Source: Isosphaeraceae bacterium EP7
GTDB lineage: Bacteria; Planctomycetota; Planctomycetia; Isosphaerales; Isosphaeraceae
Length of the DNA stretch: 64,000 nucleotides
NCBI GenBank assembly: GCA_038400315.1
Contig: CP151667.1
Span: forward strand, 744,001-808,000
Direction: 5' to 3'
Positions within the stretch are counted from its first letter, which is position 1, and each line of letters opens with the position of its first letter. Positions 1-64,000 of this stretch are shown piece after piece. Under the pieces are notes generated by a model. It had not been told where the DNA came from, searched no databases, and was given only the letters and a program-made list of their open reading frames with translations. Position numbers and translations under genes: made by a program.

Positions 1-3000
1 CCTGGCGGTCGAGGCCGCGCCGACGGCACTGCGGCCGCGGATCTGGAGGACGTCGACGGCGACGTGCTGGATGCGCGGAAGCAACGAGGCGCGGATCGCG
101 GGCCAGGTACGCTCGCTACGCTCCCAGGCGGCGGCCCCATCTCGTTCGTAGAGGTCGATGTAGGTGTGGCCGTAGAAGTGAGTCAGGTGCTGGACGTGGA
201 ACCCGTGCTGCGACCACCGCCTGATCGACTCGTCGACCATCAGGCGGGCCTCGCGCGGCTCGTCGCCGGCCAGGCGGGCGATCGCGCCGGGGTAGGTGCC
301 CAGCGTCGATTCCATATAGCGATCGCCACGGTCGCGTGCCTCCTTGTCCAGGGCGGCGAATCGACGCGTCAGATCGGCGATCTCGCCTCGGTAGATCCGC
401 GCCCAAAGACCGAAGATCTGCGTCGTGTCGAGTTCCCAGACGACCCCAGTGCAGTGGTCGCGGAAGATCGCCTCGGCGGCGTTGAGCTGGGTGATCGCGT
501 CGCCGAATCGGCCCGCCATGTAATAGGCGGCACCGGCGGAGAGCGTCGCCATGCCCAGCGCGTGCGGCTGCCCCGAGACACGGGCGACCTCATGCGACAG
601 CGCGATCAGCTTCGCCGTGCGCCGCCCGGTCGACCGCCCCAGGCAGGCCGAGTGCACCCCCTCCCAGGCCAGCGAGAGTGCGATCCGGGTGGGCTCGCCG
701 GCGTCGAGGGCCAGCCTCAGGCTTCGGGTCTGGAAGTAGGAGCCCTGGATGACGTCGACGACGCTGATCCCCACCGCCACGGCGCGGGCGATGTCCACCC
801 TGGCAAGGTTCGCCGGAGGGATCTGCTCGGCGTTCCTGGGCCGGTAGCCCATGCCCCTGGCCGCCAGAAAGACCCGCTCCTTGATGAGCTGGAGCAGCGC
901 CCGCTTGGGGGTCTCGGGCCGTCTCAGGCCGACCCGGTTCAGCACGTCGTCGAAGGCGGCGAGCCCCTCGTCGATCCGGCCGCTGATGAGGAACTGGTAG
1001 GCGGCGCGGGCCTGCAAGTCGTGCACGCTGGCCGGGCCGGCCTCGGCCGCCGCGAGCAGGTACATTTCGCCGGCCTCGGACCCGCGTCCGGCATTGGCCA
1101 GCGCCCCGGCGAGCTGGACCCGCAGCGCGGGGGCTCCGGGGTCATCGGCCGGCGTCAGGTCGAGAGCACGCCGGTAGAGCGTCGCGGCGCGGTCGAAGGC
1201 CAGGGCCTGGACGGCGTCGGCCGCGGCCCTGATCACATACTCGGCGGCGGAGCTTGCCCTGCCCCCGCCGGCGAAGTGCACCGACAGCGTCTCGGGATCG
1301 GCCTCGCCGGTTTCCTCCAATTCCAGAGCGAGCTTGAGGTGCCAGGCCTCGCGCTCGGAGGGGGTTAACCGCCGCTCGACCGTCTCGCGGATCCGGTCGT
1401 GATAGGCTTCGACCACGTCGAGCGCGCCCGGGCCGCGGCCCCGCACCAGGTTGTTGGCCCGCAGGAAGGAGAGCGCGGCGAACCCGTCCGTGCCGAGGCC
1501 CGCGACGCGGCAGGCCGAGGTCTGGCGGACGGGCTGGCCGGCGACCGAGATCGCCTCCAGCAGCCGCCTCGGGCCCGCGGGCAGCTCGCGGACCCGCCGC
1601 CAGAGCACCTCATCGAGGCTGAACTCGCCGCTGCTGGCCAGGCTGTCCGACAGCTCGCCCCCGCCGGTGATGAAGTGCGACAGCTCGTAGACGAAGTAGG
1701 GGCTGCCCCCCGACTCTCGCGCGATCAGATCGACCAGCGGTTCAGGGGCGGGCCCTTCGCGGGCCAGCAGGAGCCTGGCCAGGTCGCGAGCCTCGTCGCC
1801 CGTCAGCGCCTCGACCTCGATCTCGAACCGCTCGGGACTCGGGGCGCCATCCTCGCCGCCGGCACGCAGGCGGATCAGGCAGGGGCTGGCCGAGGCGTAC
1901 TCGCTGCGGAAGCAGCAGAGGAGCAGCAAGGCGGGCGCATCGGGGGGCCGCAGCAGGTCCGAGAGCAGGTCGGCACTGTCCAGGTCGCCCCACTGGAGAT
2001 CGTCGATGTGGAGGATCAAGGGGCGGCGGTCGCCGATCCGTCCCATCAGTTCCCGCAGCGCGGCGAAGGCCCTCCGCCTCAGTTCTTGCGGGTCGGGGGG
2101 CTCGGCCGATCGGTGCGGCGCGCCGGCCACGGCCTCGATCCGACGGAGTACCGGGAAGACCCTCGCCAGCGTGGCGATGTCGCGCGGCAACAGGGCCTCG
2201 ACCTCCAGCCTGGAGAGTCGCCTGAGGAAACGGCTGAGCGAGTCGACCAGGGCGTCGAGCGCCTTGTACGCCACCGATTCTTGCTCGAAGCAGCGCCCCT
2301 CCAGGACGACGACGTCCGCGTCCCGCAGGCCGCCGAAGAAGTGCTGGACCAGGGCGCTCTTGCCGACCCCCGACCGGCCCTGCACAAAGGCGACCACCGC
2401 GCGGCCTCTCCGGGCCCCTTCCAGCGATTCGGCCAGGGCGGCCAGGTGCGGGCCCCGCCCCAGGAACGGCCGGCTGCCCTGTCGCGTCTCCGCACCGGTC
2501 GCCGTGGCGGGACCGGCGGCCCCCAACCTCCGGAGCACCTCATCCCCCTGGGGGCGGGTTTCAGGGACCCGGCTGAGCAGTTCCATGCAGAGCGAGCAGA
2601 GGTCATCGGGCAGGCCCTCGACCAGCCTGGACGGCGGCTGCGGGTCCTCTCGCACCTTCCGGGTCAGCACTTCGAGGCTGCTGCCGATGAACGGGAGTCG
2701 GCCGGTGAGCGCGGCGTAGAGCATCACTCCGACGCTGTACCAGTCGCTAGCAGGCGTGAGCAAGCCCCCGGCGGCCTGCTCGGGCGACATGTACCCGACC
2801 GTGCCGACGACGTGGTTCTCGGTCGAATCCGGATCGTCCAGCCCGCTCAGCTCGGCCGCCACGCCGAAGTCGAGCACGACCACCCGGCCCCCGCGCTCGA
2901 CCATGACGTTGGACGGCTTCAGGTCGCGGTGCAGCTTTCCCAGGGAGTGCAGGGTCGAGATCGCCCCGGCCAGTTGCCGCATGGCCGATCGCAGACGTGC

Positions 3001-3576
3001 GACATCCAGGGCGGCGAGGGCCTCGGGAGTCGTAGGGGTGGCGCCCGCCGACGTCGGAGCGTTTATCGGCTCCGTGCTCGCGAAAAACTCGCGACGCGTC
3101 GTGCTCGGAGGTGCGGCCCCGGGCGCCGCCGGTTCGCCGCGAATCGCCCCGGTGTCGGCGACGGTCGAGGAGGGTGTCGTCGCCGACTCCGTCGAGGAGG
3201 GGGATGCGCCCAGCGAGAGCGTCTCGACCATCGGCCTGATGATCCCGCCGTCGAACGACCATTCGGCGGGCCGGACGAAGTCGAAGAAATTGGTGCCGTG
3301 CACCAACTCCATCGTGAAGAACCAGCGGTCGCCGTCGGAGAACAGTTCCCAGAGCCGGACAAGATTGGGGTGGACGACGTTCTCGAGGACCCGGAATTCC
3401 TTCTTGAACCAGTAGAGTGCCGACGGGTCGAAGTCGCGGATCGTCTTCAGGGCGACGACCAGGTCACGCTCGCGGTCGATCGCCTCGAAGACGACGCCCA
3501 TCCCTCCCTCGCCGAGCCGCCTGAGGACCGTGAAACGGTCATTCCCGGCGAATTCAAACGAGGGTGTACGGTCCAT
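1..3576 (-). CDS. Serine/threonine protein kinase with AAA ATPase and TPR-like regions (3' end outside window)
   Basis: At least 1192 codons, open to the left edge. It begins at ATG 3576 behind a GAGGAT ribosome site. An N-terminal Hanks-type kinase is visible: glycine loop LGEGGMGVV near residue 21, ATP lysine in VALK near 44, HRDLKPSN near 215, DFG near 237 and SPEQ in the activation segment. A low-complexity insert of roughly 80 residues splits the kinase lobes. A second nucleotide site, GRSGVGKSALV, lies near residue 400 and opens an AAA/STAND-type ATPase. The rest is helical, leucine- and alanine-rich sequence typical of TPR arrays. Proteins of this plan are thought to be cytoplasmic regulators in which the ATPase-TPR part senses a ligand or partner. 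The substrate is unknown. The call is firm for kinase and ATPase; the C-terminus is not seen. Confidence 0.93.
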   Translation of the reverse strand, partial: MDRTPSFEFAGNDRFTVLRRLGEGGMGVVFEAIDRERDLVVALKTIRDFDPSALYWFKKEFRVLENVVHPNLVRLWELFSDGDRWFFTMELVHGTNFFDFVRPAEWSFDGGIIRPMVETLSLGASPSSTESATTPSSTVADTGAIRGEPAAPGAAPPSTTRREFFASTEPINAPTSAGATPTTPEALAALDVARLRSAMRQLAGAISTLHSLGKLHRDLKPSNVMVERGGRVVVLDFGVAAELSGLDDPDSTENHVVGTVGYMSPEQAAGGLLTPASDWYSVGVMLYAALTGRLPFIGSSLEVLTRKVREDPQPPSRLVEGLPDDLCSLCMELLSRVPETRPQGDEVLRRLGAAGPATATGAETRQGSRPFLGRGPHLAALAESLEGARRGRAVVAFVQGRSGVGKSALVQHFFGGLRDADVVVLEGRCFEQESVAYKALDALVDSLSRFLRRLSRLEVEALLPRDIATLARVFPVLRRIEAVAGAPHRSAEPPDPQELRRRAFAALRELMGRIGDRRPLILHIDDLQWGDLDSADLLSDLLRPPDAPALLLLCCFRSEYASASPCLIRLRAGGEDGAPSPERFEIEVEALTGDEARDLARLLLAREGPAPEPLVDLIARESGGSPYFVYELSHFITGGGELSDSLASSGEFSLDEVLWRRVRELPAGPRRLLEAISVAGQPVRQTSACRVAGLGTDGFAALSFLRANNLVRGRGPGALDVVEAYHDRIRETVERRLTPSEREAWHLKLALELEETGEADPETLSVHFAGGGRASSAAEYVIRAAADAVQALAFDRAATLYRRALDLTPADDPGAPALRVQLAGALANAGRGSEAGEMYLLAAAEAGPASVHDLQARAAYQFLISGRIDEGLAAFDDVLNRVGLRRPETPKRALLQLIKERVFLAARGMGYRPRNAEQIPPANLARVDIARAVAVGISVVDVIQGSYFQTRSLRLALDAGEPTRIALSLAWEGVHSACLGRSTGRRTAKLIALSHEVARVSGQPHALGMATLSAGAAYYMAGRFGDAITQLNAAEAIFRDHCTGVVWELDTTQIFGLWARIYRGEIADLTRRFAALDKEARDRGDRYMESTLGTYPGAIARLAGDEPREARLMVDESIRRWSQHGFHVQHLTHFYGHTYIDLYERDGAAAWERSERTWPAIRASLLPRIQHVAVDVLQIRGRSAVGAASTAR

Positions 3577-3903
3577 CAAGCGATCCTCATCGGCGACGCC
3601 CAGCCCCGGGCGCGGGCGTGACCTCTCGGCTCGTTGCCGGGCGCAAAGAGTATGGCACCGATCGCTCATTCTCGCAATTGAACCCGCCCTGGAAGTGGGC
3701 TTCCTCGTTTGAACGATCGGAGCGTTCCCAGCTCGCCTCGGTCGGTTCGGCCTGAACCGCTTACGTCGATCGGGGACGTCGATTCGCTACGTAAACGCAA
3801 TCATTCATTGTGGATGCTTCGTTCCGGCCCGTCTTCGATGGGCCGCCAATCGCCCCAGCCTCGGGTCGCCGGGCTTGATTTCGGTGATGCCAGGGAGGCA
3901 GCC
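3577..3903. other. Intergenic region between kinase gene and SDR remnant
   Basis: No coding frame here is supported. The stretch must carry the promoter of the leftward kinase gene and formerly that of the rightward dehydrogenase remnant. It is somewhat less GC-rich than the genes around it, and no convincing operator or hairpin was seen. Confidence 0.5.
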
Positions 3904-4082
3904 ATGCCGCGCGTCCTGAACGGTCAGATTGCGCTCGTGACTGGGGCGGCTCGGGGACTGGCCGTGTCCCCGCAGACTGGTTCGGGCAGGAGGGGGCGAA
4001 GGTCGTGATCGTCGACATCCATGTCGACGCCGTCCGGCGGGCCTTCGATCAGATTGAGTGCGCGGGCGGGGTTTCCGGCGAG
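3904..4082 (+). pseudogene. Truncated short-chain dehydrogenase/reductase (SDR) remnant
   Basis: ATG 3904 follows a good GGGAGG ribosome site and encodes an SDR start: a lead-in to the beta-1 strand ending in LVTGAARGL, the cofactor glycine motif. After about 20 codons the reading shifts. From 3981 a different frame continues with FGQEGAKVVIVDIHVDAV, which is the alpha-1/beta-2 part of the same Rossmann fold. Part of the first helix is therefore missing, with a net frame change, and similarity stops near 4080 where the decarboxylase gene's 3' end begins. About 200 residues of a normal SDR are absent. It is a clear gene remnant, not a functional enzyme. Confidence 0.8.
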
Positions 4083-4088
4083 GGGCCG

Positions 4089-4829
4089 TCAGAGGGGCTG
4101 CGACCTGGAGGTCTCGTTGGCAGAGACCTCCAGGTCGCAGCGGACCAGCTTGCAGCCCAGCAGTTTGACGACCGGCAGGAGATGCAGGGGGTCGTTCTCG
4201 CTGCCGGGCTCGATCGTGCATGATCCGTCCCCCTGCCAGACCTGGGTGTTGCTCATCGACCAGCCAGTCTCGAGCAACTCGGATACGGAGGGGGGGGCGT
4301 CCCTCGTGGGGCTGGGGATGATTCTCAGAGTGAGATAGTCCAGGGTCGAGTCGGGGGCCTGGACCGGCTCGCCGACGGGTCGCAGGCTGCCCGAGGCGAG
4401 CGGCAGGCCCTCGGGTCGCTGGAGGGTGCCGGCGATCGTTCCGGCATCGTCGAAGGAGATGGCCGCGATCTTCTTGGGGAACCCGCCCATCTCCCGGCCC
4501 GCGGCCATGGCCACGTCGGTGGTGACGTAAAGGTAGGCGGCGTACTGGATCGGCTTGCCCTGATAGGTGGCGTGCAGATAGAGCACGACCTCGCGATACG
4601 GCCCCAGCGTGCTCTCGGGGTAATCGGCGAAGACGAGGCCCGCCACCGGCGGGTCGGTCAGCTCGGCCTGCGCGGGCAGGAGCCCGGCGGCGGAGGGGCC
4701 GTCGGTGACATACTCGAAGACGATCATGCTCGCGCCGCGATAGCGGTACGGAGGCTTCGGGTAGAGCGGGCCGCTGGACGGCATGGAGAAGCCGAGGTGA
4801 TCCTTCGTCAGCATCCCGCGCAGTCCCAT
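4089..4829 (-). CDS. Acetoacetate decarboxylase (ADC) family protein
   Basis: A 246-residue protein of the ADC fold. REMGGFPKK, around residue 140, matches the segment carrying the Schiff-base lysine of acetoacetate decarboxylase, and the acidic YPEST-GPYREVV stretch precedes it as in the family. Members decarboxylate beta-keto acids or catalyse other Schiff-base chemistry, so the substrate is open. ATG 4829 was chosen because AAGGGG sits at correct spacing; an upstream GTG at 4859 is possible. The gene is divergent from the cyclooxygenase-like gene with about 225 bp between starts. Its last 15 or so codons lie inside a perfect 19-bp hairpin (4097-4141), suggesting the natural C-terminus was altered or shares sequence with its terminator. 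Confidence 0.88.
   Translation of the reverse strand: MGLRGMLTKDHLGFSMPSSGPLYPKPPYRYRGASMIVFEYVTDGPSAAGLLPAQAELTDPPVAGLVFADYPESTLGPYREVVLYLHATYQGKPIQYAAYLYVTTDVAMAAGREMGGFPKKIAAISFDDAGTIAGTLQRPEGLPLASGSLRPVGEPVQAPDSTLDYLTLRIIPSPTRDAPPSVSELLETGWSMSNTQVWQGDGSCTIEPGSENDPLHLLPVVKLLGCKLVRCDLEVSANETSRSQPL
4097..4141. terminator. Perfect 19-bp inverted repeat overlapping the 3' end of the ADC gene
   Basis: The left arm 4097-4115 and right arm 4123-4141 are exact reverse complements around a 7-nt loop. The hairpin ends about 5 bp before the ADC stop codon, so it is coding for the leftward gene. It is probably an intrinsic terminator that became part of the reading frame; no clear U-tract follows on either strand. 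Confidence 0.55.
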
Positions 4830-5054
4830 CGTCGGCCCCTTCGGTTCCAGCCCGGGCACGATCGATCACCGATCGGGCCGCATCGCCGGGCCATCGTAGC
4901 AGCGGCGACGAGGGCGGAGAAGGGCCGACCTGGCGGAATCGGGACGTGAGCCGAATGCAGGGCGCAGGCCATGCTTGCTCGATGTTCGCCCGCCTGTTAC
5001 CGTCCCGTCTGACCTCCTGCGAGGAAGTTTGGTCTCGTCCCTGGGGAGAATTCG

Positions 5055-6809
5055 ATGAGCGTCGCGGTCGAGGGTGAAGAGCATGTCCTCCGGCTGATCC
5101 GGGGGTTCCGCTCGGCCATCAAGTCGCTCGGGCTGTCCAATGTCATTGAGTCGATCATCCTGACCCGCTTCGGCCCGTTATGGGCCGTCATCCAACGGGT
5201 GAAGCCCCTAAGGGCCTACGCCAACAAGACCTTGATCGATCGCGCGATCTGCAAGATTCCCCCCAGGCCCCACGCGCTGAGCACGCTGGCCGACTACACT
5301 TCGTGGTCGTCTCTGACCGACCGGACGTACAGCGCCCGCCACCTGCCGCCGGCCCCGAAGGGGGGCGCCGCCCTGCCCGCTTCCAGGGAGGTCGCCGAGC
5401 TGTTCCGCAGGCCCGCCGGCGCGATGAAGATGGGCAAGTCCTCGGTCCTGTTCACCTACTTCGCCCAGTGGTTCACCGACGGGTTCCTCCGCACCGATTA
5501 TTCCAACCCGCTGAAGAACACGTCGAATCATGACATCGACCTGAGCAACCTCTACGGCCTCGACGCCGCGTCGACCCGCGCCCTGCGGTCGCACTCCGGC
5601 GGCAAGCTCTCCAGCCAGTGGATCAACGGCGAGGAGTATCCGCCCGATTTCTACAAGGACGGTGTCGAAGACCCCGCCTTCAAGGACCTGCGGATGGCGG
5701 CCTTGCTGAGGGCCCTGACGATGATGGCGGGCGGCCCCGAGGCGTCGCCCAGGCCCGCGAGCACTCCCGTCGGCGGGGATCACCCGGGGAGCAGGCCGGC
5801 CGACGCCTCGTCGCGGGCCACCCTCTTCTCGGGCTTCCGCGACGTCCTCGCCCGCAAGCCCATCGACCCGCGGATGTTCGCCATGGGGGGGGACCGGACC
5901 AACTCGCAGGCCGGCTTCACGGCGTTGAACGTGCTGTTCCTCCGCGAACACAACCGGGTCTGCGACGTCCTGGCCGCGGCCTATCCGGCCTGGGACGACG
6001 AGCGACTCTTCCAGACGGCTCGCAATATCCTCATCGGCGTGCTCAGCAAGATCGTCATCGGCGAATATATCAATCATATTACCCCTTACAATTTCCAGTT
6101 CTACCTCCAGCCGGGGGCCTTCGAGGGCTGCCGTTGGTATCGACAGAACTGGATGACCGTGGAGTTCAACCTCCTGTATCGCTGGCACGGCCTGACGCCC
6201 GACTCCTACTCGATCGGCGGCCGCGATTACTCGCTCAAGGAGACCCTGTTCAACAACGAGATCCTCGTGAGCCGGGGCCTGAAGCCGATGCTGGCCGACG
6301 CCTCGGCCCAGCAGGCCGGCCAGATTGGCCTGCGCAACACGCCCGAGCTGCTCCTGCCCGTCGAGCAGGGGAGCATCGAGCTCGGCCGCGCGGCCCGGCT
6401 CCGCAGCTACAACGATTACAGGGTGATGTGCCGGTTGCCCAGGGCGAGGGGCTTCGACCAGATCAGCGCGGACCCGCAGACGCAGCAGGCCCTGAAGGAC
6501 CTCTACGGGACCGTCGATCGCGTCGAATATTATCCCGGGATCTTCGCCGAGAATACGGTCAGCGGGGCGGTCCTCTCGTTCGTCATCGGCCGGCTGGTCG
6601 GCGTCGACGCGTTCTCGCAGGCGCTCACCAACCCGCTCCTGTCCGGCCGCCTCTACAACGCCGAGACCTTCACCCGCAAGGGCGTCGAGATCATCGAGTC
6701 GACCTCGACGCTCGCCGATGTACTCGAACGCAACACCCTCACGTCGTCCGACACTCGAAAGATCACGATGACGTTCGACTCGCGGGCCTCCGCCCCCGCC
6801 AGGGCGTAG
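5055..6809 (+). CDS. Cyclooxygenase-like animal-type haem peroxidase/dioxygenase
   Basis: 584 residues, ATG 5055 behind GGGGAG. Nearly the whole length follows prostaglandin H synthase. Residues 80-98 match the SW-(x)-TR-LPP segment; LREHNRVCD (297-305) and WDDERLFQTARNILIG (about 313-328) are near-identical to COX; EFNLLYRWH (370-378) supplies the proximal haem ligand His378 and the equivalent of COX Tyr385 (Tyr375). Tyr338 and Tyr345 fall at COX Tyr348/Tyr355, Ser521 near Ser530, and Arg63 is a plausible Arg120. In the distal helix, AQWFTDGF (137-144), Gln138 is kept but Asp142 stands where the distal His is expected. There is no signal peptide and no EGF domain. Likely role: oxygenation of a fatty acid at a membrane surface. 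Activity and substrate are inferred. Confidence 0.92.
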   Translation: MSVAVEGEEHVLRLIRGFRSAIKSLGLSNVIESIILTRFGPLWAVIQRVKPLRAYANKTLIDRAICKIPPRPHALSTLADYTSWSSLTDRTYSARHLPPAPKGGAALPASREVAELFRRPAGAMKMGKSSVLFTYFAQWFTDGFLRTDYSNPLKNTSNHDIDLSNLYGLDAASTRALRSHSGGKLSSQWINGEEYPPDFYKDGVEDPAFKDLRMAALLRALTMMAGGPEASPRPASTPVGGDHPGSRPADASSRATLFSGFRDVLARKPIDPRMFAMGGDRTNSQAGFTALNVLFLREHNRVCDVLAAAYPAWDDERLFQTARNILIGVLSKIVIGEYINHITPYNFQFYLQPGAFEGCRWYRQNWMTVEFNLLYRWHGLTPDSYSIGGRDYSLKETLFNNEILVSRGLKPMLADASAQQAGQIGLRNTPELLLPVEQGSIELGRAARLRSYNDYRVMCRLPRARGFDQISADPQTQQALKDLYGTVDRVEYYPGIFAENTVSGAVLSFVIGRLVGVDAFSQALTNPLLSGRLYNAETFTRKGVEIIESTSTLADVLERNTLTSSDTRKITMTFDSRASAPARA

Positions 6810-6988
6810 CCGCCGGCCCTGTCGCGGGGATTTGCCCGCCCAACCCTGACGCGTCAGCCTCCGCCGTTGTAGTCTGAGGCTACGAGCTGCCCGGAGGCGT
6901 CGGATGGGGTCGTCCGCCGCGAGGGGCACGAAGACTGGCGCGGCCGTCGGCGGGGCCTTCGCGCGTGCCGGGTCGGTGGGGTCGAATC

Positions 6989-7894
6989 ATGAATCGATCG
7001 ATCGTCGCCGTGGGCGAGGTCCTCTGGGACCTCCTGCCCTCGGGCAAGCAACTCGGCGGGGCTCCGGCCAACTTCACCTATCAGTGCAGGTCGCTGGGGG
7101 CCGACGCCCGGATCGTCACCCGCGTTGGCGCCGACGACCTGGGCCGCGAAGTTCTGGCACGCTTCGGAGCCCTCGGCCTGCCGGTCGACACGGTCCAGGT
7201 CGACCTGGATCTGCCGACCGGGACCGTCGACGTCAGGCTCGGGGCGGACGGGCAGCCGCATTACACGATCCGCGAGGAGGTGGCCTGGGACCGCATCGAG
7301 GCCGACTCGGCGGCGTCGGCTTGCGCCTCGAGGGCCGACGCCATCTGCTTCGGCAGCCTGGCGCAGCGGCACGACGTGTCCAGGCGGTCGATCCTCGCGC
7401 TGGTGGCCGCCACAAGGATCGATGCGATTCGCGTCTTCGACGTCAACCTTCGCCCGCCATTTTTCGACCGGACTGTGATCGAGGGCTCGCTGGAACTGGC
7501 CAACGTCCTGAAGCTGAACGACCACGAGCTGGCCGAGCTTGCGGCGATGTTCGGCATCCGCGGGGGCGAGCGGCCGTCGATGGAGGGGCTTACGCGGCGG
7601 TTCGGGCTCTCGCTGGTGGCCCTCACGCGTGGTGCCGGCGGGAGCCTGCTGCTGGCCGACGGGGCCTGGTCGGAAGACCCGGGCCGGCGAGTCGAGGTGG
7701 TCGACACCGTCGGCGCCGGCGATGCCTTCAACGCGGCCCTGGTCGTGGGCCGGCTCGCGGGCCGATCGCTCGACGCGATCAATCGGCACGCCAATGACGT
7801 CGCCGCATACGTCTGCACCCAGCCGGGCGGCACGCCGGCGATCCCCGACTCCTTGAAGATCGCCCCGACCCCCGATGCGGAGGCCCACCCGTGA
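6989..7894 (+). CDS. PfkB-family carbohydrate kinase (fructokinase-like)
   Basis: 301 residues from ATG 6989; an upstream in-frame start at 6965 is less likely. The ribokinase/PfkB fold is shown by the N-terminal GEVLWDLLP and LGGAPANF motifs that bind sugar, and by the C-terminal DTVGAGDAFNAA signature holding the catalytic aspartate and anion hole. The GGAPANF form is common in fructokinases, so phosphorylation of fructose or a related hexose in the cytoplasm is likely. Its stop overlaps the GTG of the MFS sugar transporter by 4 bp, implying coupled translation and a shared uptake-and-phosphorylation route. The exact sugar is not determined. Confidence 0.92.
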   Translation: MNRSIVAVGEVLWDLLPSGKQLGGAPANFTYQCRSLGADARIVTRVGADDLGREVLARFGALGLPVDTVQVDLDLPTGTVDVRLGADGQPHYTIREEVAWDRIEADSAASACASRADAICFGSLAQRHDVSRRSILALVAATRIDAIRVFDVNLRPPFFDRTVIEGSLELANVLKLNDHELAELAAMFGIRGGERPSMEGLTRRFGLSLVALTRGAGGSLLLADGAWSEDPGRRVEVVDTVGAGDAFNAALVVGRLAGRSLDAINRHANDVAAYVCTQPGGTPAIPDSLKIAPTPDAEAHP

Positions 7895-9291
7895 TCGCCC
7901 ACGAACCTCGCACGGACACGGGCCAGGAGACGGCCAACGGCAAGCTCACCCCGGCCCTGATCGGTAGCGCGATGGTCGCGGCGCTCGGCGGCCTGCTGTT
8001 CGGGTTCGACACGGCGGTGATCTCGGGGACGACCGAGGCCCTGACGTCGGCCTTCGGACTGACCAGCTCGACGCTCGGGTTCACCGTCGCCAGCGCCCTG
8101 ATCGGCACGATCCTGGGCTCGGTGGTCGCCGGCAGGCCGACCGACCGCTGGGGCCGGAAGCGGGCCCTGATGGTGCTGGCGGTCGGCTATTTCGTCGCGT
8201 CGCTGGGCAGCGCCCTGGCCTGGGACTGGGCCTCGTTCGTCGCCTTCCGGATGCTGGGCGGCCTGGCCGTCGGCGGCGCGTCGGTGGTCTCGCCGCTCTA
8301 CATCGCCGAGATCTCGCCGGCGCGTTATCGGGGCCGTCTGGTGGCGATCATGCAGTTCAATATCGTGCTCGGGATCCTCGCCGCGTTCCTGTCGAACTAC
8401 CTGATCGGCCGGATGAATCTGGGCGAAGTGGAGTGGCGCTGGATGCTGGGAATCCAGGCGATCCCGTCGGCGATTTTCTTCGGCCTGCTCCTGCCAACAC
8501 CCGAAAGCCCGCGCTGGCTGATCATGAACGGACGCGTCGACGAGGCTCGCGCGGTGATGGCCGGGCTGGGGGTGGATGCGCCCGAGATCGATCGGGAAGT
8601 CGCCGAGATCGGCCATTCGGTCGAGCGCTCGCGGGGCGAGGAGGACGAGTCGCTCTTCCAGCACAAGTATCGCCGGCCCATCTTCCTGGCCGTGGCGATC
8701 GCCCTGTTCAACCAGCTCTCGGGGATCAACGCCCTGATGTATTATGCCCCCACCATCTTCAAGATGGCCGGGGCCGGAGAGGGCTCGGCGCTGCTCCAGG
8801 CCGTGGCCCTGGGCGGGACGAACCTGGTCTTCACGATGCTGGCGATGACCGTCATCGACCGTTTCGGCAGGCGTAAGCTCATCCTGATCGGATCGGTCGG
8901 CTACCTCATCAGCTTGGTGGCCACCGCCTGGGCGTTCTACACCTACGGCACGGCCTTCACGCCCATCGGCTCGACGATCGTCCTGTCCGCACTGATCCTG
9001 TTCATCGCATCTCACGCCTTCGGCCAGGGGGCTGTCATCTGGGTGTTCATCAGCGAGATCTTCCCGAATCGGGTCCGTGCCCGGGGCCAGGCGCTCGGCA
9101 GCTTCACGCATTGGGTGATGGCCGCGCTCGTCTCCTGGACCTTCCCGATCATCGCCGAGCGTTCCGGGGGGCACGCATTCGCGTTCTATGCGGCGATGAT
9201 GTGCCTGCAACTCCTCTGGGCCCTGTTCCTCATGCCCGAGACCAAGGGCGTCCCGCTCGAGGAGATCCAGGCGCGGCTGGGGATCGACTGA
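7891..9291 (+). CDS. MFS sugar transporter (sugar porter family)
   Basis: 466 residues, GTG start 7891 overlapping the kinase stop and preceded by CGGAGG. Twelve hydrophobic segments are apparent. Sugar-porter motifs are all present: GGLLFGFDTAVISG in TM1, DRWGRKRAL in loop 2-3, PESPRWL before the central loop, QLSGINALMYYAPTIF in TM7, DRFGRRKL in loop 8-9 and PETKG after TM12. Close relatives are proton-coupled symporters such as XylE and GalP. Together with the preceding PfkB kinase it probably imports the hexose that the kinase phosphorylates. Inner membrane; substrate inferred from context only. Confidence 0.94.
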   Translation: MIAHEPRTDTGQETANGKLTPALIGSAMVAALGGLLFGFDTAVISGTTEALTSAFGLTSSTLGFTVASALIGTILGSVVAGRPTDRWGRKRALMVLAVGYFVASLGSALAWDWASFVAFRMLGGLAVGGASVVSPLYIAEISPARYRGRLVAIMQFNIVLGILAAFLSNYLIGRMNLGEVEWRWMLGIQAIPSAIFFGLLLPTPESPRWLIMNGRVDEARAVMAGLGVDAPEIDREVAEIGHSVERSRGEEDESLFQHKYRRPIFLAVAIALFNQLSGINALMYYAPTIFKMAGAGEGSALLQAVALGGTNLVFTMLAMTVIDRFGRRKLILIGSVGYLISLVATAWAFYTYGTAFTPIGSTIVLSALILFIASHAFGQGAVIWVFISEIFPNRVRARGQALGSFTHWVMAALVSWTFPIIAERSGGHAFAFYAAMMCLQLLWALFLMPETKGVPLEEIQARLGID

Positions 9292-9686
9292 CGCACACCC
9301 CGAGACGAACGAGTTTTCCAAGGAGAGGACGAGGCGCGATCCGCGAGCCTGGTCGTGACGTCCCGGTGCCTGTTACCTACGTCTCCGAGGTCATCGTCGG
9401 CCGCCTGAATTCGCTTTAGGCCCGGGAATTGCACGCCCTGGACTCTTCTGAGTGGCTCGAAAAGGCCGGTCGTCTCCGTCTGCTGACCTGCGAAGGGATA
9501 TCGCAGCAGTCGATCTCGGCCGTGGGGCATCGGAATCGCGGGCTCCACACTCTGTGCCGCCAGCCTCGACGGGGGCCGTGTGCTCGAAGGCCCTTGATCG
9601 CCACCGTCAGAGGCGGGACGTCGGCCACGTCTCCGGGGCGGGCAGCCTTTCGACCAGCGTTGGCCGGCCCATCGGATGAGGCCGAG
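9292..9686. other. Intergenic region upstream of hybrid histidine kinase
   Basis: An open frame continues upstream of the chosen kinase start (from 9429), but those 86 codons show no family features and poorer codon bias, so they are treated as leader. No hairpin or clear promoter box was recognised. Confidence 0.5.
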
Positions 9687-12600
9687 ATGACCCCCAGACC
9701 GGCCGGAGAACTCGACTCGCTCTGTGCCTTCGTCGAGACCTCGCGGGGCCCCTGCCTCGTGCTGGACGGAGCCTTCCGGGTCGCGTCGGCAAACCGTGCC
9801 TTCTGCGAGGCGTTCGGCCTCCCGGCGGGCCAGGCCGAGGGGCGTCTCGTCTTCGACCTCGACGGCGGACGCTGGGCCTTCCCGGGCCTGCGTGGGTTGC
9901 TGGATGCCGCACTCGGCGGCGAGGTCACCGACTTCGAGGTCGAGCACGACTTCGGCCCCATCGGCATCCGGTCGTTGCGGATCAATGCCCGGCGGGTCTC
10001 GCGTGACGGCGCCGCCCCGGGCGAGGAGCATGTGCTGATGGCCATCGAGGACGTGACCGACCGGCTTCAGGCTCGCGAGCTGAGCCAGCTGCTGGCCGCC
10101 ATCGTCGACTCCTCGGACGACGCCATCGTCGGCAAGTCCTTCGAAGGCATCATCACGAGCTGGAACCGGGGGGCCGAGCGGATGTTCGGCTACACGGCCG
10201 AGGAGATCGTCGGCCGTCAGATCTCGACTCTCACCCCGCCTGTGGAGCCGGACCGGTGGGCCGGCATCCTCGAACAGTCCGGCTGCGAGCAGGCCGTCCC
10301 CGGGGAAGTCCCGGACCACTTCGAGACGCGCAGGCTGACCAAGGATGGGCGGATCCTCGACCTGGCCGTGACCGTCTCGCCGATCCGCGACGTCTCCCAG
10401 GATCGCCGGATCGCCGAGGCGGTGCGCGAGGCTCAGAAGCAGCGGCAGAAGGTGATCGACGCCGTGCCCGCCCTAATCTGCTACCTCGACCGCGAGGGGC
10501 GCTACAGGCTGGCCAACGAGGCCTACCGGACCTGGTACGGGTTGGACCCCCGGGCGATGCTGGGCCGGACCGTGCGCGAGGTCCTGGGCGACCGAGAGTA
10601 CGAGGTGACCCGCCCGCGCATCGAGCGGACCATGTCCGGCGAGCCTCAGAAATTCGAGCAGGACCTGCCCGCCGACGGGGGGATTCGGACCATCCAGATG
10701 ACCTACACGCCCGACCTTGATGCGAGCGGTCGGGTCGTCGGCTGCGTGGTCCTGGGCAACGACATTTCCGAACGCAAGCGGATGGAGGAGACGCTGAGGG
10801 GGGGCGAGGAGCGCTGGCGCGGGCTCTTCGAAGGGATGGTCGAGGGTTTCTTCCTCGGCGAGCTGGTCGGCGACCCAGCGGCCGGCGAGCCGCTGGACGT
10901 GCGACTGATCGAGATCAATCCCGCCTTCGGCAAGCTGACCGGCCTGGACGTCGCCAGTACGGTGGGCAAGACGATCCGAGAGGTCGTCCCCGAGATCGCG
11001 GACGACGTGATCCAGACCTACGCGGAGGTCGTCGAGACCGGCGAGCCCGCGCATTTCGAAGACTTCGTCCCCGCCCTGGGGGACCGCTGGTTCGAGGCCA
11101 GGGCGAGACGGATCGAAGGACGGCGGCTCTCCGTGCTGTTCATGGACGTGACCGACCGCAAGCGATCCGAGGGCGAGCGCCTCGAGGTCCAGCGCAAGCA
11201 GGAGGCGCTGATCCAGCTGGCCGACTGCCTGCGCGACCTCAAGGAGGTCGGGGCGATCACGTCGGCGGCCATGGAGATCGTCGGCAGGACGCTCGGGGTC
11301 TCCAGGGCGGGCTACGGCCAGGTCGACCTGTCGCAGGCTACGGTCAGAATCCTGGACGACTGGACCGACGGTCGAGCGAAGTCCCTCGCGGGACGACATC
11401 CGCTATCCGACTATGGCGGAACCCTCCGCGATCGCCTGATTCAGGGCCAGGCCATCGCCGTGGCCGACGTCGCGACCGACCCGATCACGGCGGGCGAGGC
11501 GGGCCGCTGGGCGTCGATCGACGTCGCAGCGGTCATCATGGTTCCGCTCATGGAGGAGGGATCGCTGGCCGCGGTCCTGTTCATCCAGTCCTCGACGCCC
11601 AGAGCCTGGGCCGCGGAGGACCTCGCCTTCGTCCGGGAGGCAGCCGACCGCATCTGGGCGACCGTCGAGCGGGCCCGGGTCGTCCACGACTTGCGGGCCA
11701 GCGAGGAGCGGTTCCGGCAGATCACCAACGTCGCCCCCCAGGTCCTCTGGACGGCCGGCCCCGACGGACAGCTCGACTACCTCAGCGACCAACATTACGA
11801 GAGCACGGGCACGGAGAGGCTCCCCGGCCTGGCCGTCGACTGGGCCCGGGTCATCCACCCCGACGACCTGGAGCTGACCTATCGGGCCTGGGACCTCGCG
11901 CTGACCACGGGCGACCATTACGAGGTCTCGCTGCGGATCTGGAACCAGCAATCGGGCAGGCACCGCTGGCACCTGACCCGCGCCGTGCCGATCCGCGACG
12001 ACCGAGGCACGATCACCAAGTGGCTGGGGGCGAACACCGACATCGACGACCAGAAGCGGGCCGAGGCTGCGATCACGGCGGCGCGCAACGAGGCCGAGGC
12101 GGCCAACCAGATGAAGGACGACTTCCTGGCGACCCTCAGCCACGAGCTGCGTACCCCGCTGAACGCGATCATCGGCTGGGCCAAGGTGCTCCGCTCGGGG
12201 CGCGCCGACGCCGAGGACTTCGCCGACGGCCTCGCGGCGATCGAGCGCAACAGCGAGGCGCAATCCCAGCTCATCGACGACCTTCTGGACACCTCGCGGA
12301 TCATCTCGGGGAAGCTGAGGCTGGAGCTCCAGCCGGTCGACCTCGCCGAGGTCATCGACGCGGCCATCGCATCGGTCGGACTCGCTGCGGCGGCCAAAGA
12401 GATCCGGATCGTCCGGACGCTCGACCCCGAGGTCGGACGCGTCTCGGGCGATTTCGCCAGGCTCCAGCAGATCATCTGGAACCTTCTCTCCAACGCCCTG
12501 AAGTTCACGCCGCAGCGAGGACAGATTGGAGTGGCCCTCGTGCGAGTCGACTCGCACCTGGAGGTCAGCGTCAGCGACTCGGGCACGGGCATCCCCGCCG

Positions 12601-13241
12601 AGTTCCTGCCCCACGTCTTCGACCGTTTCCGCCAGGCCGACTCGACGACGACCAGGCTTCACGGGGGCCTCGGGCTCGGCCTGGCGATCGTCAAGCAACT
12701 CGCGGAGTTGCACGGGGGGGAGGTCCGGGCGACGAGCGCCGGAGAGGGCCTGGGCTCGACGTTCACGGTGAGCCTGCCGATCATGCCCGTCAACGCCGAG
12801 ACGACCGGCCGATCGGCCCCCGCGGAAGTCGTCGCCAAGGACGACCTCTGGCAGGGGGGCAAGCTCGCCGGGCTGAAGGTCATGGTCGTGGACGACGAGC
12901 CCGACGCCCGCCAGCTCCTACGCCGCGTGCTGGAGGGGTGCCTCGCCGAGGTGACGGAGGCCTCGTCCGCCGAGGACGCGCTATCGAATCTTGAGTCGTC
13001 CGTCCCCGACCTGATCATCAGCGACATCGGGATGCCGGTCCAAGACGGCTATGAGTTCATCCGTCGGGTGCGCACGCTGCACACGGCCAAAGACCTGCCC
13101 GCGGTGGCCCTGACGGCGTTCGCCCGCGCCGAGGACCGCAAGCGGGCATTGCTCGCAGGGTTCCAGAGGCACATCGCCAAGCCCGTCGACCCGGCCCAGC
13201 TGACGGCGGTCGTCGCCGGCCTGGCAGGCCGCACGGGGTAG
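9687..13241 (+). CDS. Hybrid sensor histidine kinase with multiple PAS, one GAF and a receiver domain
   Basis: 1184 residues from ATG 9687, chosen because PAS-like sequence starts immediately. Order: PAS (about 10-125), PAS (130-240, with SWNRGAERMFGYTAEEIVG), PAS (250-365), PAS (370-490), GAF (500-660), PAS with PAC (670-790), then HisKA with LSHELRTPLN (phospho-His 819), HATPase (DLLDTSR region, WNLLSNALKFTP N-box, SDSGTGI, GLGLGL; to about 1032) and a C-terminal receiver (VVDDEPD, phospho-Asp 1113 in SDIGMP, Lys in AKPVD). No transmembrane segment is evident, so it is probably a cytoplasmic sensor. A stand-alone receiver follows after 30 bp, a likely phosphorelay partner. The signal is unknown. 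Confidence 0.95.
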   Translation: MTPRPAGELDSLCAFVETSRGPCLVLDGAFRVASANRAFCEAFGLPAGQAEGRLVFDLDGGRWAFPGLRGLLDAALGGEVTDFEVEHDFGPIGIRSLRINARRVSRDGAAPGEEHVLMAIEDVTDRLQARELSQLLAAIVDSSDDAIVGKSFEGIITSWNRGAERMFGYTAEEIVGRQISTLTPPVEPDRWAGILEQSGCEQAVPGEVPDHFETRRLTKDGRILDLAVTVSPIRDVSQDRRIAEAVREAQKQRQKVIDAVPALICYLDREGRYRLANEAYRTWYGLDPRAMLGRTVREVLGDREYEVTRPRIERTMSGEPQKFEQDLPADGGIRTIQMTYTPDLDASGRVVGCVVLGNDISERKRMEETLRGGEERWRGLFEGMVEGFFLGELVGDPAAGEPLDVRLIEINPAFGKLTGLDVASTVGKTIREVVPEIADDVIQTYAEVVETGEPAHFEDFVPALGDRWFEARARRIEGRRLSVLFMDVTDRKRSEGERLEVQRKQEALIQLADCLRDLKEVGAITSAAMEIVGRTLGVSRAGYGQVDLSQATVRILDDWTDGRAKSLAGRHPLSDYGGTLRDRLIQGQAIAVADVATDPITAGEAGRWASIDVAAVIMVPLMEEGSLAAVLFIQSSTPRAWAAEDLAFVREAADRIWATVERARVVHDLRASEERFRQITNVAPQVLWTAGPDGQLDYLSDQHYESTGTERLPGLAVDWARVIHPDDLELTYRAWDLALTTGDHYEVSLRIWNQQSGRHRWHLTRAVPIRDDRGTITKWLGANTDIDDQKRAEAAITAARNEAEAANQMKDDFLATLSHELRTPLNAIIGWAKVLRSGRADAEDFADGLAAIERNSEAQSQLIDDLLDTSRIISGKLRLELQPVDLAEVIDAAIASVGLAAAAKEIRIVRTLDPEVGRVSGDFARLQQIIWNLLSNALKFTPQRGQIGVALVRVDSHLEVSVSDSGTGIPAEFLPHVFDRFRQADSTTTRLHGGLGLGLAIVKQLAELHGGEVRATSAGEGLGSTFTVSLPIMPVNAETTGRSAPAEVVAKDDLWQGGKLAGLKVMVVDDEPDARQLLRRVLEGCLAEVTEASSAEDALSNLESSVPDLIISDIGMPVQDGYEFIRRVRTLHTAKDLPAVALTAFARAEDRKRALLAGFQRHIAKPVDPAQLTAVVAGLAGRTG

Positions 13242-13271
13242 GCATCTGGCGGGACCGAGGAGGACGCTCGC

Positions 13272-13661
13272 ATGGCGGCCGAACCGATGCGAATCCTCAT
13301 CGTCGACGACGATGTCGACACGGCCAGGATGATGCGTGCCCTGCTCAAGCCGGAGGGATACGCCATCCGGATCGAGCACGACGGCCTCGCCACCGTCGAG
13401 GCGGCTCGCTCGTTCGATCCCGACGTCGTGCTGATGGACCTGACACTGCCGGGGATGAACGGCACCGAGGCGGCCGAGGCCATCCGCGCGCTGCCGCCGC
13501 GGGCCGGCTGCACCATCCTCGCCGTCTCGGGCTTCGAGGCCCCGGCCGAGGGGCCTGCATCCCCGTTCGATGGCCACTACGTCAAGCCGGTGCGGCACGA
13601 CGCGCTCCTGGCCCACCTGAGGCGCATCGACGCGGCACGCTCGACGGTCGGCGACGCCTGA
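13272..13661 (+). CDS. Single-domain response regulator (CheY-like receiver)
   Basis: 129 residues with no output domain. The acidic pocket is LIVDDDVD (Asp12-14), the phospho-acceptor is Asp56 in VLMDLTLPGMNG, the switch Ser is in LAVSGF and the conserved Lys is in YVKPV. It lies 30 bp after the hybrid kinase and is very probably cotranscribed, serving as phosphate receiver or sink for that kinase. What it acts on is not shown by the sequence. Confidence 0.93.
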   Translation: MAAEPMRILIVDDDVDTARMMRALLKPEGYAIRIEHDGLATVEAARSFDPDVVLMDLTLPGMNGTEAAEAIRALPPRAGCTILAVSGFEAPAEGPASPFDGHYVKPVRHDALLAHLRRIDAARSTVGDA

Positions 13662-13774
13662 CCCGGGCTCGCGTGAGCGGGGACCCCCCGCACGCAGGGC
13701 GATTGACGCATCCTCCCCGCATCGGCCATGCTCAATTGTGGCGGATGTGTGCGAGGGGCCGGAGGCGGGGCGAA

Positions 13775-14368
13775 ATGGGCGATGACGGGCGGCGGCGGTT
13801 GGTCGTGGGCATCTCGGGCGCGACGGGAATCATCTACGGGGTCCGGATCCTCGGGATGCTGAGGGCGGCCGGCATCGAGACCCACCTGGTCGTCTCCAAG
13901 GCCGGTCAATTAACGCGCAAGTATGAAACCGACCTGAAGTCGGCCGACCTGGCCGCGATGGCCGACGTCAACTATGCGCCCGGCGACGTCGGGGCCGCGA
14001 TCGCCAGCGGGTCGTTCCGCACGATGGGGATGATCGTCGCCCCCTGCTCTGTACGCACCATGTCGTCGATCGCCGGCGGCACCACCGGCTCGCTCCTGAC
14101 CCGCGCCGCCGACGTCTGCCTGAAGGAGCGACGGCGCATCGTCCTCCTGCTGCGCGAGACGCCGCTGCATGCCGGTCACCTGCGGTCGATGCTGGCCATC
14201 ACCGAGATGGGCGGCATCATCATGCCCCCCGTCCCGGCCTTCTACACCCGCCCCAAAACAATCGATGATCTCGTGGACATGACTGCGGCGCGTGCCCTGG
14301 ACCTCTTCGACGTCGACGTGCCGGGTGTGCCGCGCTGGGGCGAGACGCCCGAGCCCCCGCGCGACTGA
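13775..14368 (+). CDS. ubiX: UbiX-family flavin prenyltransferase
   Basis: 197 residues. VVGISGATGIIYGVRIL at the N-terminus is the FMN-binding signature of UbiX/Pad1; VAPCSVRTMSSIAGG and LLLRETPLHAGHLRSM are the following diagnostic blocks. UbiX joins a prenyl group to FMN to make prenylated FMN, the cofactor of UbiD-type decarboxylases. No ubiD is in the window. ATG 13775 was preferred, with GGAGG upstream; the longer frame from 13673 adds sequence foreign to the family. About 110 bp separates it from the receiver gene, so cotranscription is uncertain. Confidence 0.93.
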   Translation: MGDDGRRRLVVGISGATGIIYGVRILGMLRAAGIETHLVVSKAGQLTRKYETDLKSADLAAMADVNYAPGDVGAAIASGSFRTMGMIVAPCSVRTMSSIAGGTTGSLLTRAADVCLKERRRIVLLLRETPLHAGHLRSMLAITEMGGIIMPPVPAFYTRPKTIDDLVDMTAARALDLFDVDVPGVPRWGETPEPPRD

Positions 14369-14403
14369 TGCAGGCCAGGACCGACCCCTGAGGAGCAGAA
14401 GCC

Positions 14404-14997
14404 GTGGACGTCAAGCCCGTCACTCTGATCGGCGACCTCGTGAGGCTCGAGCCGCTCTCGACCGACCATGCTGAGGACCTCGCCGCATCGGGCGGCGACG
14501 AGGCCATCTGGCAGCTTCTCCCCTATGGCCTGCCCACCGACCCGGGCCACATGGCGGCCTTCATTCGCCAGGCGATCGCACGCCAACAGGGGGGGATGGA
14601 CGTCCCCTTCGCCGTGATCCACAAGCCCACCGGCAACGCCGTCGGCTGCACCCGCTACATGGACATCCGGCCCGAGCATCGGGGCCTGGAGATCGGCGGC
14701 ACCTGGTACGCCACCGAGCACCAGCGCACGGGCGTGAACACCGAGGCCAAGCTCCTGCTCCTGCAGCACGCCTTCGAAGTCTTGCGCTGCATCCGGGTCC
14801 AGCTCAAGACCGACCTGCGCAACGAGCGCTCTCAGCGGGCCATCGAGAGGCTGGGCGCCGTCCGCGAGGGGGTCTTGCGCAATCACATCATCCTGGCGGA
14901 CGGCTATCGCAGGTCGACCGTCATGTACTCCATCACCAACGACGAATGGCCGGCCGTCAAGGCTCGACTCCTCGACCTGATGGCCCGATATCGATGA
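14404..14997 (+). CDS. GNAT-family N-acetyltransferase (RimJ/RimL type)
   Basis: 197 residues, GTG start behind GAGGAG. The pattern LIGDLVRLEPLSTDHAEDL near the N-terminus and the central EIGGTWYATEHQRTGVNTEAK and LKTDLRNERSQRAIERLGA blocks are those of RimJ/RimL-like acetyltransferases, which use acetyl-CoA to modify protein N-termini or small amines. It begins 35 bp after ubiX, so it may share its transcript. Its last 41 bp overlap the 3' end of the convergent YfhO-type gene. The substrate is unknown. Confidence 0.9.
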   Translation: MDVKPVTLIGDLVRLEPLSTDHAEDLAASGGDEAIWQLLPYGLPTDPGHMAAFIRQAIARQQGGMDVPFAVIHKPTGNAVGCTRYMDIRPEHRGLEIGGTWYATEHQRTGVNTEAKLLLLQHAFEVLRCIRVQLKTDLRNERSQRAIERLGAVREGVLRNHIILADGYRRSTVMYSITNDEWPAVKARLLDLMARYR

Positions 14998-17440
14998 CCG
15001 GACTAAGCACGCGGCCGCGGACCATCCCCAGGCCCCAGAGCAGCCAGCACGCGGCGGAGAACGCCAGCGCGAGGCGCTCGACCCGCGCCGGATAGACCAG
15101 CACCAGCGTCCCGTCCTCGGCCGGCGGGATCTCGACCGCCTGCCAGCCATCGAAGGCCCGGCGGATCGTCAAGGGGCGCTCCGGACCCGAGGCGGGGTGC
15201 CACTCGGCCTCCCAGACTGGATCGGCAAGCTGGGAGACGACGACCAGGGATGGTCCATCGGCATCCAGGTCGATCTCCATCCGTTCGGGCCGGGGCGAGC
15301 GGACGGCGACCGGGCGTGCACCCCGTAGCGTGTCGATCGCCCGGGCTTCCCGCAAGATGCCCGCCGGCGAGGCGCCCGCAAGCCGCCAGGCGCGCGAAGG
15401 CGGTCGCTCCGGCATCAAGATCGAGAACGACGCGGCGCCTGGCGGGTTCGAACGGACCCATGCGTTGCCGTAGAGCCAGCCCGCCAAGGCACGGTCCTGC
15501 ACGATGCCGGTCACCGGCCAGCCGGGCATCGGTCGCGCGTTCGGGGAGGCGGTTTCGAACGGGTCGAGCACACGCGTGGCCACCCCCATCGTGCGTAACG
15601 CCTCGCCCGCCAGTTCCGATCGGCCGGGCTGACCCGGCGGGGTGCGGGCCAGATCGGTCAGGTGGGCCATCGCGGGGAGGTCGAGCGTCCGGTACGCCGA
15701 GACCGGCGCCAGCCCGGCGACCATCGGCAAGTTGCGCGATGCGTCCAGGATTCTCCCCCCGGGATGGCTCGCAGACAACGTGCTGAGCACGGCGCTCTGG
15801 TCGACCAACGACCGGATCGGCCCGTCTTCGACAGGGCGGTCCCGACCGAACGCGACGAGGTCCAGCCCCGCCGCGACCAGCAAGGCGGCCCGCATCGATC
15901 GCCGGCCCGGCGCCAGCGCACCGATCAGCGTGAGCGCGACCAGGATCGCGGTGGTCTCTCGCAGCTCCCTCGCATAGATCCCCCAGCGGTCGCCCACCAG
16001 GCTTGTCGCCCGTTGCGAGACGTTCGGGGCCAGGAGCCCACGCCGGGCCAGGTCCTGCTGCACCGACAAGTCGTTTCGAGGGCGTCGAGCGTCAACCATC
16101 ACGCGGGCGAACGGCGGATCACCGTCCCAGGGCAGGGCTCGCTGGAGGGCGTCGAACGTCGAGGAGAGCGCGGGGATACCACGTCCCTCGGTGCCGGCGA
16201 CGGCGAGTTCCCAGGCGCCCACGACCAGGCCGATCAAGGTCGCCGAGACGCCCGCGAAGAGGAGCAATCCCCGGCGAGGCTGTACGCTGAATTCGAGCTG
16301 ATCCCAGCCCAGGCCCGCCAGCACCGCCAGGGCCAGGCCTGTGGCCGCGCTCCAGCGAGCCGGGGCCCTGAAGAACGAGAATCCGGGGATCTGGCAGAGC
16401 CAGGAGAATCCGGGGATGTATGGGCCGAGGCTCAGCAGCAGCGTGACGAAGGCCGCCACCAGCAAGGCCCGCGTCGCCCGATCGGCCCGGCCCAGACGAT
16501 AAACCGCGAGCGCCGCCAGCCAGAGGGGGGCCAGGCCCACATACGCCAGGTGTTCCTCCGGCGAGGTGTGGAACGGGTCCCAGGCTACGGGCCTCCAGAG
16601 CGGCGACCGGTGGAACAGGGCAGGCGCCAGGTAGCTGACGAGATGAACGGGGGTCGCCGCGAAGCCCGACAGATATTCATAGTCGCGGTCGGCCGAGGCC
16701 AGCGAGGCCAGCCTTGCCGTGGGCGCCATCTGAAGGGCCGCCAGCGCCAGGGCGCCGATTCCGACCAGGGTGAACCGACCCACTGCGCGGCCTCCGAGCT
16801 TCCCCGATCCGAGCAGCAGCACTCCCAGCCCAACCTGCGTGATGAACGCCACCTGGAAGTGTCCCGGCAAGACTTGCACGGCCAGGGCCGCTGCCAGCCA
16901 CCAGCCGGCCCTGGTCCGACTTGCGCCGGGCGGTTCGGTGACTAGCCGCCAACCCAGGGCCCAGACCCAGGGCATCCATGAGCCGACGGTGTAGCCCCAC
17001 TGATGCGGCATGTGAACGACGAAGAACCCCGAGGCCGACCAGACGAACCCCGCCAGCGCCGATCCCACGGCCGAGACGCCCATCAACCGAGCCAGCCAGT
17101 AGGCGCCCAGCGCCCCCCAGGCGACGTGCAAAACCAGGCTCAGCGTGTAGGCAAGCTCGGTCGAGAGCAGGCCATAAAGCAGCAGATGAGGCGGGTAATA
17201 GACCCCCATCTGGCTCTCGGCGATGCCCGGGAAGCCGTAGCCCCAGAGGTCATTCCAGAACGGTAGCCGGCCCGCGCGGAGGGATTGCCCCAGCACGCCC
17301 ATCAGGCCGATGGAGAACTGGGTGACGTCGCCCCCGACCGGCATCCGCCCGCCGATGCCCAGCGGCCAGAGCCAGGTGGCCAGCGCCGCCAGCATCGCGG
17401 CCACGCAGGCGGGGCCACCCATCAGTCGCCGCGTTGCCAT
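14957..17440 (-). CDS. YfhO-type multi-spanning membrane protein
   Basis: 827 residues with about ten or more hydrophobic segments in the first 520 residues and a soluble, periplasm-like C-terminal third. GGDVTQFSIGLMG followed by RLPFWNDLWGYGFPGIAESQMGVYYPP is the hallmark first loop of the YfhO/GT-C-like family; the aspartate of GGD is at the place of the catalytic acid in GT-C glycosyltransferases. YfhO of Bacillus glycosylates lipoteichoic acid; here the acceptor is unknown, and a role in cell-envelope glycosylation is inferred. ATG 17440 follows GGGAA. It ends inside the oppositely oriented acetyltransferase gene. Confidence 0.86.
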   Translation of the reverse strand: MATRRLMGGPACVAAMLAALATWLWPLGIGGRMPVGGDVTQFSIGLMGVLGQSLRAGRLPFWNDLWGYGFPGIAESQMGVYYPPHLLLYGLLSTELAYTLSLVLHVAWGALGAYWLARLMGVSAVGSALAGFVWSASGFFVVHMPHQWGYTVGSWMPWVWALGWRLVTEPPGASRTRAGWWLAAALAVQVLPGHFQVAFITQVGLGVLLLGSGKLGGRAVGRFTLVGIGALALAALQMAPTARLASLASADRDYEYLSGFAATPVHLVSYLAPALFHRSPLWRPVAWDPFHTSPEEHLAYVGLAPLWLAALAVYRLGRADRATRALLVAAFVTLLLSLGPYIPGFSWLCQIPGFSFFRAPARWSAATGLALAVLAGLGWDQLEFSVQPRRGLLLFAGVSATLIGLVVGAWELAVAGTEGRGIPALSSTFDALQRALPWDGDPPFARVMVDARRPRNDLSVQQDLARRGLLAPNVSQRATSLVGDRWGIYARELRETTAILVALTLIGALAPGRRSMRAALLVAAGLDLVAFGRDRPVEDGPIRSLVDQSAVLSTLSASHPGGRILDASRNLPMVAGLAPVSAYRTLDLPAMAHLTDLARTPPGQPGRSELAGEALRTMGVATRVLDPFETASPNARPMPGWPVTGIVQDRALAGWLYGNAWVRSNPPGAASFSILMPERPPSRAWRLAGASPAGILREARAIDTLRGARPVAVRSPRPERMEIDLDADGPSLVVVSQLADPVWEAEWHPASGPERPLTIRRAFDGWQAVEIPPAEDGTLVLVYPARVERLALAFSAACWLLWGLGMVRGRVLSPVIDIGPSGRGVEP

Positions 17441-17644
17441 CGCCGTGTTCCCGGGCAGGTTCAGGTCGTCGGAGCCGGTCGGGCGCCGCCCGGATCGAGG
17501 TGGCCGAGGGCTCGGAGCTTAACCGCTCGAACGGGCCTCCGACACCCCGGGCCGGTTCCGCCGCCACTCCGGCTTTGCCTTATCATGATCGTGCCCAACA
17601 ATCGGGGGCGGGCTGCGAAGAGTTCAAGAGGGGGGAACCGCTCG

Positions 17645-18454
17645 ATGAGGACGCCGGACCTGGTCGGATCGATGCTGGATGCACCTTTGAGGGGCCTGGA
17701 ATACACGGCACGGCTCGTCCGGTTCTGCGCCGGGGCGGTGCGTGGGATCCCTCGTTCGGTGCGCCAGCGTCCGGGCGAGTTCGTCCGCCAGTTCGAGCGT
17801 GTCGCCTGGGGGACCCTCCCGCTGGCGGTGGCGGCAGGCTTCAGTGTTGGGGTGGTCACCTGGCTGCATACCAGGCGGGTCCTTTCTCAGTTCGGCCAGG
17901 AGGCGAGCCTGCCGAGTTTCCTGTCGGTGGCCGTGCTCTCGGAGACGGGCCCGACGCTTGCGGGCCTGCTGATCGCGGGCCGGATGGGGGCCGGACTGGC
18001 TGCGGAGATGGCCACGATGGTGCTGACCGAGGAGGTCGACGCCCTGGTGGTGATGGGCGCGCCGCCGGTGCCGACCCTGGTCTCGCCCAGGGTCCTCGCC
18101 TGCGTCCTGGCCGCCCCGTTGCTGACCGTCTGCCTGGATGCCTCGGCGCTGCTGGGCGGCCTCGTCGCCGAGTTGCAGGGAGGGAATCTGTCGGCCGAGG
18201 GCTACGGGCTGAGGACACTCGACTACCTGAAGGTCTCGACCGTCGTGCCTGCGACCCTCAAGACGGCGTCGTTCGGGCTACTCGTGGGGCTGGTTGGCTG
18301 CTGGGTTGGCCTGGGCGCGGGCCGCTCGGCCGAGTCGGTGGGACGGGCGGCGACCCGGGGTGTCGTGGGGTCGATGATCGCCATCTTCGTGGCCAACGTC
18401 GCGCTCGTCCCCTGGATCCAGGCGTTCGTCGATGCCACCGGCTGGCGCGACTGA
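17645..18454 (+). CDS. MlaE-family ABC transporter permease
   Basis: 269 residues from ATG 17645 behind a GGGGGGAA ribosome site. Five or six membrane segments and the family blocks are present: SETGPTLAGLLIAGRMGAGLAAEMATM, with the EM pair near the coupling helix, followed by EEVDALVVMGAPPVPTLVSPRVLA. MlaE permeases form the inner-membrane part of MCE phospholipid or sterol transport systems, paired with an MlaF ATPase and an MlaD substrate-binding ring. An MCE protein is encoded 860 bp downstream on the same strand, but no ATPase gene is beside them, so it must be supplied from elsewhere. Confidence 0.92.
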   Translation: MRTPDLVGSMLDAPLRGLEYTARLVRFCAGAVRGIPRSVRQRPGEFVRQFERVAWGTLPLAVAAGFSVGVVTWLHTRRVLSQFGQEASLPSFLSVAVLSETGPTLAGLLIAGRMGAGLAAEMATMVLTEEVDALVVMGAPPVPTLVSPRVLACVLAAPLLTVCLDASALLGGLVAELQGGNLSAEGYGLRTLDYLKVSTVVPATLKTASFGLLVGLVGCWVGLGAGRSAESVGRAATRGVVGSMIAIFVANVALVPWIQAFVDATGWRD

Positions 18455-18497
18455 TGGACGACACACGCAGGCCCGGACGGGTGGATGGATGCCGGGC

Positions 18498-18827
18498 TCA
18501 GTTTCGCGGCGGGTCATACAGAGTGAGGTCGAAGACCGAGGCGCCGGGCACCTGGGTCGGGCGGTCGCTGCCGGCAACTTCCAGGACGAACGCCATCAGG
18601 CAGGAGGCGGGGCTCAGGTCGCGCGTCACGTCGGCCGGCAGATTGCGGCGGGCGACGGCGTGGAGGATGACGAAGTCGTCGCAGGTCAGTGTGTCGGCCC
18701 AATGCTCGAAGTCGACGAGGAACTGGGCGACCACGCCCCGCGCCTGCGACCAGGCCGCCTTGCGGCTAGGGCCCTTCGGCGAGCGTTCGAATCGGTGGAT
18801 CGAGGACTTCAGCCGCCTGGCCGACAT
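18498..18827 (-). CDS. Hypothetical protein
   Basis: About 110 residues on the minus strand between the MlaE and MCE genes. Third positions are overwhelmingly G/C from 18827 downward, which fits real coding sequence, and the C-terminal half reads as a compact soluble domain (FLVDFEHWADTLTCDDF, then DLSPASCLMAFVLEVAG). The codon bias weakens upstream of ATG 18827, so that start was taken although no good ribosome site precedes it; the frame stays open to 18929. I do not recognise a family. Its orientation against the flanking transport genes suggests an independent promoter. Confidence 0.6.
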   Translation of the reverse strand: MSARRLKSSIHRFERSPKGPSRKAAWSQARGVVAQFLVDFEHWADTLTCDDFVILHAVARRNLPADVTRDLSPASCLMAFVLEVAGSDRPTQVPGASVFDLTLYDPPRN

Positions 18828-19313
18828 CAGGGATGCCGGGAGGCAGATGGTTGTACACTCGCGATCGATTCGAGGAGTTCGCACGGAAGCCGGCTCCGAA
18901 ATTGTCGAGGCGCTCTGTCTGGTCGCCAACGCAATTGCACGTCGGACGCCACCCTCGGGAATTATCGCCGAGCACGCTGGAAACTGCCCCTATGTTGCCC
19001 ACAATCAACCCTCCATGTGGGGCGGAGGCCACGGACGATGACCGAGGGCGTGACATGGGCGAGGGGCCGCCTCGACATCGAGGCGTGACGGGTGTCCCGT
19101 CCCTGGGCACATTCCGGTCATCCCGAATGTCTTATCATGGGAAGGACCCATTCGTGAACAGGAACGTAGCGATTTTCGACACACTTGGCCCCGCTAATCT
19201 TAGGACTGCTTGCCGCACGTCTCGGGACGTTATCATTGCAAGTAACCAGCCGTGGACACCCTGTTACTCAGGGTAGCCAGCAGGCCCGACCATCGGACCG
19301 GGGTGGACCGCAC
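18828..19313. other. Intergenic region upstream of the MCE gene
   Basis: Relatively AT-rich sequence with no convincing gene. It should carry the promoter of the MCE-OmpA gene. CTTATCATG near 19130 resembles CTTATCATG about 65 bp upstream of the MlaE start (17579-17587), a possible shared -10-like element, but no matching -35 was found. Confidence 0.4.
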
Positions 19314-20429
19314 ATGAACACGGACATAAGCCGAGGACGGGCCTTGGCAAGCGCCCTCGTCGTGCTCCTGATTGTCGCCTTGGCCGGGGTGGGCATCGCC
19401 CTGATCTCCGCCAGGCAGTGGCGCTGGCAGGAGACGTTCCGGGCGTGTGGTAATTTCGCAACAGTTGCCGGCCTGAATCGCGGCGATCGGGTCCGGGTCC
19501 AGGGCATTGACGCCGGGGTGGTCGACGCGATCGAGCCGCCGACCCTCCCTGGCGGGCCGGTCAAGGCCTGGTTCCGGCTCGATGCGAGGCTCAAGACGTT
19601 GGTCCGGGCCGACGCCACGGCGAGGATCGGAAGCCAGGGGCTCGTCGGACCCAAGGTCGTCGAGATCATCCCGGGCAAGCCCGACGCACCCCCGCTCGGC
19701 CCCTCGGGCCAGCTGGCCACCGAGCCTCCCGTCGAGATGTCCGGGCTGCTGGCCGACCTCAAAGGCTCGCTCAGGCGGCTCGACGTCGTGGCCGACGAGG
19801 CCGAGCAGACCCTCTCCGCCGTCCGCCTGATCGCCTCGTCCATCGCACGCGGCGAGGGGAGCGTGGGCAAACTGGTGCGCGACGACGAGGCTTACAAGAA
19901 GCTCGTCGCGGTCTCGTCCCGGGGCGAGCGGGCGATGGGAGACCTCGAAGAAAACCTGGCCGCCCTGAAACGCACCTGGCCACTTTCCCGCTACTTCAAC
20001 GACCGGGCCTTCTTCGACCGCGACCGCTTGCTCTATCAGCCGGGTGCCGAGCGTGACAGTCGATCGTTGCCGGCCGACGATCTATTCGAGTCGGGCCGGG
20101 CCGTGCTGACCGCTCGCGGACGGGCCTTGCTCGACGAGACCGCGGGCTGGTCGAAGGCGATGTTCAGGCCCGGTTCCGAGGTCGTGATCGCCGCCTTCAC
20201 CGACGACGCACACGACGCCGGCATGGCCGAGATCCTCACCCAGGAGCAGGCCGACTCGGTCCGCAAGTACCTGAACACCAAGCATGCGCTGGAGACCATC
20301 GGCTGGTTCAGGACCAGGAAGGTGGCCGCGGTCGGCTTCGGCACCCAATCGCCAAGGGTCGCCGCCGGCCTGCCGCAGCCCGGCCCGCCGCGTCGGGTCG
20401 AGATCATCGTCTTCACGCCACAAGCTTGA
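19314..20429 (+). CDS. MCE (MlaD) domain protein with C-terminal OmpA-like domain
   Basis: 371 residues. Residues 11-33 form a single N-terminal membrane anchor. Residues 43-122 are an MCE/MlaD domain (VAGLNRGDRVRVQGIDAGVV, later GSQGLVGPKVVEI). A helical linker follows (145-230), with the GEGSVGKLVRDD motif common after MCE domains. Residues 255-368 read as an OmpA-like peptidoglycan-associated domain: FESGRAVLTARGRALLDE, AFTDDAHDAG with LTQEQADSVRKYL, VGFGTQSP and a terminal PRRVEIIVF. MCE proteins form rings that carry lipids between membranes; the OmpA-like tail could tether the ring to the cell wall. ATG 19314 gives the anchor directly. Confidence 0.9.
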   Translation: MNTDISRGRALASALVVLLIVALAGVGIALISARQWRWQETFRACGNFATVAGLNRGDRVRVQGIDAGVVDAIEPPTLPGGPVKAWFRLDARLKTLVRADATARIGSQGLVGPKVVEIIPGKPDAPPLGPSGQLATEPPVEMSGLLADLKGSLRRLDVVADEAEQTLSAVRLIASSIARGEGSVGKLVRDDEAYKKLVAVSSRGERAMGDLEENLAALKRTWPLSRYFNDRAFFDRDRLLYQPGAERDSRSLPADDLFESGRAVLTARGRALLDETAGWSKAMFRPGSEVVIAAFTDDAHDAGMAEILTQEQADSVRKYLNTKHALETIGWFRTRKVAAVGFGTQSPRVAAGLPQPGPPRRVEIIVFTPQA

Positions 20430-20482
20430 GTTCAGTGGAAGATTGATAAGGAGGCGGAAGGGGGGGCGAACGGCCGGTGGAC

Positions 20483-20511
20483 CCCGGGGCAGTCGTCAGA
20501 TCTGCCCCGGG
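20483..20511. terminator. Hairpin between convergent MCE and Tat-protein genes
   Basis: Arms 20483-20492 and 20502-20511 are exact 10-bp reverse complements around a 9-nt loop. It sits in the 150-bp gap between convergent genes and could terminate both. Confidence 0.6.
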
Positions 20512-20578
20512 CCGGGTCGCTCGCCCTCCCCTCTCGCGTCGGGATCTCTGCATCGTCGGGCCGGTTCGGCCCCTTGTC

Positions 20579-21424
20579 TCAGCGCCTCGCGGTCGAGGTC
20601 GATCCTGTTGCATTCGCGGCCATGACGGGCCGGCCCGGATTCGCGTCGGGCTTGCGCACTTCCTGGACCAAGCTCACGAAATGGCCCCGGAAGTCGGCCG
20701 AGAGTTGCGGCTGGCGGTTGGCCACGCCGATGGCCCAGTCGGGGTGGGTCTCCACCAGTCGTCCCATCAAGGAGACGAACCAGCCGGCCTCGCGGATCTG
20801 GTCTTCCAGCAGCTTCTCGATGACCGGCCTGGCGGTGCGTGCGGCGGCCTTCCAGCCCTTGGAATCGACCTTCACGAAGGCCTCAAGGTCGTGCTGGACC
20901 CAGGGCTCCCCGTTCACTTCCTTGTAGTAGCCCGAGCGGACGATCAGAACGACCCGCCCCTCGAGCCTTGTGTTGCCGCGCGGCCCCGCGTTGTTCAGCG
21001 AGCAGTGCATGACGTTGAGCTTGGGCGAGCGGTAGGCATACTCCCAGACGCCCGTCGTCCCCGCCCCGTCCTCCCCTTCATAGCGGCCCAGGGCCACCTT
21101 CCGCAGCTTCACCGGCGAGGCGCTCAGGTCTTGCCAGAGGGCCAGGGTCAGCAGCGGCTCGTTGAGCAGGGTCATGTAGACCCGCGGGTTGCAGGGGAAG
21201 GAATCGGCGGGCGCCTTGCGGTGCAGGGTCGATTCGCGGATCGTCTCGGCGACGCTGTCCCGCAGATTGGGGGCGAGCTGTTCGAGCGGGACGACCTGGG
21301 CGGGCTCTGGGCGGCGGGCTGCGGCCAGCGCTCGGGCTGGGCTCGCGACCTCGGCCGACACGACCATCAGGCCGAGCCAGCGGACCGCCTCGCGCCGAGA
21401 AATCGGGGCCGGGGGGCGGTTCAT
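20579..21424 (-). CDS. Probable Tat-exported hypothetical protein
   Basis: 281 residues from ATG 21424, preceded by AGGAG at ideal spacing. The N-terminus holds a twin-arginine-like signal: ISRREAVRWLGLMVVS followed by a small-residue cleavage region near residue 30. The mature part contains conserved-looking blocks such as PCNPRVYMTLLNEPLL and ARTARPVIEKLLEDQI but I do not recognise a family. An open frame continues far upstream but only as the antisense of the neighbouring HEAT-repeat gene. It diverges from that gene with a 387-bp shared upstream region. Function unknown; likely periplasmic. Confidence 0.82.
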   Translation of the reverse strand: MNRPPAPISRREAVRWLGLMVVSAEVASPARALAAARRPEPAQVVPLEQLAPNLRDSVAETIRESTLHRKAPADSFPCNPRVYMTLLNEPLLTLALWQDLSASPVKLRKVALGRYEGEDGAGTTGVWEYAYRSPKLNVMHCSLNNAGPRGNTRLEGRVVLIVRSGYYKEVNGEPWVQHDLEAFVKVDSKGWKAAARTARPVIEKLLEDQIREAGWFVSLMGRLVETHPDWAIGVANRQPQLSADFRGHFVSLVQEVRKPDANPGRPVMAANATGSTSTARR

Positions 21425-21811
21425 GGCGACACTCCTGGGCATGGGGCCATCCGTCCTGGACTCCGGGCCGACGGGCTTCGCCCGCACCGCCCGTCCCCGC
21501 TTCCTTGGTCGGGGGCGGCGTCCTCCGCACACCCCAATCCATCGGCCGACTGGCCTCCCATTCCGCAGACTGTCAACCATAAAACGGGACCTTTTCGGGG
21601 TCGGCGCGAAATGGGGGGGAATGGGCAAAGATAACGCGTGGGCAGAAGCGTCGGAGTTTCGGTAATCGTCAAACTCGACGACGCGTGGTTCTGGGGTGGG
21701 AGTTGGCGATCGGCTGTCGGCATCTGGGCTTGTCGACTTGAGGAGAGTCGCTATGTTACCCGCCGACCAATGTCGAATGGATTCGGACGTCGGAACGACG
21801 AGGAGAGAGCC
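21425..21811. other. Divergent upstream region
   Basis: Non-coding stretch between two divergently transcribed genes, so both promoters should lie here. It is less GC-rich than its flanks between about 21580 and 21780. On the minus strand a GTTATCT element near 21625 could be a -10 box. No operator or riboswitch was recognised. Confidence 0.45.
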
Positions 21812-22978
21812 ATGCCACGAGGGCGACACGCGCGGCGCTGGGTCTTCGGAATCTTGGGGTTGGCCGCGGTGTCGGCGGGCCTCCTGCCGCTGATGCGCGG
21901 CGAGGTGAAGGCCCCGTCGAAGGTCGACGGCCGGACGACCCTGGTCAGCCTGGCCGAGTCCCTGCACCGGGGCGATCCCCGCGGGGTGGCCGAGCTGCTC
22001 AACCGGGCCAAGCCGCCGGCCGACGGCAAGCTGGTCGCGCCGACAGAGACCGAGGCGCTCACCTGGGTCGAGGCCCTGTCCGGCCTGCGCGGCGGCTTCC
22101 TCAGCCTCCCCTTGAAGGACCGGATCGTCGCCGTCGAGGCCGCCTGCAAGGTGCTCAACCGGTTCGCCGCCGAGCCCGCCCCGCCCGAGTGGTTCCGCGC
22201 CACCGGCCCCGTCCACGACATCTTGACCTCGGCCCTGGCCGACCCCAGCGCGATGGTCCGGGTGGCCGCGATGAACGAGGTCGCCCGGCTCTGGACCTTC
22301 GAGCCCGGCCGGCCGATGATCGCCGTCGAGGAGGAGACCCTGGCCGGCTGGAAGGCGACCTTCCAGGCCTCGGTGGTCCGCCGCCTGGCCGATCCCGAGC
22401 CCGAATCGAGGGTCGCCGCCGTCGCCTGCCTGGGCACGCTCCCCCTCTCCGAGCCGGCCGCCCCGGCGGTCGCCTACCTGGAAGACCCCTCGCCTGTGGT
22501 CCGCCAGCAGGTCCTCTCGTCGTTCTCCCGCAGGCCGTCGCTGCTGCCCGAGGAGCTGATCCTCAAGCGGCTCTACGACCGCGACGCCCGCGTGGCGACC
22601 ACCGCCGAGATCGTCCTGACGGCGCGTGGCCTGAGCAAGGAGCAGATCGGCCTGGGCAAGATGATCTCCCACCCCAAGGCCGAGCTCCGCGCCTCGGTCA
22701 TCCCTCTGCTCGTCGAGCGCACCGACCTCGACCCGGTCGTCTGGCTGCTCCAGCTGTCGCACGACCCCGAGGAGTTCGTCCGCACCAAGTCGATCGAGGC
22801 CCTGGCCAGCCGGGTCGAAGTGCCCGAGGTCCGGACGCGTCTCGAAGAGATGTCCGCCTACGACGGCTCGGCCACCGTTCGGCAGTCCGCCGCCAAGCAC
22901 CTCCCCGCAGGCTCCGAGGCCACCGCCGCCCTCCCCCCCCTGCCCGGCTCGCCGATCCTCAATCCCAAGGCCAACTGA
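21812..22978 (+). CDS. HEAT-repeat protein with N-terminal membrane anchor
   Basis: 388 residues from ATG 21812 behind AGGAGAG. Residues 9-29 are a hydrophobic segment after several arginines, probably a signal anchor. The rest is helical with HEAT-like repeats: ALADPSAMVRVAAMNEVARL, RRLADPEPESRVAAVACLG, YLEDPSPVVRQQVLSSF and similar units. HEAT arrays are protein-binding scaffolds; no catalytic motif is seen. It is followed by a clear hairpin terminator and appears monocistronic. No specific role can be assigned. Confidence 0.88.
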   Translation: MPRGRHARRWVFGILGLAAVSAGLLPLMRGEVKAPSKVDGRTTLVSLAESLHRGDPRGVAELLNRAKPPADGKLVAPTETEALTWVEALSGLRGGFLSLPLKDRIVAVEAACKVLNRFAAEPAPPEWFRATGPVHDILTSALADPSAMVRVAAMNEVARLWTFEPGRPMIAVEEETLAGWKATFQASVVRRLADPEPESRVAAVACLGTLPLSEPAAPAVAYLEDPSPVVRQQVLSSFSRRPSLLPEELILKRLYDRDARVATTAEIVLTARGLSKEQIGLGKMISHPKAELRASVIPLLVERTDLDPVVWLLQLSHDPEEFVRTKSIEALASRVEVPEVRTRLEEMSAYDGSATVRQSAAKHLPAGSEATAALPPLPGSPILNPKAN

Positions 22979-23012
22979 TCCGGCTTCGGACCCAGGCCAA
23001 GACGAATCCACG

Positions 23013-23048
23013 ACCCCGCCCTCGCGTCCCGCACGCGAGAGGCGGGGT
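23013..23048 (+). terminator. Hairpin terminator after HEAT-repeat gene
   Basis: ACCCCGCC (23013-23020) pairs with GGCGGGGT (23041-23048) and TCGCGT with ACGCGA inside it, with a small bulge and 5-nt loop. It begins 35 bp after the stop codon, and T-rich sequence follows. Confidence 0.65.
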
Positions 23049-23710
23049 TCGCCGTCGACGCGCCGGGTTCGTTTCGTATTCGCGTTTCGCGGGGCTTTTC
23101 GCGGCACAATGGGTTCATTTCGCATTCGAGCCTGGATGACGGTCTTTTGCAGCGGCCAGCCGTTTGCGCGGTCCTAAGCTGCAATCAGGGTTCGAGTTCG
23201 GAGGCGCCGGGTTCGTTTCGTCATTTCGAGTTTGGCGTGCTAAGTTCGTGGATTCGTTTGGATGAATTCCTTCGGAGACAGCTTCCAGGGGTCGTCAACG
23301 AAGCCCATCCCGCTCGTGGAAATCGAGGACGAGCGTCGGGAATTCGGGCCCGTTATTCTGGGACGTCCGTTGGCCATTCTCTTAAGTTGCGATTCAGGGC
23401 GAAATCCGGCGAAATTTTCCGAATTTTTGGCCAATGTTGCTTTTGCGGGACACCCAGTTCCTGCCTTCGTCTGAGAGGCCGCGGCCCTCGTTGGTCTTCC
23501 TCTCGGATTTGCAGAGTGGGGAATGGCGCGGACACGACCCGGCCTGGAAGTCGGGGGCACTTCGGATTCTTCGAACGAGACGCTGGTCGGCCAGATCTCA
23601 TCGCGGCGAATCTGTCAATTCATGAATTCTCGATGTAGTCTGACAACAGAGAGACGTCGCGGCCCATGTCCTCGGCCGGGCGATCAAGGCGGGCTAGGGG
23701 GAGCGGTGCG
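23049..23710. other. Lower-GC intergenic region with short repeats
   Basis: About 660 bp without a credible gene. Short open frames on both strands have codon use unlike the neighbours and no family features. The region contains GTTCGTTTCG-type repeats at its left side and the EcoRI-like palindrome AATTCATGAATT near 23618. A loose promoter, CTGTCA (23612-23617) and TAGTCT (23636-23641), could serve the CYTH gene. Confidence 0.5.
23060..23221 (+). repeat. 18-bp direct repeat with a related third copy
   Basis: GCGCCGGGTTCGTTTCGT occurs exactly at 23060-23077 and 23204-23221, and the related GGGTTCATTTCGCATTCGAG lies between them at 23111-23130. The copies are 144 bp apart in non-coding sequence just past the HEAT gene terminator. 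Origin unknown. Confidence 0.6.
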
Positions 23711-24529
23711 ATGAAGCTCATCTCGCGGGAATACAAGGTGATGCTGGACCACCGGCAATTCGACGACCGGCAGGCCGCTGCGGATGCCTTCTGGCAGGAG
23801 GTCGAGGACCTGGCGAGCACGACCTTGTCCATCAGGACGCAGGGCAGGTTCGACAAGAGGGAGAAGCAGACGATCGTCTTCCTCGACACCCCCGACCTGA
23901 GCCTCAGGCGCAAGGGCCTCGTGCTCCGCAGGCGGCATGGCGACGAGGCCCCCGAGTACACCCTCAAGTGCCGCTCGGAAGACCGCTACTTCGCCGCGGG
24001 AACCGACGTCTCCGCGACGGGGGGGCTGGACGCCAAACACAAGCTGGAGGAGGACATCGCGCCCCCCTTCCGCTGCCGGTTCTCGCACTCGAACACCGTC
24101 AAGATCGGGGGGGTGGGGGCGGACCGGGGACTCGTGACCACGCTCGGCGAGGCGGGGGCGATGTTCCCCATCCTGAGGAAGCTGGCTCACGACGGGCGGC
24201 CGATCCCCGAGGAGACCGTGTTGCTCCCCGTCCACAATCTCAGCGTCTTCGAACGGGTTTTCACCGGGGCGAGCTTCGTCTTCGGCGATCTCGGCGATCG
24301 GGACGACGACGAATCCTCGGTTGCGTTGATCCTCTGGTCCACTGTCAAGGAAGGGAGGCCGCTCGTCGCCGAGTTCTCATTCCGCCTCAAGGACAAGGAG
24401 GAGCAGTTCACGAGGGAGCTGGCGGAGTCGGCTCGGTCATTCTACGAGGCGATCCAGCGACTCGACTGGTGTCGCCCCGACGCGGTAACGAAGACCACGT
24501 TCATCTACCGGGACAAGGGCGACGACTGA
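23711..24529 (+). CDS. CYTH-domain-like protein
   Basis: 272 residues from ATG 23711; the upstream extension to 23666 is not protein-like. DTPDLSLRRKGLVLRRR with a preceding hydrophobic strand and YTLKCR after it strongly resembles the YFDTPDL-L-GLALRRR strand pair of CYTH (triphosphate tunnel) enzymes. FSFRLKDKEEQFTRELAE and a terminal KTTFIYRDK would complete the barrel. The family's ExExK start motif is degenerate here (REYKVML). CYTH proteins hydrolyse or transfer triphosphates, and some only bind phosphate chains. Whether this one is active is unclear. It stands alone between non-coding stretches. Confidence 0.75.
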   Translation: MKLISREYKVMLDHRQFDDRQAAADAFWQEVEDLASTTLSIRTQGRFDKREKQTIVFLDTPDLSLRRKGLVLRRRHGDEAPEYTLKCRSEDRYFAAGTDVSATGGLDAKHKLEEDIAPPFRCRFSHSNTVKIGGVGADRGLVTTLGEAGAMFPILRKLAHDGRPIPEETVLLPVHNLSVFERVFTGASFVFGDLGDRDDDESSVALILWSTVKEGRPLVAEFSFRLKDKEEQFTRELAESARSFYEAIQRLDWCRPDAVTKTTFIYRDKGDD

Positions 24530-24740
24530 GCGGCCGCTCGATGGGCCACAAAGCCCGGCGTACTCGGGGCGGCGTCCACAGGCTGAAAGGGGATTGGAAC
24601 GCCGTGCCTCCTCAGTCCAAGGGCGACCATCCTGGTCGTTTTCGCGTCGTCCTGCCCTTCGGCCGGGGGCGTCCGCGACCGAATGGCGCTGAGCGCCACG
24701 AAGCCGGACAGGGCTGTCTCCTGCGATCGGTCGCCTGCTT

Positions 24741-25724
24741 CTAATAATCATCAATCCTGATGACGTCATTCCCGTTGCGCGTGAGGATCGCACTGAGCTT
24801 CGCCGGATCGATCGTGCTCTTGATGAATCGGACGGAGCCGTCCACGAACAGGACGTTGAAGCCCTTGCCATGGTTGCCGTGGTGGCTGCTAAGCCCGGAG
24901 AGCGCCTTCGTCATGTCGAACGGCAGATCCTCCGGCTTCGTCCAGGGGACGCCATCGTTGGACTCGCCGATGAGAAGCGTGCCATTGAGACCGTCGGTAA
25001 AGTCGAGGAACCGCAGGGGATTGAAATCGGGCGTGAAGGCGGTGGATGGTCCCACGACCACCTTGTAGCCGGTCATGCCGGGCGTCAGGGTCAGGTCGCT
25101 CGGACATCGGTAGACATTGGGCATATCGCGGATCAACGAGCGGTTGTGGGGGCTGTCCCACGGCTCGTCCAGGTGGAACTTCGAGAAGAGATCTTGCTGC
25201 TCGATGAAGGGCAGAATGGCGACGCGCCAGCTCAGAAGGGGCTTGCCCGCCCCGTCGGTAATCGCGGCGGCGGGGATGCAGTCGTAGCTGTCGTGGTAGT
25301 AATGCATTGCCAGGCCAAGTTGCTTCAGATTGTTCGTGCACTGCATGCGCCTGGCGTCCTCGCGCGCCGAATCGTAGGCGGTCCTAAAAAAGCCGAGCGT
25401 GTAGAGACAGCCGACCACGCCGAGGGCGATCCCGGCGATGGCCAGGCGCCTGCCGCGGATTCGCCCCCCTCCCCGCTTGATGTCATCGAGCGCAAATTGG
25501 CCGAGAAGGATGGCGGGCACGCCGCTGAGGCAGGCGAAGAAGAACAGGGCGCCCAGCGCGACGCTCGCGATCGCCTTGCCGCTGGTGACCGAACCGACCG
25601 CGAAATCCCGATCGCCCAGATCGAACATTGGCTGGCGGCACTCGCGGCCGCAGCTCGGGCAGCGAACGAGGAGGCCGAGGGCTTTCGTCGGGAAGGTATG
25701 CCCGCAGTCGCAGGTGATGGACAT
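24741..25724 (-). CDS. DUF1559 protein with N-terminal zinc ribbon and two membrane segments
   Basis: 327 residues from ATG 25724, GGAG upstream. Residues 5-25 form a zinc-ribbon-like CxC...CxxC set (Cys 5, 7, 22, 25). Two hydrophobic helices follow, about 50-75 and 93-113, in a DUF4190-like arrangement. From about residue 125 the sequence is DUF1559: CTNNLKQLGLAMHYYHDSY, WRVAILPFIEQQ, and the C-terminal NVLFVDGSVRFI. DUF1559 proteins are very abundant in planctomycetes; most carry a pilin-type leader, which is replaced here by the zinc-ribbon and membrane module. Likely a membrane protein with an exported domain; function unknown. Confidence 0.9.
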   Translation of the reverse strand: MSITCDCGHTFPTKALGLLVRCPSCGRECRQPMFDLGDRDFAVGSVTSGKAIASVALGALFFFACLSGVPAILLGQFALDDIKRGGGRIRGRRLAIAGIALGVVGCLYTLGFFRTAYDSAREDARRMQCTNNLKQLGLAMHYYHDSYDCIPAAAITDGAGKPLLSWRVAILPFIEQQDLFSKFHLDEPWDSPHNRSLIRDMPNVYRCPSDLTLTPGMTGYKVVVGPSTAFTPDFNPLRFLDFTDGLNGTLLIGESNDGVPWTKPEDLPFDMTKALSGLSSHHGNHGKGFNVLFVDGSVRFIKSTIDPAKLSAILTRNGNDVIRIDDY

Positions 25725-25972
25725 CGCGGACTCCGTTCCGGGGAGCGTCGGTCAGGATGCGGCCGATCCTAGTCGGGAGTGCGGATTGTCACAAGGATCA
25801 AGCAATCCCGGCCTGGTCAGCCGATGGCTCGTCAAGCTCATCACGCGTCCAGGCCTGGCGCCTCGGAGTGAGGCCTGGGTCGATGGGCGCGACCGACGCC
25901 GGCTCGATCGATGGGTCGCGGTGATCGGATGGCCGCCACCATATACCCGGCGTCGATCGCCGGCGTGCCGGC

Positions 25973-26752
25973 TTGGTGTCCTGGAGTCTCTCGGAGACGG
26001 TGGGGTTGGCCCGAGGCTGGGCGAGAGACAAGCTGGATCACCGCTCCTCAAGCTGGCCGAGGCGACGGGAGGGCATTATCATCACGTCGATCTCCGAAAG
26101 AAGCGAGGCCCTCGTTGAGGCGACGAGCTTGGCGAAGACGACCCGTCGTCCTTTCACGATCTTCGATGCCTTGATCCTGGTGGCGGCCACGGCGGCCTCG
26201 CTCGCCTGCTTCCGCCTGGACCATTCGACTCAGGTGTTTGTGTTCTTGCCGAACGGTTTCGGCGATCGAACTTTCAACGTTTTGACAGTATCGATCTTGG
26301 CCGTGCAGGCCACTCTGCCTTTCCTCGTCGCATGGTCGCCCGCCGTCCTGATCCTGAGTCTTCTGCCGCCGAGGCCCGAGTCGCGAAGAGTCTTCCGACA
26401 GCCCGGGGTGATCGCCTGCCTGGCCGCGACGTTGGCGATGGCGCTCGGTTCGGTGCCCTACCTGACCCACTCGATGATTTTGGGTGTCCAGTCGTCCGCG
26501 TCGAAGGGCTACTTGACCAGTTTCTATCTGTTCATCACGTTCGCGAATATCGTCCCCTTCGCCATCGGGGGGGCGTGGTCCACTCTGGTGTTGGGCGGTT
26601 CGAGTCGCCGCGGGCGGAACTGGATCGATCGGCTGGGGATGGTCATCGGGATTGCCTGGATCGTTCGAACTGTTGCCTTGTACGCATGTACAGTCATCAT
26701 CGTCCTGTGCCAGACCCGCTTCTTCGATGCCGTGATGTACCATCGTTGGTAA
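25973..26752 (+). CDS. Hypothetical integral membrane protein
   Basis: Up to 259 residues; about six hydrophobic segments, starting at FTIFDALILVAATAASLACF. That motif recurs at the start of uncharacterised planctomycete membrane proteins. The true start is uncertain: no ATG precedes the first membrane helix, and the coordinate given is a TTG at the edge of the open frame; an internal TTG near 26128 would place the protein just before the first helix. Codon bias is weaker than in neighbours. Function unknown. Confidence 0.62.
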   Translation: MVSWSLSETVGLARGWARDKLDHRSSSWPRRREGIIITSISERSEALVEATSLAKTTRRPFTIFDALILVAATAASLACFRLDHSTQVFVFLPNGFGDRTFNVLTVSILAVQATLPFLVAWSPAVLILSLLPPRPESRRVFRQPGVIACLAATLAMALGSVPYLTHSMILGVQSSASKGYLTSFYLFITFANIVPFAIGGAWSTLVLGGSSRRGRNWIDRLGMVIGIAWIVRTVALYACTVIIVLCQTRFFDAVMYHRW

Positions 26753-26948
26753 AAGGCGGAGCCCGGCACCAGCCGTCCGCACCGGTCCAAGGTGAGCCGA
26801 AGGCATTGCCGTGTGTGACCCGGCAAGTCGGTCGGGGGTGCCCCTTGATCCGGGGGGCGGATTGGGGTCTGCTTGGCTCGGAGTGCCGGGCGGGTTCTGG
26901 ACGTTTCGTTGGGGCCCGACTGTTGGGCCAGAACTTGGGGGATGGGCG

Positions 26949-27851
26949 ATGATCCGACTGGGAATGATCGACTTTGACACGAGCCATGTGGTCGAGTTCA
27001 CCAAGCGAATCAATCACATCGACATCGCCGAGGACCAGTGGGTGGAAGGGGCGAAGGTGGTCGCGGGGGTTCCGGGGGTTTCCCTGATCATGCCCGAGCG
27101 GGTGCCCGGGTATACCGCGGCGATGAAGAAGTACGGGATCGAGATCCTGGACGACCCGGCCCAGCTTTTCGGCAAGATCGACGCGGTCATGATCGAGGCG
27201 AATGACGGCAGCGTGCACCGGGAACGGGCCATGCCGTTCATCGAGCGGGGGATCCCCGTGTTCGTGGATAAGCCGTTCGCCTGCTCCGTTGACGATGCGC
27301 GGACCATGCTGCGGGCGGCGATGGAGAAGCACGTCCCCTTGATGTCGTGCTCGAGCCTGCGATACGCCGCCGGCCTGGCCGATGCTCGGGCGGGCAAGGG
27401 GCCGGCCGGGGACTTGCTGGGCGCGTTCACGTATGGGCCGGCCCCGCTGCATCCCCGGAACCCGGGCCTGTTCCATTACGGAATCCACCCGGTCGAGCTG
27501 CTGTTCACCCTGATGGGCACCGGCTGCACCAAGGTGAATTGCACCTTCACCGAAGGGGCCGAGGTGGCGACGGGGGTCTGGAGCGACGGGCGGGTTGCCG
27601 GAATCCGGGGGATCCGCGCCGGCAAGCAGGACTATGGGTTCACCATGTTCGGGGCGAAGGGGGTGGTGACCCAGGGAATTGACACCAAGTACGGCTACCG
27701 CGACATGCTCAAGGCCGTGATCACGATGTTCGAGACGAAGGAGTCGCCCATCGACCCGCGCGAGACGCTGGAGATCGTGGCCTTCATCGAGGCGGCCAAG
27801 GCGAGCGCCGATGCCGGGGGGGCGTCAATCCCGTTGAAGGCCGGCCTGTGA
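26949..27851 (+). CDS. Gfo/Idh/MocA-family oxidoreductase
   Basis: 300 residues from ATG 26949 with a GGGGGA ribosome site. The Rossmann half is visible: KIDAVMIEANDGSVHRERAMPFIERGIPVFVDKPF contains the conserved EKP-like DKPF motif, and the C-terminal half carries FHYGIHPVELLF with the His of the active site. The N-terminal glycine motif is atypical (GMIDFDTSH), as in a subset of the family. Such enzymes oxidise sugars or inositols with NAD(P). The stop overlaps the next gene's GTG by 4 bp, coupling it to a TIM-barrel isomerase, a usual pairing in sugar or inositol breakdown. Confidence 0.88.
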   Translation: MIRLGMIDFDTSHVVEFTKRINHIDIAEDQWVEGAKVVAGVPGVSLIMPERVPGYTAAMKKYGIEILDDPAQLFGKIDAVMIEANDGSVHRERAMPFIERGIPVFVDKPFACSVDDARTMLRAAMEKHVPLMSCSSLRYAAGLADARAGKGPAGDLLGAFTYGPAPLHPRNPGLFHYGIHPVELLFTLMGTGCTKVNCTFTEGAEVATGVWSDGRVAGIRGIRAGKQDYGFTMFGAKGVVTQGIDTKYGYRDMLKAVITMFETKESPIDPRETLEIVAFIEAAKASADAGGASIPLKAGL

Positions 27852-28789
27852 GCGTGGAGAGTTCGGCGAGACTGGCGGACGTGGGCGGGATGTTCGCCAG
27901 CTTCAATGTCCGCGCGATCGGCCGGTCAAGCTCGGCCAGTGACGCGATCGAACTGGCGGCGTCGACGGGTTTCGGCGGGGTCGACCTCCTGATGGTCGAC
28001 CTCGACCGGTCGGGAGAAGACCCTGCGCGACTGCGTGCGAGGATGGACGAGCTGGGCCTGCGCGGGGGGGCCTGGCCGCTGCCGATCAACTGGAAGGCGG
28101 ACGAGGCGACCTACCGGCGCGACCTGCGAGAACTCCCGCGGCTGGCAGGCCTGGCTCGCGAATTGGGCCTGACCCGGACTGGGACCTGGGTGCTGACCGG
28201 ATTGCCGCCGTCGGATCTCGGCCCTGCGGACCAACGCCGCGAGGCGTTCGAGTTCCACGTGCGCAGGCTCGGTGCCATCGCGCGAATCCTGGAAGACCAG
28301 GGGACGCGGCTGGGCCTGGAGGTCATCGGCGTCGAGTCTTCGCGGCCCGCGGGGGCCCTGCCCTACATCCAGAGGATGGGGGACGAGGAGTTAAGCCTCA
28401 TCATCGAGGCCTTGGACGCGTACGCTCCATCCATCGGGGTGCTCGTCGACGCGTTCCATCTCTATGCCGCGGGTGAAGAGAACTCGGTTGCGCTTCGGTA
28501 CGGCGTTGACCGAGTGACCTGGGTGCACGTCGCGGATCTGCCCGAGGGGGGCAGGGTCGGGCGTTCGGAGATCGTGGACGAGAACCGCGGACTGCCCGGT
28601 ATCCGGGGCGCGGTCGATTCTGCGGGATTGCTCGGCCTGCTGGCCGATGCGGGTTATGACGGGCCCGTGACGGCCGAGCCTCTGAGTCGCTGCACCGAAC
28701 TCGTCGGCCTGTCGGAGGAGGCCGCCGCAAGATCTGTGCTCGAGTCGTTGCGCCGCATCTGGCCGACGCCCGGGACTCTCAGACGTTGA
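27848..28789 (+). CDS. Sugar phosphate isomerase/epimerase (xylose isomerase-like TIM barrel)
   Basis: 313 residues, GTG start overlapping the preceding stop. The AP-endonuclease-2/xylose-isomerase-like fold is indicated by ELAASTGFGGVDLLMVD near the start, RLGLEVIGVE, VLVDAFHLY and VTWVHVADLP, which place Glu, Asp, His and His as metal ligands. Members epimerise or isomerise sugars and inosose. Coupled to the Gfo/Idh dehydrogenase, it likely forms a two-step route for a polyol or keto-sugar. Its last 11 bp overlap the 3' end of the convergent csrA gene. Confidence 0.9.
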   Translation: MSVESSARLADVGGMFASFNVRAIGRSSSASDAIELAASTGFGGVDLLMVDLDRSGEDPARLRARMDELGLRGGAWPLPINWKADEATYRRDLRELPRLAGLARELGLTRTGTWVLTGLPPSDLGPADQRREAFEFHVRRLGAIARILEDQGTRLGLEVIGVESSRPAGALPYIQRMGDEELSLIIEALDAYAPSIGVLVDAFHLYAAGEENSVALRYGVDRVTWVHVADLPEGGRVGRSEIVDENRGLPGIRGAVDSAGLLGLLADAGYDGPVTAEPLSRCTELVGLSEEAAARSVLESLRRIWPTPGTLRR

Positions 28790-28985
28790 CGAGCACGTCC
28801 CGCTGCGTGGCGTTGGAGGTCACCAAACCGGGACGGTTGGGGGCGATCTCCTCGCGGTAGACGGGGACTTCGGCGGGGGCGAGGATGCCCAGGCGGATCT
28901 GGTTGCGGTCGATCTTGACCACGGTCACCACGATGTTGTCGCCGATGACGATCTTCTCACCCAACTTGCGGCTCAGGACCAGCAT
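28779..28985 (-). CDS. csrA: Carbon storage regulator CsrA
   Basis: 68 residues, full family length. MLVLSRKLGEKIVIGDNI and IRLGILAPAEVPVYREEI carry the invariant RNA-binding positions, including Arg6 (after LS in the first strand) and the LGI-AP-VPVYREE strand. CsrA dimers bind GGA motifs in mRNA leaders and block or stabilise translation. Upstream, GAGGG serves as ribosome site and overlaps an AACGGATC sequence of CsrA-site character, so autoregulation is plausible. It is one of two csrA genes in this window; this one is not linked to fliW and has an AT-rich non-coding island upstream. Confidence 0.95.
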   Translation of the reverse strand: MLVLSRKLGEKIVIGDNIVVTVVKIDRNQIRLGILAPAEVPVYREEIAPNRPGLVTSNATQRDVLVNV

Positions 28986-29771
28986 GATGTCACCCTCAGA
29001 TCCGTTGGAGGTGGTTGGCCTTCGTCTCGATCCCTCGCGGCCGTGGCCGGCTTGAGATGCTCGTTCCTAAAGCATAGAACGTGCCAGACGCGAAAATGTT
29101 CACATTGTATTTATTACAAACCATATTCTGACATTGACTTACGTCCGAAATTTTGCAGAACCTGCCGTCGGCCTGTCTCAGACTTTGTCAACCTTACGAA
29201 GCTTTCCCAGACTCCCATTGTAAAGTTAGCGATTCAAAAGGGAGAGGTCGAGAGAACTGGCCCCCGGTTGGCGCCGTCTCCGACTTGAGTCGGACTGAGT
29301 AGTTTACTTCCAGGTTACTGCGCAATCAGGCAACACCGGCAAGGTTTCCGGTCTGCCAGACGGTTGAGGTCGGCGACCCAGTTCGGGCAGCCTGAGATGG
29401 CGACAACCGCCTGGCCTCGCCTTTAGTCCCGGTCCTGGATCCAGTTACGCACAATAACCGGATTTCGAATCGCCGGCCCGATGTGGTGGGTCGCGGTTCG
29501 GACGAGCGTGAGCCCATCAGGGGAGGCAGCGACCAGGATCGCCGCGCTGAGCGGGGCGACGGCCCGAAACGCCGGCTTGATCGGATCAGGACCGGACTGA
29601 CCGCGAGAAATCGGAGCCCGATTTCAGGCGTCGTTCAAGGGCGAGATTGGCCGAAGTTCAAGGAGCGTGCCACCTCGCCCATTGCAGGGCGAGGCCGGGC
29701 CGCCCGGTGGGGCGACTCGACCTCGGAAGCGGGGAGAGCGTTGGTCGGACCTTAGACCGGACAGGGCCGGT
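28986..29771. other. AT-rich intergenic island upstream of csrA
   Basis: Nearly 790 bp with no accepted gene. Between about 29060 and 29330 GC drops well below 50 percent, the lowest in the window. A rightward frame from GTG 29043 (81 codons) encodes a cysteine-rich peptide with two CxxC pairs (CSHC and CRTC), but its codon use is unlike the host and it has no clear ribosome site. TTGTA-TTTAT-TACAA at 29105-29119 is a small inverted repeat. The island may hold the csrA promoter or an untranslated RNA. Confidence 0.5.
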
Positions 29772-30590
29772 TCAGTGGCCGGCGACCAGGGCCGTTGTGG
29801 GCTGGGGGGCGGCGGAGGCCTGCTCGACGGAGCTCTTCACGCCCGACGCCTTGATGAGCGCCTCGACCTCGGGGAGGAGCTTGGCGAGGAAGTCCTGGGA
29901 GGGGTTGTCGATCTCGCGGTTCTCGCTGGCCCCGATGCGGCGCTGGGCCTGGATCTTGATGACCCAGGGGCTGCGCTTGGTGATCCTGGAAAAACTGGCC
30001 GGGAATGGGTTCCAATTCCCTTTGAAAAGGAAGGAGTAGAACACTTCTTCCTTGAAGGGGGGCTCGCCGATGCTCCCCCCCTTGGCGTAGGCGAGGGAGC
30101 GGAACTGGGCGTTGTGGTCGTTGTCGACCTTGATGTTGGCGATGTCGGGCATGTCGGAGGGACGATAGCCGTTGGCGGGGTAGCAGACCTCGGGGATGTG
30201 GGCGATGACGGCCTCGGCGGGCCCGCTGAGGACGAGCGCGGTGACGGTCACGCCGTTCTTCTTATTGATGTAGCTGCGGAGCACGTAGTCGGAGGCGCCG
30301 GCGATCTGGATGATGCGGGGGTCGAGCAGGGCCTCGCCGTTCTCGAGGATCTCCCAGTCGCCGAGCTTCGCGGGGATCTTCTTCAGGGAGAACGGGACCA
30401 CCTTATTGAGGGCGATCTCCTCGGCGAAGCGGACGTCTTGCCAGGCCCTGAAGGCACCCGAGAGGGCCAGGAGGATGATGGCGGGGATCGCCCAGGTCCA
30501 GACGCTGCGGGCGGGGCGGCTCAATCTGGCCGGCTTGGTGGCCACCGCGGGACGCTCGATCTGGGAGACGAGTGGGAGGAGGGAGCTCAC
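29772..30590 (-). CDS. EpsI-family (DUF3485) exosortase-associated protein
   Basis: 272 residues, GTG start at 30590 behind AGGAA. After a single N-terminal membrane segment (about 31-50) comes the EpsI domain: VPFSLKKIPAKLGDWEILE, then AEAVIAHIPEVCYPANGYRP, where the family has HxPEVCYP, with the cysteine at the predicted active site. EpsI proteins accompany exosortases and exopolysaccharide clusters and are exported. No exosortase, PEP-CTERM protein or glycosyltransferase lies next to it here, so it is either an orphan or works with a distant exosortase. Confidence 0.88.
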   Translation of the reverse strand: MSSLLPLVSQIERPAVATKPARLSRPARSVWTWAIPAIILLALSGAFRAWQDVRFAEEIALNKVVPFSLKKIPAKLGDWEILENGEALLDPRIIQIAGASDYVLRSYINKKNGVTVTALVLSGPAEAVIAHIPEVCYPANGYRPSDMPDIANIKVDNDHNAQFRSLAYAKGGSIGEPPFKEEVFYSFLFKGNWNPFPASFSRITKRSPWVIKIQAQRRIGASENREIDNPSQDFLAKLLPEVEALIKASGVKSSVEQASAAPQPTTALVAGH

Positions 30591-30803
30591 GGGTCGTTTC
30601 CTGGATTGGCATCGGAGGGGATGGCCGAGGTGGACGATCCCGGCGGATCAGTCCGTGTCGACCGCCACATGCATCTTACTCGATCCTAAGCCTGACGTGT
30701 CGCGTCGCGGTCCCCGTGGTTCGGCCGTGTGGCCCTGCCGCAACATCGGCGTGCCCGGCAGGACGCCGTCGAGCGGGCGTTGGACTGCACTGCCAGATTG
30801 ATC

Positions 30804-31583
30804 CTAGTTGATGACTGACCGAACGTCCAGCGGCGGCTTGCCCTCGCCCGGAATCGGGCCGAGGTCGAGCGGCCGGAAGCCGACGGCGTCCGCGGCGACG
30901 AGGTGGTAGCGGACCCCGTCGACGACCCCCTGGACGGCGAGCGACCACTGCCCCTCGATGTGCAGATGACCGTAGACGCAGGCGTCGACCCCGGCGGCGC
31001 GGAGGCGATCGACGACCGGCCCTGGGCGGCGGAACTGATCGAACGGGGGGTAGTGCCAGAGGACGTAGAGCGGCTGGCCGGCGGTGCGCAGGGTCGCGGC
31101 ATGGGCCAGGGCGCGGTCGAGCGCGGCGAGCTGTCGGTCGAGCGCGGCGACGGCCGAGGGGTTGGGCTCGGGGTCGTCCGCCGGGACCGGGGCTCCGAGT
31201 GCGCCGCAGACGATGGCGCCGGCGGCCTCGACGGCGTCGCCGCAGACGGCCCTGAGCGACCGCCTGAGCATGGGGCGGACGGCCTCGACCTTGTTGAACC
31301 AGCGGTCGTGGTTGCCGGGCGACATCACCTTCAGGCCGGGGAGCCGGTCGAGCCAGGCGAGGTCGGGCTGCAAGTCTTTGTGGCCGCGGGCCATCGACAG
31401 GTCGCCGGGCAGCAGGACCAGGTCTTGCCGCCCCACGACCTTGCGCCACTCGCGCTCGATCCGGTCGGCGTGCTCCCCCCAGCGGCCGGCGAAGCGCTCG
31501 CGGGGGTCGTGCGCGGCCGTCGATAGGTGGAGGTCGGCGATGGCCCAGACGCGCGGGGCCTTCGGGGTTGGGGTCGGAAGCAT
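30804..31583 (-). CDS. Calcineurin-like metallophosphoesterase
   Basis: 259 residues. All metal-site motifs of the family are in order: ADLHLS (about 15-20), GDLSMA, SPGNHDRW, LWHYPP and YGHLH. The two-metal site hydrolyses phosphomono- or diesters; the substrate is unknown. It starts 21 bp after the MBL-fold gene in the same direction, so the two are probably one operon of metallohydrolases. No signal peptide is seen, so it is likely cytoplasmic. Confidence 0.92.
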   Translation of the reverse strand: MLPTPTPKAPRVWAIADLHLSTAAHDPRERFAGRWGEHADRIEREWRKVVGRQDLVLLPGDLSMARGHKDLQPDLAWLDRLPGLKVMSPGNHDRWFNKVEAVRPMLRRSLRAVCGDAVEAAGAIVCGALGAPVPADDPEPNPSAVAALDRQLAALDRALAHAATLRTAGQPLYVLWHYPPFDQFRRPGPVVDRLRAAGVDACVYGHLHIEGQWSLAVQGVVDGVRYHLVAADAVGFRPLDLGPIPGEGKPPLDVRSVIN

Positions 31584-31604
31584 GGGCGGGGGTATCCGGG
31601 GGGC

Positions 31605-32300
31605 TCAGCCGCCGAGCGGGACGAAGCCGGCGCGCTCGCCGACGAAGGGGTTGCTCCGGCGCTCGCGGCCGACGGTGGTGTCGGGCCCGTGGCCCGGATG
31701 GACGACCGTGGCGTCCGGGAGGTCGAAGAGCTTCGATCGGATCCCCGCGAACAGGAGGGGGCCGTCGCCGCCGGGGAAGTCGTGCCGGCCGACCGATCCC
31801 GCGAATAGGACGTCGCCCCCGAGGACGAACGGGGCCTCGGCCTCGTCGCCAGAGACCCCATCGACGACGAAGACGACCGAGCCGACGCTGTGGCCGGGGA
31901 TCTCGCGGACTTCCATCGAGAAGCCCGCCAGATCGAGCCGATCGCCGTGGTCGACGAGCCGATCGGCGGGAGGGCTGGTGACGGGCATGCCGAAGGCGCC
32001 GCTGAGGTTCAGGTCGGGGTCGTCGAGCATCGGCGCATCGTTGCGGCCGATGACGAGCGGCGCCTCGGGGAAGGCTTTCTTCATGGGCCGGTTGCCGACG
32101 ATGTGGTCGACGTGACCGTGGGTGTTGAGGATCGCCGCGGGGGTCAGGCCCTCTTCGGCCAGGAGGTCGAGGATCTGCCGGGTGTCGAAGCCAGGGTCGA
32201 CGACCAGGGCGTCTGTGCGCCCCGGGCGCCAGAGGACGAACGCATTCTGCGCGAAGGCGGAGGACTCGACGGTCACGATCCGGTGGGCGGGTTCGGGCAT
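31605..32300 (-). CDS. MBL-fold metallo-hydrolase (glyoxalase II-like)
   Basis: 231 residues. NTHGHVDHIVG is the HxHxDH zinc motif (about residues 60-66); IPGHSVGSV, GGDVLFAGSVGR and HPGHGPDT supply the remaining His and Asp ligands. This pattern fits the glyoxalase II/YcbL-type group that hydrolyses thioesters such as S-lactoylglutathione, though substrate choice cannot be read. It is the first gene of a pair with the metallophosphoesterase. The ribosome site before ATG 32300 is weak. Confidence 0.92.
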   Translation of the reverse strand: MPEPAHRIVTVESSAFAQNAFVLWRPGRTDALVVDPGFDTRQILDLLAEEGLTPAAILNTHGHVDHIVGNRPMKKAFPEAPLVIGRNDAPMLDDPDLNLSGAFGMPVTSPPADRLVDHGDRLDLAGFSMEVREIPGHSVGSVVFVVDGVSGDEAEAPFVLGGDVLFAGSVGRHDFPGGDGPLLFAGIRSKLFDLPDATVVHPGHGPDTTVGRERRSNPFVGERAGFVPLGG

Positions 32301-32684
32301 GGCCGTTGGCTCGTTCGACGGGGGAGGTGGAAAGGTGCTCGGGCGGCTCGGCCCTTATTGTCATTTCGATAAGGTCGTCTTGTAAATGAGCCAATTTCTG
32401 CGAGCGTAGCAGCCGATGTGGATGGGATTCGTTCCGGAGGGGGGGATTGCGCCGCCGTCGCGTGCGATCTGAGCGTGTTTCGGCGTTCGGCCCGCCAGTT
32501 GCATACCTGCTCGGTCCTTCCCTTCGATCGTCCGTTAGAAGTGACTTCACGGCATCTTGAACTCGTTTTGACATGCGTCGTTCGGGTGATGCGAGCGACC
32601 CCCATCCTCACGTCCGCCCCGGGGGGACTCCCGGCGCGGTCACATCCCGTCCGCCCGGCATGCAGGCCGGGATGAGGTTGACTC
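32301..32684. other. Divergent intergenic region
   Basis: About 380 bp between the MBL hydrolase and DUF1571 starts; both promoters should be here. The sequence is AT-richer than the genes around it between about 32355 and 32580. No gene, hairpin or operator was recognised. Confidence 0.45.
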
Positions 32685-33590
32685 ATGGTCGAGATGAACC
32701 GTCCCGCCCCCCGGATCGTGTCGGCGGGCCGCCGGACGGCCGGCCCCCTGAGGCTGGCGCTGGCATCCCTGACCCTGCCGCTCGCGCTGGCGGTTGCCGA
32801 CGGACCGATGCCGACGGGCCAGCCCGCGCCGGTCCGACTCGCCGAGCGCGCCGTCGAGGCCGCCGGCCGCGAGAAGCCGGGCGCCGACGCCGAGGTCCAC
32901 CCGATCGAGCAGGCCAGGCAGCTGGTCGCCGAGTGCAAGGCCCGGTTCGCGAAGGTCAGTGATTATACCTGCACGTTCTACAAACGGGAGCGGATCGGCG
33001 GCGACCTGACCCCCCTGAACGTGATGACGATGAAGGTGCGGTCGAGCCCCTGGAGCATCTACTTCAAGTTCCAGAGGCCGAACAAGGGGCGCGAGGCGCT
33101 CTACGTCTCGGGCCGCCACGGCAACAAGGTGCAGGCGCACGACGTGGGATTCGGCAAGCTGTTCGCCGGCACGATGAGCCTGGACCCGCACGGGTCGAGG
33201 GCGATGTCCGACAATCGCCACCCGATCACCGAGGCGGGCATCGGCTCCCTGATCGAGACGGTCCACGCGTCGTGGGGCTACGGGCTGCACTACGGCGACA
33301 CGATCGTGAAGATCCACCCGCACTCGCTGGTGGGCGAGCGTAAGTGCACGATGATCGAGACGAAGCACCCGACGAAATATCCCCGCGACCTGTTCTATCA
33401 GGTGAAGCTGTATATTGATCAGGAGCTGGGGCTCCCCGTGCGGTTCGAGGGATACGACTGGCCCAAGAAGAAGGGTCAGGCGCCCGAGCTGCTGGAGGAG
33501 TACACGTACGCGGACCTGAAGCTCAACCCGGGGCTGCATGACTCCGACTTCGACGCCTCGAATGCACATTACTCGTTCGGGCGGTTCTGA
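32685..33590 (+). CDS. DUF1571 family exported protein
   Basis: 301 residues, ATG 32685 with GATGAGG upstream; ATG 32694 is an alternative. A signal-like hydrophobic stretch lies at about 22-39. The DUF1571 core begins with SDYTCTFYKRERIGG and runs through PWSIYFKFQRPNKGREALYV, HGSRAMSDNRHPITEAGIG and the terminal YTYADLKLNPGL-DSDFD. The family is widespread in planctomycetes and resembles lipoprotein-carrier folds, but no activity is established. A diverged paralogue lies at 46621-47559. Probably periplasmic. Confidence 0.88.
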   Translation: MVEMNRPAPRIVSAGRRTAGPLRLALASLTLPLALAVADGPMPTGQPAPVRLAERAVEAAGREKPGADAEVHPIEQARQLVAECKARFAKVSDYTCTFYKRERIGGDLTPLNVMTMKVRSSPWSIYFKFQRPNKGREALYVSGRHGNKVQAHDVGFGKLFAGTMSLDPHGSRAMSDNRHPITEAGIGSLIETVHASWGYGLHYGDTIVKIHPHSLVGERKCTMIETKHPTKYPRDLFYQVKLYIDQELGLPVRFEGYDWPKKKGQAPELLEEYTYADLKLNPGLHDSDFDASNAHYSFGRF

Positions 33591-33911
33591 CCGCTGCAAT
33601 CGGTCGATCCGGCTCAAGTCGTCGCGGCGGTCGTGCCGATTGAAGGGGTGTCGGGCGACCGGGGAACGAGGCAGGGCGGGCCGCCCAAGCGGCCTAGCCA
33701 GCATCCCGGGGCTTCGCTATGATTCGCCACCCCTCGGCGGGCCTCGGCCCCCCGGGCGACGCGGGACGCGACGAAGCACCCGAGCCGCCATCTCCCAGGT
33801 CGTGCCACCTTCGATGACGATGCGGATCGGATGGATCCAGGGCCGGTCGCGCTCGCCAGGTGGCGACCTCGGCGGGCCCCTGCACGCTCAAATTCCAAGG
33901 AAGGAGGCCCG
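33591..33911. other. Intergenic region upstream of rimI
   Basis: No gene seen in these 320 bp. A candidate promoter is annotated separately; the start of rimI has an ideal AAGGAGG ribosome site. Confidence 0.45.
33695..33723 (+). promoter_or_regulatory. Candidate sigma-70-type promoter for rimI
   Basis: TAGCCA (33695-33700) and TATGAT (33718-33723) are separated by 17 bp. The match to TTGACA/TATAAT is four and five of six. It would give a leader of about 180 nt. Read by eye only. Confidence 0.3.
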
Positions 33912-34442
33912 ATGAGCACGGCCCCGAGCGCCAAAGCGCAGGTGCGCGTCCATATTCGATGGATGATCCGCCGCGACATGCCCGAAGTCCTTGCCATCGA
34001 GCACACCAGCTACGACTTCCCCTGGTGCGAGGAGGAATTCCTCCGCGTCCTTCGCCAGCGGAATTGCATCGGGATGGTGGCCGAGTACGGCGAACGTGTC
34101 GTCGGCTTCATGATCTATGAGCTGCACAAGAACCGCCTAAACGTGCTCGATTTCGCCGTCCACCCCGAGTTCCGCCGCGGCGGAGTCGGCCAGCAGATGG
34201 CCGCCAAGCTGGTGGGCAAGCTGTCGAGCCACCGCCGGACGAAGATCCTGCTGAACGTCCGCGAGACGAACATCGGCGGCCAGTTCTTCTTCCGGGCTCA
34301 GGGGTTCAGGGCGCTCGAGGTCTCCCGCGAGCACTTCCCGGATACGGGCGAAGACGCCTACCTGATGCAATATCTCTTCGACGACTCAGCTCCCGAGCTC
34401 CTGGCCCCGGTTAACCGGGTGGCCAGTCAACTCGAGAACTGA
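33912..34442 (+). CDS. rimI: Ribosomal protein S18-alanine N-acetyltransferase RimI-like
   Basis: 176 residues from ATG 33912, preceded by AAGGAGG. The GNAT fold is clear: IRWMIRRDMPEVLAIEHTSYDFPW is the RimI-type N-terminus, LDFAVHPEFRRGGVGQQMAAKL holds the acetyl-CoA pyrophosphate loop (RRGGVG), and LLNVRETNIGGQFFFRAQGF is the RimI-like N-x-x-A-x-x-F-Y-x-x-x-G-F region. RimI acetylates the N-terminal alanine of ribosomal protein S18. The protein is slightly longer than typical RimI. The name is probable; a broader RimI-like specificity is possible. Confidence 0.85.
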   Translation: MSTAPSAKAQVRVHIRWMIRRDMPEVLAIEHTSYDFPWCEEEFLRVLRQRNCIGMVAEYGERVVGFMIYELHKNRLNVLDFAVHPEFRRGGVGQQMAAKLVGKLSSHRRTKILLNVRETNIGGQFFFRAQGFRALEVSREHFPDTGEDAYLMQYLFDDSAPELLAPVNRVASQLEN

Positions 34443-34845
34443 GTCCTCGTCGGCCAAGGCCGGCAGAACATCTCGATCAGTGGCGGGCCCTGCCCCCCTT
34501 GCCCCGCGGCGACGCCGGGCGGAGGGGGCAGGGTCGGTCGCATTTCGAAGGGGATGGCGGCCATCGGTTTCGAAGGGGAGGGCGGCGATCGGAGGCCCTC
34601 GTTGTGGCACGGTTGATGCATTTGAAGCATTGAATAAAACTCCAACCTCAGGCCTAACGATTTCGTTTGAGGCCGGATCGAAAGCTCCCCACCTCTTCCC
34701 GAGGTCGGTAAGATGATTGAGTGGCTTTCTTTTCCGCTCGATCGGGACGCGGCCGGATGACCGACCTGAGGGGCCTGGACGCCTGAATCCGGCCCTTTCT
34801 CGCGGTTTATCCCCCTGTTGATGACCGCTAGACGAGGCTCCAACG
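34443..34845. other. Intergenic region upstream of metal efflux genes
   Basis: About 400 bp without a gene. It contains an imperfect tandem repeat (34544-34592) and an AT-richer segment around 34610-34700 that probably includes the promoter of the efflux operon. No recognisable metal-regulator operator palindrome was found. Confidence 0.45.
34544..34592 (+). repeat. Two-copy 24-bp imperfect direct repeat
   Basis: 34544-34567 and 34569-34592 are both TTCGAAGGGGA.GGCGG.ATCGG, differing at two positions, with a 25-bp period. The first copy is part of a GTCGCATTTCGAAGGG sequence found again at 54298-54313. Confidence 0.6.
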
Positions 34846-36438
34846 ATGGCGAGTTCTCCCCCCCTCTCGTCCACGCGGCGACCCAAGACTCGGCCCCTGA
34901 AGCTCATTCTTGGGCTGATGGCTTTGGCAGTGATCTCCTTGTGTGTTGCGCTGTTCTTGCCCAATGATAAGGCGGTCCGCCCTGAAGTTGGGCAGACTCA
35001 GGCCGATCTCGGCGTTCCGGCTCCTCCCCCGCCTCCGCGAGTCGGGACCGACGGGAAGATCCCGTTCAGCGAGGTCCAGCAGCGTGCGGTCGGGCTGACG
35101 ATCGAGACGGTGACGGCCGGGCCGATGAATCGGGAGCTGTCCGCGCCCGGGCGAATCACCCCGAGCGAGTCCCGGTTCGCGTATGTCACCCCCAGGGCCG
35201 CGGGCATCGTCCGAGAGGTCCTGGTGCGGATCGGCCAGGATGTGAAGGCCGGCGACGTGCTGGCCACCATCGAGAGCCCCGAGGTGGGCACGGTCCGGCT
35301 CCAGCTCTTCTCCGACTTGCAGGAGCTGGATGTCGCCAGGACCCAGGCCGAGCGTCAGGAGAAGGTGTTCAAGAACACGGCCGACCTGGTCGATCGGCTC
35401 GAGAAGGGCCAGACGCCCGACGAGATCCACAAGGCGTTCCGCGACCGCCCGGTGGGCGAGAACCGTGAACTCCTGCTGTCGGCCTATGCCAATTATCGGC
35501 TGGCGGTGGCCACGATGTCGCGGAACACGGAGCTGAACGAGAAAGAGCTGATCACGGGAAAGCAATTCCAGGAAGTGACGGCCCGCTACGAGGCGGCCCA
35601 GGCGACCTATCAGGCCCTGATGGACGAGATGGGCTTCGCGACGAGCCTGGCGAACATCAAGGCTCAGCAGGCCTTGCGCAGGGCGGAGACTTCGGTGCGC
35701 GTGACCCGCGAGCGGCTCAGGCTGATGGGCCTTGACCCCGAAACCGACACGCTGACGGCGAAGGTCGCGGTCGAGTCGACGGAAGCGAACACCGGAGATC
35801 CGCAGACGAAGAAGGAGCTGAAGGCGCCCCTGCTCTCCGATGGGACGCCCGTGAGCAGCTACCCGCTCCGTGCCCCGTTCGACGGGACGGTCCTGGATCG
35901 AGAACTGGTCGTGCCGGGCGTTCCGGTGACGACCATGAGCCGGATCTTCACGCTGGCCGACCTCTCGTCGGTCTGGGTTGAGGCCGACGTGCCCGAGAGT
36001 GGGTTCGCGGCGTTGGAGGGGAGTCAAGACGCCGAGATCCTCATGGAGTCGGCCGCATACCCCGGGCGTGTCTTCAAGGGCAGGGTGATCTACAGCGGTG
36101 ACCTGGTCAACGAGAAGACGCGTGCGTTGAAGCTGCTCGGACGTGCGGAGAATGTAGACCGGGCGTTGAAGCCCGGGATGTACGTGGACGTGCGGATCGT
36201 CCGGCCGTCGCCCCAGCCGGTGGTCCAGGTCTCCTCCACGGCGATCATCACGGATGGGACCGACTCCTACGTCTACGTGCGGAGCGGCCCCGAGTCGTTC
36301 GAGCGTCGGAAGGTGGACATCGGGACGGACCTGGGAGGGCGAGTGCCCGTGCTTTCCGGCCTGAAAGCGGGGGAGCAGGTGGTGCGTAGTGGCGGATTCA
36401 AGTTGAAAGCCGAAGCAATCCGCCTCGCGTCGTCCTGA
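34846..36438 (+). CDS. RND efflux periplasmic adaptor subunit (CzcB/CusB-type)
   Basis: 530 residues. Residues 17-40 are an N-terminal membrane anchor. The membrane-fusion-protein plan follows: GRITPSESRFAYVTPRAAGIV and VLVRIGQDVKAGDVLATIESPEV form the lipoyl half, then a long helical hairpin (about 140-300), the second lipoyl half with YPLRAPFDGTVLDREL, and the beta-barrel with FTLADLSSVWVEADVPES. Such proteins bridge an inner-membrane RND pump and an outer-membrane channel. The CzcA-type pump gene follows after 66 bp. No outer-membrane factor gene is adjacent. Confidence 0.93.
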   Translation: MASSPPLSSTRRPKTRPLKLILGLMALAVISLCVALFLPNDKAVRPEVGQTQADLGVPAPPPPPRVGTDGKIPFSEVQQRAVGLTIETVTAGPMNRELSAPGRITPSESRFAYVTPRAAGIVREVLVRIGQDVKAGDVLATIESPEVGTVRLQLFSDLQELDVARTQAERQEKVFKNTADLVDRLEKGQTPDEIHKAFRDRPVGENRELLLSAYANYRLAVATMSRNTELNEKELITGKQFQEVTARYEAAQATYQALMDEMGFATSLANIKAQQALRRAETSVRVTRERLRLMGLDPETDTLTAKVAVESTEANTGDPQTKKELKAPLLSDGTPVSSYPLRAPFDGTVLDRELVVPGVPVTTMSRIFTLADLSSVWVEADVPESGFAALEGSQDAEILMESAAYPGRVFKGRVIYSGDLVNEKTRALKLLGRAENVDRALKPGMYVDVRIVRPSPQPVVQVSSTAIITDGTDSYVYVRSGPESFERRKVDIGTDLGGRVPVLSGLKAGEQVVRSGGFKLKAEAIRLASS

Positions 36439-36504
36439 CGCGAGGCCGATCCGCGTTGCCGCCGCGTCGCATCCGCTTGATTCGCTCTTGGGAGAGTTCC
36501 GGGC

Positions 36505-39500
36505 ATGTTTGATCGCTTGATCGACGGCGCGCTGAAGAAGCGGCCGTTCGTGCTGCTGGTGTTAATGGGTGTGATCGGGGTGGGGGGATACTCGCTGCTG
36601 ACTCTCCCCATCGACGCGGTGCCCGACGTGACGAACGTGCAGGTGATGGCGCTGACGAGCGCCGCGGCGCTGGGGCCCGACGAGATCGAGCAGTTCGTGA
36701 CGATCCCCGTCGAGAACTCGATGAACGGGATCCCGATGGTGCGCGAGATCCGCTCGTTCTCGCAGTTCGGCCTGTCGGGGGTGACGATCGTCTTCGAAGA
36801 GGGGACGGACATCTACTGGGCCCGCCAGCAGGTGGGCGAGCGCCTGATCCAGGCACGCGGGCAGATCCCGCCCGAGTTCGGCTCTCCCGAGATGGGGCCG
36901 ATCGCGACCGGGCTGGGGGAAATCTTCCAGTTCGAGGTGAAGAACTCGCCCGACTCGGCCAAGCCGCTCTCGCCGATGGAGCTGCGGACGATCCTGGACT
37001 GGGAGATTGCACGCCCCATGAAGGGTGTGCCCGGGGTGGTGGAGGTCAACGCCTTCGGTGGCGAGTTGAAGACGTATGAGGTCCGGCTCGACCCCGAGAA
37101 GATGCAGGCGCGCGGGATCGCGGCCAACGCGATCTTCGAGGCCATCCGCGAGAACAACTCGAACGCGGGTGGCGGCTACCTGGAGCGCAACGGCGAGCAG
37201 CGGATCATCCGCGCCGTGGGCCTGGTGGGGGCGCTGCATGACCTCTCGGAGATTGTCCTGGACGTGACGCCCGACGGCACCCCGATCGTGATCGGCGACG
37301 TGGCCGAGGTCCGGTTCGCGCCGATGCTGCGCACCGGCGCCGTGACCCGCGACGGCAACGGCGAGGTCGTTACGGCGACGGTGATGATGCTGGCCGGCGA
37401 GAACTCGCGGGTGGTCGTCGGGCGGATCAAGCGCGAGCTGGACGAGATCCGGACGCGTCTGCCCGACGGCGTCGTCATCGAGCCGTATTACGACCGGAGC
37501 GTGCTGATCGGCAAGACCTTGTCGACGGTCGCGGGCAACCTGATCGAGGGGGGCCTGCTCGTCGTCCTGGTGCTGCTGGCCCTGCTGGGCAACATGCGCG
37601 CGGGCCTGATCGTGGCGCTGACGATCCCGCTGTCGATGCTCTTCGCCGGCTCGCTGATGAAGTACACCGGGGTGGCCGGCAGCCTGATGAGCCTGGGGGC
37701 GATCGACTTCGGCCTGATCGTGGACAGCTCGGTGATCGTGATGGAGAACTGCGTGGCCAGGCTGGCGCACGCTCCGCCCGGCTCCAACGCGGTGAGGGTG
37801 GTGAGGGCGGCCACGCGCGAGGTGCGCAAGCCCGTCGTCTTCGGCGTGGCGATCATCACGCTGGTCCACCTTCCCTTGCTCGCCCTGGAAGGGACCGAGG
37901 GGAAGATGTTCCGGCCGATGGCCCTGACCGTGGTGTATGCCCTGACGGGCTCATTGCTGCTGTCGCTGACGGCCACGCCGGTCCTGGCGTCGTTTGCCTT
38001 GAAGGCGGGGACGGCCGAGCGCGACACGCTGCCGATCCGCCTGGCCAAGTGGATCTACGCGCCGATGCTCGACTTCGCGGTGCGTCGGCCGCTGGTGATC
38101 GTGGCCGCCAGCCTGGCCTTGATGCTGGCGGGCGTGCCGGTCGCGATGAGCATGGGCGCCGAGTTCATCCCGAAATTGGACGAGGGCGACGTCCAGATCG
38201 TGATCACGAGGCCGCCGAGCGCCTCGTTGAGCGAGAGCCTGGCCGACTCGACGCGGCTGGAAAAGGCGCTCCACGCGGAATTCCCCGGCCAGCTCAACTC
38301 GGTCCTTTGCAGGACGGGTCGGCCCGAGATCGGGATCGACCCGGCCGGCGTCAATCAGACCGACGTCTTCATGTATCTTAAACACCCGGAGCCGATGGGA
38401 GGCCGCTGGGCCTTGCTGCTCAAGCCCATCGAGCCGCTGATCCACCTCTTCGGGGGCGGCCACGAGGAGATGTCTCGCGAGGAGCTGATCCGCCGGGCCG
38501 AGGTGGTTTGCCGCCGCGAGTTGCCGGGTGCCTTCTTCAACTTCAGCCAGCCGATCGAGGTTCGATTCAATGAGCTGACGGCCGGCGTGCGCGGCGACCT
38601 GGGCGTGAGCGTCTTCGGCGACGACTTCGACGTGCTCCAGACCAAGGTCAACGAGATCGCCGCGGCCATCGGCGCGACCCCGGGGGCCGCCGACGTCCGG
38701 GCCCAGGTGCTGGGCGGACTCCCCTTCTTGAAGATCAGTGTCGACCGCGACCGAATCGCCCGTTACGGGATCAATGCGTCGGGCGTGCTCGACGTGGTCG
38801 CGGCGCTCGGTGGCAAGATCGTCAGCCAGGTGGTCGAGGGCCAGCGCCGGTTCGACATCCAGGTGCGGTTCGGGGCCGAGGTTCGGGACAATATCGAGAC
38901 GATCAAGGCCCTGAAGATCGCCGACCCCCAGGGGCGGATGATCCCGCTGGAGAACCTGGCCAACTTCGAGCAGGTCGACGGCGTCTACGAGATCTACCGG
39001 ATGGACAACCGCCGGCGGGCCCTGGTGCAGGCCAACGTCCGGGGCCGCGACCTGGCCAGCTTCGTGGGCGAGGCGCAGGCCCGCGTGGCCGAGAAGGTCA
39101 AGCTGCCCCGCGGCTACTACCTGGAGTGGGGCGGCACCTTCAAGAACCTGCAATCGGCCACCCAGCGCCTGGCGATCGTGGTGCCGGTGGCCCTGGGGCT
39201 CATCTTTCTGCTCCTGTTCAGCACCTTCCAGTCGATCCGGCTGGGCGCCCTGATCTCGCTGTCGGTGCCGCTGGGCGCCGTCGGCGGCGTGCTGGCGCTC
39301 TGGCTCCGCGGCCTGAACTTCAGCATCTCGGCGGGGGTCGGGTTCATCGCGCTTTCCGGCGTGGCGGTGCTCGACGGCCTGGTGATGGTGGCTGCCACCC
39401 GGCAGGGCGTGGAACGCGGCGAGCCGGTGGAGCAGGCGGTGCGCGAGGCGGCGATGAGCCGGCTCCGGCCGATCCTGATGACGGCGATGGTCGCCTGCCT

Positions 39501-39726
39501 CGGGTTCATCCCGATGGCAATCTCGTCGGGAGCGGGCGCCGAGGTCCAGCGCCCGCTGGCCACGGTGGTCATCGGCGGCCTGATCACCAGCACGCTCCTG
39601 AAGCTGCTCCTGATCCCTGGCATCTACCACTGGTTCGACCCGGGGCTGCCCGCCGGATACACCCCGGACGATCACGATCACCCTCCCGATCCGACGGCGT
39701 CGAAGGTCGCGGCCGCTCTGGACTGA
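36505..39726 (+). CDS. Heavy-metal efflux RND transporter permease (CzcA-type)
   Basis: 1073 residues, the normal RND length, with twelve membrane helices and two large periplasmic loops. The fourth helix has DFGLIVDSSVIVMEN: Asp401, Asp407 and Glu414 match the proton/metal residues of CzcA-like divalent-cation pumps rather than drug pumps. The N-terminal TLPIDAVPDVTNVQV and SFSQFGLSGVTIVFEEGTD are also HME-type. It exports metal ions using the proton gradient, together with the preceding adaptor. The C-terminus ends in an acidic, histidine-containing tail (DDHDHPPD) that may bind metal. Which metal is unknown. Confidence 0.94.
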   Translation: MFDRLIDGALKKRPFVLLVLMGVIGVGGYSLLTLPIDAVPDVTNVQVMALTSAAALGPDEIEQFVTIPVENSMNGIPMVREIRSFSQFGLSGVTIVFEEGTDIYWARQQVGERLIQARGQIPPEFGSPEMGPIATGLGEIFQFEVKNSPDSAKPLSPMELRTILDWEIARPMKGVPGVVEVNAFGGELKTYEVRLDPEKMQARGIAANAIFEAIRENNSNAGGGYLERNGEQRIIRAVGLVGALHDLSEIVLDVTPDGTPIVIGDVAEVRFAPMLRTGAVTRDGNGEVVTATVMMLAGENSRVVVGRIKRELDEIRTRLPDGVVIEPYYDRSVLIGKTLSTVAGNLIEGGLLVVLVLLALLGNMRAGLIVALTIPLSMLFAGSLMKYTGVAGSLMSLGAIDFGLIVDSSVIVMENCVARLAHAPPGSNAVRVVRAATREVRKPVVFGVAIITLVHLPLLALEGTEGKMFRPMALTVVYALTGSLLLSLTATPVLASFALKAGTAERDTLPIRLAKWIYAPMLDFAVRRPLVIVAASLALMLAGVPVAMSMGAEFIPKLDEGDVQIVITRPPSASLSESLADSTRLEKALHAEFPGQLNSVLCRTGRPEIGIDPAGVNQTDVFMYLKHPEPMGGRWALLLKPIEPLIHLFGGGHEEMSREELIRRAEVVCRRELPGAFFNFSQPIEVRFNELTAGVRGDLGVSVFGDDFDVLQTKVNEIAAAIGATPGAADVRAQVLGGLPFLKISVDRDRIARYGINASGVLDVVAALGGKIVSQVVEGQRRFDIQVRFGAEVRDNIETIKALKIADPQGRMIPLENLANFEQVDGVYEIYRMDNRRRALVQANVRGRDLASFVGEAQARVAEKVKLPRGYYLEWGGTFKNLQSATQRLAIVVPVALGLIFLLLFSTFQSIRLGALISLSVPLGAVGGVLALWLRGLNFSISAGVGFIALSGVAVLDGLVMVAATRQGVERGEPVEQAVREAAMSRLRPILMTAMVACLGFIPMAISSGAGAEVQRPLATVVIGGLITSTLLKLLLIPGIYHWFDPGLPAGYTPDDHDHPPDPTASKVAAALD

Positions 39727-39810
39727 CGGCTGGACGATCGGTCCCGCGGGGGCGATCATGGAAGAGTCGCCCTCTCGCCGAACAATCGTCCCGGACCTGC
39801 CCCGATACCC

Positions 39811-40767
39811 ATGACTGACCCATCGCCGCGGAACTCGAGCGCCGTCGACCGTCCGCCGAGCCAGAGCCTGAGCTGGCCGTTGGTCGTGCTGTCTCTGTCC
39901 GCGGCCTGCGCCGTGATCTGGGGGCCGCAGGCCGCGCAGGCGGTCGCGGTCGTCCTTCTCTGCGTCTGCCTGGCCTGGGGCATCTCCCGCCGTCCAGAAG
40001 CCCCGATGCTCGAGGCAATGACGCCGGGGGGCGTGCCGGACGCCCCGGCGGAACGCCTCGTCCTGGTGCTCGAGCGGATCGCGGCGGCGTTGGAGCGGGC
40101 CCCCGCCCTGCCCTCGATGACGCAGGTCGAGCCCGAGCCGGCACCCGCCGAGGGGCGGGCTGGGTTAAGGGGGGCGATCCGCGAGCGGCGATGGGCCGAT
40201 GCCCAGTCGCTCGCCGACCTGCTGCCTCCGGGCGACCCGATGCTCGAGGAGTACGCAGACGCCAGGGCGAAGGCCACGGCCGAGCTGACCTCGCGCATGG
40301 AGGCGGCGCAGGAGGCGAACGACCCCGAGCGGGTGCTCGAGCTGCGCGAGGAACTTGCCCTGGTGACGGACGACGGGCCGAGGCTGGCGCAGGACAAGGT
40401 CCTGGCAGGCTGGATGATCCGTGCGATCCAGAAGCGGATGCGTGGCGGCCTGATCAGGCCCGATGTTGTCCTGCTGGCGACGACGGCCGCCGAGCGATTC
40501 TCGGGCACCGTCGAGGGGGCCGGCCTGCGGGCCTCATTGCCGACCCTGAGGCGGAGCGCGGGCCTCTGCCCGAGGTGCGCCGAGCCGTATGCAGGCCTGG
40601 CCGACGCCTGTCCGAAATGCATGGCCGCAGCCCTGGCCCCGCCCCCCCTCGCCGGCGCACCCGGGGCGAATGGCGCGACCGGGGCGATCGGGGCAGATGA
40701 TATCGACGACCTGGTCGCCGGTCCTCGTTCGGACGATCTGGGACTATTCCTTGAAGACGCAGGTTAA
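39811..40767 (+). CDS. Hypothetical membrane protein with C-terminal zinc ribbon
   Basis: 318 residues. Two hydrophobic segments lie at about 22-38 and 41-55. A helical, charged middle region (about 85-220) has coiled-coil character. CPRCAEPYAGLADACPKC near residues 252-269 is a four-cysteine zinc ribbon. The tail is low-complexity (alanine, glycine, proline) and acidic at the end. I recognise no family. It is 84 bp downstream of the efflux pump gene on the same strand, but nothing ties it to metal export. Confidence 0.82.
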   Translation: MTDPSPRNSSAVDRPPSQSLSWPLVVLSLSAACAVIWGPQAAQAVAVVLLCVCLAWGISRRPEAPMLEAMTPGGVPDAPAERLVLVLERIAAALERAPALPSMTQVEPEPAPAEGRAGLRGAIRERRWADAQSLADLLPPGDPMLEEYADARAKATAELTSRMEAAQEANDPERVLELREELALVTDDGPRLAQDKVLAGWMIRAIQKRMRGGLIRPDVVLLATTAAERFSGTVEGAGLRASLPTLRRSAGLCPRCAEPYAGLADACPKCMAAALAPPPLAGAPGANGATGAIGADDIDDLVAGPRSDDLGLFLEDAG

Positions 40768-40899
40768 AACGCCGGACATTCCCATCTTCTCAGCTCAACC
40801 AACTTGACTGACGAAGTTGCGTCGGCTAGGGAAGATACGCCGTGTTATCATCGAGCCGCGCCTCTCGGCCCCTGCGCGGCCCCCGGAAAGGATGGGACC

Positions 40900-42633
40900 A
40901 TGATCCGCCGACTTGCCCTGGCCTGGGTCGCCGTCGCGCTGACGGCGCCGACGCTGCGGGCCCAGCAGCCCCTCTCACGCGACCTGCTGCCGACCCACAC
41001 GTCCCTGAACCGGGCGGGGCTGGAGCGGCAATGGAATACGTCGGTGCCGCTCGGCCACGCCTTCGAGACGGTGCTGGCCGTCAGCCTGTCGTCGAATACC
41101 GAGACGGTGTACGGCACGGTCACGAACGCCAATCTCGACATCGACCCGGTCACTGACGAGGGGTCGGTGCCGAGCACCACCCAGTTCATCGCCGACGGCG
41201 AATTGTCGTCGCTCGACGATGTCTACGTCGGCAGCCGGCTGGTGATCACCTCCGGGCCCATGAAGGGCACGTCGAGGCGGATCATTGGCTACAACGGCAC
41301 CACGAAGACGTTCCGCCTGGGCAGCGGCCTGCCGGCCTCGCCGCAGCAGGGGACGGCCTTCACGCTGTTCGAGAGCCTGGTCTACGTGCAGACCAATGAG
41401 GCCAATTTCTACGCGTACGACGCGGAGTCGGGCCGCCTGCTCTGGAGCACGAACCTGACGCCCAACAAGGCGCTGGGGCTGAAGATTGCCAAGGCGATGC
41501 CGGTCTCGGCGAATTCGAGGGCGGTGTTCGTCTCCAACGCGAATACCCTCTTCGCGCTGGATCGTGGGACGGGCAAGACGCTCTGGACCCAGGAGCTTCC
41601 GTCGCTCCCCTCGGGATCGACGGCGGCCACCGAGGATATCGTGACGGTGGGCCTGACTTCGGGCCGGATGATGGGCTACGCCCTGAAAGACATGAAGCCG
41701 CGCAAGAGCGGTCCGGGGCGGGGCCGGGGTGCGGGAACGCTCGGCGGCACCGCGGCGGACGCTCTGGCCCAGGCCGCCGTGGACGAGGCGGAGTTCCGGG
41801 CGGCTCCTTACCTGGAGCACCCGGTCCCAATTTGGAGCTGGCAGTCGGATTCGGCCCTGACGGCCCCGGCGCTCCCGGCCGGCGAAGTGGTCAGCTTCGG
41901 CAGCGGAGACGGCCGGGTCTTTACCGTGCTGGCCAAGCAGCCGCTGCTGCTCTACCGGTTCGCCACAGGCGGCCCGATTGTCGCCCAGATGGGCGCTCTC
42001 GGCACCCGGACGCTCGTGGTGCCGTCGATGGATCACAACCTCTACGCCATCGACCTGTTCACCGGCGAGCGTAAGTGGCTCTTCCCCACCGGCTCGCCCA
42101 TCGACCACCCGGTCCTGATCTCGGCCCGGGAGATCTTCGTCCAGAACACCGGCGGCGAACTCTCGTCGGTCCACCCCGACACGGGCGAGGCCGAGTGGAC
42201 CACGTCCACCTTCGGCGGCGACATCGTGGCGGTCTCCGGCGCCAAGCTCTACCTCAGGACGCACGACGGCGACCTGCTGGTCCTCGACCGCGCGACGGGC
42301 AAGATCACGCAGGACGCCCGGTCGACCCGGCAGCGGGCCGGCCTCGACCTTCGGTCGTTCAAGCTGACCATGACCAACACCATCAACGACCGGATCTACC
42401 TGGCCAGCCCGTCGGGCTCGCTGATCTGCCTGCGCGAGATCGACCAGGTCGAGCCGAAGTCGTTGCGAGATCCCGCGGAGAAGCCATTCGGCTACATCCC
42501 GCCCGAGGGGATCGAGGATCCGTTCAACGCCCGCGCCGTGGTGCCCGCCACCGAGGCGCCCACCCCGGATCCCGCCACGACGGAGGCACCGGCCCCCGAC
42601 CCCGCGGCCGAGGCTCCCGAGCCCAAGGGCTGA
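40900..42633 (+). CDS. Exported PQQ-like beta-propeller repeat protein
   Basis: 577 residues from ATG 40900, chosen because GGAAAGGATG precedes it and a signal peptide (LALAWVAVALTAPTLRAQ) follows directly; an upstream ATG at 40804 lacks both. Repeats of the PQQ/quinoprotein type are seen: AYDAESGRLLWSTNL, ALDRGTGKTLWTQEL, AIDLFTGERKWLFPTG, and VHPDTGEAEWTTS, giving a beta-propeller. There are no obvious PQQ ligands, so it is likely a structural or BamB-like propeller. The C-terminus is a proline/alanine-rich tail with PAPDPA-like repeats. Periplasmic by inference. Confidence 0.9.
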   Translation: MIRRLALAWVAVALTAPTLRAQQPLSRDLLPTHTSLNRAGLERQWNTSVPLGHAFETVLAVSLSSNTETVYGTVTNANLDIDPVTDEGSVPSTTQFIADGELSSLDDVYVGSRLVITSGPMKGTSRRIIGYNGTTKTFRLGSGLPASPQQGTAFTLFESLVYVQTNEANFYAYDAESGRLLWSTNLTPNKALGLKIAKAMPVSANSRAVFVSNANTLFALDRGTGKTLWTQELPSLPSGSTAATEDIVTVGLTSGRMMGYALKDMKPRKSGPGRGRGAGTLGGTAADALAQAAVDEAEFRAAPYLEHPVPIWSWQSDSALTAPALPAGEVVSFGSGDGRVFTVLAKQPLLLYRFATGGPIVAQMGALGTRTLVVPSMDHNLYAIDLFTGERKWLFPTGSPIDHPVLISAREIFVQNTGGELSSVHPDTGEAEWTTSTFGGDIVAVSGAKLYLRTHDGDLLVLDRATGKITQDARSTRQRAGLDLRSFKLTMTNTINDRIYLASPSGSLICLREIDQVEPKSLRDPAEKPFGYIPPEGIEDPFNARAVVPATEAPTPDPATTEAPAPDPAAEAPEPKG

Positions 42634-42658
42634 GGCATTCGCCTCGTTCTGATAGAAT

Positions 42659-42703
42659 GACGAGGGGCCGGCGCGGGAGCACAACCCGCGCCGGCCCCTC
42701 GTC
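42659..42703 (+). terminator. Strong 19-bp hairpin terminator
   Basis: Arms 42659-42677 and 42685-42703 are exact reverse complements with a 7-nt loop. It begins 26 bp after the propeller gene stop, and a short T-containing stretch follows. It isolates purH from upstream transcription. Confidence 0.85.
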
Positions 42704-42753
42704 GCATTTCGCATCGTCGCGTCTCGATCTTCGCAGTCCGAGGGGTCTGTCCG

Positions 42754-44367
42754 ATGGCTGGAGTGGTGGTGCCCGTGCGCAGGGCCTTGCTGAGCGTCTC
42801 GGACAAGACGGGGCTCGTCGAGCTGGCCAGGGGGCTTGCCGATCGAGGGGTTCACCTGCTGGCCAGCGGCGGCACCCGGACGGCCCTGGTCAACGCGGGA
42901 CTGGACGTGACCGAGGTCTCGGCCTACACCGGCCAGCCCGAGATCCTGGGCGGCCGGGTCAAGACCCTGCACCCGAAGCTGCACGGCGGGATTCTGGCCA
43001 GGCGAGATGTTCCGAGTGACCTGGAAGCCCTGGCCGCGCAGCAGATCGAGCCGATCGACCTGGTGGTCGTGAACCTCTACCCGTTCCAGGAGACGGTCGC
43101 CAAACCGGGCGTCACCTTCGAGCAGGCCGTCGAGGAGATCGACATCGGCGGCCCCAGCCTGGTCCGGGGCGCCGCCAAGAACCATGCACACGTCGCCGTG
43201 CTGACCAGCCCGGATCAATACGCCGGACTGCTGGCTCAGCTGGCCGAGCATGGCGGGACCACCCTTGAATTCCGCAAGGAACTCGCCCTGGCCGTCTTCG
43301 AGCAGACCGCGACTTATGACCGGGCCATCGCCGACTACCTCGCTGGCAAGACCAAGCCGGCCGCCGACAGCGTCAATGCCAGCGACGAACCCTTCCCGGG
43401 AACGTTCGCCCCCACGTTCGAGCGGCGATCGATCCTGCGATATGGCGAGAACCCCCACCAGCGGGCCGCCGTTTATGCCGAGCCCGGGACCGCCGGACCG
43501 AATCTGACCACGGCCAGATCGATCCACGGCAAGGAGCTTTCCTACAATAACCTGCTGGACCTGGACAGCGCCCTGCGCCTGGTCCGCCAGTTCGCCGAGC
43601 CCGCCGCCTGCGTCTTGAAGCACAACAACCCGTGCGGCGCCGCCGTCGCCGGAACCCTGGCCGAGGCCTTCGAGCTGGCCTACGAGGGCGACCCAGTCAG
43701 CGCCTTCGGCGGGATCGTGGGCCTGAATCGCCCGCTCGACCGGGCCACGGCCGAGCGTCTCTGCGTGGCTGGCCGGTTCATCGAGGCCATCATCGCGCCC
43801 GGTTTCGCCCCCGACGCCTTAAAGCTTTTGACCACCAAGCCGACGTGGAAGAACAGCGTCCGCCTGCTCGACCTGGGCGCCCCGATCGGCCCCGACCAGC
43901 CCGGCCCGGCCGGCTTCGACCTGCGCCGGATCGAGGGGGGGATGCTGATCCAGGACTGGGACAAGATCGAGGCCGACCCGGCCGGTGGGACGGTCCCCAC
44001 CAAGCGTCAGCCCACCGACGCCGAGCGCCTGGCCCTGGCCTTCGCCTGGCGAGTCTGCGGCGCGGTGAAGTCCAACGCGATCGTGCTGACGAGGGGGACG
44101 CAGCTCATCGGCGTGGGCGCCGGCCAGATGAGCCGGCTTGACTCGGTGCGGATCGCCGTCTCCAAGGCGGGCGAGAAGGCCAAGGGGGCCGTCCTGGCCT
44201 CCGACGCCTTCTTCCCCTTCCGCGACGGCCCCGATGTCGCCGCGGCCGCCGGTGTCACCGCCATCATCCAGCCCGGCGGCTCGCGCCGCGACGACGAGAC
44301 TCTGGCCGCCTGTAACGAGCACGGGATGGCCATGATCCTCACCGGCCGCCGCCACTTCCGGCATTGA
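42754..44367 (+). CDS. purH: Bifunctional AICAR transformylase/IMP cyclohydrolase PurH
   Basis: 537 residues, normal length. The N-terminal IMP cyclohydrolase (MGS-like) domain has ALLSVSDKTGLVELA, LASGGTRTAL and GRVKTLHPKLHGGIL. The AICAR formyltransferase domain has RYGENPHQRAAVY, KELSYNNLLDLDSA and the catalytic KHNNPCGAA (289-297), and ends in GRRHFRH as the family does. The enzyme performs the last two steps of purine synthesis, AICAR to FAICAR to IMP. It is monocistronic between two strong hairpins. GATAGAAT near 42651 could be part of its promoter. Confidence 0.97.
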   Translation: MAGVVVPVRRALLSVSDKTGLVELARGLADRGVHLLASGGTRTALVNAGLDVTEVSAYTGQPEILGGRVKTLHPKLHGGILARRDVPSDLEALAAQQIEPIDLVVVNLYPFQETVAKPGVTFEQAVEEIDIGGPSLVRGAAKNHAHVAVLTSPDQYAGLLAQLAEHGGTTLEFRKELALAVFEQTATYDRAIADYLAGKTKPAADSVNASDEPFPGTFAPTFERRSILRYGENPHQRAAVYAEPGTAGPNLTTARSIHGKELSYNNLLDLDSALRLVRQFAEPAACVLKHNNPCGAAVAGTLAEAFELAYEGDPVSAFGGIVGLNRPLDRATAERLCVAGRFIEAIIAPGFAPDALKLLTTKPTWKNSVRLLDLGAPIGPDQPGPAGFDLRRIEGGMLIQDWDKIEADPAGGTVPTKRQPTDAERLALAFAWRVCGAVKSNAIVLTRGTQLIGVGAGQMSRLDSVRIAVSKAGEKAKGAVLASDAFFPFRDGPDVAAAAGVTAIIQPGGSRRDDETLAACNEHGMAMILTGRRHFRH

Positions 44368-44406
44368 TCGAGCCGCCATCCGGCCCTTCGATCCACGTCC
44401 CCATGA

Positions 44407-44447
44407 TCAAAGAGCCCGCCGAGCTGCAAGCTCGGCGGGCTCTTTGA
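44407..44447. terminator. Perfect 18-bp bidirectional terminator
   Basis: Arms 44407-44424 and 44430-44447 are exact reverse complements with a 5-nt loop. The ends TCAAAGAG/CTCTTTGA give short T runs in both directions. It lies between convergent purH and the small basic protein gene, 40 bp after purH. Confidence 0.88.
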
Positions 44448-44493
44448 CGTCGGAGTCTGTACGAGCGGGCCGAATAACGGCCCTGCCCGAGTG

Positions 44494-44742
44494 TCAGGCC
44501 TTCTCTTCGGTCGCCGCGACTTCCGCGACCTGAGTTTTGGGCGTGCTGACCTTCTTCGGCGGCTCGGCGGAGGGTTTGCCCTGCCCGGAGGCCTGGGCAC
44601 GACGCTGCTGTCGGTTGAGCTTGGCGGACGTCCCCAGCCCGCCGCCCAGCGCCGGGCTGAGGACCCTGGTCGCCCAGGGTCGCTCGTCATCCACATGAGA
44701 GGCCTTGATCTTCAGATTGCTCGCCTGCCTGGTCATCACCAT
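44494..44742 (-). CDS. Small basic hypothetical protein
   Basis: 82 residues from ATG 44742; a TTG at 44781 would add 13. The N-terminal half (TRQASNLKIKASHVDDERPWATRVLSPA) looks folded; the second half is rich in Lys, Gln, Pro and Ala and probably disordered (KLNRQQRRAQ, KPSAEPPKKVS). The high third-position GC supports coding. It is 90 bp downstream of the DUF2256 gene and ends just before the bidirectional terminator, so it may be the last gene of the thiC transcript. No family recognised. Confidence 0.6.
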   Translation of the reverse strand: MVMTRQASNLKIKASHVDDERPWATRVLSPALGGGLGTSAKLNRQQRRAQASGQGKPSAEPPKKVSTPKTQVAEVAATEEKA

Positions 44743-44832
44743 CGTCGAACCTGGTCCAATCTCGGCCGTAGCCTCGGTCAATCTCGTTCGCGGAACTCGG
44801 AAGCCTTGGGATGGCAGAATCGGCCACCCTCA

Positions 44833-44982
44833 TCAGGTGGGCCGCTTCGACTTCCCTCGGCATGCGTCGCTGCAATATTTCACCTCGTCCCAGACGGCCG
44901 CCCACTTCTTTCGCCAGGTGAAGGGGCGGCCGCAGGCGAGGCAGGTTTTGCGGGGGAGGTCGGCCTTGCGGGGAGAACGCAC
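44833..44982 (-). CDS. DUF2256 family zinc-binding small protein
   Basis: 49 residues. The start is GTG 44982, fixed by a GGAGG ribosome site 7 nt upstream. Nearly the whole protein is the DUF2256 domain: TCLACGRPFTWRKKW, then VKYCSDACRGK. Four cysteines (14, 17, 37, 41) form a treble-clef or zinc-ribbon-like site. DUF2256 proteins are tiny, conserved across many bacteria, and uncharacterised; nucleic-acid binding is a guess. The start is 26 bp after the thiC stop, so the two are almost certainly cotranscribed. Confidence 0.88.
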   Translation of the reverse strand: MRSPRKADLPRKTCLACGRPFTWRKKWAAVWDEVKYCSDACRGKSKRPT

Positions 44983-45008
44983 GGGCGACCTCCGGGGGAC
45001 CGGGTTTG

Positions 45009-46493
<1,485 letters not shown>

Positions 46494-46620
46494 TCAAGAC
46501 GCCCCGGACTCGGCCTGCGTTGACTCCGTGGGCAGGATCGACCAAACTCTCTCGGCCCGGACTGGGGGCGGAGCCCGCATCGGCCGGCCGGGCGTACGCT
46601 TCGAGGGAGTCGCCCTTCTC

Positions 46621-47559
46621 ATGTCGGAACCGATCTCGGCCTGGCGCCGACTCGCCAAGGCCCTGCGGATTGCGGGGGGAGCCCTGGCGGCATTCTCCGT
46701 CTGCGTCGTCGCGGCCAGCTGGTATTTCACCGAACCGCTGCACGAGCGAGTGCCAGCGACGGCCGAAACCCCGGCCACCGCCCTGCCCTCGGCGGCCGTT
46801 CCCTCCCCCGAGCCCGCCGCTTCCCGGTCCCTGCCCGAATGGCCGGACCAACGGCTCGCGGGCCTCGACGCCAAGCGGATCCTGATGGACACGGTTCTCG
46901 CCGTGGGCGAACGGCTGCGCGGCGAGGCGGGTTATACCGCCATCTTCCACAAGCGTGAGCGGATCAAGGGCAAGCTGGGCGAGGACCAGGTGATGGAGAT
47001 GAAGGCCCGGAACCGGCCGTTCGCCGTCTACTTCAAGTTCCTCAACCCGACCCCCGGCAAGGAAGTGGTCTATGCCGAGGGTCATCGAGACGGCAAGGTG
47101 CTGGCCCACGGTGTCGGCCTTGCCCGTTTCCTCGTCCCCAGGCTGGCCGTGGCGCCCGACAGCCCGATCGCGCTGGCCGACAGCCGGCACCCGGTCACCG
47201 ACGCCGGCCTGCTGAACCTGACCGAACGCCTGATCGCCTACCGCAAGCTCGACCTGATCCAGCCCGAGGCCGAGACCATCCTCGACCGTGTGCCCGGCCC
47301 CGACGGCCGCGACTGGCCGCGCTCGGTCCACCTGCACCACGCGAGGACGCCCGACCGCCTGTTCGCGCGGGTCGAGATCCTGTACGACCCCGAGACCCGG
47401 ATCCCGCTCTCGATCAGCAATTATGACTGGCCGGCCCCCGGCAAGGGGGACGAGACGCCGCTGGCCGAGCGGTATGCGTATGAGGCCCTGAACTTCGACG
47501 TGACGCTGACCGACCTGGACTTCGACCCGGCCAATCCGGCGTACCAGTTCCACCGCTGA
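46621..47559 (+). CDS. DUF1571 family protein with N-terminal membrane anchor
   Basis: 312 residues from ATG 46621. One hydrophobic helix (about 17-38) after positive residues, then a Pro/Ala-rich linker and the DUF1571 core: AGYTAIFHKRERIKGKLGE, RPFAVYFKFLNPTPGKEVVY, ALADSRHPVTDAG, ISNYDWPAPGKGDE and the terminal VTLTDLDFDPANPAY. It matches the protein at 32685-33590 block for block, so the two are paralogues. It diverges from thiC, 274 bp apart. Function unknown; exported domain inferred. Confidence 0.87.
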   Translation: MSEPISAWRRLAKALRIAGGALAAFSVCVVAASWYFTEPLHERVPATAETPATALPSAAVPSPEPAASRSLPEWPDQRLAGLDAKRILMDTVLAVGERLRGEAGYTAIFHKRERIKGKLGEDQVMEMKARNRPFAVYFKFLNPTPGKEVVYAEGHRDGKVLAHGVGLARFLVPRLAVAPDSPIALADSRHPVTDAGLLNLTERLIAYRKLDLIQPEAETILDRVPGPDGRDWPRSVHLHHARTPDRLFARVEILYDPETRIPLSISNYDWPAPGKGDETPLAERYAYEALNFDVTLTDLDFDPANPAYQFHR

Positions 47560-47620
47560 TCGCCGGGCGCCTCGCGCGGACAATCGGCCGCCCAAGCTGC
47601 GCATTCCGCGTCCAATTCGG

Positions 47621-47651
47621 TTGACCGGGCCTCGTCGCGCCGCGTTATGAT
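47621..47651 (+). promoter_or_regulatory. Candidate sigma-70-type promoter
   Basis: TTGACC (47621-47626) and TATGAT (47646-47651) are 19 bp apart. Transcription would begin near 47658, downstream of the ATG at 47647, which supports 47701 as the true start of the next gene. Confidence 0.4.
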
Positions 47652-47700
47652 GGATCCAATCCAGGACCCCCATCTCGCGACGTCCGTCGAGGTCCCGCCC

Positions 47701-47988
47701 ATGCCGCCGACGATCGTCCGGTGTACGATGCCCGACTGCCGGGAGGCCGCCACCTACAAGATCGCGGCCCCCTGGAGCGACGGCCGCTTCACCGAGCTGA
47801 AAACCTACGCCCACGCCTGCTCCGACCACCTCGGCCCCGTCTTCCGTGAGGCCGAAGAACGCCGCGAGGCCTACCAGCCCACCGCCGGCGAGACCATCGA
47901 AGAGATCGGCATCTACCGCTACGAGCAAGGCAAGCGCGACGCCAAGCTCCAACGCCTCTGGGGTCTGGAAGAGAACTACCGCTCGTGA
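47701..47988 (+). CDS. Small hypothetical protein with zinc-binding-like N-terminus
   Basis: 95 residues from ATG 47701, with GAGG 9 nt upstream; the open frame also allows 47647, but that codon lies inside a candidate -10 box. The N-terminus VRCTMPDCREAATYKIAAPWSDG followed by YAHACSDHLG gives two cysteines, then Cys and His, spaced like a small zinc finger. The C-terminal half is charged and helical (EAEERREAYQ, EIGIYRYEQGKRD). It looks like a conserved planctomycete protein but I cannot name it. Confidence 0.72.
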   Translation: MPPTIVRCTMPDCREAATYKIAAPWSDGRFTELKTYAHACSDHLGPVFREAEERREAYQPTAGETIEEIGIYRYEQGKRDAKLQRLWGLEENYRS

Positions 47989-48081
47989 GCGGGCCCGATT
48001 GCGGGATTGCCTCCCGGTTTTCGCGTCCAGAAGAGGAGTACCCGCTAGCCTGAGGCGTGGCTCGAGAAGGGAGTTCGATTC

Positions 48082-48930
48082 ATGGGCCGCTTTCGAATCG
48101 CTGAGCGATGGCCGCTTCTCGTCTTTGGCCTTCTTTTACTCTTTTTCCTCCCCGTTCTTCTCCAGCCCCCTCGTCATAGGAACGGGAGGCAGAGGTCGTG
48201 CGCCACCAACATCCGGCAGGTTGCTCTCGGTGCGGTGGGGTACGCGAATGAGCGAGGAGAATTTCCACGCGGAGTATTACTCGACGGCCTGCCGCCCGAG
48301 CGGGGCACGAGTTGGATCTCCCAGTGTCTTGAGTTTCTGTATCACGAAGACCTGGAACAGGCCTATGATCGATCCACGCCCTGGGATTTGCCGCCGAATG
48401 CGGAGATTGCCAAGACCCGGATCATGATCCTTACATGCAGCGCCGCAGAGACGGTTACGACGGCCAAGGGCTTCCCGACGACATCCTATGTGGGGATCGC
48501 CGGAGTTGGCGCCGACGCCGCGACTCTGGAGTCTGGCCATCCTCGCGCAGGGATCTTCGGGTACAGCCGGGTCACCAAGATCTCGGACATCCGGGACGGG
48601 ACCTCGAACACGCTGTTAGTGGCGGAGACGGACCTCGATCTCGGAAGCTGGATGTCCGGCGGGCATTCGACGATCCGCGCCGTGGTACCGGCCCAACGCC
48701 CCTATATTGGCGTGGGGAGGCCCTTCGGTGGCCCCCACAAGAATGGGGCCAACGTGGCGTTTGCCGACGGCTCCGTCCGGTTCGTCAGCGCGACGATCGC
48801 GCCCGAGATGATTGAGGCCATGGCGACGATCGCCGGGGGAGAGGCCGTGTCCGAGGATGGCATGTCGTGTCCGAGGATGGCATGTATTGAAGGCCTGGCC
48901 CTCACCGGTCGCGTCTTTTCGCTCGGTTGA
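48082..48930 (+). CDS. DUF1559 family protein, C-terminus altered by duplication
   Basis: 282 residues, GAAGGGAG before ATG 48082. One membrane segment (about 10-28) replaces the usual pilin-type leader. DUF1559 features follow: SCATNIRQVALGAVGYANERGEFPRG, SDIRDGTSNTLLVAETDL and the H-X9-DG-like HKNGANVAFADGSVRFV. A 20-bp exact tandem duplication at 48846-48885 shifts the frame near the end. Without it the protein would stop after SEDGMY, a usual DUF1559 ending; as it stands 21 unrelated residues follow SEDGM. The core is unaffected. Function unknown. Confidence 0.85.
   Translation: MGRFRIAERWPLLVFGLLLLFFLPVLLQPPRHRNGRQRSCATNIRQVALGAVGYANERGEFPRGVLLDGLPPERGTSWISQCLEFLYHEDLEQAYDRSTPWDLPPNAEIAKTRIMILTCSAAETVTTAKGFPTTSYVGIAGVGADAATLESGHPRAGIFGYSRVTKISDIRDGTSNTLLVAETDLDLGSWMSGGHSTIRAVVPAQRPYIGVGRPFGGPHKNGANVAFADGSVRFVSATIAPEMIEAMATIAGGEAVSEDGMSCPRMACIEGLALTGRVFSLG
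48846..48885 (+). repeat. Exact 20-bp tandem duplication inside a coding sequence
   Basis: CGTGTCCGAGGATGGCATGT occurs twice back to back (48846-48865, 48866-48885). The unit length is not a multiple of three, so the second copy moves the frame and removes the TGA at 48888-48890 from frame. Confidence 0.9.
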
Positions 48931-49083
48931 TCTCCGTTTGCACCGCATATCCCCTCACTCAAGCAAGAGTTAGGAAAACCCGGCGAAGCACGTTCCAGTC
49001 TTCCCGAGAAAAAGGTGTAGCAACTGAGCCCGGTCGGGGCACTACTCCCGGAAGAATGATGCGGAACGGCGGGGGGCGAGCGG

Positions 49084-50889
49084 ATGTCGTCGAGGTTGGC
49101 CAGCGGATCTCGGGACTTGCAGGCCCTGTTCGGCCTCGGACGCGTGGGCGATTGGACCGATGCCCAGCTCCTCGATTGCTTCAAAGGGAGCGAGGGGCAC
49201 GACTCGGAGGCGGCCTTCACCACCTTGGTGCGGCGGCACGGGCCGATGGTTTTGCGGGTTTGTCGGGGCGTCTTGAAGGATGAGCACGACGCCCAGGATG
49301 CGTTCCAGGCGACGTTCCTGGTGCTCGCCCGCGGCGCCTCCTCGGTCAGGGACCGATCGTCGGTCGCGGGTTGGCTGTTCGGGGTCTCGCACAGGGTCTC
49401 GTCCAGGGCGAAGGTCGCGCTGGCAAGGCGGAGGACGCACGAACGCAGGGCGGCCCTGATGATCGACCGGATGCGGCAGGAAGGCGCGGGGGACTCGCAC
49501 GTCGATCGATCGGCGCTCGACGAGGAGATCCGTAAGCTGCCGGAGAAGTATCGCGAGCCGATTGTCCTCTGCTACATCGAAGGGCTGAGCCAGGAGCAGG
49601 CCGCGGCGCACCTCGGGTGGCCTTCGGGCACGGTCCGGGGCCGGCTCTGCAAGGCCAGGAACCTGCTGCGTGCCCGGCTCGCCAGGCGTGGGCTGGTGGT
49701 TCCGGCGGCGGCGATTGCCGTCGCCTCGACGGCCCGCGAGACTCTGGCAGCGGTCCCCACGTCCCTGGTCGACTCCACGGTCCGGGCCGCGATGCTGTCG
49801 GGAGCCGGCAAGGCGGTCGCCGCTGGGGCGGCCTCCTCGACGGTCGCGGCGCTGGCCAACGGGACGGCACTGTCCACGACGGCCGCCTGGCTCAAGCTGA
49901 CCGCCGTCCTCGTCGGGATCGGCCTCGCCTCGATGACCGTCCCGGGGGCGGCCGGGTATCTGGGGCAGTCTCGGAACCCTCCCGCGGCGGAGTCCCCCGA
50001 GCCCAAGTCGCCCGACTTCGTCCCCCCGCCCCGTGCGAATCCTCGGGTTGAGCCGGAAGCCGTGATCAAGGCAGCCCCGGTCGCGGGACTGCCGAATGCG
50101 GCGAAACCGCCCGTCGATCCGAAGCGACCGCCCAGGAATCCGAGCGTCCTGGCCAACCCGATGGGGGCGATCGCGGTCGACGGCGAGCTTGAGGACTGGC
50201 CCGACGACATCGAGTTCCACCCCATCCTCAAGCGGTTCTCCGACGCGCTGGCCGGGGCGGAGATCCCCGAGCGGACGGCCCCGAAGGATGAAAACGACCT
50301 GGCCGCCTGGTTCTCGGTCGGCTACAGCCGTGAGGAACAGATGCTCTATGTGGCGATGGTCGTCAGGGACGACGTGCTGATCGTCGGCAACAGCAGCGAC
50401 AGGGACACCGACGCCGCCGAGGTTTACGTCGATGGGCTGCGGCAAGACCGGAAGATCGAGATGCCGGAATCGCCCTGGTTCAAGACCAGCAACCTTTCCG
50501 AGGTTCCCGTCCATCAGTATATCTCGATCCCGGGCCGGGGCCGGATCTACGGCACGCCTTACAAGACCAACCCGATTCTTCTCGCCGGTGACCTGGACAA
50601 GACGAAGTCGAAAGCCGCCTTCCGCCGCAAGGGGCTCGTGACCACCTATGAGTGGGCCATCCAGGTCTTCGATCGCTACCCCGACCGGCCGACCGAGCTG
50701 GTGCCCGGCAAGTCGATCGGCTTCGACCTGGCCGTCGTGGACAAGGACGTTGCCCCGGGCACGATCGTTCCGCCGGGGACGAAGGTCCAGCCCGACTACG
50801 ACTGGATTTACTGGGGGCCCAGGTGGAAGGGGATGAAGGTGCTGGACGCCGGCAACCTGGGTGAGCTGGTCCTTGGCGGGGCCCGTTGA
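49084..50889 (+). CDS. ECF-type RNA polymerase sigma factor with membrane segment and CBM9-like domain
   Basis: 601 residues. Residues 42-115 are sigma region 2 (FTTLVRRHGPMVLRVC, DEHDAQDAFQATFLVLARGA), and 143-195 are region 4 (LPEKYREPIVLCYIEGLSQEQAA, GWPSGTVRGRLCKAR). An alanine-rich stretch leads to one hydrophobic helix (about 270-293), then a Pro-rich linker (300-355). Residues 362-600 resemble a CBM9/DOMON-like beta sandwich: AVDGELEDWPDDIEF, ENDLAAWFSVGYSREEQMLYVAMVVRDD, DTDAAEVYVDG and DYDWIYWGPRW. The plan suggests a membrane-tied sigma factor that senses a ligand outside the cytoplasm. That role is inferred; the domains are seen. No anti-sigma gene is adjacent. Confidence 0.9.
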   Translation: MSSRLASGSRDLQALFGLGRVGDWTDAQLLDCFKGSEGHDSEAAFTTLVRRHGPMVLRVCRGVLKDEHDAQDAFQATFLVLARGASSVRDRSSVAGWLFGVSHRVSSRAKVALARRRTHERRAALMIDRMRQEGAGDSHVDRSALDEEIRKLPEKYREPIVLCYIEGLSQEQAAAHLGWPSGTVRGRLCKARNLLRARLARRGLVVPAAAIAVASTARETLAAVPTSLVDSTVRAAMLSGAGKAVAAGAASSTVAALANGTALSTTAAWLKLTAVLVGIGLASMTVPGAAGYLGQSRNPPAAESPEPKSPDFVPPPRANPRVEPEAVIKAAPVAGLPNAAKPPVDPKRPPRNPSVLANPMGAIAVDGELEDWPDDIEFHPILKRFSDALAGAEIPERTAPKDENDLAAWFSVGYSREEQMLYVAMVVRDDVLIVGNSSDRDTDAAEVYVDGLRQDRKIEMPESPWFKTSNLSEVPVHQYISIPGRGRIYGTPYKTNPILLAGDLDKTKSKAAFRRKGLVTTYEWAIQVFDRYPDRPTELVPGKSIGFDLAVVDKDVAPGTIVPPGTKVQPDYDWIYWGPRWKGMKVLDAGNLGELVLGGAR

Positions 50890-51045
50890 GCTTCGCCTTC
50901 ACGTAAGCCCACCTTGAAGGACGCAGCCTCGTTTGAGGGCGTCCGGGTGGACGGTGCGCGCCGGGTCTCGAGTTTTTTCCGGATGCGGACCGCGTGGTCC
51001 CGCATCGATCGTCCCGCAGCCCGAATTCTCTGAGGAGTCGCACAG

Positions 51046-51438
51046 ATGAGCTACAAGCTGATCTCGGCCGGCGTGCGCGCCGCGGGGGCCCTGCTGCTCG
51101 GCGGAGTCATCCTCTGGCAGGTCGCCGAGCGGTCGGTGCCACCCGGCGGGGAGACGGTCATCCATGTGACCGAGGCCGAGGTGGACGTCTTCCTCGACGA
51201 CAGCCATTACCGGGTCGACACCCAGGTGGACTCGCCGATCGTCCGCGAGCTGGCACCCGGCTGGCATACCTTGCGAATGATGAAGGATGGGGAGGTACTC
51301 TACGACCGGCCGTTCGAGATCGTTCGCGGCGAATACGGTCCGATCCTGACCGCCTGGAATGAGTTGCGTCAGAATTCCCCTCCCGATCGGTTCCGGGGTG
51401 TCGGGCCGACGCCCGACGAACTCGTTCAGGCGCATTGA
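51046..51438 (+). CDS. Small membrane-anchored or exported hypothetical protein
   Basis: 130 residues behind AGGAG. An N-terminal hydrophobic segment (about 8-25, AGVRAAGALLLGGVILW) is followed by a small beta-rich domain, VIHVTEAEVDVFLDDSHYRVDT with ELAPGWHTLRMMKDGEVLYDR, which resembles a PEGA-type surface domain. The pattern fits an exported binding module. It lies 156 bp after the sigma factor-CBM9 gene on the same strand and could be a target or partner, but this is only position. Family not certain. Confidence 0.72.
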   Translation: MSYKLISAGVRAAGALLLGGVILWQVAERSVPPGGETVIHVTEAEVDVFLDDSHYRVDTQVDSPIVRELAPGWHTLRMMKDGEVLYDRPFEIVRGEYGPILTAWNELRQNSPPDRFRGVGPTPDELVQAH

Positions 51439-51598
51439 ACGGGGGGCGGACTCTCGTGCGATTCGAGGAGCCATCCCGCGATTGGTCCTCGCGGCGGCCC
51501 GTCGATCGTGGAACAATCGCCGAGTCCGAGATCCTTCGATGCCACGCATCGGGCGTGGGCCGGGGAACCCGGGCGTCGACGGCCCGGGAGAGCCCCCG

Positions 51599-52855
51599 AT
51601 GATCGCTCCGAGCGTGCTCGCGTTGACACTCGCGTTGGCTGGCAGCCTGGATGCCCACGCCGGGGCACTCTCGGTCGAAGTGAAGGCCGGGGACTTCGAC
51701 CGCCTCGACACGCCCGTCGCGGTTGTCATTCCGGCCGATCGTTTCGCCCCTCCGGTGCTGGCGGCCTTGAAGCTGGGCCCGCAGACGTTGAGGCTGACGC
51801 GGGACGGCGACGAGGGCGACATGGCCGCGCAGGCGGAGTTTTCCGGTGAGGACGAGGCGAACGTGTCGGTCTCGTTCCTGCTGGAAGGGGCGACCCCGGC
51901 TCGAACCGGCCGACGCTATCGGCTGGCCTCGGCCGAGGTCACGCGGTCAACCTCTCCCTGGTCGATCGACGAGCGGTCGCCGGGGATCTGGGAGCTGAAG
52001 AACCGCGAGCGTTCGGTCTTCCGGTACAACGCGGTGCCGGCGGGCCACCCCAACCACGCGTCGATCCTGCGGCGAGACGCCTACATCCACCCGGCGTTCA
52101 GCCCGTCCGGGGCGCTGGTCACGGGCGATTTCTCAAGGCTGCACCCGCACCATCGAGGGTTCTTCCTGGCGCACACCAAGACGCAGGTGGGGTCGCTTCA
52201 CCCCGACTTCTGGAACTTCCAGAACGGTAGCGGGCGGATCGTCAGCGAGGGGCTGACCACCCACGCCGTCGGCCCCGTCTCGGCGATGTTCCGCACAAGG
52301 CATCGCTGGGAAGCCGGAGGCGGCGTGGTCCTGCGCGAGACCTGGGACGTCGAGGCCCACGACATCCCGGGCGCGAAGTACTGGCTGTTCGACCTGACCT
52401 CGACCCAGCGGGCCGAGGCGACGCCCCTGGAGTTGCTCCCCTATCGCTACGGCGGGATGGCCTACCGGGGGGCCGAGACCTTCGAGAAGGGGCCGCTCGA
52501 CGTCCTGACGAGCGAGGGGCACCACCGGGTCGACGGCGATCAGAAGCCGGCACGCTGGGTCGACCTGACGGGGCCGGTCGAGGGGGGCTCGATGCCCTAC
52601 GCCGGCGCGATGATCTGCGACCACCCCGGCAACACGAATCACCCGACGGTGGCGAGGATCCACCCGACCACCCTCCCCTTCTTCAGCTACACGCCCAACC
52701 ACGATGCCAGGGTTGTGATTAGGGCCGACGCGCCGACGGTCTTCCGCTACCGGATCCTGATCCACGACGGCCACCCCGACCCGGTTCTCGACGAGCGGAT
52801 CTGGCGCGATTTCAGCGATCCGCCGACCCTGACGGTGGCCGCCGATCCGGCCTGA
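51599..52855 (+). CDS. DUF6807 (PmoA-like) family exported protein
   Basis: 418 residues from ATG 51599 behind GGGAG; a signal peptide (SVLALTLALAGSLDAHAG) follows at once, so the longer frame was not used. The core has NHASILRRDAYIHPAFSPSG, SRLHPHHRGFFLAH, VVLRETWDVEAHD, GGMAYRG and CDHPGNTNHPT. The HPHHRG motif and the repeated histidines are typical of DUF6807 proteins, which are common in planctomycetes near sugar-processing genes and have a galactose-mutarotase-like fold by reputation. Periplasmic; activity unknown. Confidence 0.87.
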   Translation: MIAPSVLALTLALAGSLDAHAGALSVEVKAGDFDRLDTPVAVVIPADRFAPPVLAALKLGPQTLRLTRDGDEGDMAAQAEFSGEDEANVSVSFLLEGATPARTGRRYRLASAEVTRSTSPWSIDERSPGIWELKNRERSVFRYNAVPAGHPNHASILRRDAYIHPAFSPSGALVTGDFSRLHPHHRGFFLAHTKTQVGSLHPDFWNFQNGSGRIVSEGLTTHAVGPVSAMFRTRHRWEAGGGVVLRETWDVEAHDIPGAKYWLFDLTSTQRAEATPLELLPYRYGGMAYRGAETFEKGPLDVLTSEGHHRVDGDQKPARWVDLTGPVEGGSMPYAGAMICDHPGNTNHPTVARIHPTTLPFFSYTPNHDARVVIRADAPTVFRYRILIHDGHPDPVLDERIWRDFSDPPTLTVAADPA

Positions 52856-53255
52856 TCGTCGTGCCCCGGCCGTGTCACGCCGGATGATGGAATGAGAACC
52901 GGCCGGGGCCTGATTTCGGGGGTCGAGGCGTTACGAGCGGACCGACCGGCGTAGGCGGCTCAATAGCCCGCCTGGCCTTGATTTCGGCGCTCGGGGCGTG
53001 CGGTTTACGCTCTCAGCCCGACGATAGATACGGCGGTCAAACCCGCCTCTTCATTTCGGTAGGATCCGAAAGGTGGGGCGGGGTGAGTCCGCGGGATGCG
53101 TCAAGGGACGCGGCCGGGACCCTTGGCCGGCCCTGAGTTCGTCGGTTGCGTCGGATTTTCCGGCTCGGTCGGCGTCGAAGGGTTGGCTCCGGGGCTCGCG
53201 GCGGAGTTCGGGCGGCTTCAAGCCGCCCAGGCGCCCCAGGAGGAGGGAACAGGAA
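52856..53255. other. Intergenic region upstream of fliW
   Basis: About 400 bp. The first part holds the hairpin 52863-52909. The open frame extending upstream of fliW from 53073 is low-quality coding sequence and was not used. The promoter of the fliW-csrA pair should be here; none was clear. Confidence 0.45.
52863..52909 (+). terminator. Hairpin after DUF6807 gene
   Basis: GCCCCGGCCG (52863-52872) pairs perfectly with CGGCCGGGGC (52900-52909) across a 27-nt loop, 8 bp after the stop codon. The large loop makes it a moderate candidate. Confidence 0.5.
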
Positions 53256-53732
53256 GTGAACATCGTCACGACCCGCTTCGGCCTGGTCCATGCTTCGGAG
53301 TCGGACTTGATCCGAATCCCCGAAGGCCTGGTCGGGTTCCGCACCTTCAGTCAATTTTTCCTGCTCCCGGACCCGGTGGTCTCGGGCCTGACGTGGTTAC
53401 AGAGCGTGACCGCGGCAGAGCTGGCCTTCGGGCTGGTCGCCCCGCCTCTGGCGATCAGCGACTACCGGGTCGAGCTCCGGCCGGGCGACCGGACGGCGCT
53501 GGAGCTTGAAGACGAGCGTGCGGCCCTGGTCTATCTGATCCTGAACCGCGGCGACGGGGGAGGCCTCACGGTCAACCTCCAGGGGCCGCTGGTCTTCAAC
53601 CTCGCCCGTCGGCTCGGCCGGCAGATGGTGTTGACCTCCAGCCGCTACGCGGTCCGGTATCCGCTGGACACACACCAGGCGACCGCGACGACCGTGCTGC
53701 CGGCGCCGACGCCCTTGCGGGCGACGGGCTAA
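53256..53732 (+). CDS. fliW: Flagellar assembly factor FliW
   Basis: 158 residues, GTG start 53256 with AGGAGG upstream. FliW blocks: VTTRFGLVHASESDLIRIPEGLVGF at the start, FFLLPDP, WLQSVTAAELAF, and LILNRGDGGGLTVNLQGPLVFN with the NLQGP-like core. In Bacillus FliW binds CsrA and flagellin and so ties flagellin translation to filament assembly. The csrA gene lies 127 bp downstream, as in many bacteria. No flagellar structural gene is in the window, so motility depends on loci elsewhere. Confidence 0.93.
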   Translation: MNIVTTRFGLVHASESDLIRIPEGLVGFRTFSQFFLLPDPVVSGLTWLQSVTAAELAFGLVAPPLAISDYRVELRPGDRTALELEDERAALVYLILNRGDGGGLTVNLQGPLVFNLARRLGRQMVLTSSRYAVRYPLDTHQATATTVLPAPTPLRATG

Positions 53733-53858
53733 CCGGGAGCCGGGACGACCAGGGCGAGCGTCCCATCCCGAGCCGCTACGTGCGACCCAAAACCGAGAGC
53801 CCGGGCAACGTGATCACGGATGGTCACGGGTCTCGCTGGTAGGAGGAAGGAGCCATCC

Positions 53859-54125
53859 ATGCTTGTCCTGTCACGACATCGCGACGAGAGCATCATCATC
53901 GGCGATGACATCGTCATCACGGTGGTGGATATCCGGGGAGACAAGGTCCGACTGGGGATTGCCGCCCCGATCGAGATCAGCGTGCACCGCCAGGAGGTGT
54001 ACGAGGCCATCCAGCGCGAGAACAAGGCGGCCAGCCGACTGGAACCCCAGGACGCCCGCCAGCTGGAAAACCTGGTCCCCCCCCCCTTGCAGCGTGGCCT
54101 CCGACGGCCGCGCGTGGAAGGCTGA
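53859..54125 (+). CDS. csrA: Carbon storage regulator CsrA (second copy)
   Basis: 88 residues from ATG 53859, preceded by AGGAGGAAGGAG. The CsrA core is [40 protein letters not shown], followed by a 35-residue basic tail ([21 protein letters not shown]) longer than in the other copy. The several GGA triplets in its ribosome site make it a possible CsrA target itself. With fliW it forms the usual FliW-CsrA switch. The extension upstream of ATG 53859 in the open frame is not CsrA-like. Confidence 0.94.
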
Positions 54126-54135
54126 GGCCACGACT

Positions 54136-54178
54136 CGCCCTCCTCACGCCGGGCCCATCGGCCGACGTGAGGAGGGCG
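54136..54178. terminator. Hairpin after csrA
   Basis: CGCCCTCCTCACG (54136-54148) pairs with CGTGAGGAGGGCG (54166-54178), extendable by two more pairs including a wobble, with a 17-nt loop. It starts 11 bp after the csrA stop. Confidence 0.7.
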
Positions 54179-54242
54179 GGTCAGCCGCCCGAACGCGGCG
54201 GGCGACCCTTCGCTGCGGCTGCACCCCCAGACCACAACGACC

Positions 54243-54296
54243 CGGACGACCCTTCCCCGGACGGCCCAGCGGGCCGCGAAGGGGGGCGGTCGTCCG
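54243..54296 (-). terminator. Compound hairpin downstream of the FHA gene
   Basis: CGGACGACC (54243-54251) pairs with GGTCGTCCG (54288-54296), and an inner CGGCCC/GGGCCG hairpin occupies 54262-54276. It lies 33 bp past the FHA stop on the minus strand. Confidence 0.5.
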
Positions 54297-54329
54297 CGTC
54301 GCATTTCGAAGGGAACCCCGGCGGATCGA

Positions 54330-54902
54330 TCAATCCAGGTCGATCCGGATCTCGTCGTCCTTCTTGCCCAAAAGTCCCCGCCACCCGGCCTCATTGTCCT
54401 CTTCCGCCTTGTCGCTGACGGCCGACGAGACGATCGGGATTTCCAGCGGAGAGGGCGACGCGAACCTCGACAGGTCATCGCCCTGAGACCAGGCGGACGG
54501 CTGGCTGATTGGCGATGGCGCCGCGGAGGCCTTCGGCCGCTCGGACGCGATTGGGGTTCGGTCGATGTCTTTCACCCCATCGGCCCTGCTCCGCAGCTCG
54601 GAGGGGCTCGGCAGGTGGTCGGGCCCGAGGTAGACGCGAACCTTGTAGAGCCCGAAGCTCAGGCGGTCCTCGGGCAGTAGGGCCGCCCAGCGGATGCGTT
54701 GTCCCTTGACCTTGGTGCCGTTGGTGCTGGCAAGGTCGCGGACGATGAGCAGGCCGTCGGTCTTCACCACGACGCAGTGGCGCTTGGATAAACTCGGGTG
54801 ATCGACGAAGACATCGCAGAACTCCCGGCGGCCGATGACCGTGAGATCCTTGAGGATCGGGATCGGTGCATCGCCATTTTCCGGGACGAGTTCAGCTTTC
54901 AT
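54330..54902 (-). CDS. FHA-domain protein
   Basis: 190 residues from ATG 54902; the longer open frame to 55091 adds basic sequence with no domain. Residues 5-95 are a forkhead-associated domain: VIGRREFCDVFVDHPSLSKRHC with Arg and Ser at the phosphothreonine-binding positions, then DLASTNGTKVKG. The C-terminal half is Ser/Pro-rich and disordered, ending in an acidic segment. FHA domains bind phosphothreonine peptides, so it probably reads the output of one of the many Ser/Thr kinases. No kinase is adjacent; the gene diverges from the following secreted-protein gene. Confidence 0.9.
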   Translation of the reverse strand: MKAELVPENGDAPIPILKDLTVIGRREFCDVFVDHPSLSKRHCVVVKTDGLLIVRDLASTNGTKVKGQRIRWAALLPEDRLSFGLYKVRVYLGPDHLPSPSELRSRADGVKDIDRTPIASERPKASAAPSPISQPSAWSQGDDLSRFASPSPLEIPIVSSAVSDKAEEDNEAGWRGLLGKKDDEIRIDLD

Positions 54903-55112
54903 CGGGCCGCCGCATCGAAGCTGGGGAGACGTGAGGCTGCCGGGCGCGGCACGAGACGACGCCTGAATCTTATCGCGCCCGGCCCATCGGGCAAGGCGGG
55001 CTGCGGGTCCATGAGGCTTCGCTGAAACCTTGAGGGACCGCGGAGAGTATCCCCGGACGAACCCAAGGATCATCCAAGACCTTCGAGCCAAACCCCTTCG
55101 GGAGCGAAACCG

Positions 55113-56909
55113 ATGGCCGATGCCCCTGCGCGTCCCCCGTTCCGAGACTTCAGGCGACCGCTGGCCGGGCTCGCACTCGCCGCGACGCTGGCCCTGCCCG
55201 GTGCCGCCCGGGTGATGGCGGACGAGCCGGCCGAATGGATCGCCGGAGATGCCGTCGCCTTCGTCGAGCTGAGGCGCCCCGGAGACCTCATCGACCGCGC
55301 ACGAGACCCGAGGACCGCGGCGGTGGTCGGGTCAATCCCCGACCTCGCCCGTCAACTCAAGAGCCCGCAGGTGCGGGACTTGCGAGCCCTGGTCGCGTTC
55401 CTCTCGGCGACCCTGGACACCACCTGGGACGAGGGCCTGAGGGACCTGGCCGGCGGCGGGGCGGTGCTCGCCCTGGAGGCCCCCGACGGCAAGCCTCGCG
55501 TCGCCCTGATCATCACCCCTCGCGACGCCAAATTCCTCGATCGGGCGCACGCCACCCTGCTGGAACTGGCCCGCAAGGACGCCTCCGAAAAGGGAAAGCC
55601 CGATCCGGTCGCCGAGATCAAGCACCGGGAAATCGTCGGCTTCAGCCTCTCGCCGCAGGAGGCGCACGCGATCGTCGGGGGCCGGCTTGTCGTCGCCAAC
55701 GGGCCCGAGGCCTTGAAATCCCTCATCGACCGCTCGCTGGATCATCCTCGCGGGAGCCTGGCCGAGGACAAGACCTGGTCGGCCCGTAAAAAGGCCACGC
55801 CCGGAGACGCCCTGGCTTGGGGCCTGGTCCGCCTGGACAAGCTTCGCGCAATCGACCCGGCCAAGTTCAAGATCCCCGAGAACGTTGAGCCCGGCCCGGT
55901 CATCCTCTTCGGGGCCTGGCTCGACGCCCTCCGCAAGGCCGACTGGCTGGGTGCCTCGCTCAACTGGACCGAGAAGGCGCTGTCGGCGAGCGTCGACCTG
56001 CCCACGCCCGCCGGGGGCTATCCCGCGCCCATCGCCCGCTTCCTTCCCGGCAAGGGCCAGGGGGCGCCCGGACTGGTCCGGCCCCCCGGGACGGTCGCCA
56101 GCCTGAGTCTCTGGCGCGACCTTTCGGGCCTCTGGGATGTTCGCGAGCAACTTCTCCCGCCCGAGGCCGTCGCGGGCCTTGCCGCGCTGGACACACCCGC
56201 AGGCCAGTTCCTGGGCGGCCGAGACTTCGCCGAATTGCTCGGGGCGTTGAAGGCCGACTGGCGCCTGGTCGTCGCCACGCAAGACACGGCCAAGCTGAAG
56301 CGCATGCCCGACCTGAAGCTTCCCGCGTTCGCACTAGTTGCCGATCTGAAGCCCGAGGATGAGGACCTGCCCACGCAGTTGAAGGTCGCGTTCCAGTCGT
56401 TCATCGGCCTGCTGAACCTGGATGCGGCGCAGTCGAAGTCGCCCCCGCTCGACCTCGGGTCGGAGACGGTCGACGGGTTCGTCATCGCCACTTCGAAGTA
56501 CATCGCCCCGCGGGCCAAGGCCGGCGCCGCGCCGGCAGGCCCGGTGAGCACTCGGTACAACTTCAGCCCGTCGATGGTGCAGGTGGGCGACCACCTCGTC
56601 ATCAGCTCGACCCTGGGCCTGGCCCGCGACCTCGTCGCGCAGTTGAAGCAACCCCTCAAGGCCGAGGACGCCACCCTCGCCATCGAGGCCGACGGCGCGG
56701 CCCTGGCCAATCTGGTGGCCCTGAACCGCGAACGGATGATCTCCAACAACATGCTGGAGAAGGGCAATGATCGCGACAAGGCGAAGACCGAGATCGCCTT
56801 GCTCGAGACCCTCCTCCGCCTGCTGGGCAAGGGGCGTCTGACCGCCGTCGACACCCCGGACGAGGTCCACTTCCAGGCCCGATTCAACCTGGGCGAGGCG
56901 ACGAAGTAA
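55113..56909 (+). CDS. Exported hypothetical protein (DUF3352-like)
   Basis: 598 residues. A signal peptide is likely (LAGLALAATLALPGAARVMAD, about 18-38). The start of the mature part, EWIAGDAVAFVELRRPGDLIDRA, and features such as GGGAVLALEAPDGKPRVALIITPRDAKF and DHLVISSTLGLARDLVAQL resemble DUF3352-type proteins, which repeat a domain asking how much a residue strand protrudes; the function is unknown. It precedes the DUF1800-DUF1501 pair by 62 bp on the same strand and may be expressed with it. Family assignment is moderate. Confidence 0.75.
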   Translation: MADAPARPPFRDFRRPLAGLALAATLALPGAARVMADEPAEWIAGDAVAFVELRRPGDLIDRARDPRTAAVVGSIPDLARQLKSPQVRDLRALVAFLSATLDTTWDEGLRDLAGGGAVLALEAPDGKPRVALIITPRDAKFLDRAHATLLELARKDASEKGKPDPVAEIKHREIVGFSLSPQEAHAIVGGRLVVANGPEALKSLIDRSLDHPRGSLAEDKTWSARKKATPGDALAWGLVRLDKLRAIDPAKFKIPENVEPGPVILFGAWLDALRKADWLGASLNWTEKALSASVDLPTPAGGYPAPIARFLPGKGQGAPGLVRPPGTVASLSLWRDLSGLWDVREQLLPPEAVAGLAALDTPAGQFLGGRDFAELLGALKADWRLVVATQDTAKLKRMPDLKLPAFALVADLKPEDEDLPTQLKVAFQSFIGLLNLDAAQSKSPPLDLGSETVDGFVIATSKYIAPRAKAGAAPAGPVSTRYNFSPSMVQVGDHLVISSTLGLARDLVAQLKQPLKAEDATLAIEADGAALANLVALNRERMISNNMLEKGNDRDKAKTEIALLETLLRLLGKGRLTAVDTPDEVHFQARFNLGEATK

Positions 56910-56971
56910 CCGGGCCAAACGCTGCGCCGGTCGCGGGCGATTCGAGGCACACCCATCCGAGGGCCTGTTCG

Positions 56972-58366
56972 ATGACCGAGTCTCCTCTCCTCCGCGATCC
57001 GGCGCGTGCCTGGGCCCCATACCGCCCGAACACCGAGGCACCCTGGGACCTGGCCGCAGTGAGCCACCTGCATCGCCGGGCGGGTTTCTGCCCTCCCTGG
57101 CACCTGCTGCAACGCGACCTCGCCGCCGGGCCCGACGAGGCGCTCGACCGCCTCTTCGCAGGCGAGGAGATTGCCGCCGACGGCTCGACGGCCGCCGAGT
57201 TCGCCGTCGCCATGGACACCATGGGCTCGCAACTCGCCGCGTCATCGGACGTCGGCCGGATCCGAGGCGCATGGCTCTACCGGATGATCCACACGCCGCA
57301 CCCGCTCCGCGAGCGGATGACCCTCTTCTGGCACAACCACTTCGCCACCTCCAACGAGAAGGTGCGCAACCCCGTCTTGATGCAACGCCAGAACGACCTC
57401 TTCCGCGAGCACGCCCTGGGAGACTTCGGCGCACTGCTCACCCGCATCGGCCGCGACCCGGCGATGCTCCTCTGGCTCGACGCCTCCGCCAACCGCAAGG
57501 CCCGCCCCAACGAGAACTATGCCCGCGAGGTGATGGAACTGTTCGCCCTGGGCCGGGGCCAGTACACCGAGCTCGACATCCGCGAGGCCGCCCGCGCGTT
57601 CACGGGCTGGTTCGTCGTGCGCGATGCCTTCCGCACCGTCGTCGCCGAGCACGACGACCAACCCAAGACGCTCCTGGGCAAGACTGGCACGTTCGACGGC
57701 GACGACATCCCGTCGATCTTGCTGGGCCGGCCCGCCTGCGCCTCGTTCGTCTGCGGCAAGCTCTTCCGCGCCTTCGTCAGCGAGGTCGACCCGCCCTCCG
57801 AGGCGCTCATCGAGCCCCTCGCGGCGGCCTTCCGCGACTCGGGCTACCAGGTCGCCGTCCCGCTGCGAATGATCCTGGCGTCAACCCTGTTCCACGACAC
57901 CGCCATGCGTCGGCGGAGGGTGAAGTCGCCGGTGGAATATGCCGTCGGCCTGGTCCGTTCGCTGGAAATCTTCAGGCCCACGGTGGGCGTCGACGCCCTG
58001 GCCGATGCCTGCGCCTTGATGGGGCAATCGCTGTTCACGCCGCCGAGCGTCGCGGGCTGGGAGGGAGGTCCCGCCTGGGTCGACACGTCGACCATGCTGG
58101 CCCGAGCCAACTTCGCCCTCGCCCTGCTCTCTCCCGTCGACAAGCTCATCGGCGGCCGCTGCGACCCCCTCGCGCTGGCCGGGCGCGCCGGGGCGAAGCC
58201 GGGCCGGGAGACCGCTCGCCACTTCGTGGCGCTGTTGGCGCAGGACGCCTTCAGCCCAGCGATCGTCGGTCGGCTCACCGCGGATCCGGGGGGGAATGAC
58301 GAGGCCGCGGCCGCGCGCGACGTCGTCTCGAGAATCGCGGCGTCCCCCGAATACCAGCTCGCCTGA
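56972..58366 (+). CDS. DUF1800 family protein
   Basis: 464 residues. Family blocks: AVSHLHRRAGFCPP near residue 30, RERMTLFWHNHFATSNEKV, NENYAREVMELFALGRGQYTELDIREAARAFTGW and TFDGDDIPSILL. DUF1800 proteins are abundant in planctomycetes and nearly always sit directly upstream of a DUF1501 gene, as here (29-bp gap). The pair is thought to act at the cell envelope, but no activity is established. No signal peptide is obvious at this start. Confidence 0.93.
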   Translation: MTESPLLRDPARAWAPYRPNTEAPWDLAAVSHLHRRAGFCPPWHLLQRDLAAGPDEALDRLFAGEEIAADGSTAAEFAVAMDTMGSQLAASSDVGRIRGAWLYRMIHTPHPLRERMTLFWHNHFATSNEKVRNPVLMQRQNDLFREHALGDFGALLTRIGRDPAMLLWLDASANRKARPNENYAREVMELFALGRGQYTELDIREAARAFTGWFVVRDAFRTVVAEHDDQPKTLLGKTGTFDGDDIPSILLGRPACASFVCGKLFRAFVSEVDPPSEALIEPLAAAFRDSGYQVAVPLRMILASTLFHDTAMRRRRVKSPVEYAVGLVRSLEIFRPTVGVDALADACALMGQSLFTPPSVAGWEGGPAWVDTSTMLARANFALALLSPVDKLIGGRCDPLALAGRAGAKPGRETARHFVALLAQDAFSPAIVGRLTADPGGNDEAAAARDVVSRIAASPEYQLA

Positions 58367-58395
58367 GCGGACCCATGCCCAACGGAGGCCGACCC

Positions 58396-59661
58396 ATGCA
58401 CGGTTCCCGACGCAATTTTTTCAGGTCGTCGCTTGCCGCAAGCTCGCTCGTCTCGATGGGCGGGGCCACCGTCCCCACCTTCCTGGCCCGATCGGCGCTG
58501 GCCGCAAGCCACCCCGCCGCGAAGTCCGGGGGCGATCGCGTCCTGGTCGTCATCCAGCTCATCGGCGGTAACGACGGGCTGAATACCGTGATCCCGCACG
58601 CCATGGACGGGTACGCCAAAGGGCGGAAGGCGCTGCGGATCAAGTCGGACGAGGTGAAGACGATCACCTCGGAGATCGGCCTGCATCCGGCGATGGGTGG
58701 CTTCGCCGGCCTGATCGAAGGGGGGCACGCGGCGATCATCCAGGGGGTGGGCTACCCCAACCCCGATCGTTCGCACTTCCGGTCGATGGAGATCTGGGAG
58801 GGGGCGACCACCGCGGCCGGCAAGCCCGAGACCGGCTGGCTCGGCCGGGCGCTCGACTCGGCGCCCAGAGGTTCCGGCGGCGACATGCCGGGCCTGCACC
58901 TGGGGGGCCACGGCCTGCCGCTGGCGCTGCGGGCCCGCGACGCGACGGTCCCCTCGCTGGAGACGCTCGACCAGTTCCGCCTGCGCATCGAGGGGGCGGA
59001 CGCCGATCGAAGGGCCTCCCGCGACGCGCTCGACTCGCTCACCCGGCTCGATCGCGGGCCCGACGACGCCCTGCTCGGCTTCCTCAGGCGCAGCACCCTG
59101 GCCGCCTTCGACGCGAGCCGACGGCTGGAGGCCGTGGTCGCCCCCAAAGACGGCGGGGCAAGCTATCCCAATTACGGGCTGGCCCGGCGACTGGAACTGA
59201 TCGCCCGGATCATCAAGGCGGGATTCGGCACGCGCATCTACTATACGTCGCTCGACGGTTTCGACACCCACGCCAACCAGGCGGCCCCGCATCGGGCCCT
59301 GCTCACCGAGCTGTCGGCCTCGCTGGCCGCCTTCCACGCCGACCTCGCGGCCGACGGCCAGGCCGACCGGGTGGCGACACTGGCCTTCAGCGAGTTCGGC
59401 CGGAGGGTCGAGGAGAACGCGTCCGGCGGCACCGACCACGGTGCGGCCGCCCCCGTCTTCGTCGTCGGGCCGCTGGCCAAAACGGGCCTCGTCGGCGAGC
59501 ATCCGAGCTTCGACAAGCTTGATGACGGCGACCTCAGGTTCAAGACCGATTTCCGCCGGGTCTACGCCGACCTGCTCGGCCCGTGGCTCGGCATCCCGGC
59601 CGCCCCGATCGTGGGGGACGGCCACGAGCCCGTCGGCCTATTTGGCCCCGAAGGCACCTGA
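58396..59661 (+). CDS. DUF1501 family Tat-exported protein
   Basis: 421 residues from ATG 58396, set by GGAGG 7 nt upstream; ATG 58375 has no such site. HGSRRNFFRSSLAASSLVSMGG is a twin-arginine signal. The core has VLVVIQLIGGNDGLNTVIPH, IGLHPAMGGFAGLIEGG, GYPNPDRSHFRSMEIW and a C-terminal FSEFGRRVEENASGGTDHGAAAP, a sulfatase/alkaline-phosphatase-like pattern. Exported folded to the periplasm with or after its DUF1800 partner. Function unknown. Confidence 0.93.
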   Translation: MHGSRRNFFRSSLAASSLVSMGGATVPTFLARSALAASHPAAKSGGDRVLVVIQLIGGNDGLNTVIPHAMDGYAKGRKALRIKSDEVKTITSEIGLHPAMGGFAGLIEGGHAAIIQGVGYPNPDRSHFRSMEIWEGATTAAGKPETGWLGRALDSAPRGSGGDMPGLHLGGHGLPLALRARDATVPSLETLDQFRLRIEGADADRRASRDALDSLTRLDRGPDDALLGFLRRSTLAAFDASRRLEAVVAPKDGGASYPNYGLARRLELIARIIKAGFGTRIYYTSLDGFDTHANQAAPHRALLTELSASLAAFHADLAADGQADRVATLAFSEFGRRVEENASGGTDHGAAAPVFVVGPLAKTGLVGEHPSFDKLDDGDLRFKTDFRRVYADLLGPWLGIPAAPIVGDGHEPVGLFGPEGT

Positions 59662-59785
59662 AAGTTCCCGCAGACGGGCTAGTCAGGTCCCGAAAACGCG
59701 GGCATGCATTCATTTGCTCTCGAATTTCTTGCTAAAGCGGGATAATCCCCTTCCGCCGGGCGGACGGACGACGTATAGTTTGATC

Positions 59786-60184
59786 ATGAAACTCGCCGAA
59801 AAGCTCTATAAACACATGCACGCGCTCGGAATGAACCAGCAGAAGCTGGCTCGCGTTTCCGGGATCAGCGACTCCGAAGTCTCTCGTGTGATGTCGGGCA
59901 AATCGCAGCCCGGCCTGGAGAATGCCTGGAAGCTCGCCAAGGCGCTCAACGTTTCCGTCGACTTCCTCGCCGATGACAAGCTGGACGAGGATCCGGGGGT
60001 CGCGAGGCCCGGGGCGTCGGCTTTGCCCGAGGCCGAGGAGCAGCTGCTGAAGATTGCCCGCCAGGTGGGCCTCTTCCAGGCGGCGCAGGTGCTCGGCCTG
60101 CTTCGGTTCATCGACTTCGACGTCGCGATGCGCAGGCTGGTCGACGCTCGAGTGGCTGGCGAACAGCCCGCGTCCAGGAATTGA
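59786..60184 (+). CDS. XRE-family helix-turn-helix regulator
   Basis: 132 residues from ATG 59786. Residues 1-60 are a lambda-repressor-like HTH: LYKHMHALGMNQQKLARVSGISDSEVSRVMSGKSQPGLENAWKLA with the recognition helix at SDSEVSRVM. The C-terminal half (EAEEQLLKIARQVGLFQAAQVLGLLRF) is helical and may dimerise or bind a ligand. Upstream is an AT-richer stretch with GATAAT at 59741-59746 as a possible -10 box. It stands alone; its targets are unknown. No phage or toxin gene is adjacent. Confidence 0.9.
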   Translation: MKLAEKLYKHMHALGMNQQKLARVSGISDSEVSRVMSGKSQPGLENAWKLAKALNVSVDFLADDKLDEDPGVARPGASALPEAEEQLLKIARQVGLFQAAQVLGLLRFIDFDVAMRRLVDARVAGEQPASRN

Positions 60185-60228
60185 CCCCGCCCCCCCGGAT
60201 CGGGGGGGACGAGGTTGCTGTCGGGCGG

Positions 60229-61419
60229 TCAGTAGGCCGGCAGGCTCGGATCCACGTCCTGGATCCAGCCAAGGATGCCGCCGGTCAGGTTTTCGAGCTT
60301 TGTGAACCCGTTCTTCTTCAGCAGATCGATTGCCTTGGCGCTGCGGACGCCGCTCTTGCAATGCACCACGATCCGACGCGAACGGTCGAGCTCGCCTAGC
60401 CTTCCGGGGAGCTCGGGCAGCGGGATGACCGTCGACCCGGAGATCCGGCAGATGTCGATCTCCTCAGGGTTGCGCACGTCGAGCAAGAAGTGCGGCACGC
60501 CGCGGTCCCGCAGGCCCTTCAACTCCGACGGGGTCAAGCTGTCGCCCTGGGCTTCTTCATGGGCGCCCGGCTTGGCGACCCCGCAGAACTGGTCGTAATC
60601 GATCAGCTCGCGGATCGTGGGATTGGTCCCGCAGATCGGGCACTTCGGGTCCTTGCGCACCTTCATCTCGCGCACCGACATGTCCAGCGCGTCGTATAGC
60701 AGCAGGCGGCCGATGAGCGGGCGGCCGACCCCGAGCAGGAGCTTGACGGCCTCGGTCGCCTGGACCACGCCGATCAGGCCCGGCAGGATGCCAAGCACTC
60801 CCCCCTCGGCGCAATTCGGCACCAGGTCAGGCGGCGGCGGCTCGGGGTAGAGGCAGCGGTAGCAAGGGCCGTGCGGCGGGAAGAAGACCGACGCCTGGCC
60901 GTCGAACCGGAAGATCGACCCGTAAACATTCGCCTTGCCCAGCAGCACGCAGGCGTCGTTGACGAGGTAGCGGGTCGGGAAGTTGTCGGTCCCGTCGATG
61001 ATGACGTCGTAGTCGGCGAAGAGTTCCAACGCATTGGAGCTATCGATCGGAAACTCGTAGCGAATCACCTTCAAGGCCGGGTTGATGGCCTTGAGCTTCT
61101 CCTCGGCGCTGTCGATTTTTGGCCGGCCGACATCGGCCGTGGTGTGGATGATCTGGCGCTGGAGGTTGGAGACGTCGACGACGTCGAAGTCGACCAGCCC
61201 CAGGGTCCCCACGCCGGCGGCGGCCAGGTACAGGGTCAGCGGAGACCCGAGCCCGCCGGCGCCGATGCAGAGGACCCTCGACGCCTTGAGGCGTTTCTGG
61301 CCCGCGGTGGCGACCTCGGGCATGATCAGGTGGCGTGCGTAGCGCCGGACGTCGTCGGAGGAGAGGGTCTCGGCATCCGGGCGGTCGCCGAGCAGGTCGA
61401 AGGCGGGGAGAGAGCTCAT
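60229..61419 (-). CDS. MoeB/ThiF-family adenylyltransferase with rhodanese domain
   Basis: 396 residues. The E1-like domain (about 20-265) has RVLCIGAGGLGSPLTLYLAAAG (ATP site), DVVDVSNLQRQIIH, DGTDNFPTRYLVNDAC and two CxxC zinc pairs, CYRC and CPIC. Residues 295-396 are a rhodanese domain with the active cysteine 354 in VVHCKSGVRS. Such MoeB/MoeZ proteins adenylate the C-terminal glycine of a ThiS/MoaD-type carrier and load sulphur on it for thiamin, molybdopterin or cysteine synthesis. It lies near thiC in the window (14 kb) but no carrier gene is adjacent. It converges with the XRE gene. Confidence 0.93.
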   Translation of the reverse strand: MSSLPAFDLLGDRPDAETLSSDDVRRYARHLIMPEVATAGQKRLKASRVLCIGAGGLGSPLTLYLAAAGVGTLGLVDFDVVDVSNLQRQIIHTTADVGRPKIDSAEEKLKAINPALKVIRYEFPIDSSNALELFADYDVIIDGTDNFPTRYLVNDACVLLGKANVYGSIFRFDGQASVFFPPHGPCYRCLYPEPPPPDLVPNCAEGGVLGILPGLIGVVQATEAVKLLLGVGRPLIGRLLLYDALDMSVREMKVRKDPKCPICGTNPTIRELIDYDQFCGVAKPGAHEEAQGDSLTPSELKGLRDRGVPHFLLDVRNPEEIDICRISGSTVIPLPELPGRLGELDRSRRIVVHCKSGVRSAKAIDLLKKNGFTKLENLTGGILGWIQDVDPSLPAY

Positions 61420-61465
61420 CGGTGCGATCCCGTGTCAGGGGCGGGCGCTGCGTGGAAACGAACGA

Positions 61466-61489
61466 CGCCCCGGCGCGAAGGCCGGGGCG
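61466..61489 (-). terminator. GC-rich hairpin downstream of fabF
   Basis: CGCCCCGGC (61466-61474) pairs with GCCGGGGCG (61481-61489) with a 6-nt loop. It lies 70 bp past the fabF stop and 47 bp before the MoeB-like start, so it probably ends the fatty-acid operon. Confidence 0.6.
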
Positions 61490-61558
61490 ATGGGTTGGAC
61501 GGGCTTCAAAGGTCGCCCAATGGGGGCCACGCCTCATGCCGACATGATACCGGGCCGG

Positions 61559-62809
61559 TCAATTCCCGCCCGGCTCATACCGGCCGATCAGCAGGCTGGC
61601 GTTGTGGCCGCCGAAGCCGAAGCTGTTCGACATGACGTAGCGGACCTTCGACTCGCGTGCGACGTTGGGGATGTAATCCAGGTCGCAGTCGGGGTCGGGG
61701 GTCTCGAGGTTGATGGTCGGCGGCAGGACACCGTCGCGGATGGCCAGGGCCGACGCGATCAGCTCGACGCCGCCGGAGGCACCCAGCAGGTGACCGAGCT
61801 GGCTCTTGGTGCTGGAGACCTGGAGCTTCTTGGCGTAATTGCCGAAGACGAGCTTCATGGCCAGCGTCTCGGCATGGTCGCCCAACCCGGTGCTCGTGCC
61901 GTGTGCATTGACGTAGCCCACCGCGTCGGCGGAGAGCTTGGCGTCATTGAGGCAGATCTGCATGGCTCGGGCGGCCCCGCGGCCGTATTCGTCGGGGGCG
62001 GTGATGTGCGTGGCGTCGGCCGACATCCCGTAGCCGAGCAGCTCGGCATAGATGCGGGCGCCGCGGGCCCGTGCGACCTCTTCGGCCTCGATGAGGAGGA
62101 TGCCGGCCCCTTCGGACAGGACGAAGCCGTCCCGATCCTTGTCGAACGGGCGGCTGGCCCGCTGAGGGTCGTCGTTGCGGGTGGAGAGTGCCCGCAACGC
62201 GGCGAATCCGCCGAGACCCATGTGGGTGATGGCCGCCTCGCTGCCGCCGGTGATCATCCGGTCGGCCAGGCCGGCCTGGATCAGCTTGAAGCTGTCGCCG
62301 ATGGCGTTGGCGGCGCTGGCGCAGGCGGTGGCGACGGCCGAGTTCGGGCCGCAGAGGCCGAACTTGATCGAGACCTGGCCGCTGGCGGCGTTGACCATCA
62401 GCTTGGGGATGGTGAAGGGGCTGATCTTGCCCGGCCCCTTGGCCATCATCGCCGAATGCTGGGTCTCGAACTCGCTGAGCCCGCCGATCCCGGAGCCTAT
62501 GAGCACGCCCGAGGATTCGGGGAGGTAGGCCGCGAAGTCGACGCCCGAGTCCGCGACGGCCGAGATGCTGGCCGCCATGGCGAACTGCGCGAAACGGTCG
62601 AGCCGGCGGGCCTCTTTCACCCCGAAGAGGGCGTCGCCGTCGAAGCCGTGGCACTGGCCACCGAAATGCACCTTGAACTCGGTCGTGTCGAAGAGCGTGA
62701 GGGGTGCGACCCCGCTCCTTCCCTCGACCAGGCCCGACCAGAATCGGTCGAGCGTGGTGCCAAGGGCGGTGACGACCCCCATGCCCGTGATGACGACGCG
62801 ACGGCCCAT
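61559..62809 (-). CDS. fabF: Beta-ketoacyl-ACP synthase II (FabF)
   Basis: 416 residues. Opens with RRVVITGMGVVTALG. The catalytic triad is visible: Cys163 in VATACASAANAIGD, His303 in NAHGTSTGLGD and His340 in SQLGHLLGASGGVE. FabF extends acyl-ACP with malonyl-ACP in the cytoplasm. Its ATG overlaps the acpP stop by one base (TAATG on the minus strand), giving coupled translation with the carrier protein. fabG lies upstream in the same direction. Standard fatty-acid gene order. Confidence 0.96.
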   Translation of the reverse strand: MGRRVVITGMGVVTALGTTLDRFWSGLVEGRSGVAPLTLFDTTEFKVHFGGQCHGFDGDALFGVKEARRLDRFAQFAMAASISAVADSGVDFAAYLPESSGVLIGSGIGGLSEFETQHSAMMAKGPGKISPFTIPKLMVNAASGQVSIKFGLCGPNSAVATACASAANAIGDSFKLIQAGLADRMITGGSEAAITHMGLGGFAALRALSTRNDDPQRASRPFDKDRDGFVLSEGAGILLIEAEEVARARGARIYAELLGYGMSADATHITAPDEYGRGAARAMQICLNDAKLSADAVGYVNAHGTSTGLGDHAETLAMKLVFGNYAKKLQVSSTKSQLGHLLGASGGVELIASALAIRDGVLPPTINLETPDPDCDLDYIPNVARESKVRYVMSNSFGFGGHNASLLIGRYEPGGN

Positions 62810-63042
62810 TACTTCGTGTGACCCTCGATGTACTGGATGGCCTGGCCAACGGTCTGGATCTTCTCGGCTTCTTCGTCGGGGATCGTGATGTCGAATTCCT
62901 CTTCGAATTCCATCACAAGTTCGACGGTGTCGAGCGAGTCGGCACCCAGGTCGTTGACGAAGGAGGTCTCCTTGGACACCTGATCCTTGGCCACGCCCAT
63001 CTGTTCGCTGACGATTTCGATGACGCGTTCTTCCACGGACAC
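62809..63042 (-). CDS. acpP: Acyl carrier protein
   Basis: 77 residues, typical length and acidity. [25 protein letters not shown] contains Ser36 of the DSL motif, the site of 4'-phosphopantetheine attachment. It carries the growing acyl chain for FabG and FabF, which flank it. The stop overlaps the fabF start; the gap to fabG upstream is 268 bp, long enough for an internal promoter. Confidence 0.97.
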
Positions 63043-63310
63043 GGGCGAATCTCCTGAAAAAATCCCGGGCCGTGGCCCGCGCCGGCCTCTTTGGGATTCG
63101 TCGCGGGGCGTGACGTCGGGGTCCGGGACCTTATCAACTCGTTCGTTCGAAGGGGCGGACGACTCGCGGGGCGGGTCGTCGTGCCCGGGAGGGGCTGGCT
63201 GGGCCGAGAGTTTCGGGCGGATGGGCCTTTCGGCTCCATGCCCATATTCCCGGTTCAGCCGGAGGAGGGATCAAAGTAGCAAGGAGATCTCGCCTTGTCT
63301 ACCGCGAAGG

Positions 63311-64000
63311 TCAGGCCGTCATCCCGCCGTCGACGGCGATCACCTGGCCGGTGAGGAACCCCGCTCCGGGGCCCGACAGATAACAGACCAGGTCGGCGAT
63401 GTCGTCGGGCATCCCCAGACGCCGGACCGGGATCCGCTCCTTGACCTCGGCCTTGATCTTATCGGGAAGCGAATCGGTCATGTCGGTGGTGATGAATCCG
63501 GGGGCCACCGCGTTGACGGTGATGTTGCGGGAGCCCAATTCGCGGGCCACCGTCTGGGTGAATCCGATCACGCCGGCCTTGCTTGCCGAGTAGTTCGACT
63601 GGCCGGGGTTGCCCATCAGGCCCGAAGTGCTGGACAGGTTGATGATCCGTCCATATCGCTGGCGGATCATCAGCAGGCCGACGGCCCGGCAGAAGAGGAA
63701 GACGCTCTTGAGGTTGGTGTCGATCACCTGGTCCCACGCGTCGTCCTCCATCCTCAGCAGCAGCCCGTCCTTCGTGATCCCGGCGTTGTTGACCAGGATA
63801 TGAACCTTGGAGAACTTGGCCTCGACGTCGTCGACCACGCGTTTCACGTCGTCGGCATTGGAGACGTCGGCGGCATATCCTTCGGCGGTCCCGCCGGCGT
63901 CGCGGATCGTCTTGAGCGTCCCTTCCAGGGCCTCCTGGGTGCGGGCGACGCCGATGACGGTGGCGCCGCAGGCGGCCAGGCGTACGGCGACGGCGCGGCC
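63311..64000 (-). CDS. fabG: 3-oxoacyl-ACP reductase FabG (5' end outside window)
   Basis: At least 230 codons, open to the right edge. The readable part begins just after the cofactor glycine motif ([20 protein letters not shown]). [37 protein letters not shown] with the catalytic Ser, Tyr and Lys, [14 protein letters not shown] and a terminal [10 protein letters not shown] are FabG-type SDR blocks. It reduces 3-oxoacyl-ACP with NADPH in the elongation cycle. Upstream of acpP and fabF, as in many bacteria. Confidence 0.95.

Follow-up and report, generated by a model that had tools for sequence, protein, structure and literature searches.

The closest characterized relative of the protein described here is the linoleate 10S-dioxygenase of Nostoc punctiforme (10S-DOX), which was reportedly described by Brash et al. 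in 2014. According to the excerpted text of a review, this enzyme forms 10S-hydroperoxides from oleic and linoleic acids and uses Tyr342 as its catalytic tyrosine (PMC13049297). The same excerpts set F143-T-D-S-F of 10S-DOX against F205-T-H-Q-F of cyclooxygenase (COX), report that the His207 place differs among COX, 8R-DOX, and 10S-DOX, and match COX Val291, Ser530, Gly526, and Tyr504 with a conserved Arg, Ala487, Ile483, and Phe of 10S-DOX (PMC13049297). A distal Asp is thus already published for 10S-DOX (PMC13049297). The window analyzed here, i.e., the whole stretch of 64,000 nucleotides, carries a gene whose product (P0001), judged by its sequence, is a member of a bacterial 10S-DOX-like heme dioxygenase family.

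An intact gene for a COX-like protein

The gene occupies positions 5055 to 6809 on the plus strand as an unbroken frame of 584 codons that opens with ATG, and GGGGAG at 5043 to 5048 is a possible ribosome site. In a Pfam scan of the 584-amino-acid product, An_peroxidase was the sole family named (E = 2.6e-48); an NCBIfam scan of P0001 named no family, and Pfam gave no match to an EGF-like domain, unlike in COX. Human COX-2 was the top match among PDB sequences (E = 1.2e-68), followed by COX-1, and the dioxygenase family profile matched COX-2 with an E value of 1.7e-103. The frame is intact, third-position GC is 0.91, and relatives at 44 to 61% identity are present in 7 other genomes of the window's taxonomic family, which together rule out a frame artifact or chance open reading frame (ORF). 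Within its own genome, An_peroxidase was found at a single locus, as two stretches within the dioxygenase frame.

The AlphaFold2 model, built from the window protein and 42 relatives, had a pLDDT of 85.6 and a pTM of 0.88, with residues 230 to 249 as the only stretch below a pLDDT of 50. When this model was compared with solved structures by VIA-align, the 29 top structures were all COX-1 or COX-2 (Z, 38.5 to 40.2; 2.3 to 3.0 Å over 475 to 497 residues; 30 to 31% identity), other members of the superfamily ranked below them from a Z of 30 downward, and Foldseek likewise placed COX first. The likeness to vertebrate COX first proposed from the letters of the DNA is therefore borne out by the Pfam family, by the best PDB match, and by the fold. 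The 50 top structure rows comprised COX, alpha-dioxygenases, and animal-type peroxidases, with no alpha+beta barrel of the dye-decolorizing peroxidase (DyP) type in a list that is itself no test for that fold. The model has helices within residues 27 to 66 (5133 to 5252, plus strand), which the profile alignment sets against the membrane-binding region of COX.

Active-site residues and their COX counterparts

The register was read from two alignments to COX-2, one pairwise and one through the family profile, both of which are gap-free over the distal helix and the YRWH motif. The COX residue numbers are those that we take to apply and are partly also given in the review text. In both alignments, FTYFAQWFTDGF of P0001 aligns ungapped with FAFFAQHFTHQF of COX-2, so that Gln138 corresponds to Gln203 and Asp142 to His207. 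This distal helix motif, Q138-W-F-T-D142 (5466 to 5480, plus strand), is also visible in the family rows and has Trp139 at COX His204. The Y375-R-W-H378 motif (6177 to 6188, plus strand) falls on YHWH of COX in both alignments and in the family rows, which makes Tyr375 the counterpart of Tyr385 (the radical tyrosine), His378 that of His388 (the proximal heme histidine), and Trp377 that of Trp387. Both alignments also pair Tyr338 with Tyr348 and Tyr345 with Tyr355. The sequence-only reading had made the same assignments for Tyr375, His378, Tyr338, and Tyr345 and had described a retained Gln138 with Asp142 in place of the distal His, and all of this holds; neither alignment puts a His at the distal position or moves Tyr375 or His378 off register.

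Two further assignments of that reading had to be given up. It had equated Ser521 with Ser530, but the profile alignment, ungapped there, places Ala519 at Ser530, 10S-DOX has Ala487, and the column holds Ala in all 118 family rows with a letter; the Ala of P0001 and Ala487 of 10S-DOX are the Ala of a common D-A-F-S motif. The same alignment puts Val515 at Gly526, and its register at Ser530 and Gly526 agrees with that in the excerpted review text (PMC13049297). The sequence-only reading had also offered Arg63 as Arg120, which the pairwise alignment allows; the profile gives Ala64 at that place, and only 18 of 119 family rows have Arg in the Arg63 column. Both Ser521 as Ser530 and a conserved Arg63 as Arg120 were therefore rejected on the profile alignment and the family column counts. 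Among the channel residues said to be kept, then, the counterparts of Tyr385, Tyr348, and Tyr355 stand, and those of Ser530 and Arg120 do not. All of 119 rows have Arg at the Arg71 column, for which the profile alignment shows no counterpart in COX. Absent from the earlier reading was Arg281 (5895 to 5897, plus strand), which takes the place of COX Val291 in both alignments.

A COX fold, COX-1/2 as the closest solved relatives, and kept counterparts of Tyr385, His388, Tyr348, and Tyr355 could all belong to a true cyclooxygenase, i.e., a bis-dioxygenase with a dead peroxidase half that releases a PGG2-like hydroperoxide. Such an enzyme would need a polyunsaturated substrate of the C20 type, to which nothing in the data points; COX Gly526, Ser530, and Arg120 are not kept, and the closest characterized relative is a mono-dioxygenase, at 42% identity versus about 30% for COX. 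We therefore regard a true cyclooxygenase as very improbable.

Conservation of the distal Asp across the family

To be counted as family members, ORFs had to score at least 370 bits with the family model, which yielded 120 distinct ORFs in the fetched loci. Seventy-seven of these rows came from a genome-contig scan with the pattern FAQ[WY][FL]TDG and a second pattern (354 stretches and 270 relatives, with 80 loci kept); because the scan pattern contained the Asp, these rows cannot test it. The other 43, the window's own copy included, came from genome searches without motif bias. Two of the genome searches supplied loci from the best 30 matches each, and the family total is at least 120 ORFs.

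Asp occupied the distal place in all 120 family ORFs read, the 43 free of motif bias among them. The Gln138 column was Gln in 120 of 120 rows, the next position was Trp in 118 and Tyr in 2, and Phe140 and Phe144 of the distal helix were kept. Tyr338 was present in 120 of 120 rows, and Tyr375, Trp377, and His378 were present in 119 of the 119 with a letter. The Arg281 column was less uniform: 112 rows have Arg, and Thr and His each occur in 4. A tblastn search of 72,556 plasmid records returned 20 with a relative, 12 of which cover at least 80% of the query. The eight of these 12 that were fetched (from Paracoccus yeei, Sinorhizobium, Rhizobium etli, Methylobacterium, two Acaryochloris, and two Ruegeria plasmids) are 33 to 42% identical to the window protein and have the Asp in eight of eight cases; Arg281 is kept in six, with Asn in both Ruegeria proteins. 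The Asp is thus a clade feature, as the sequence-only reading had proposed to check, and is the signature of a widespread bacterial dioxygenase family, of which 10S-DOX is the one characterized member. Its presence throughout the relatives rules out a private oddity of this genome or a sequencing error.

The A2 family model, which contains the window protein, gave the window ORF 772 bits and its members 357 to 879 bits, and the best other family reached 144; the lowest scorers were one fragment and the Ruegeria plasmid proteins. In the 45 genomes of the window's taxonomic family, the gene is present in eight (its own and G397, G399, G400, G407, G408, G409, and G424), all with FAQ[WY][FL]TD; five more had distant peroxidase-like matches, and 32 had none. 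Among 392 genomes sampled across the phylum, only the window's own gave a strong match, and the 56 remaining genomes with matches had part-length ones with E values of 1.2e-26 or weaker; the gene is thus patchy.

Some members depart from the common pattern. A branch of four ORFs from the order of Smaragdicoccus (L174, L208, L209, and L210) keeps the Asp but shows His at the Arg281 column and either Trp or Phe at that of Tyr345; the three that have a letter at the Ser521 column show Thr. In G409 and G408, the dioxygenase frame (L066, 1447 to 3756, minus strand; L067, 118 to 2427, plus strand) bears a hydrophobic-rich N-terminal extension of ~220 residues, possibly a fusion with a membrane domain; the L067 frame and L238 2042 to 4354 (plus strand) are one gene.

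Placement relative to 10S-DOX

Among the 24 candidates listed, one cyanobacterial protein (in loci L198 and L232) alone fits the published 10S-DOX throughout, at each point checked. It has 542 amino acids with a Met start, FTDSF at 143, Trp84/Asn88, Ile306, Thr310, Tyr342, Gly469, Ile483, Asp486, and Ala487, and Phe at the Tyr504 place. P0001 is 42% identical to the protein of L232 (243 of 579 columns). The closest relative of P0001, at 59% identity, is a protein from a Singulisphaera MAG, in which L063, L082, and L234 are one contig.

A tree of 50 rows and 510 columns, built in careful mode, had a 100/100 branch that parts the dioxygenases and COX-2 from six planctomycete peroxidases. The window protein pairs with the Singulisphaera protein (99/85) and lies within the dioxygenase family, outside the 10S-DOX clade; the 10S-DOX type falls in a mostly cyanobacterial set of 15 rows (100/98). 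Planctomycete sequences form three groups, the relations between which are without resolution in this tree. The COX-2 branch has a length of 4.04, and the point at which COX joins is unsure.

A proposed mechanism

We think it probable that P0001 is a fatty-acid heme dioxygenase of the 10S-DOX family, working through a Tyr375 radical and releasing its hydroperoxide to a separate heme enzyme. For P0001 we infer the activity, the role of Asp142 and Arg281, the substrate, the position of O2 addition, and the partner acting in the host. His378 and Tyr375, both required for an oxygenase, are kept. The heme held by His378 would react with trace hydroperoxide at its distal face, where Asp142, aided by Gln138 and probably Arg281, would stand in for COX His207. 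The ferryl heme would then oxidize Tyr375, and the resulting Tyr375 radical would abstract hydrogen from an unsaturated fatty acid of the C18 type, to which O2 would add; the hydroperoxide would leave P0001 and be used by the separate heme enzyme. In COX, the radical is made by oxidized heme formed with peroxide (PMC13049297), and His207 may help to ionize the hydroperoxide (PMC7494923). A B-class DyP has a distal Asp/Arg pair in which the Asp deprotonates H2O2, and this Asp is held responsible for a poorly oxidizing Compound I (PMC6153280; these three sources as excerpted). Such an arrangement could suit an enzyme that needs oxidized heme just to start Tyr375 and that spares its own product.

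A profile comparison with bacterial heme peroxidases aligned Arg281 with the Arg in the GDxR motif of those enzymes, so that it looks like an old peroxidase feature lost by COX. This comparison began after the distal helix, and the joint alignment is gapped there; the Asp142 place is presumably equivalent to the bacterial peroxidase His in WGQFxDHD. The Asp/Arg pairing is not strict, given the eight Thr and His rows and the Asn of the two Ruegeria plasmid members. The alignment of Arg281 with the GDxR Arg, its presence in 112 of 120 rows, and the H2O2-deprotonating Asp of a B-class DyP (PMC6153280, in the part available) would also be in keeping with a peroxidase proper, in which Asp142 and Arg281 form a DyP-like acid-base pair and peroxide reduction is the main job. 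However, Tyr375, Tyr338, Phe140, and Phe144 are all kept, the Arg is missing in some family members, and 10S-DOX, which shares these residues, works as an oxygenase. A main role in peroxide reduction is thus unlikely.

The fatty-acid dioxygenase reading also differs from the earlier one in what it makes of Asp142, which had been taken as a crippling loss that explains release of a hydroperoxide. A COX-like oxygenase half, a changed peroxidase site, and a probable hydroperoxide product all survive from that interpretation; the evidence for the product is that 10S-DOX has the same Asp and that many relatives have heme neighbors of the hydroperoxide type. The data do not support the Asp as a crippling loss behind that product, and a crippled peroxidase is not the best account of Asp142. 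Its invariance throughout the rows read favors a residue with a function, and fungal CcDOX1, which keeps the distal His (His-217), still has a 10(S)-hydroperoxide as its main product (PMC9579011, as excerpted), which weakens any argument from the missing His to the hydroperoxide.

Gene neighborhoods and likely heme partners

Neighbors were counted within four called genes of the dioxygenase in the 80 pattern-scan loci. P450 genes were found in 51 loci, desaturases in 41, alpha/beta hydrolases in 24, catalase-related genes in 7, and Tle1-like lipases in 5, whereas 22 loci, some of them on short contigs, had neither a P450 nor a catalase-related gene in that range. The gene names were assigned from a small number of examples scanned with Pfam, in which two P450s and one desaturase were over the cutoff and two hydrolases were under it (21 to 23 bits versus 26.3). 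Twelve genus-level labels, with many close kin, account for the 51 P450s, which therefore do not represent 51 independent events. The P450 gene is mostly the immediate upstream neighbor of the dioxygenase gene and shares its orientation, mostly in actinobacteria (51 of L082 to L161; also L088, L093, and L099), and many of these loci have a divergent fatty-acid desaturase gene and a downstream alpha/beta-hydrolase-like gene.

P450s that run on hydroperoxides instead of O2 and reductant are marked by loss of the I-helix threonine. Among the 51 aligned P450s, all of them neighbors of the dioxygenase, the I-helix has Glu-Ser or Glu-Asn in 46, Glu-Thr in 3, and a gap in 2; the heme-thiolate loop F..G.H.C is present in 47 of 51. 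The actinobacterial P450, with this threonine mostly lost, may therefore be a hydroperoxide isomerase. Self-sufficient P450s that run on hydroperoxides occur in the COX and fungal cascades (PMC13049297, as excerpted). On the Sinorhizobium and R. etli plasmids, the gene before the dioxygenase encodes a P450 that retains Glu-Thr.

Catalase-related genes form the other kind of heme neighbor, and we take the 10S-DOX-type gene and the gene for a catalase-related hydroperoxide lyase to be neighbors. In L232, a Tle1-like lipase gene precedes the 10S-DOX-type gene and a catalase-related gene comes after it. The row of Tle1-like lipase, dioxygenase, and a 393- to 399-amino-acid catalase-related protein appears in cyanobacterial loci L232, L233, L239, L094, L101, and L111, with one extra called frame within it in L101; it reads as a putative sequence of fatty-acid release, oxygenation, and cleavage. 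The dioxygenase gene also has a catalase-related gene next to it in two Scytonema loci and on the Paracoccus, Methylobacterium, and two Ruegeria plasmids. On the two Acaryochloris plasmids, no neighbor was annotated as a P450 or catalase-related gene, and the one neighbor tested had no seed match. A neighboring gene for a catalase-related hydroperoxide lyase is a genomic habit of the 10S-DOX type rather than a defining trait of the enzyme family. Taken together, many family neighbors are likely hydroperoxide-using heme enzymes, either catalase-related proteins or P450s mostly without the I-helix threonine.

The window locus has a different setting. Divergent from the dioxygenase is an acetoacetate-decarboxylase-family (ADC) gene identified by Pfam (4089 to 4859, minus strand), and beyond it a large gene, a putative protein kinase by eye (40 to 3621, minus strand), is 61% identical by tblastn to a gene beside the dioxygenase of L234. 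Between them, at 3709 to 4100 (plus strand), is what looks by eye like a broken short-chain-dehydrogenase-like remnant, its start resembling LNGQIALVTGAARG in one frame and its continuation lying in another. To the right of the dioxygenase are genes that, by eye, look like those for a sugar transporter and a sugar kinase. In L234, the ADC gene, the large gene, and the dioxygenase recur rearranged (62%, 61%, and 60% identity), with the ADC copy two genes from the dioxygenase and a catalase-related gene beside it, three genes from the dioxygenase; the latter's product scored 24.3 bits against Pfam Catalase, for which the cutoff is 25.

Partner seeds (P450, catalase-related, hydrolase, lipase, and desaturase) had no tblastn match in the 64-kb window at an E value of 1e-3, nor did seed tblastn find a catalase-related gene next to the window dioxygenase. 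The genome has two catalase-related genes elsewhere (the one scanned scored 22.0 bits against Pfam Catalase, under the cutoff), as well as one P450 locus and five loci over the Pfam cutoff for fatty-acid desaturase, all elsewhere. Substrate and partner could thus come in trans. In L243 of the same genome (7647 to 10099, minus strand), a catalase-related gene (374 amino acids) overlaps the next gene, carboxymuconolactone-decarboxylase/AhpD-like by eye, by four bases.

The absence of seed matches in the window, together with an ADC-family gene that adjoins the dioxygenase here and lies two genes off in the closest relative at 62% identity, could point to a heme protein that applies the same radical chemistry to another lipid substrate, perhaps one tied to the ADC-family neighbor. 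Yet in the frames called across the window, the 80 pattern-scan loci, and 8 further loci, the ADC gene was found only here and in that one relative, and the recurrent neighbors elsewhere in the family are of the lipid or hydroperoxide type. We hold a different lipid substrate to be highly unlikely, and a 10S-DOX-like fatty-acid dioxygenase remains our preferred reading.

Implications and comparison with known systems

More tentatively, and at somewhat less than even odds in our judgment, the family may represent a prototype, broad among bacteria, of the COX/oxylipin cascade. Asp, in most members accompanied by Arg where COX has Val291, would do the work of the distal His, and the hydroperoxide would be fed to an unfused partner: catalase-related in cyanobacteria, alphaproteobacteria, and a Singulisphaera, and a P450, perhaps a hydroperoxide isomerase, in actinobacteria, a few cyanobacteria, and rhizobia. 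If this is true, the unfused dioxygenase and P450 would mirror, in split form, the fungal DOX-P450 fusions as well as COX with thromboxane or prostacyclin synthase. If the proteins are active, fatty-acid hydroperoxide chemistry would extend to planctomycetes and many actinobacteria. In the open-license literature, outside which most subscription papers fall, we found no report of an unfused bacterial DOX-P450 pair or of such chemistry in planctomycetes or actinobacteria. The story of a broken COX is replaced by a testable one, with an invariant Asp as the distal catalyst in a COX fold. Because the neighbors vary between catalase-related proteins and P450s while the dioxygenase is constant, the family offers material on the origins of COX, the fungal dioxygenases, and their downstream heme partners. 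Its breadth and its alternating heme partners are worth following; of the by-products, the pairing of DOX with an unfused P450 in bacteria is the most interesting.

P0001 and 10S-DOX have in common the Asp at the His207 place, the Gln and Trp before it (for 10S-DOX, as in the matching protein of L198), the Tyr and His of YRWH, the Tyr348 counterpart, the Arg at the Val291 place, and the Ala at the Ser530 place. P0001 differs at the Tyr504 place, where its Tyr493 replaces the Phe of 10S-DOX, at Ile483 of 10S-DOX, which is Val515 in P0001, and in an insert within about residues 215 to 268 that is poorly modeled at 230 to 249; unlike the 10S-DOX type, it has no adjoining catalase-related gene. 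With vertebrate COX-1/2, the aspirin targets, it shares the fold (Z of about 40) and counterparts of Tyr385, His388, Tyr348, Tyr355, Gln203, and Trp387, whereas COX His207, His204, Val291, Ser530, and Gly526 are replaced by Asp, Trp, Arg, Ala, and Val, respectively, and the conserved Arg120 is missing. Plant alpha-dioxygenases belong to the same superfamily (Z, 27.0 to 27.7; 20% identity in the structural alignment) and also use a radical mechanism (PMC13049297, as excerpted). The fungal fatty-acid dioxygenase-P450 fusions (LDS/Ppo and CcDOX) are likewise heme dioxygenases that form hydroperoxides by a Tyr radical; they have a membrane domain of their own (PMC13049297, in the part available) and are a single chain with the P450, whereas many bacterial relatives of P0001 have the P450 as a neighbor gene.
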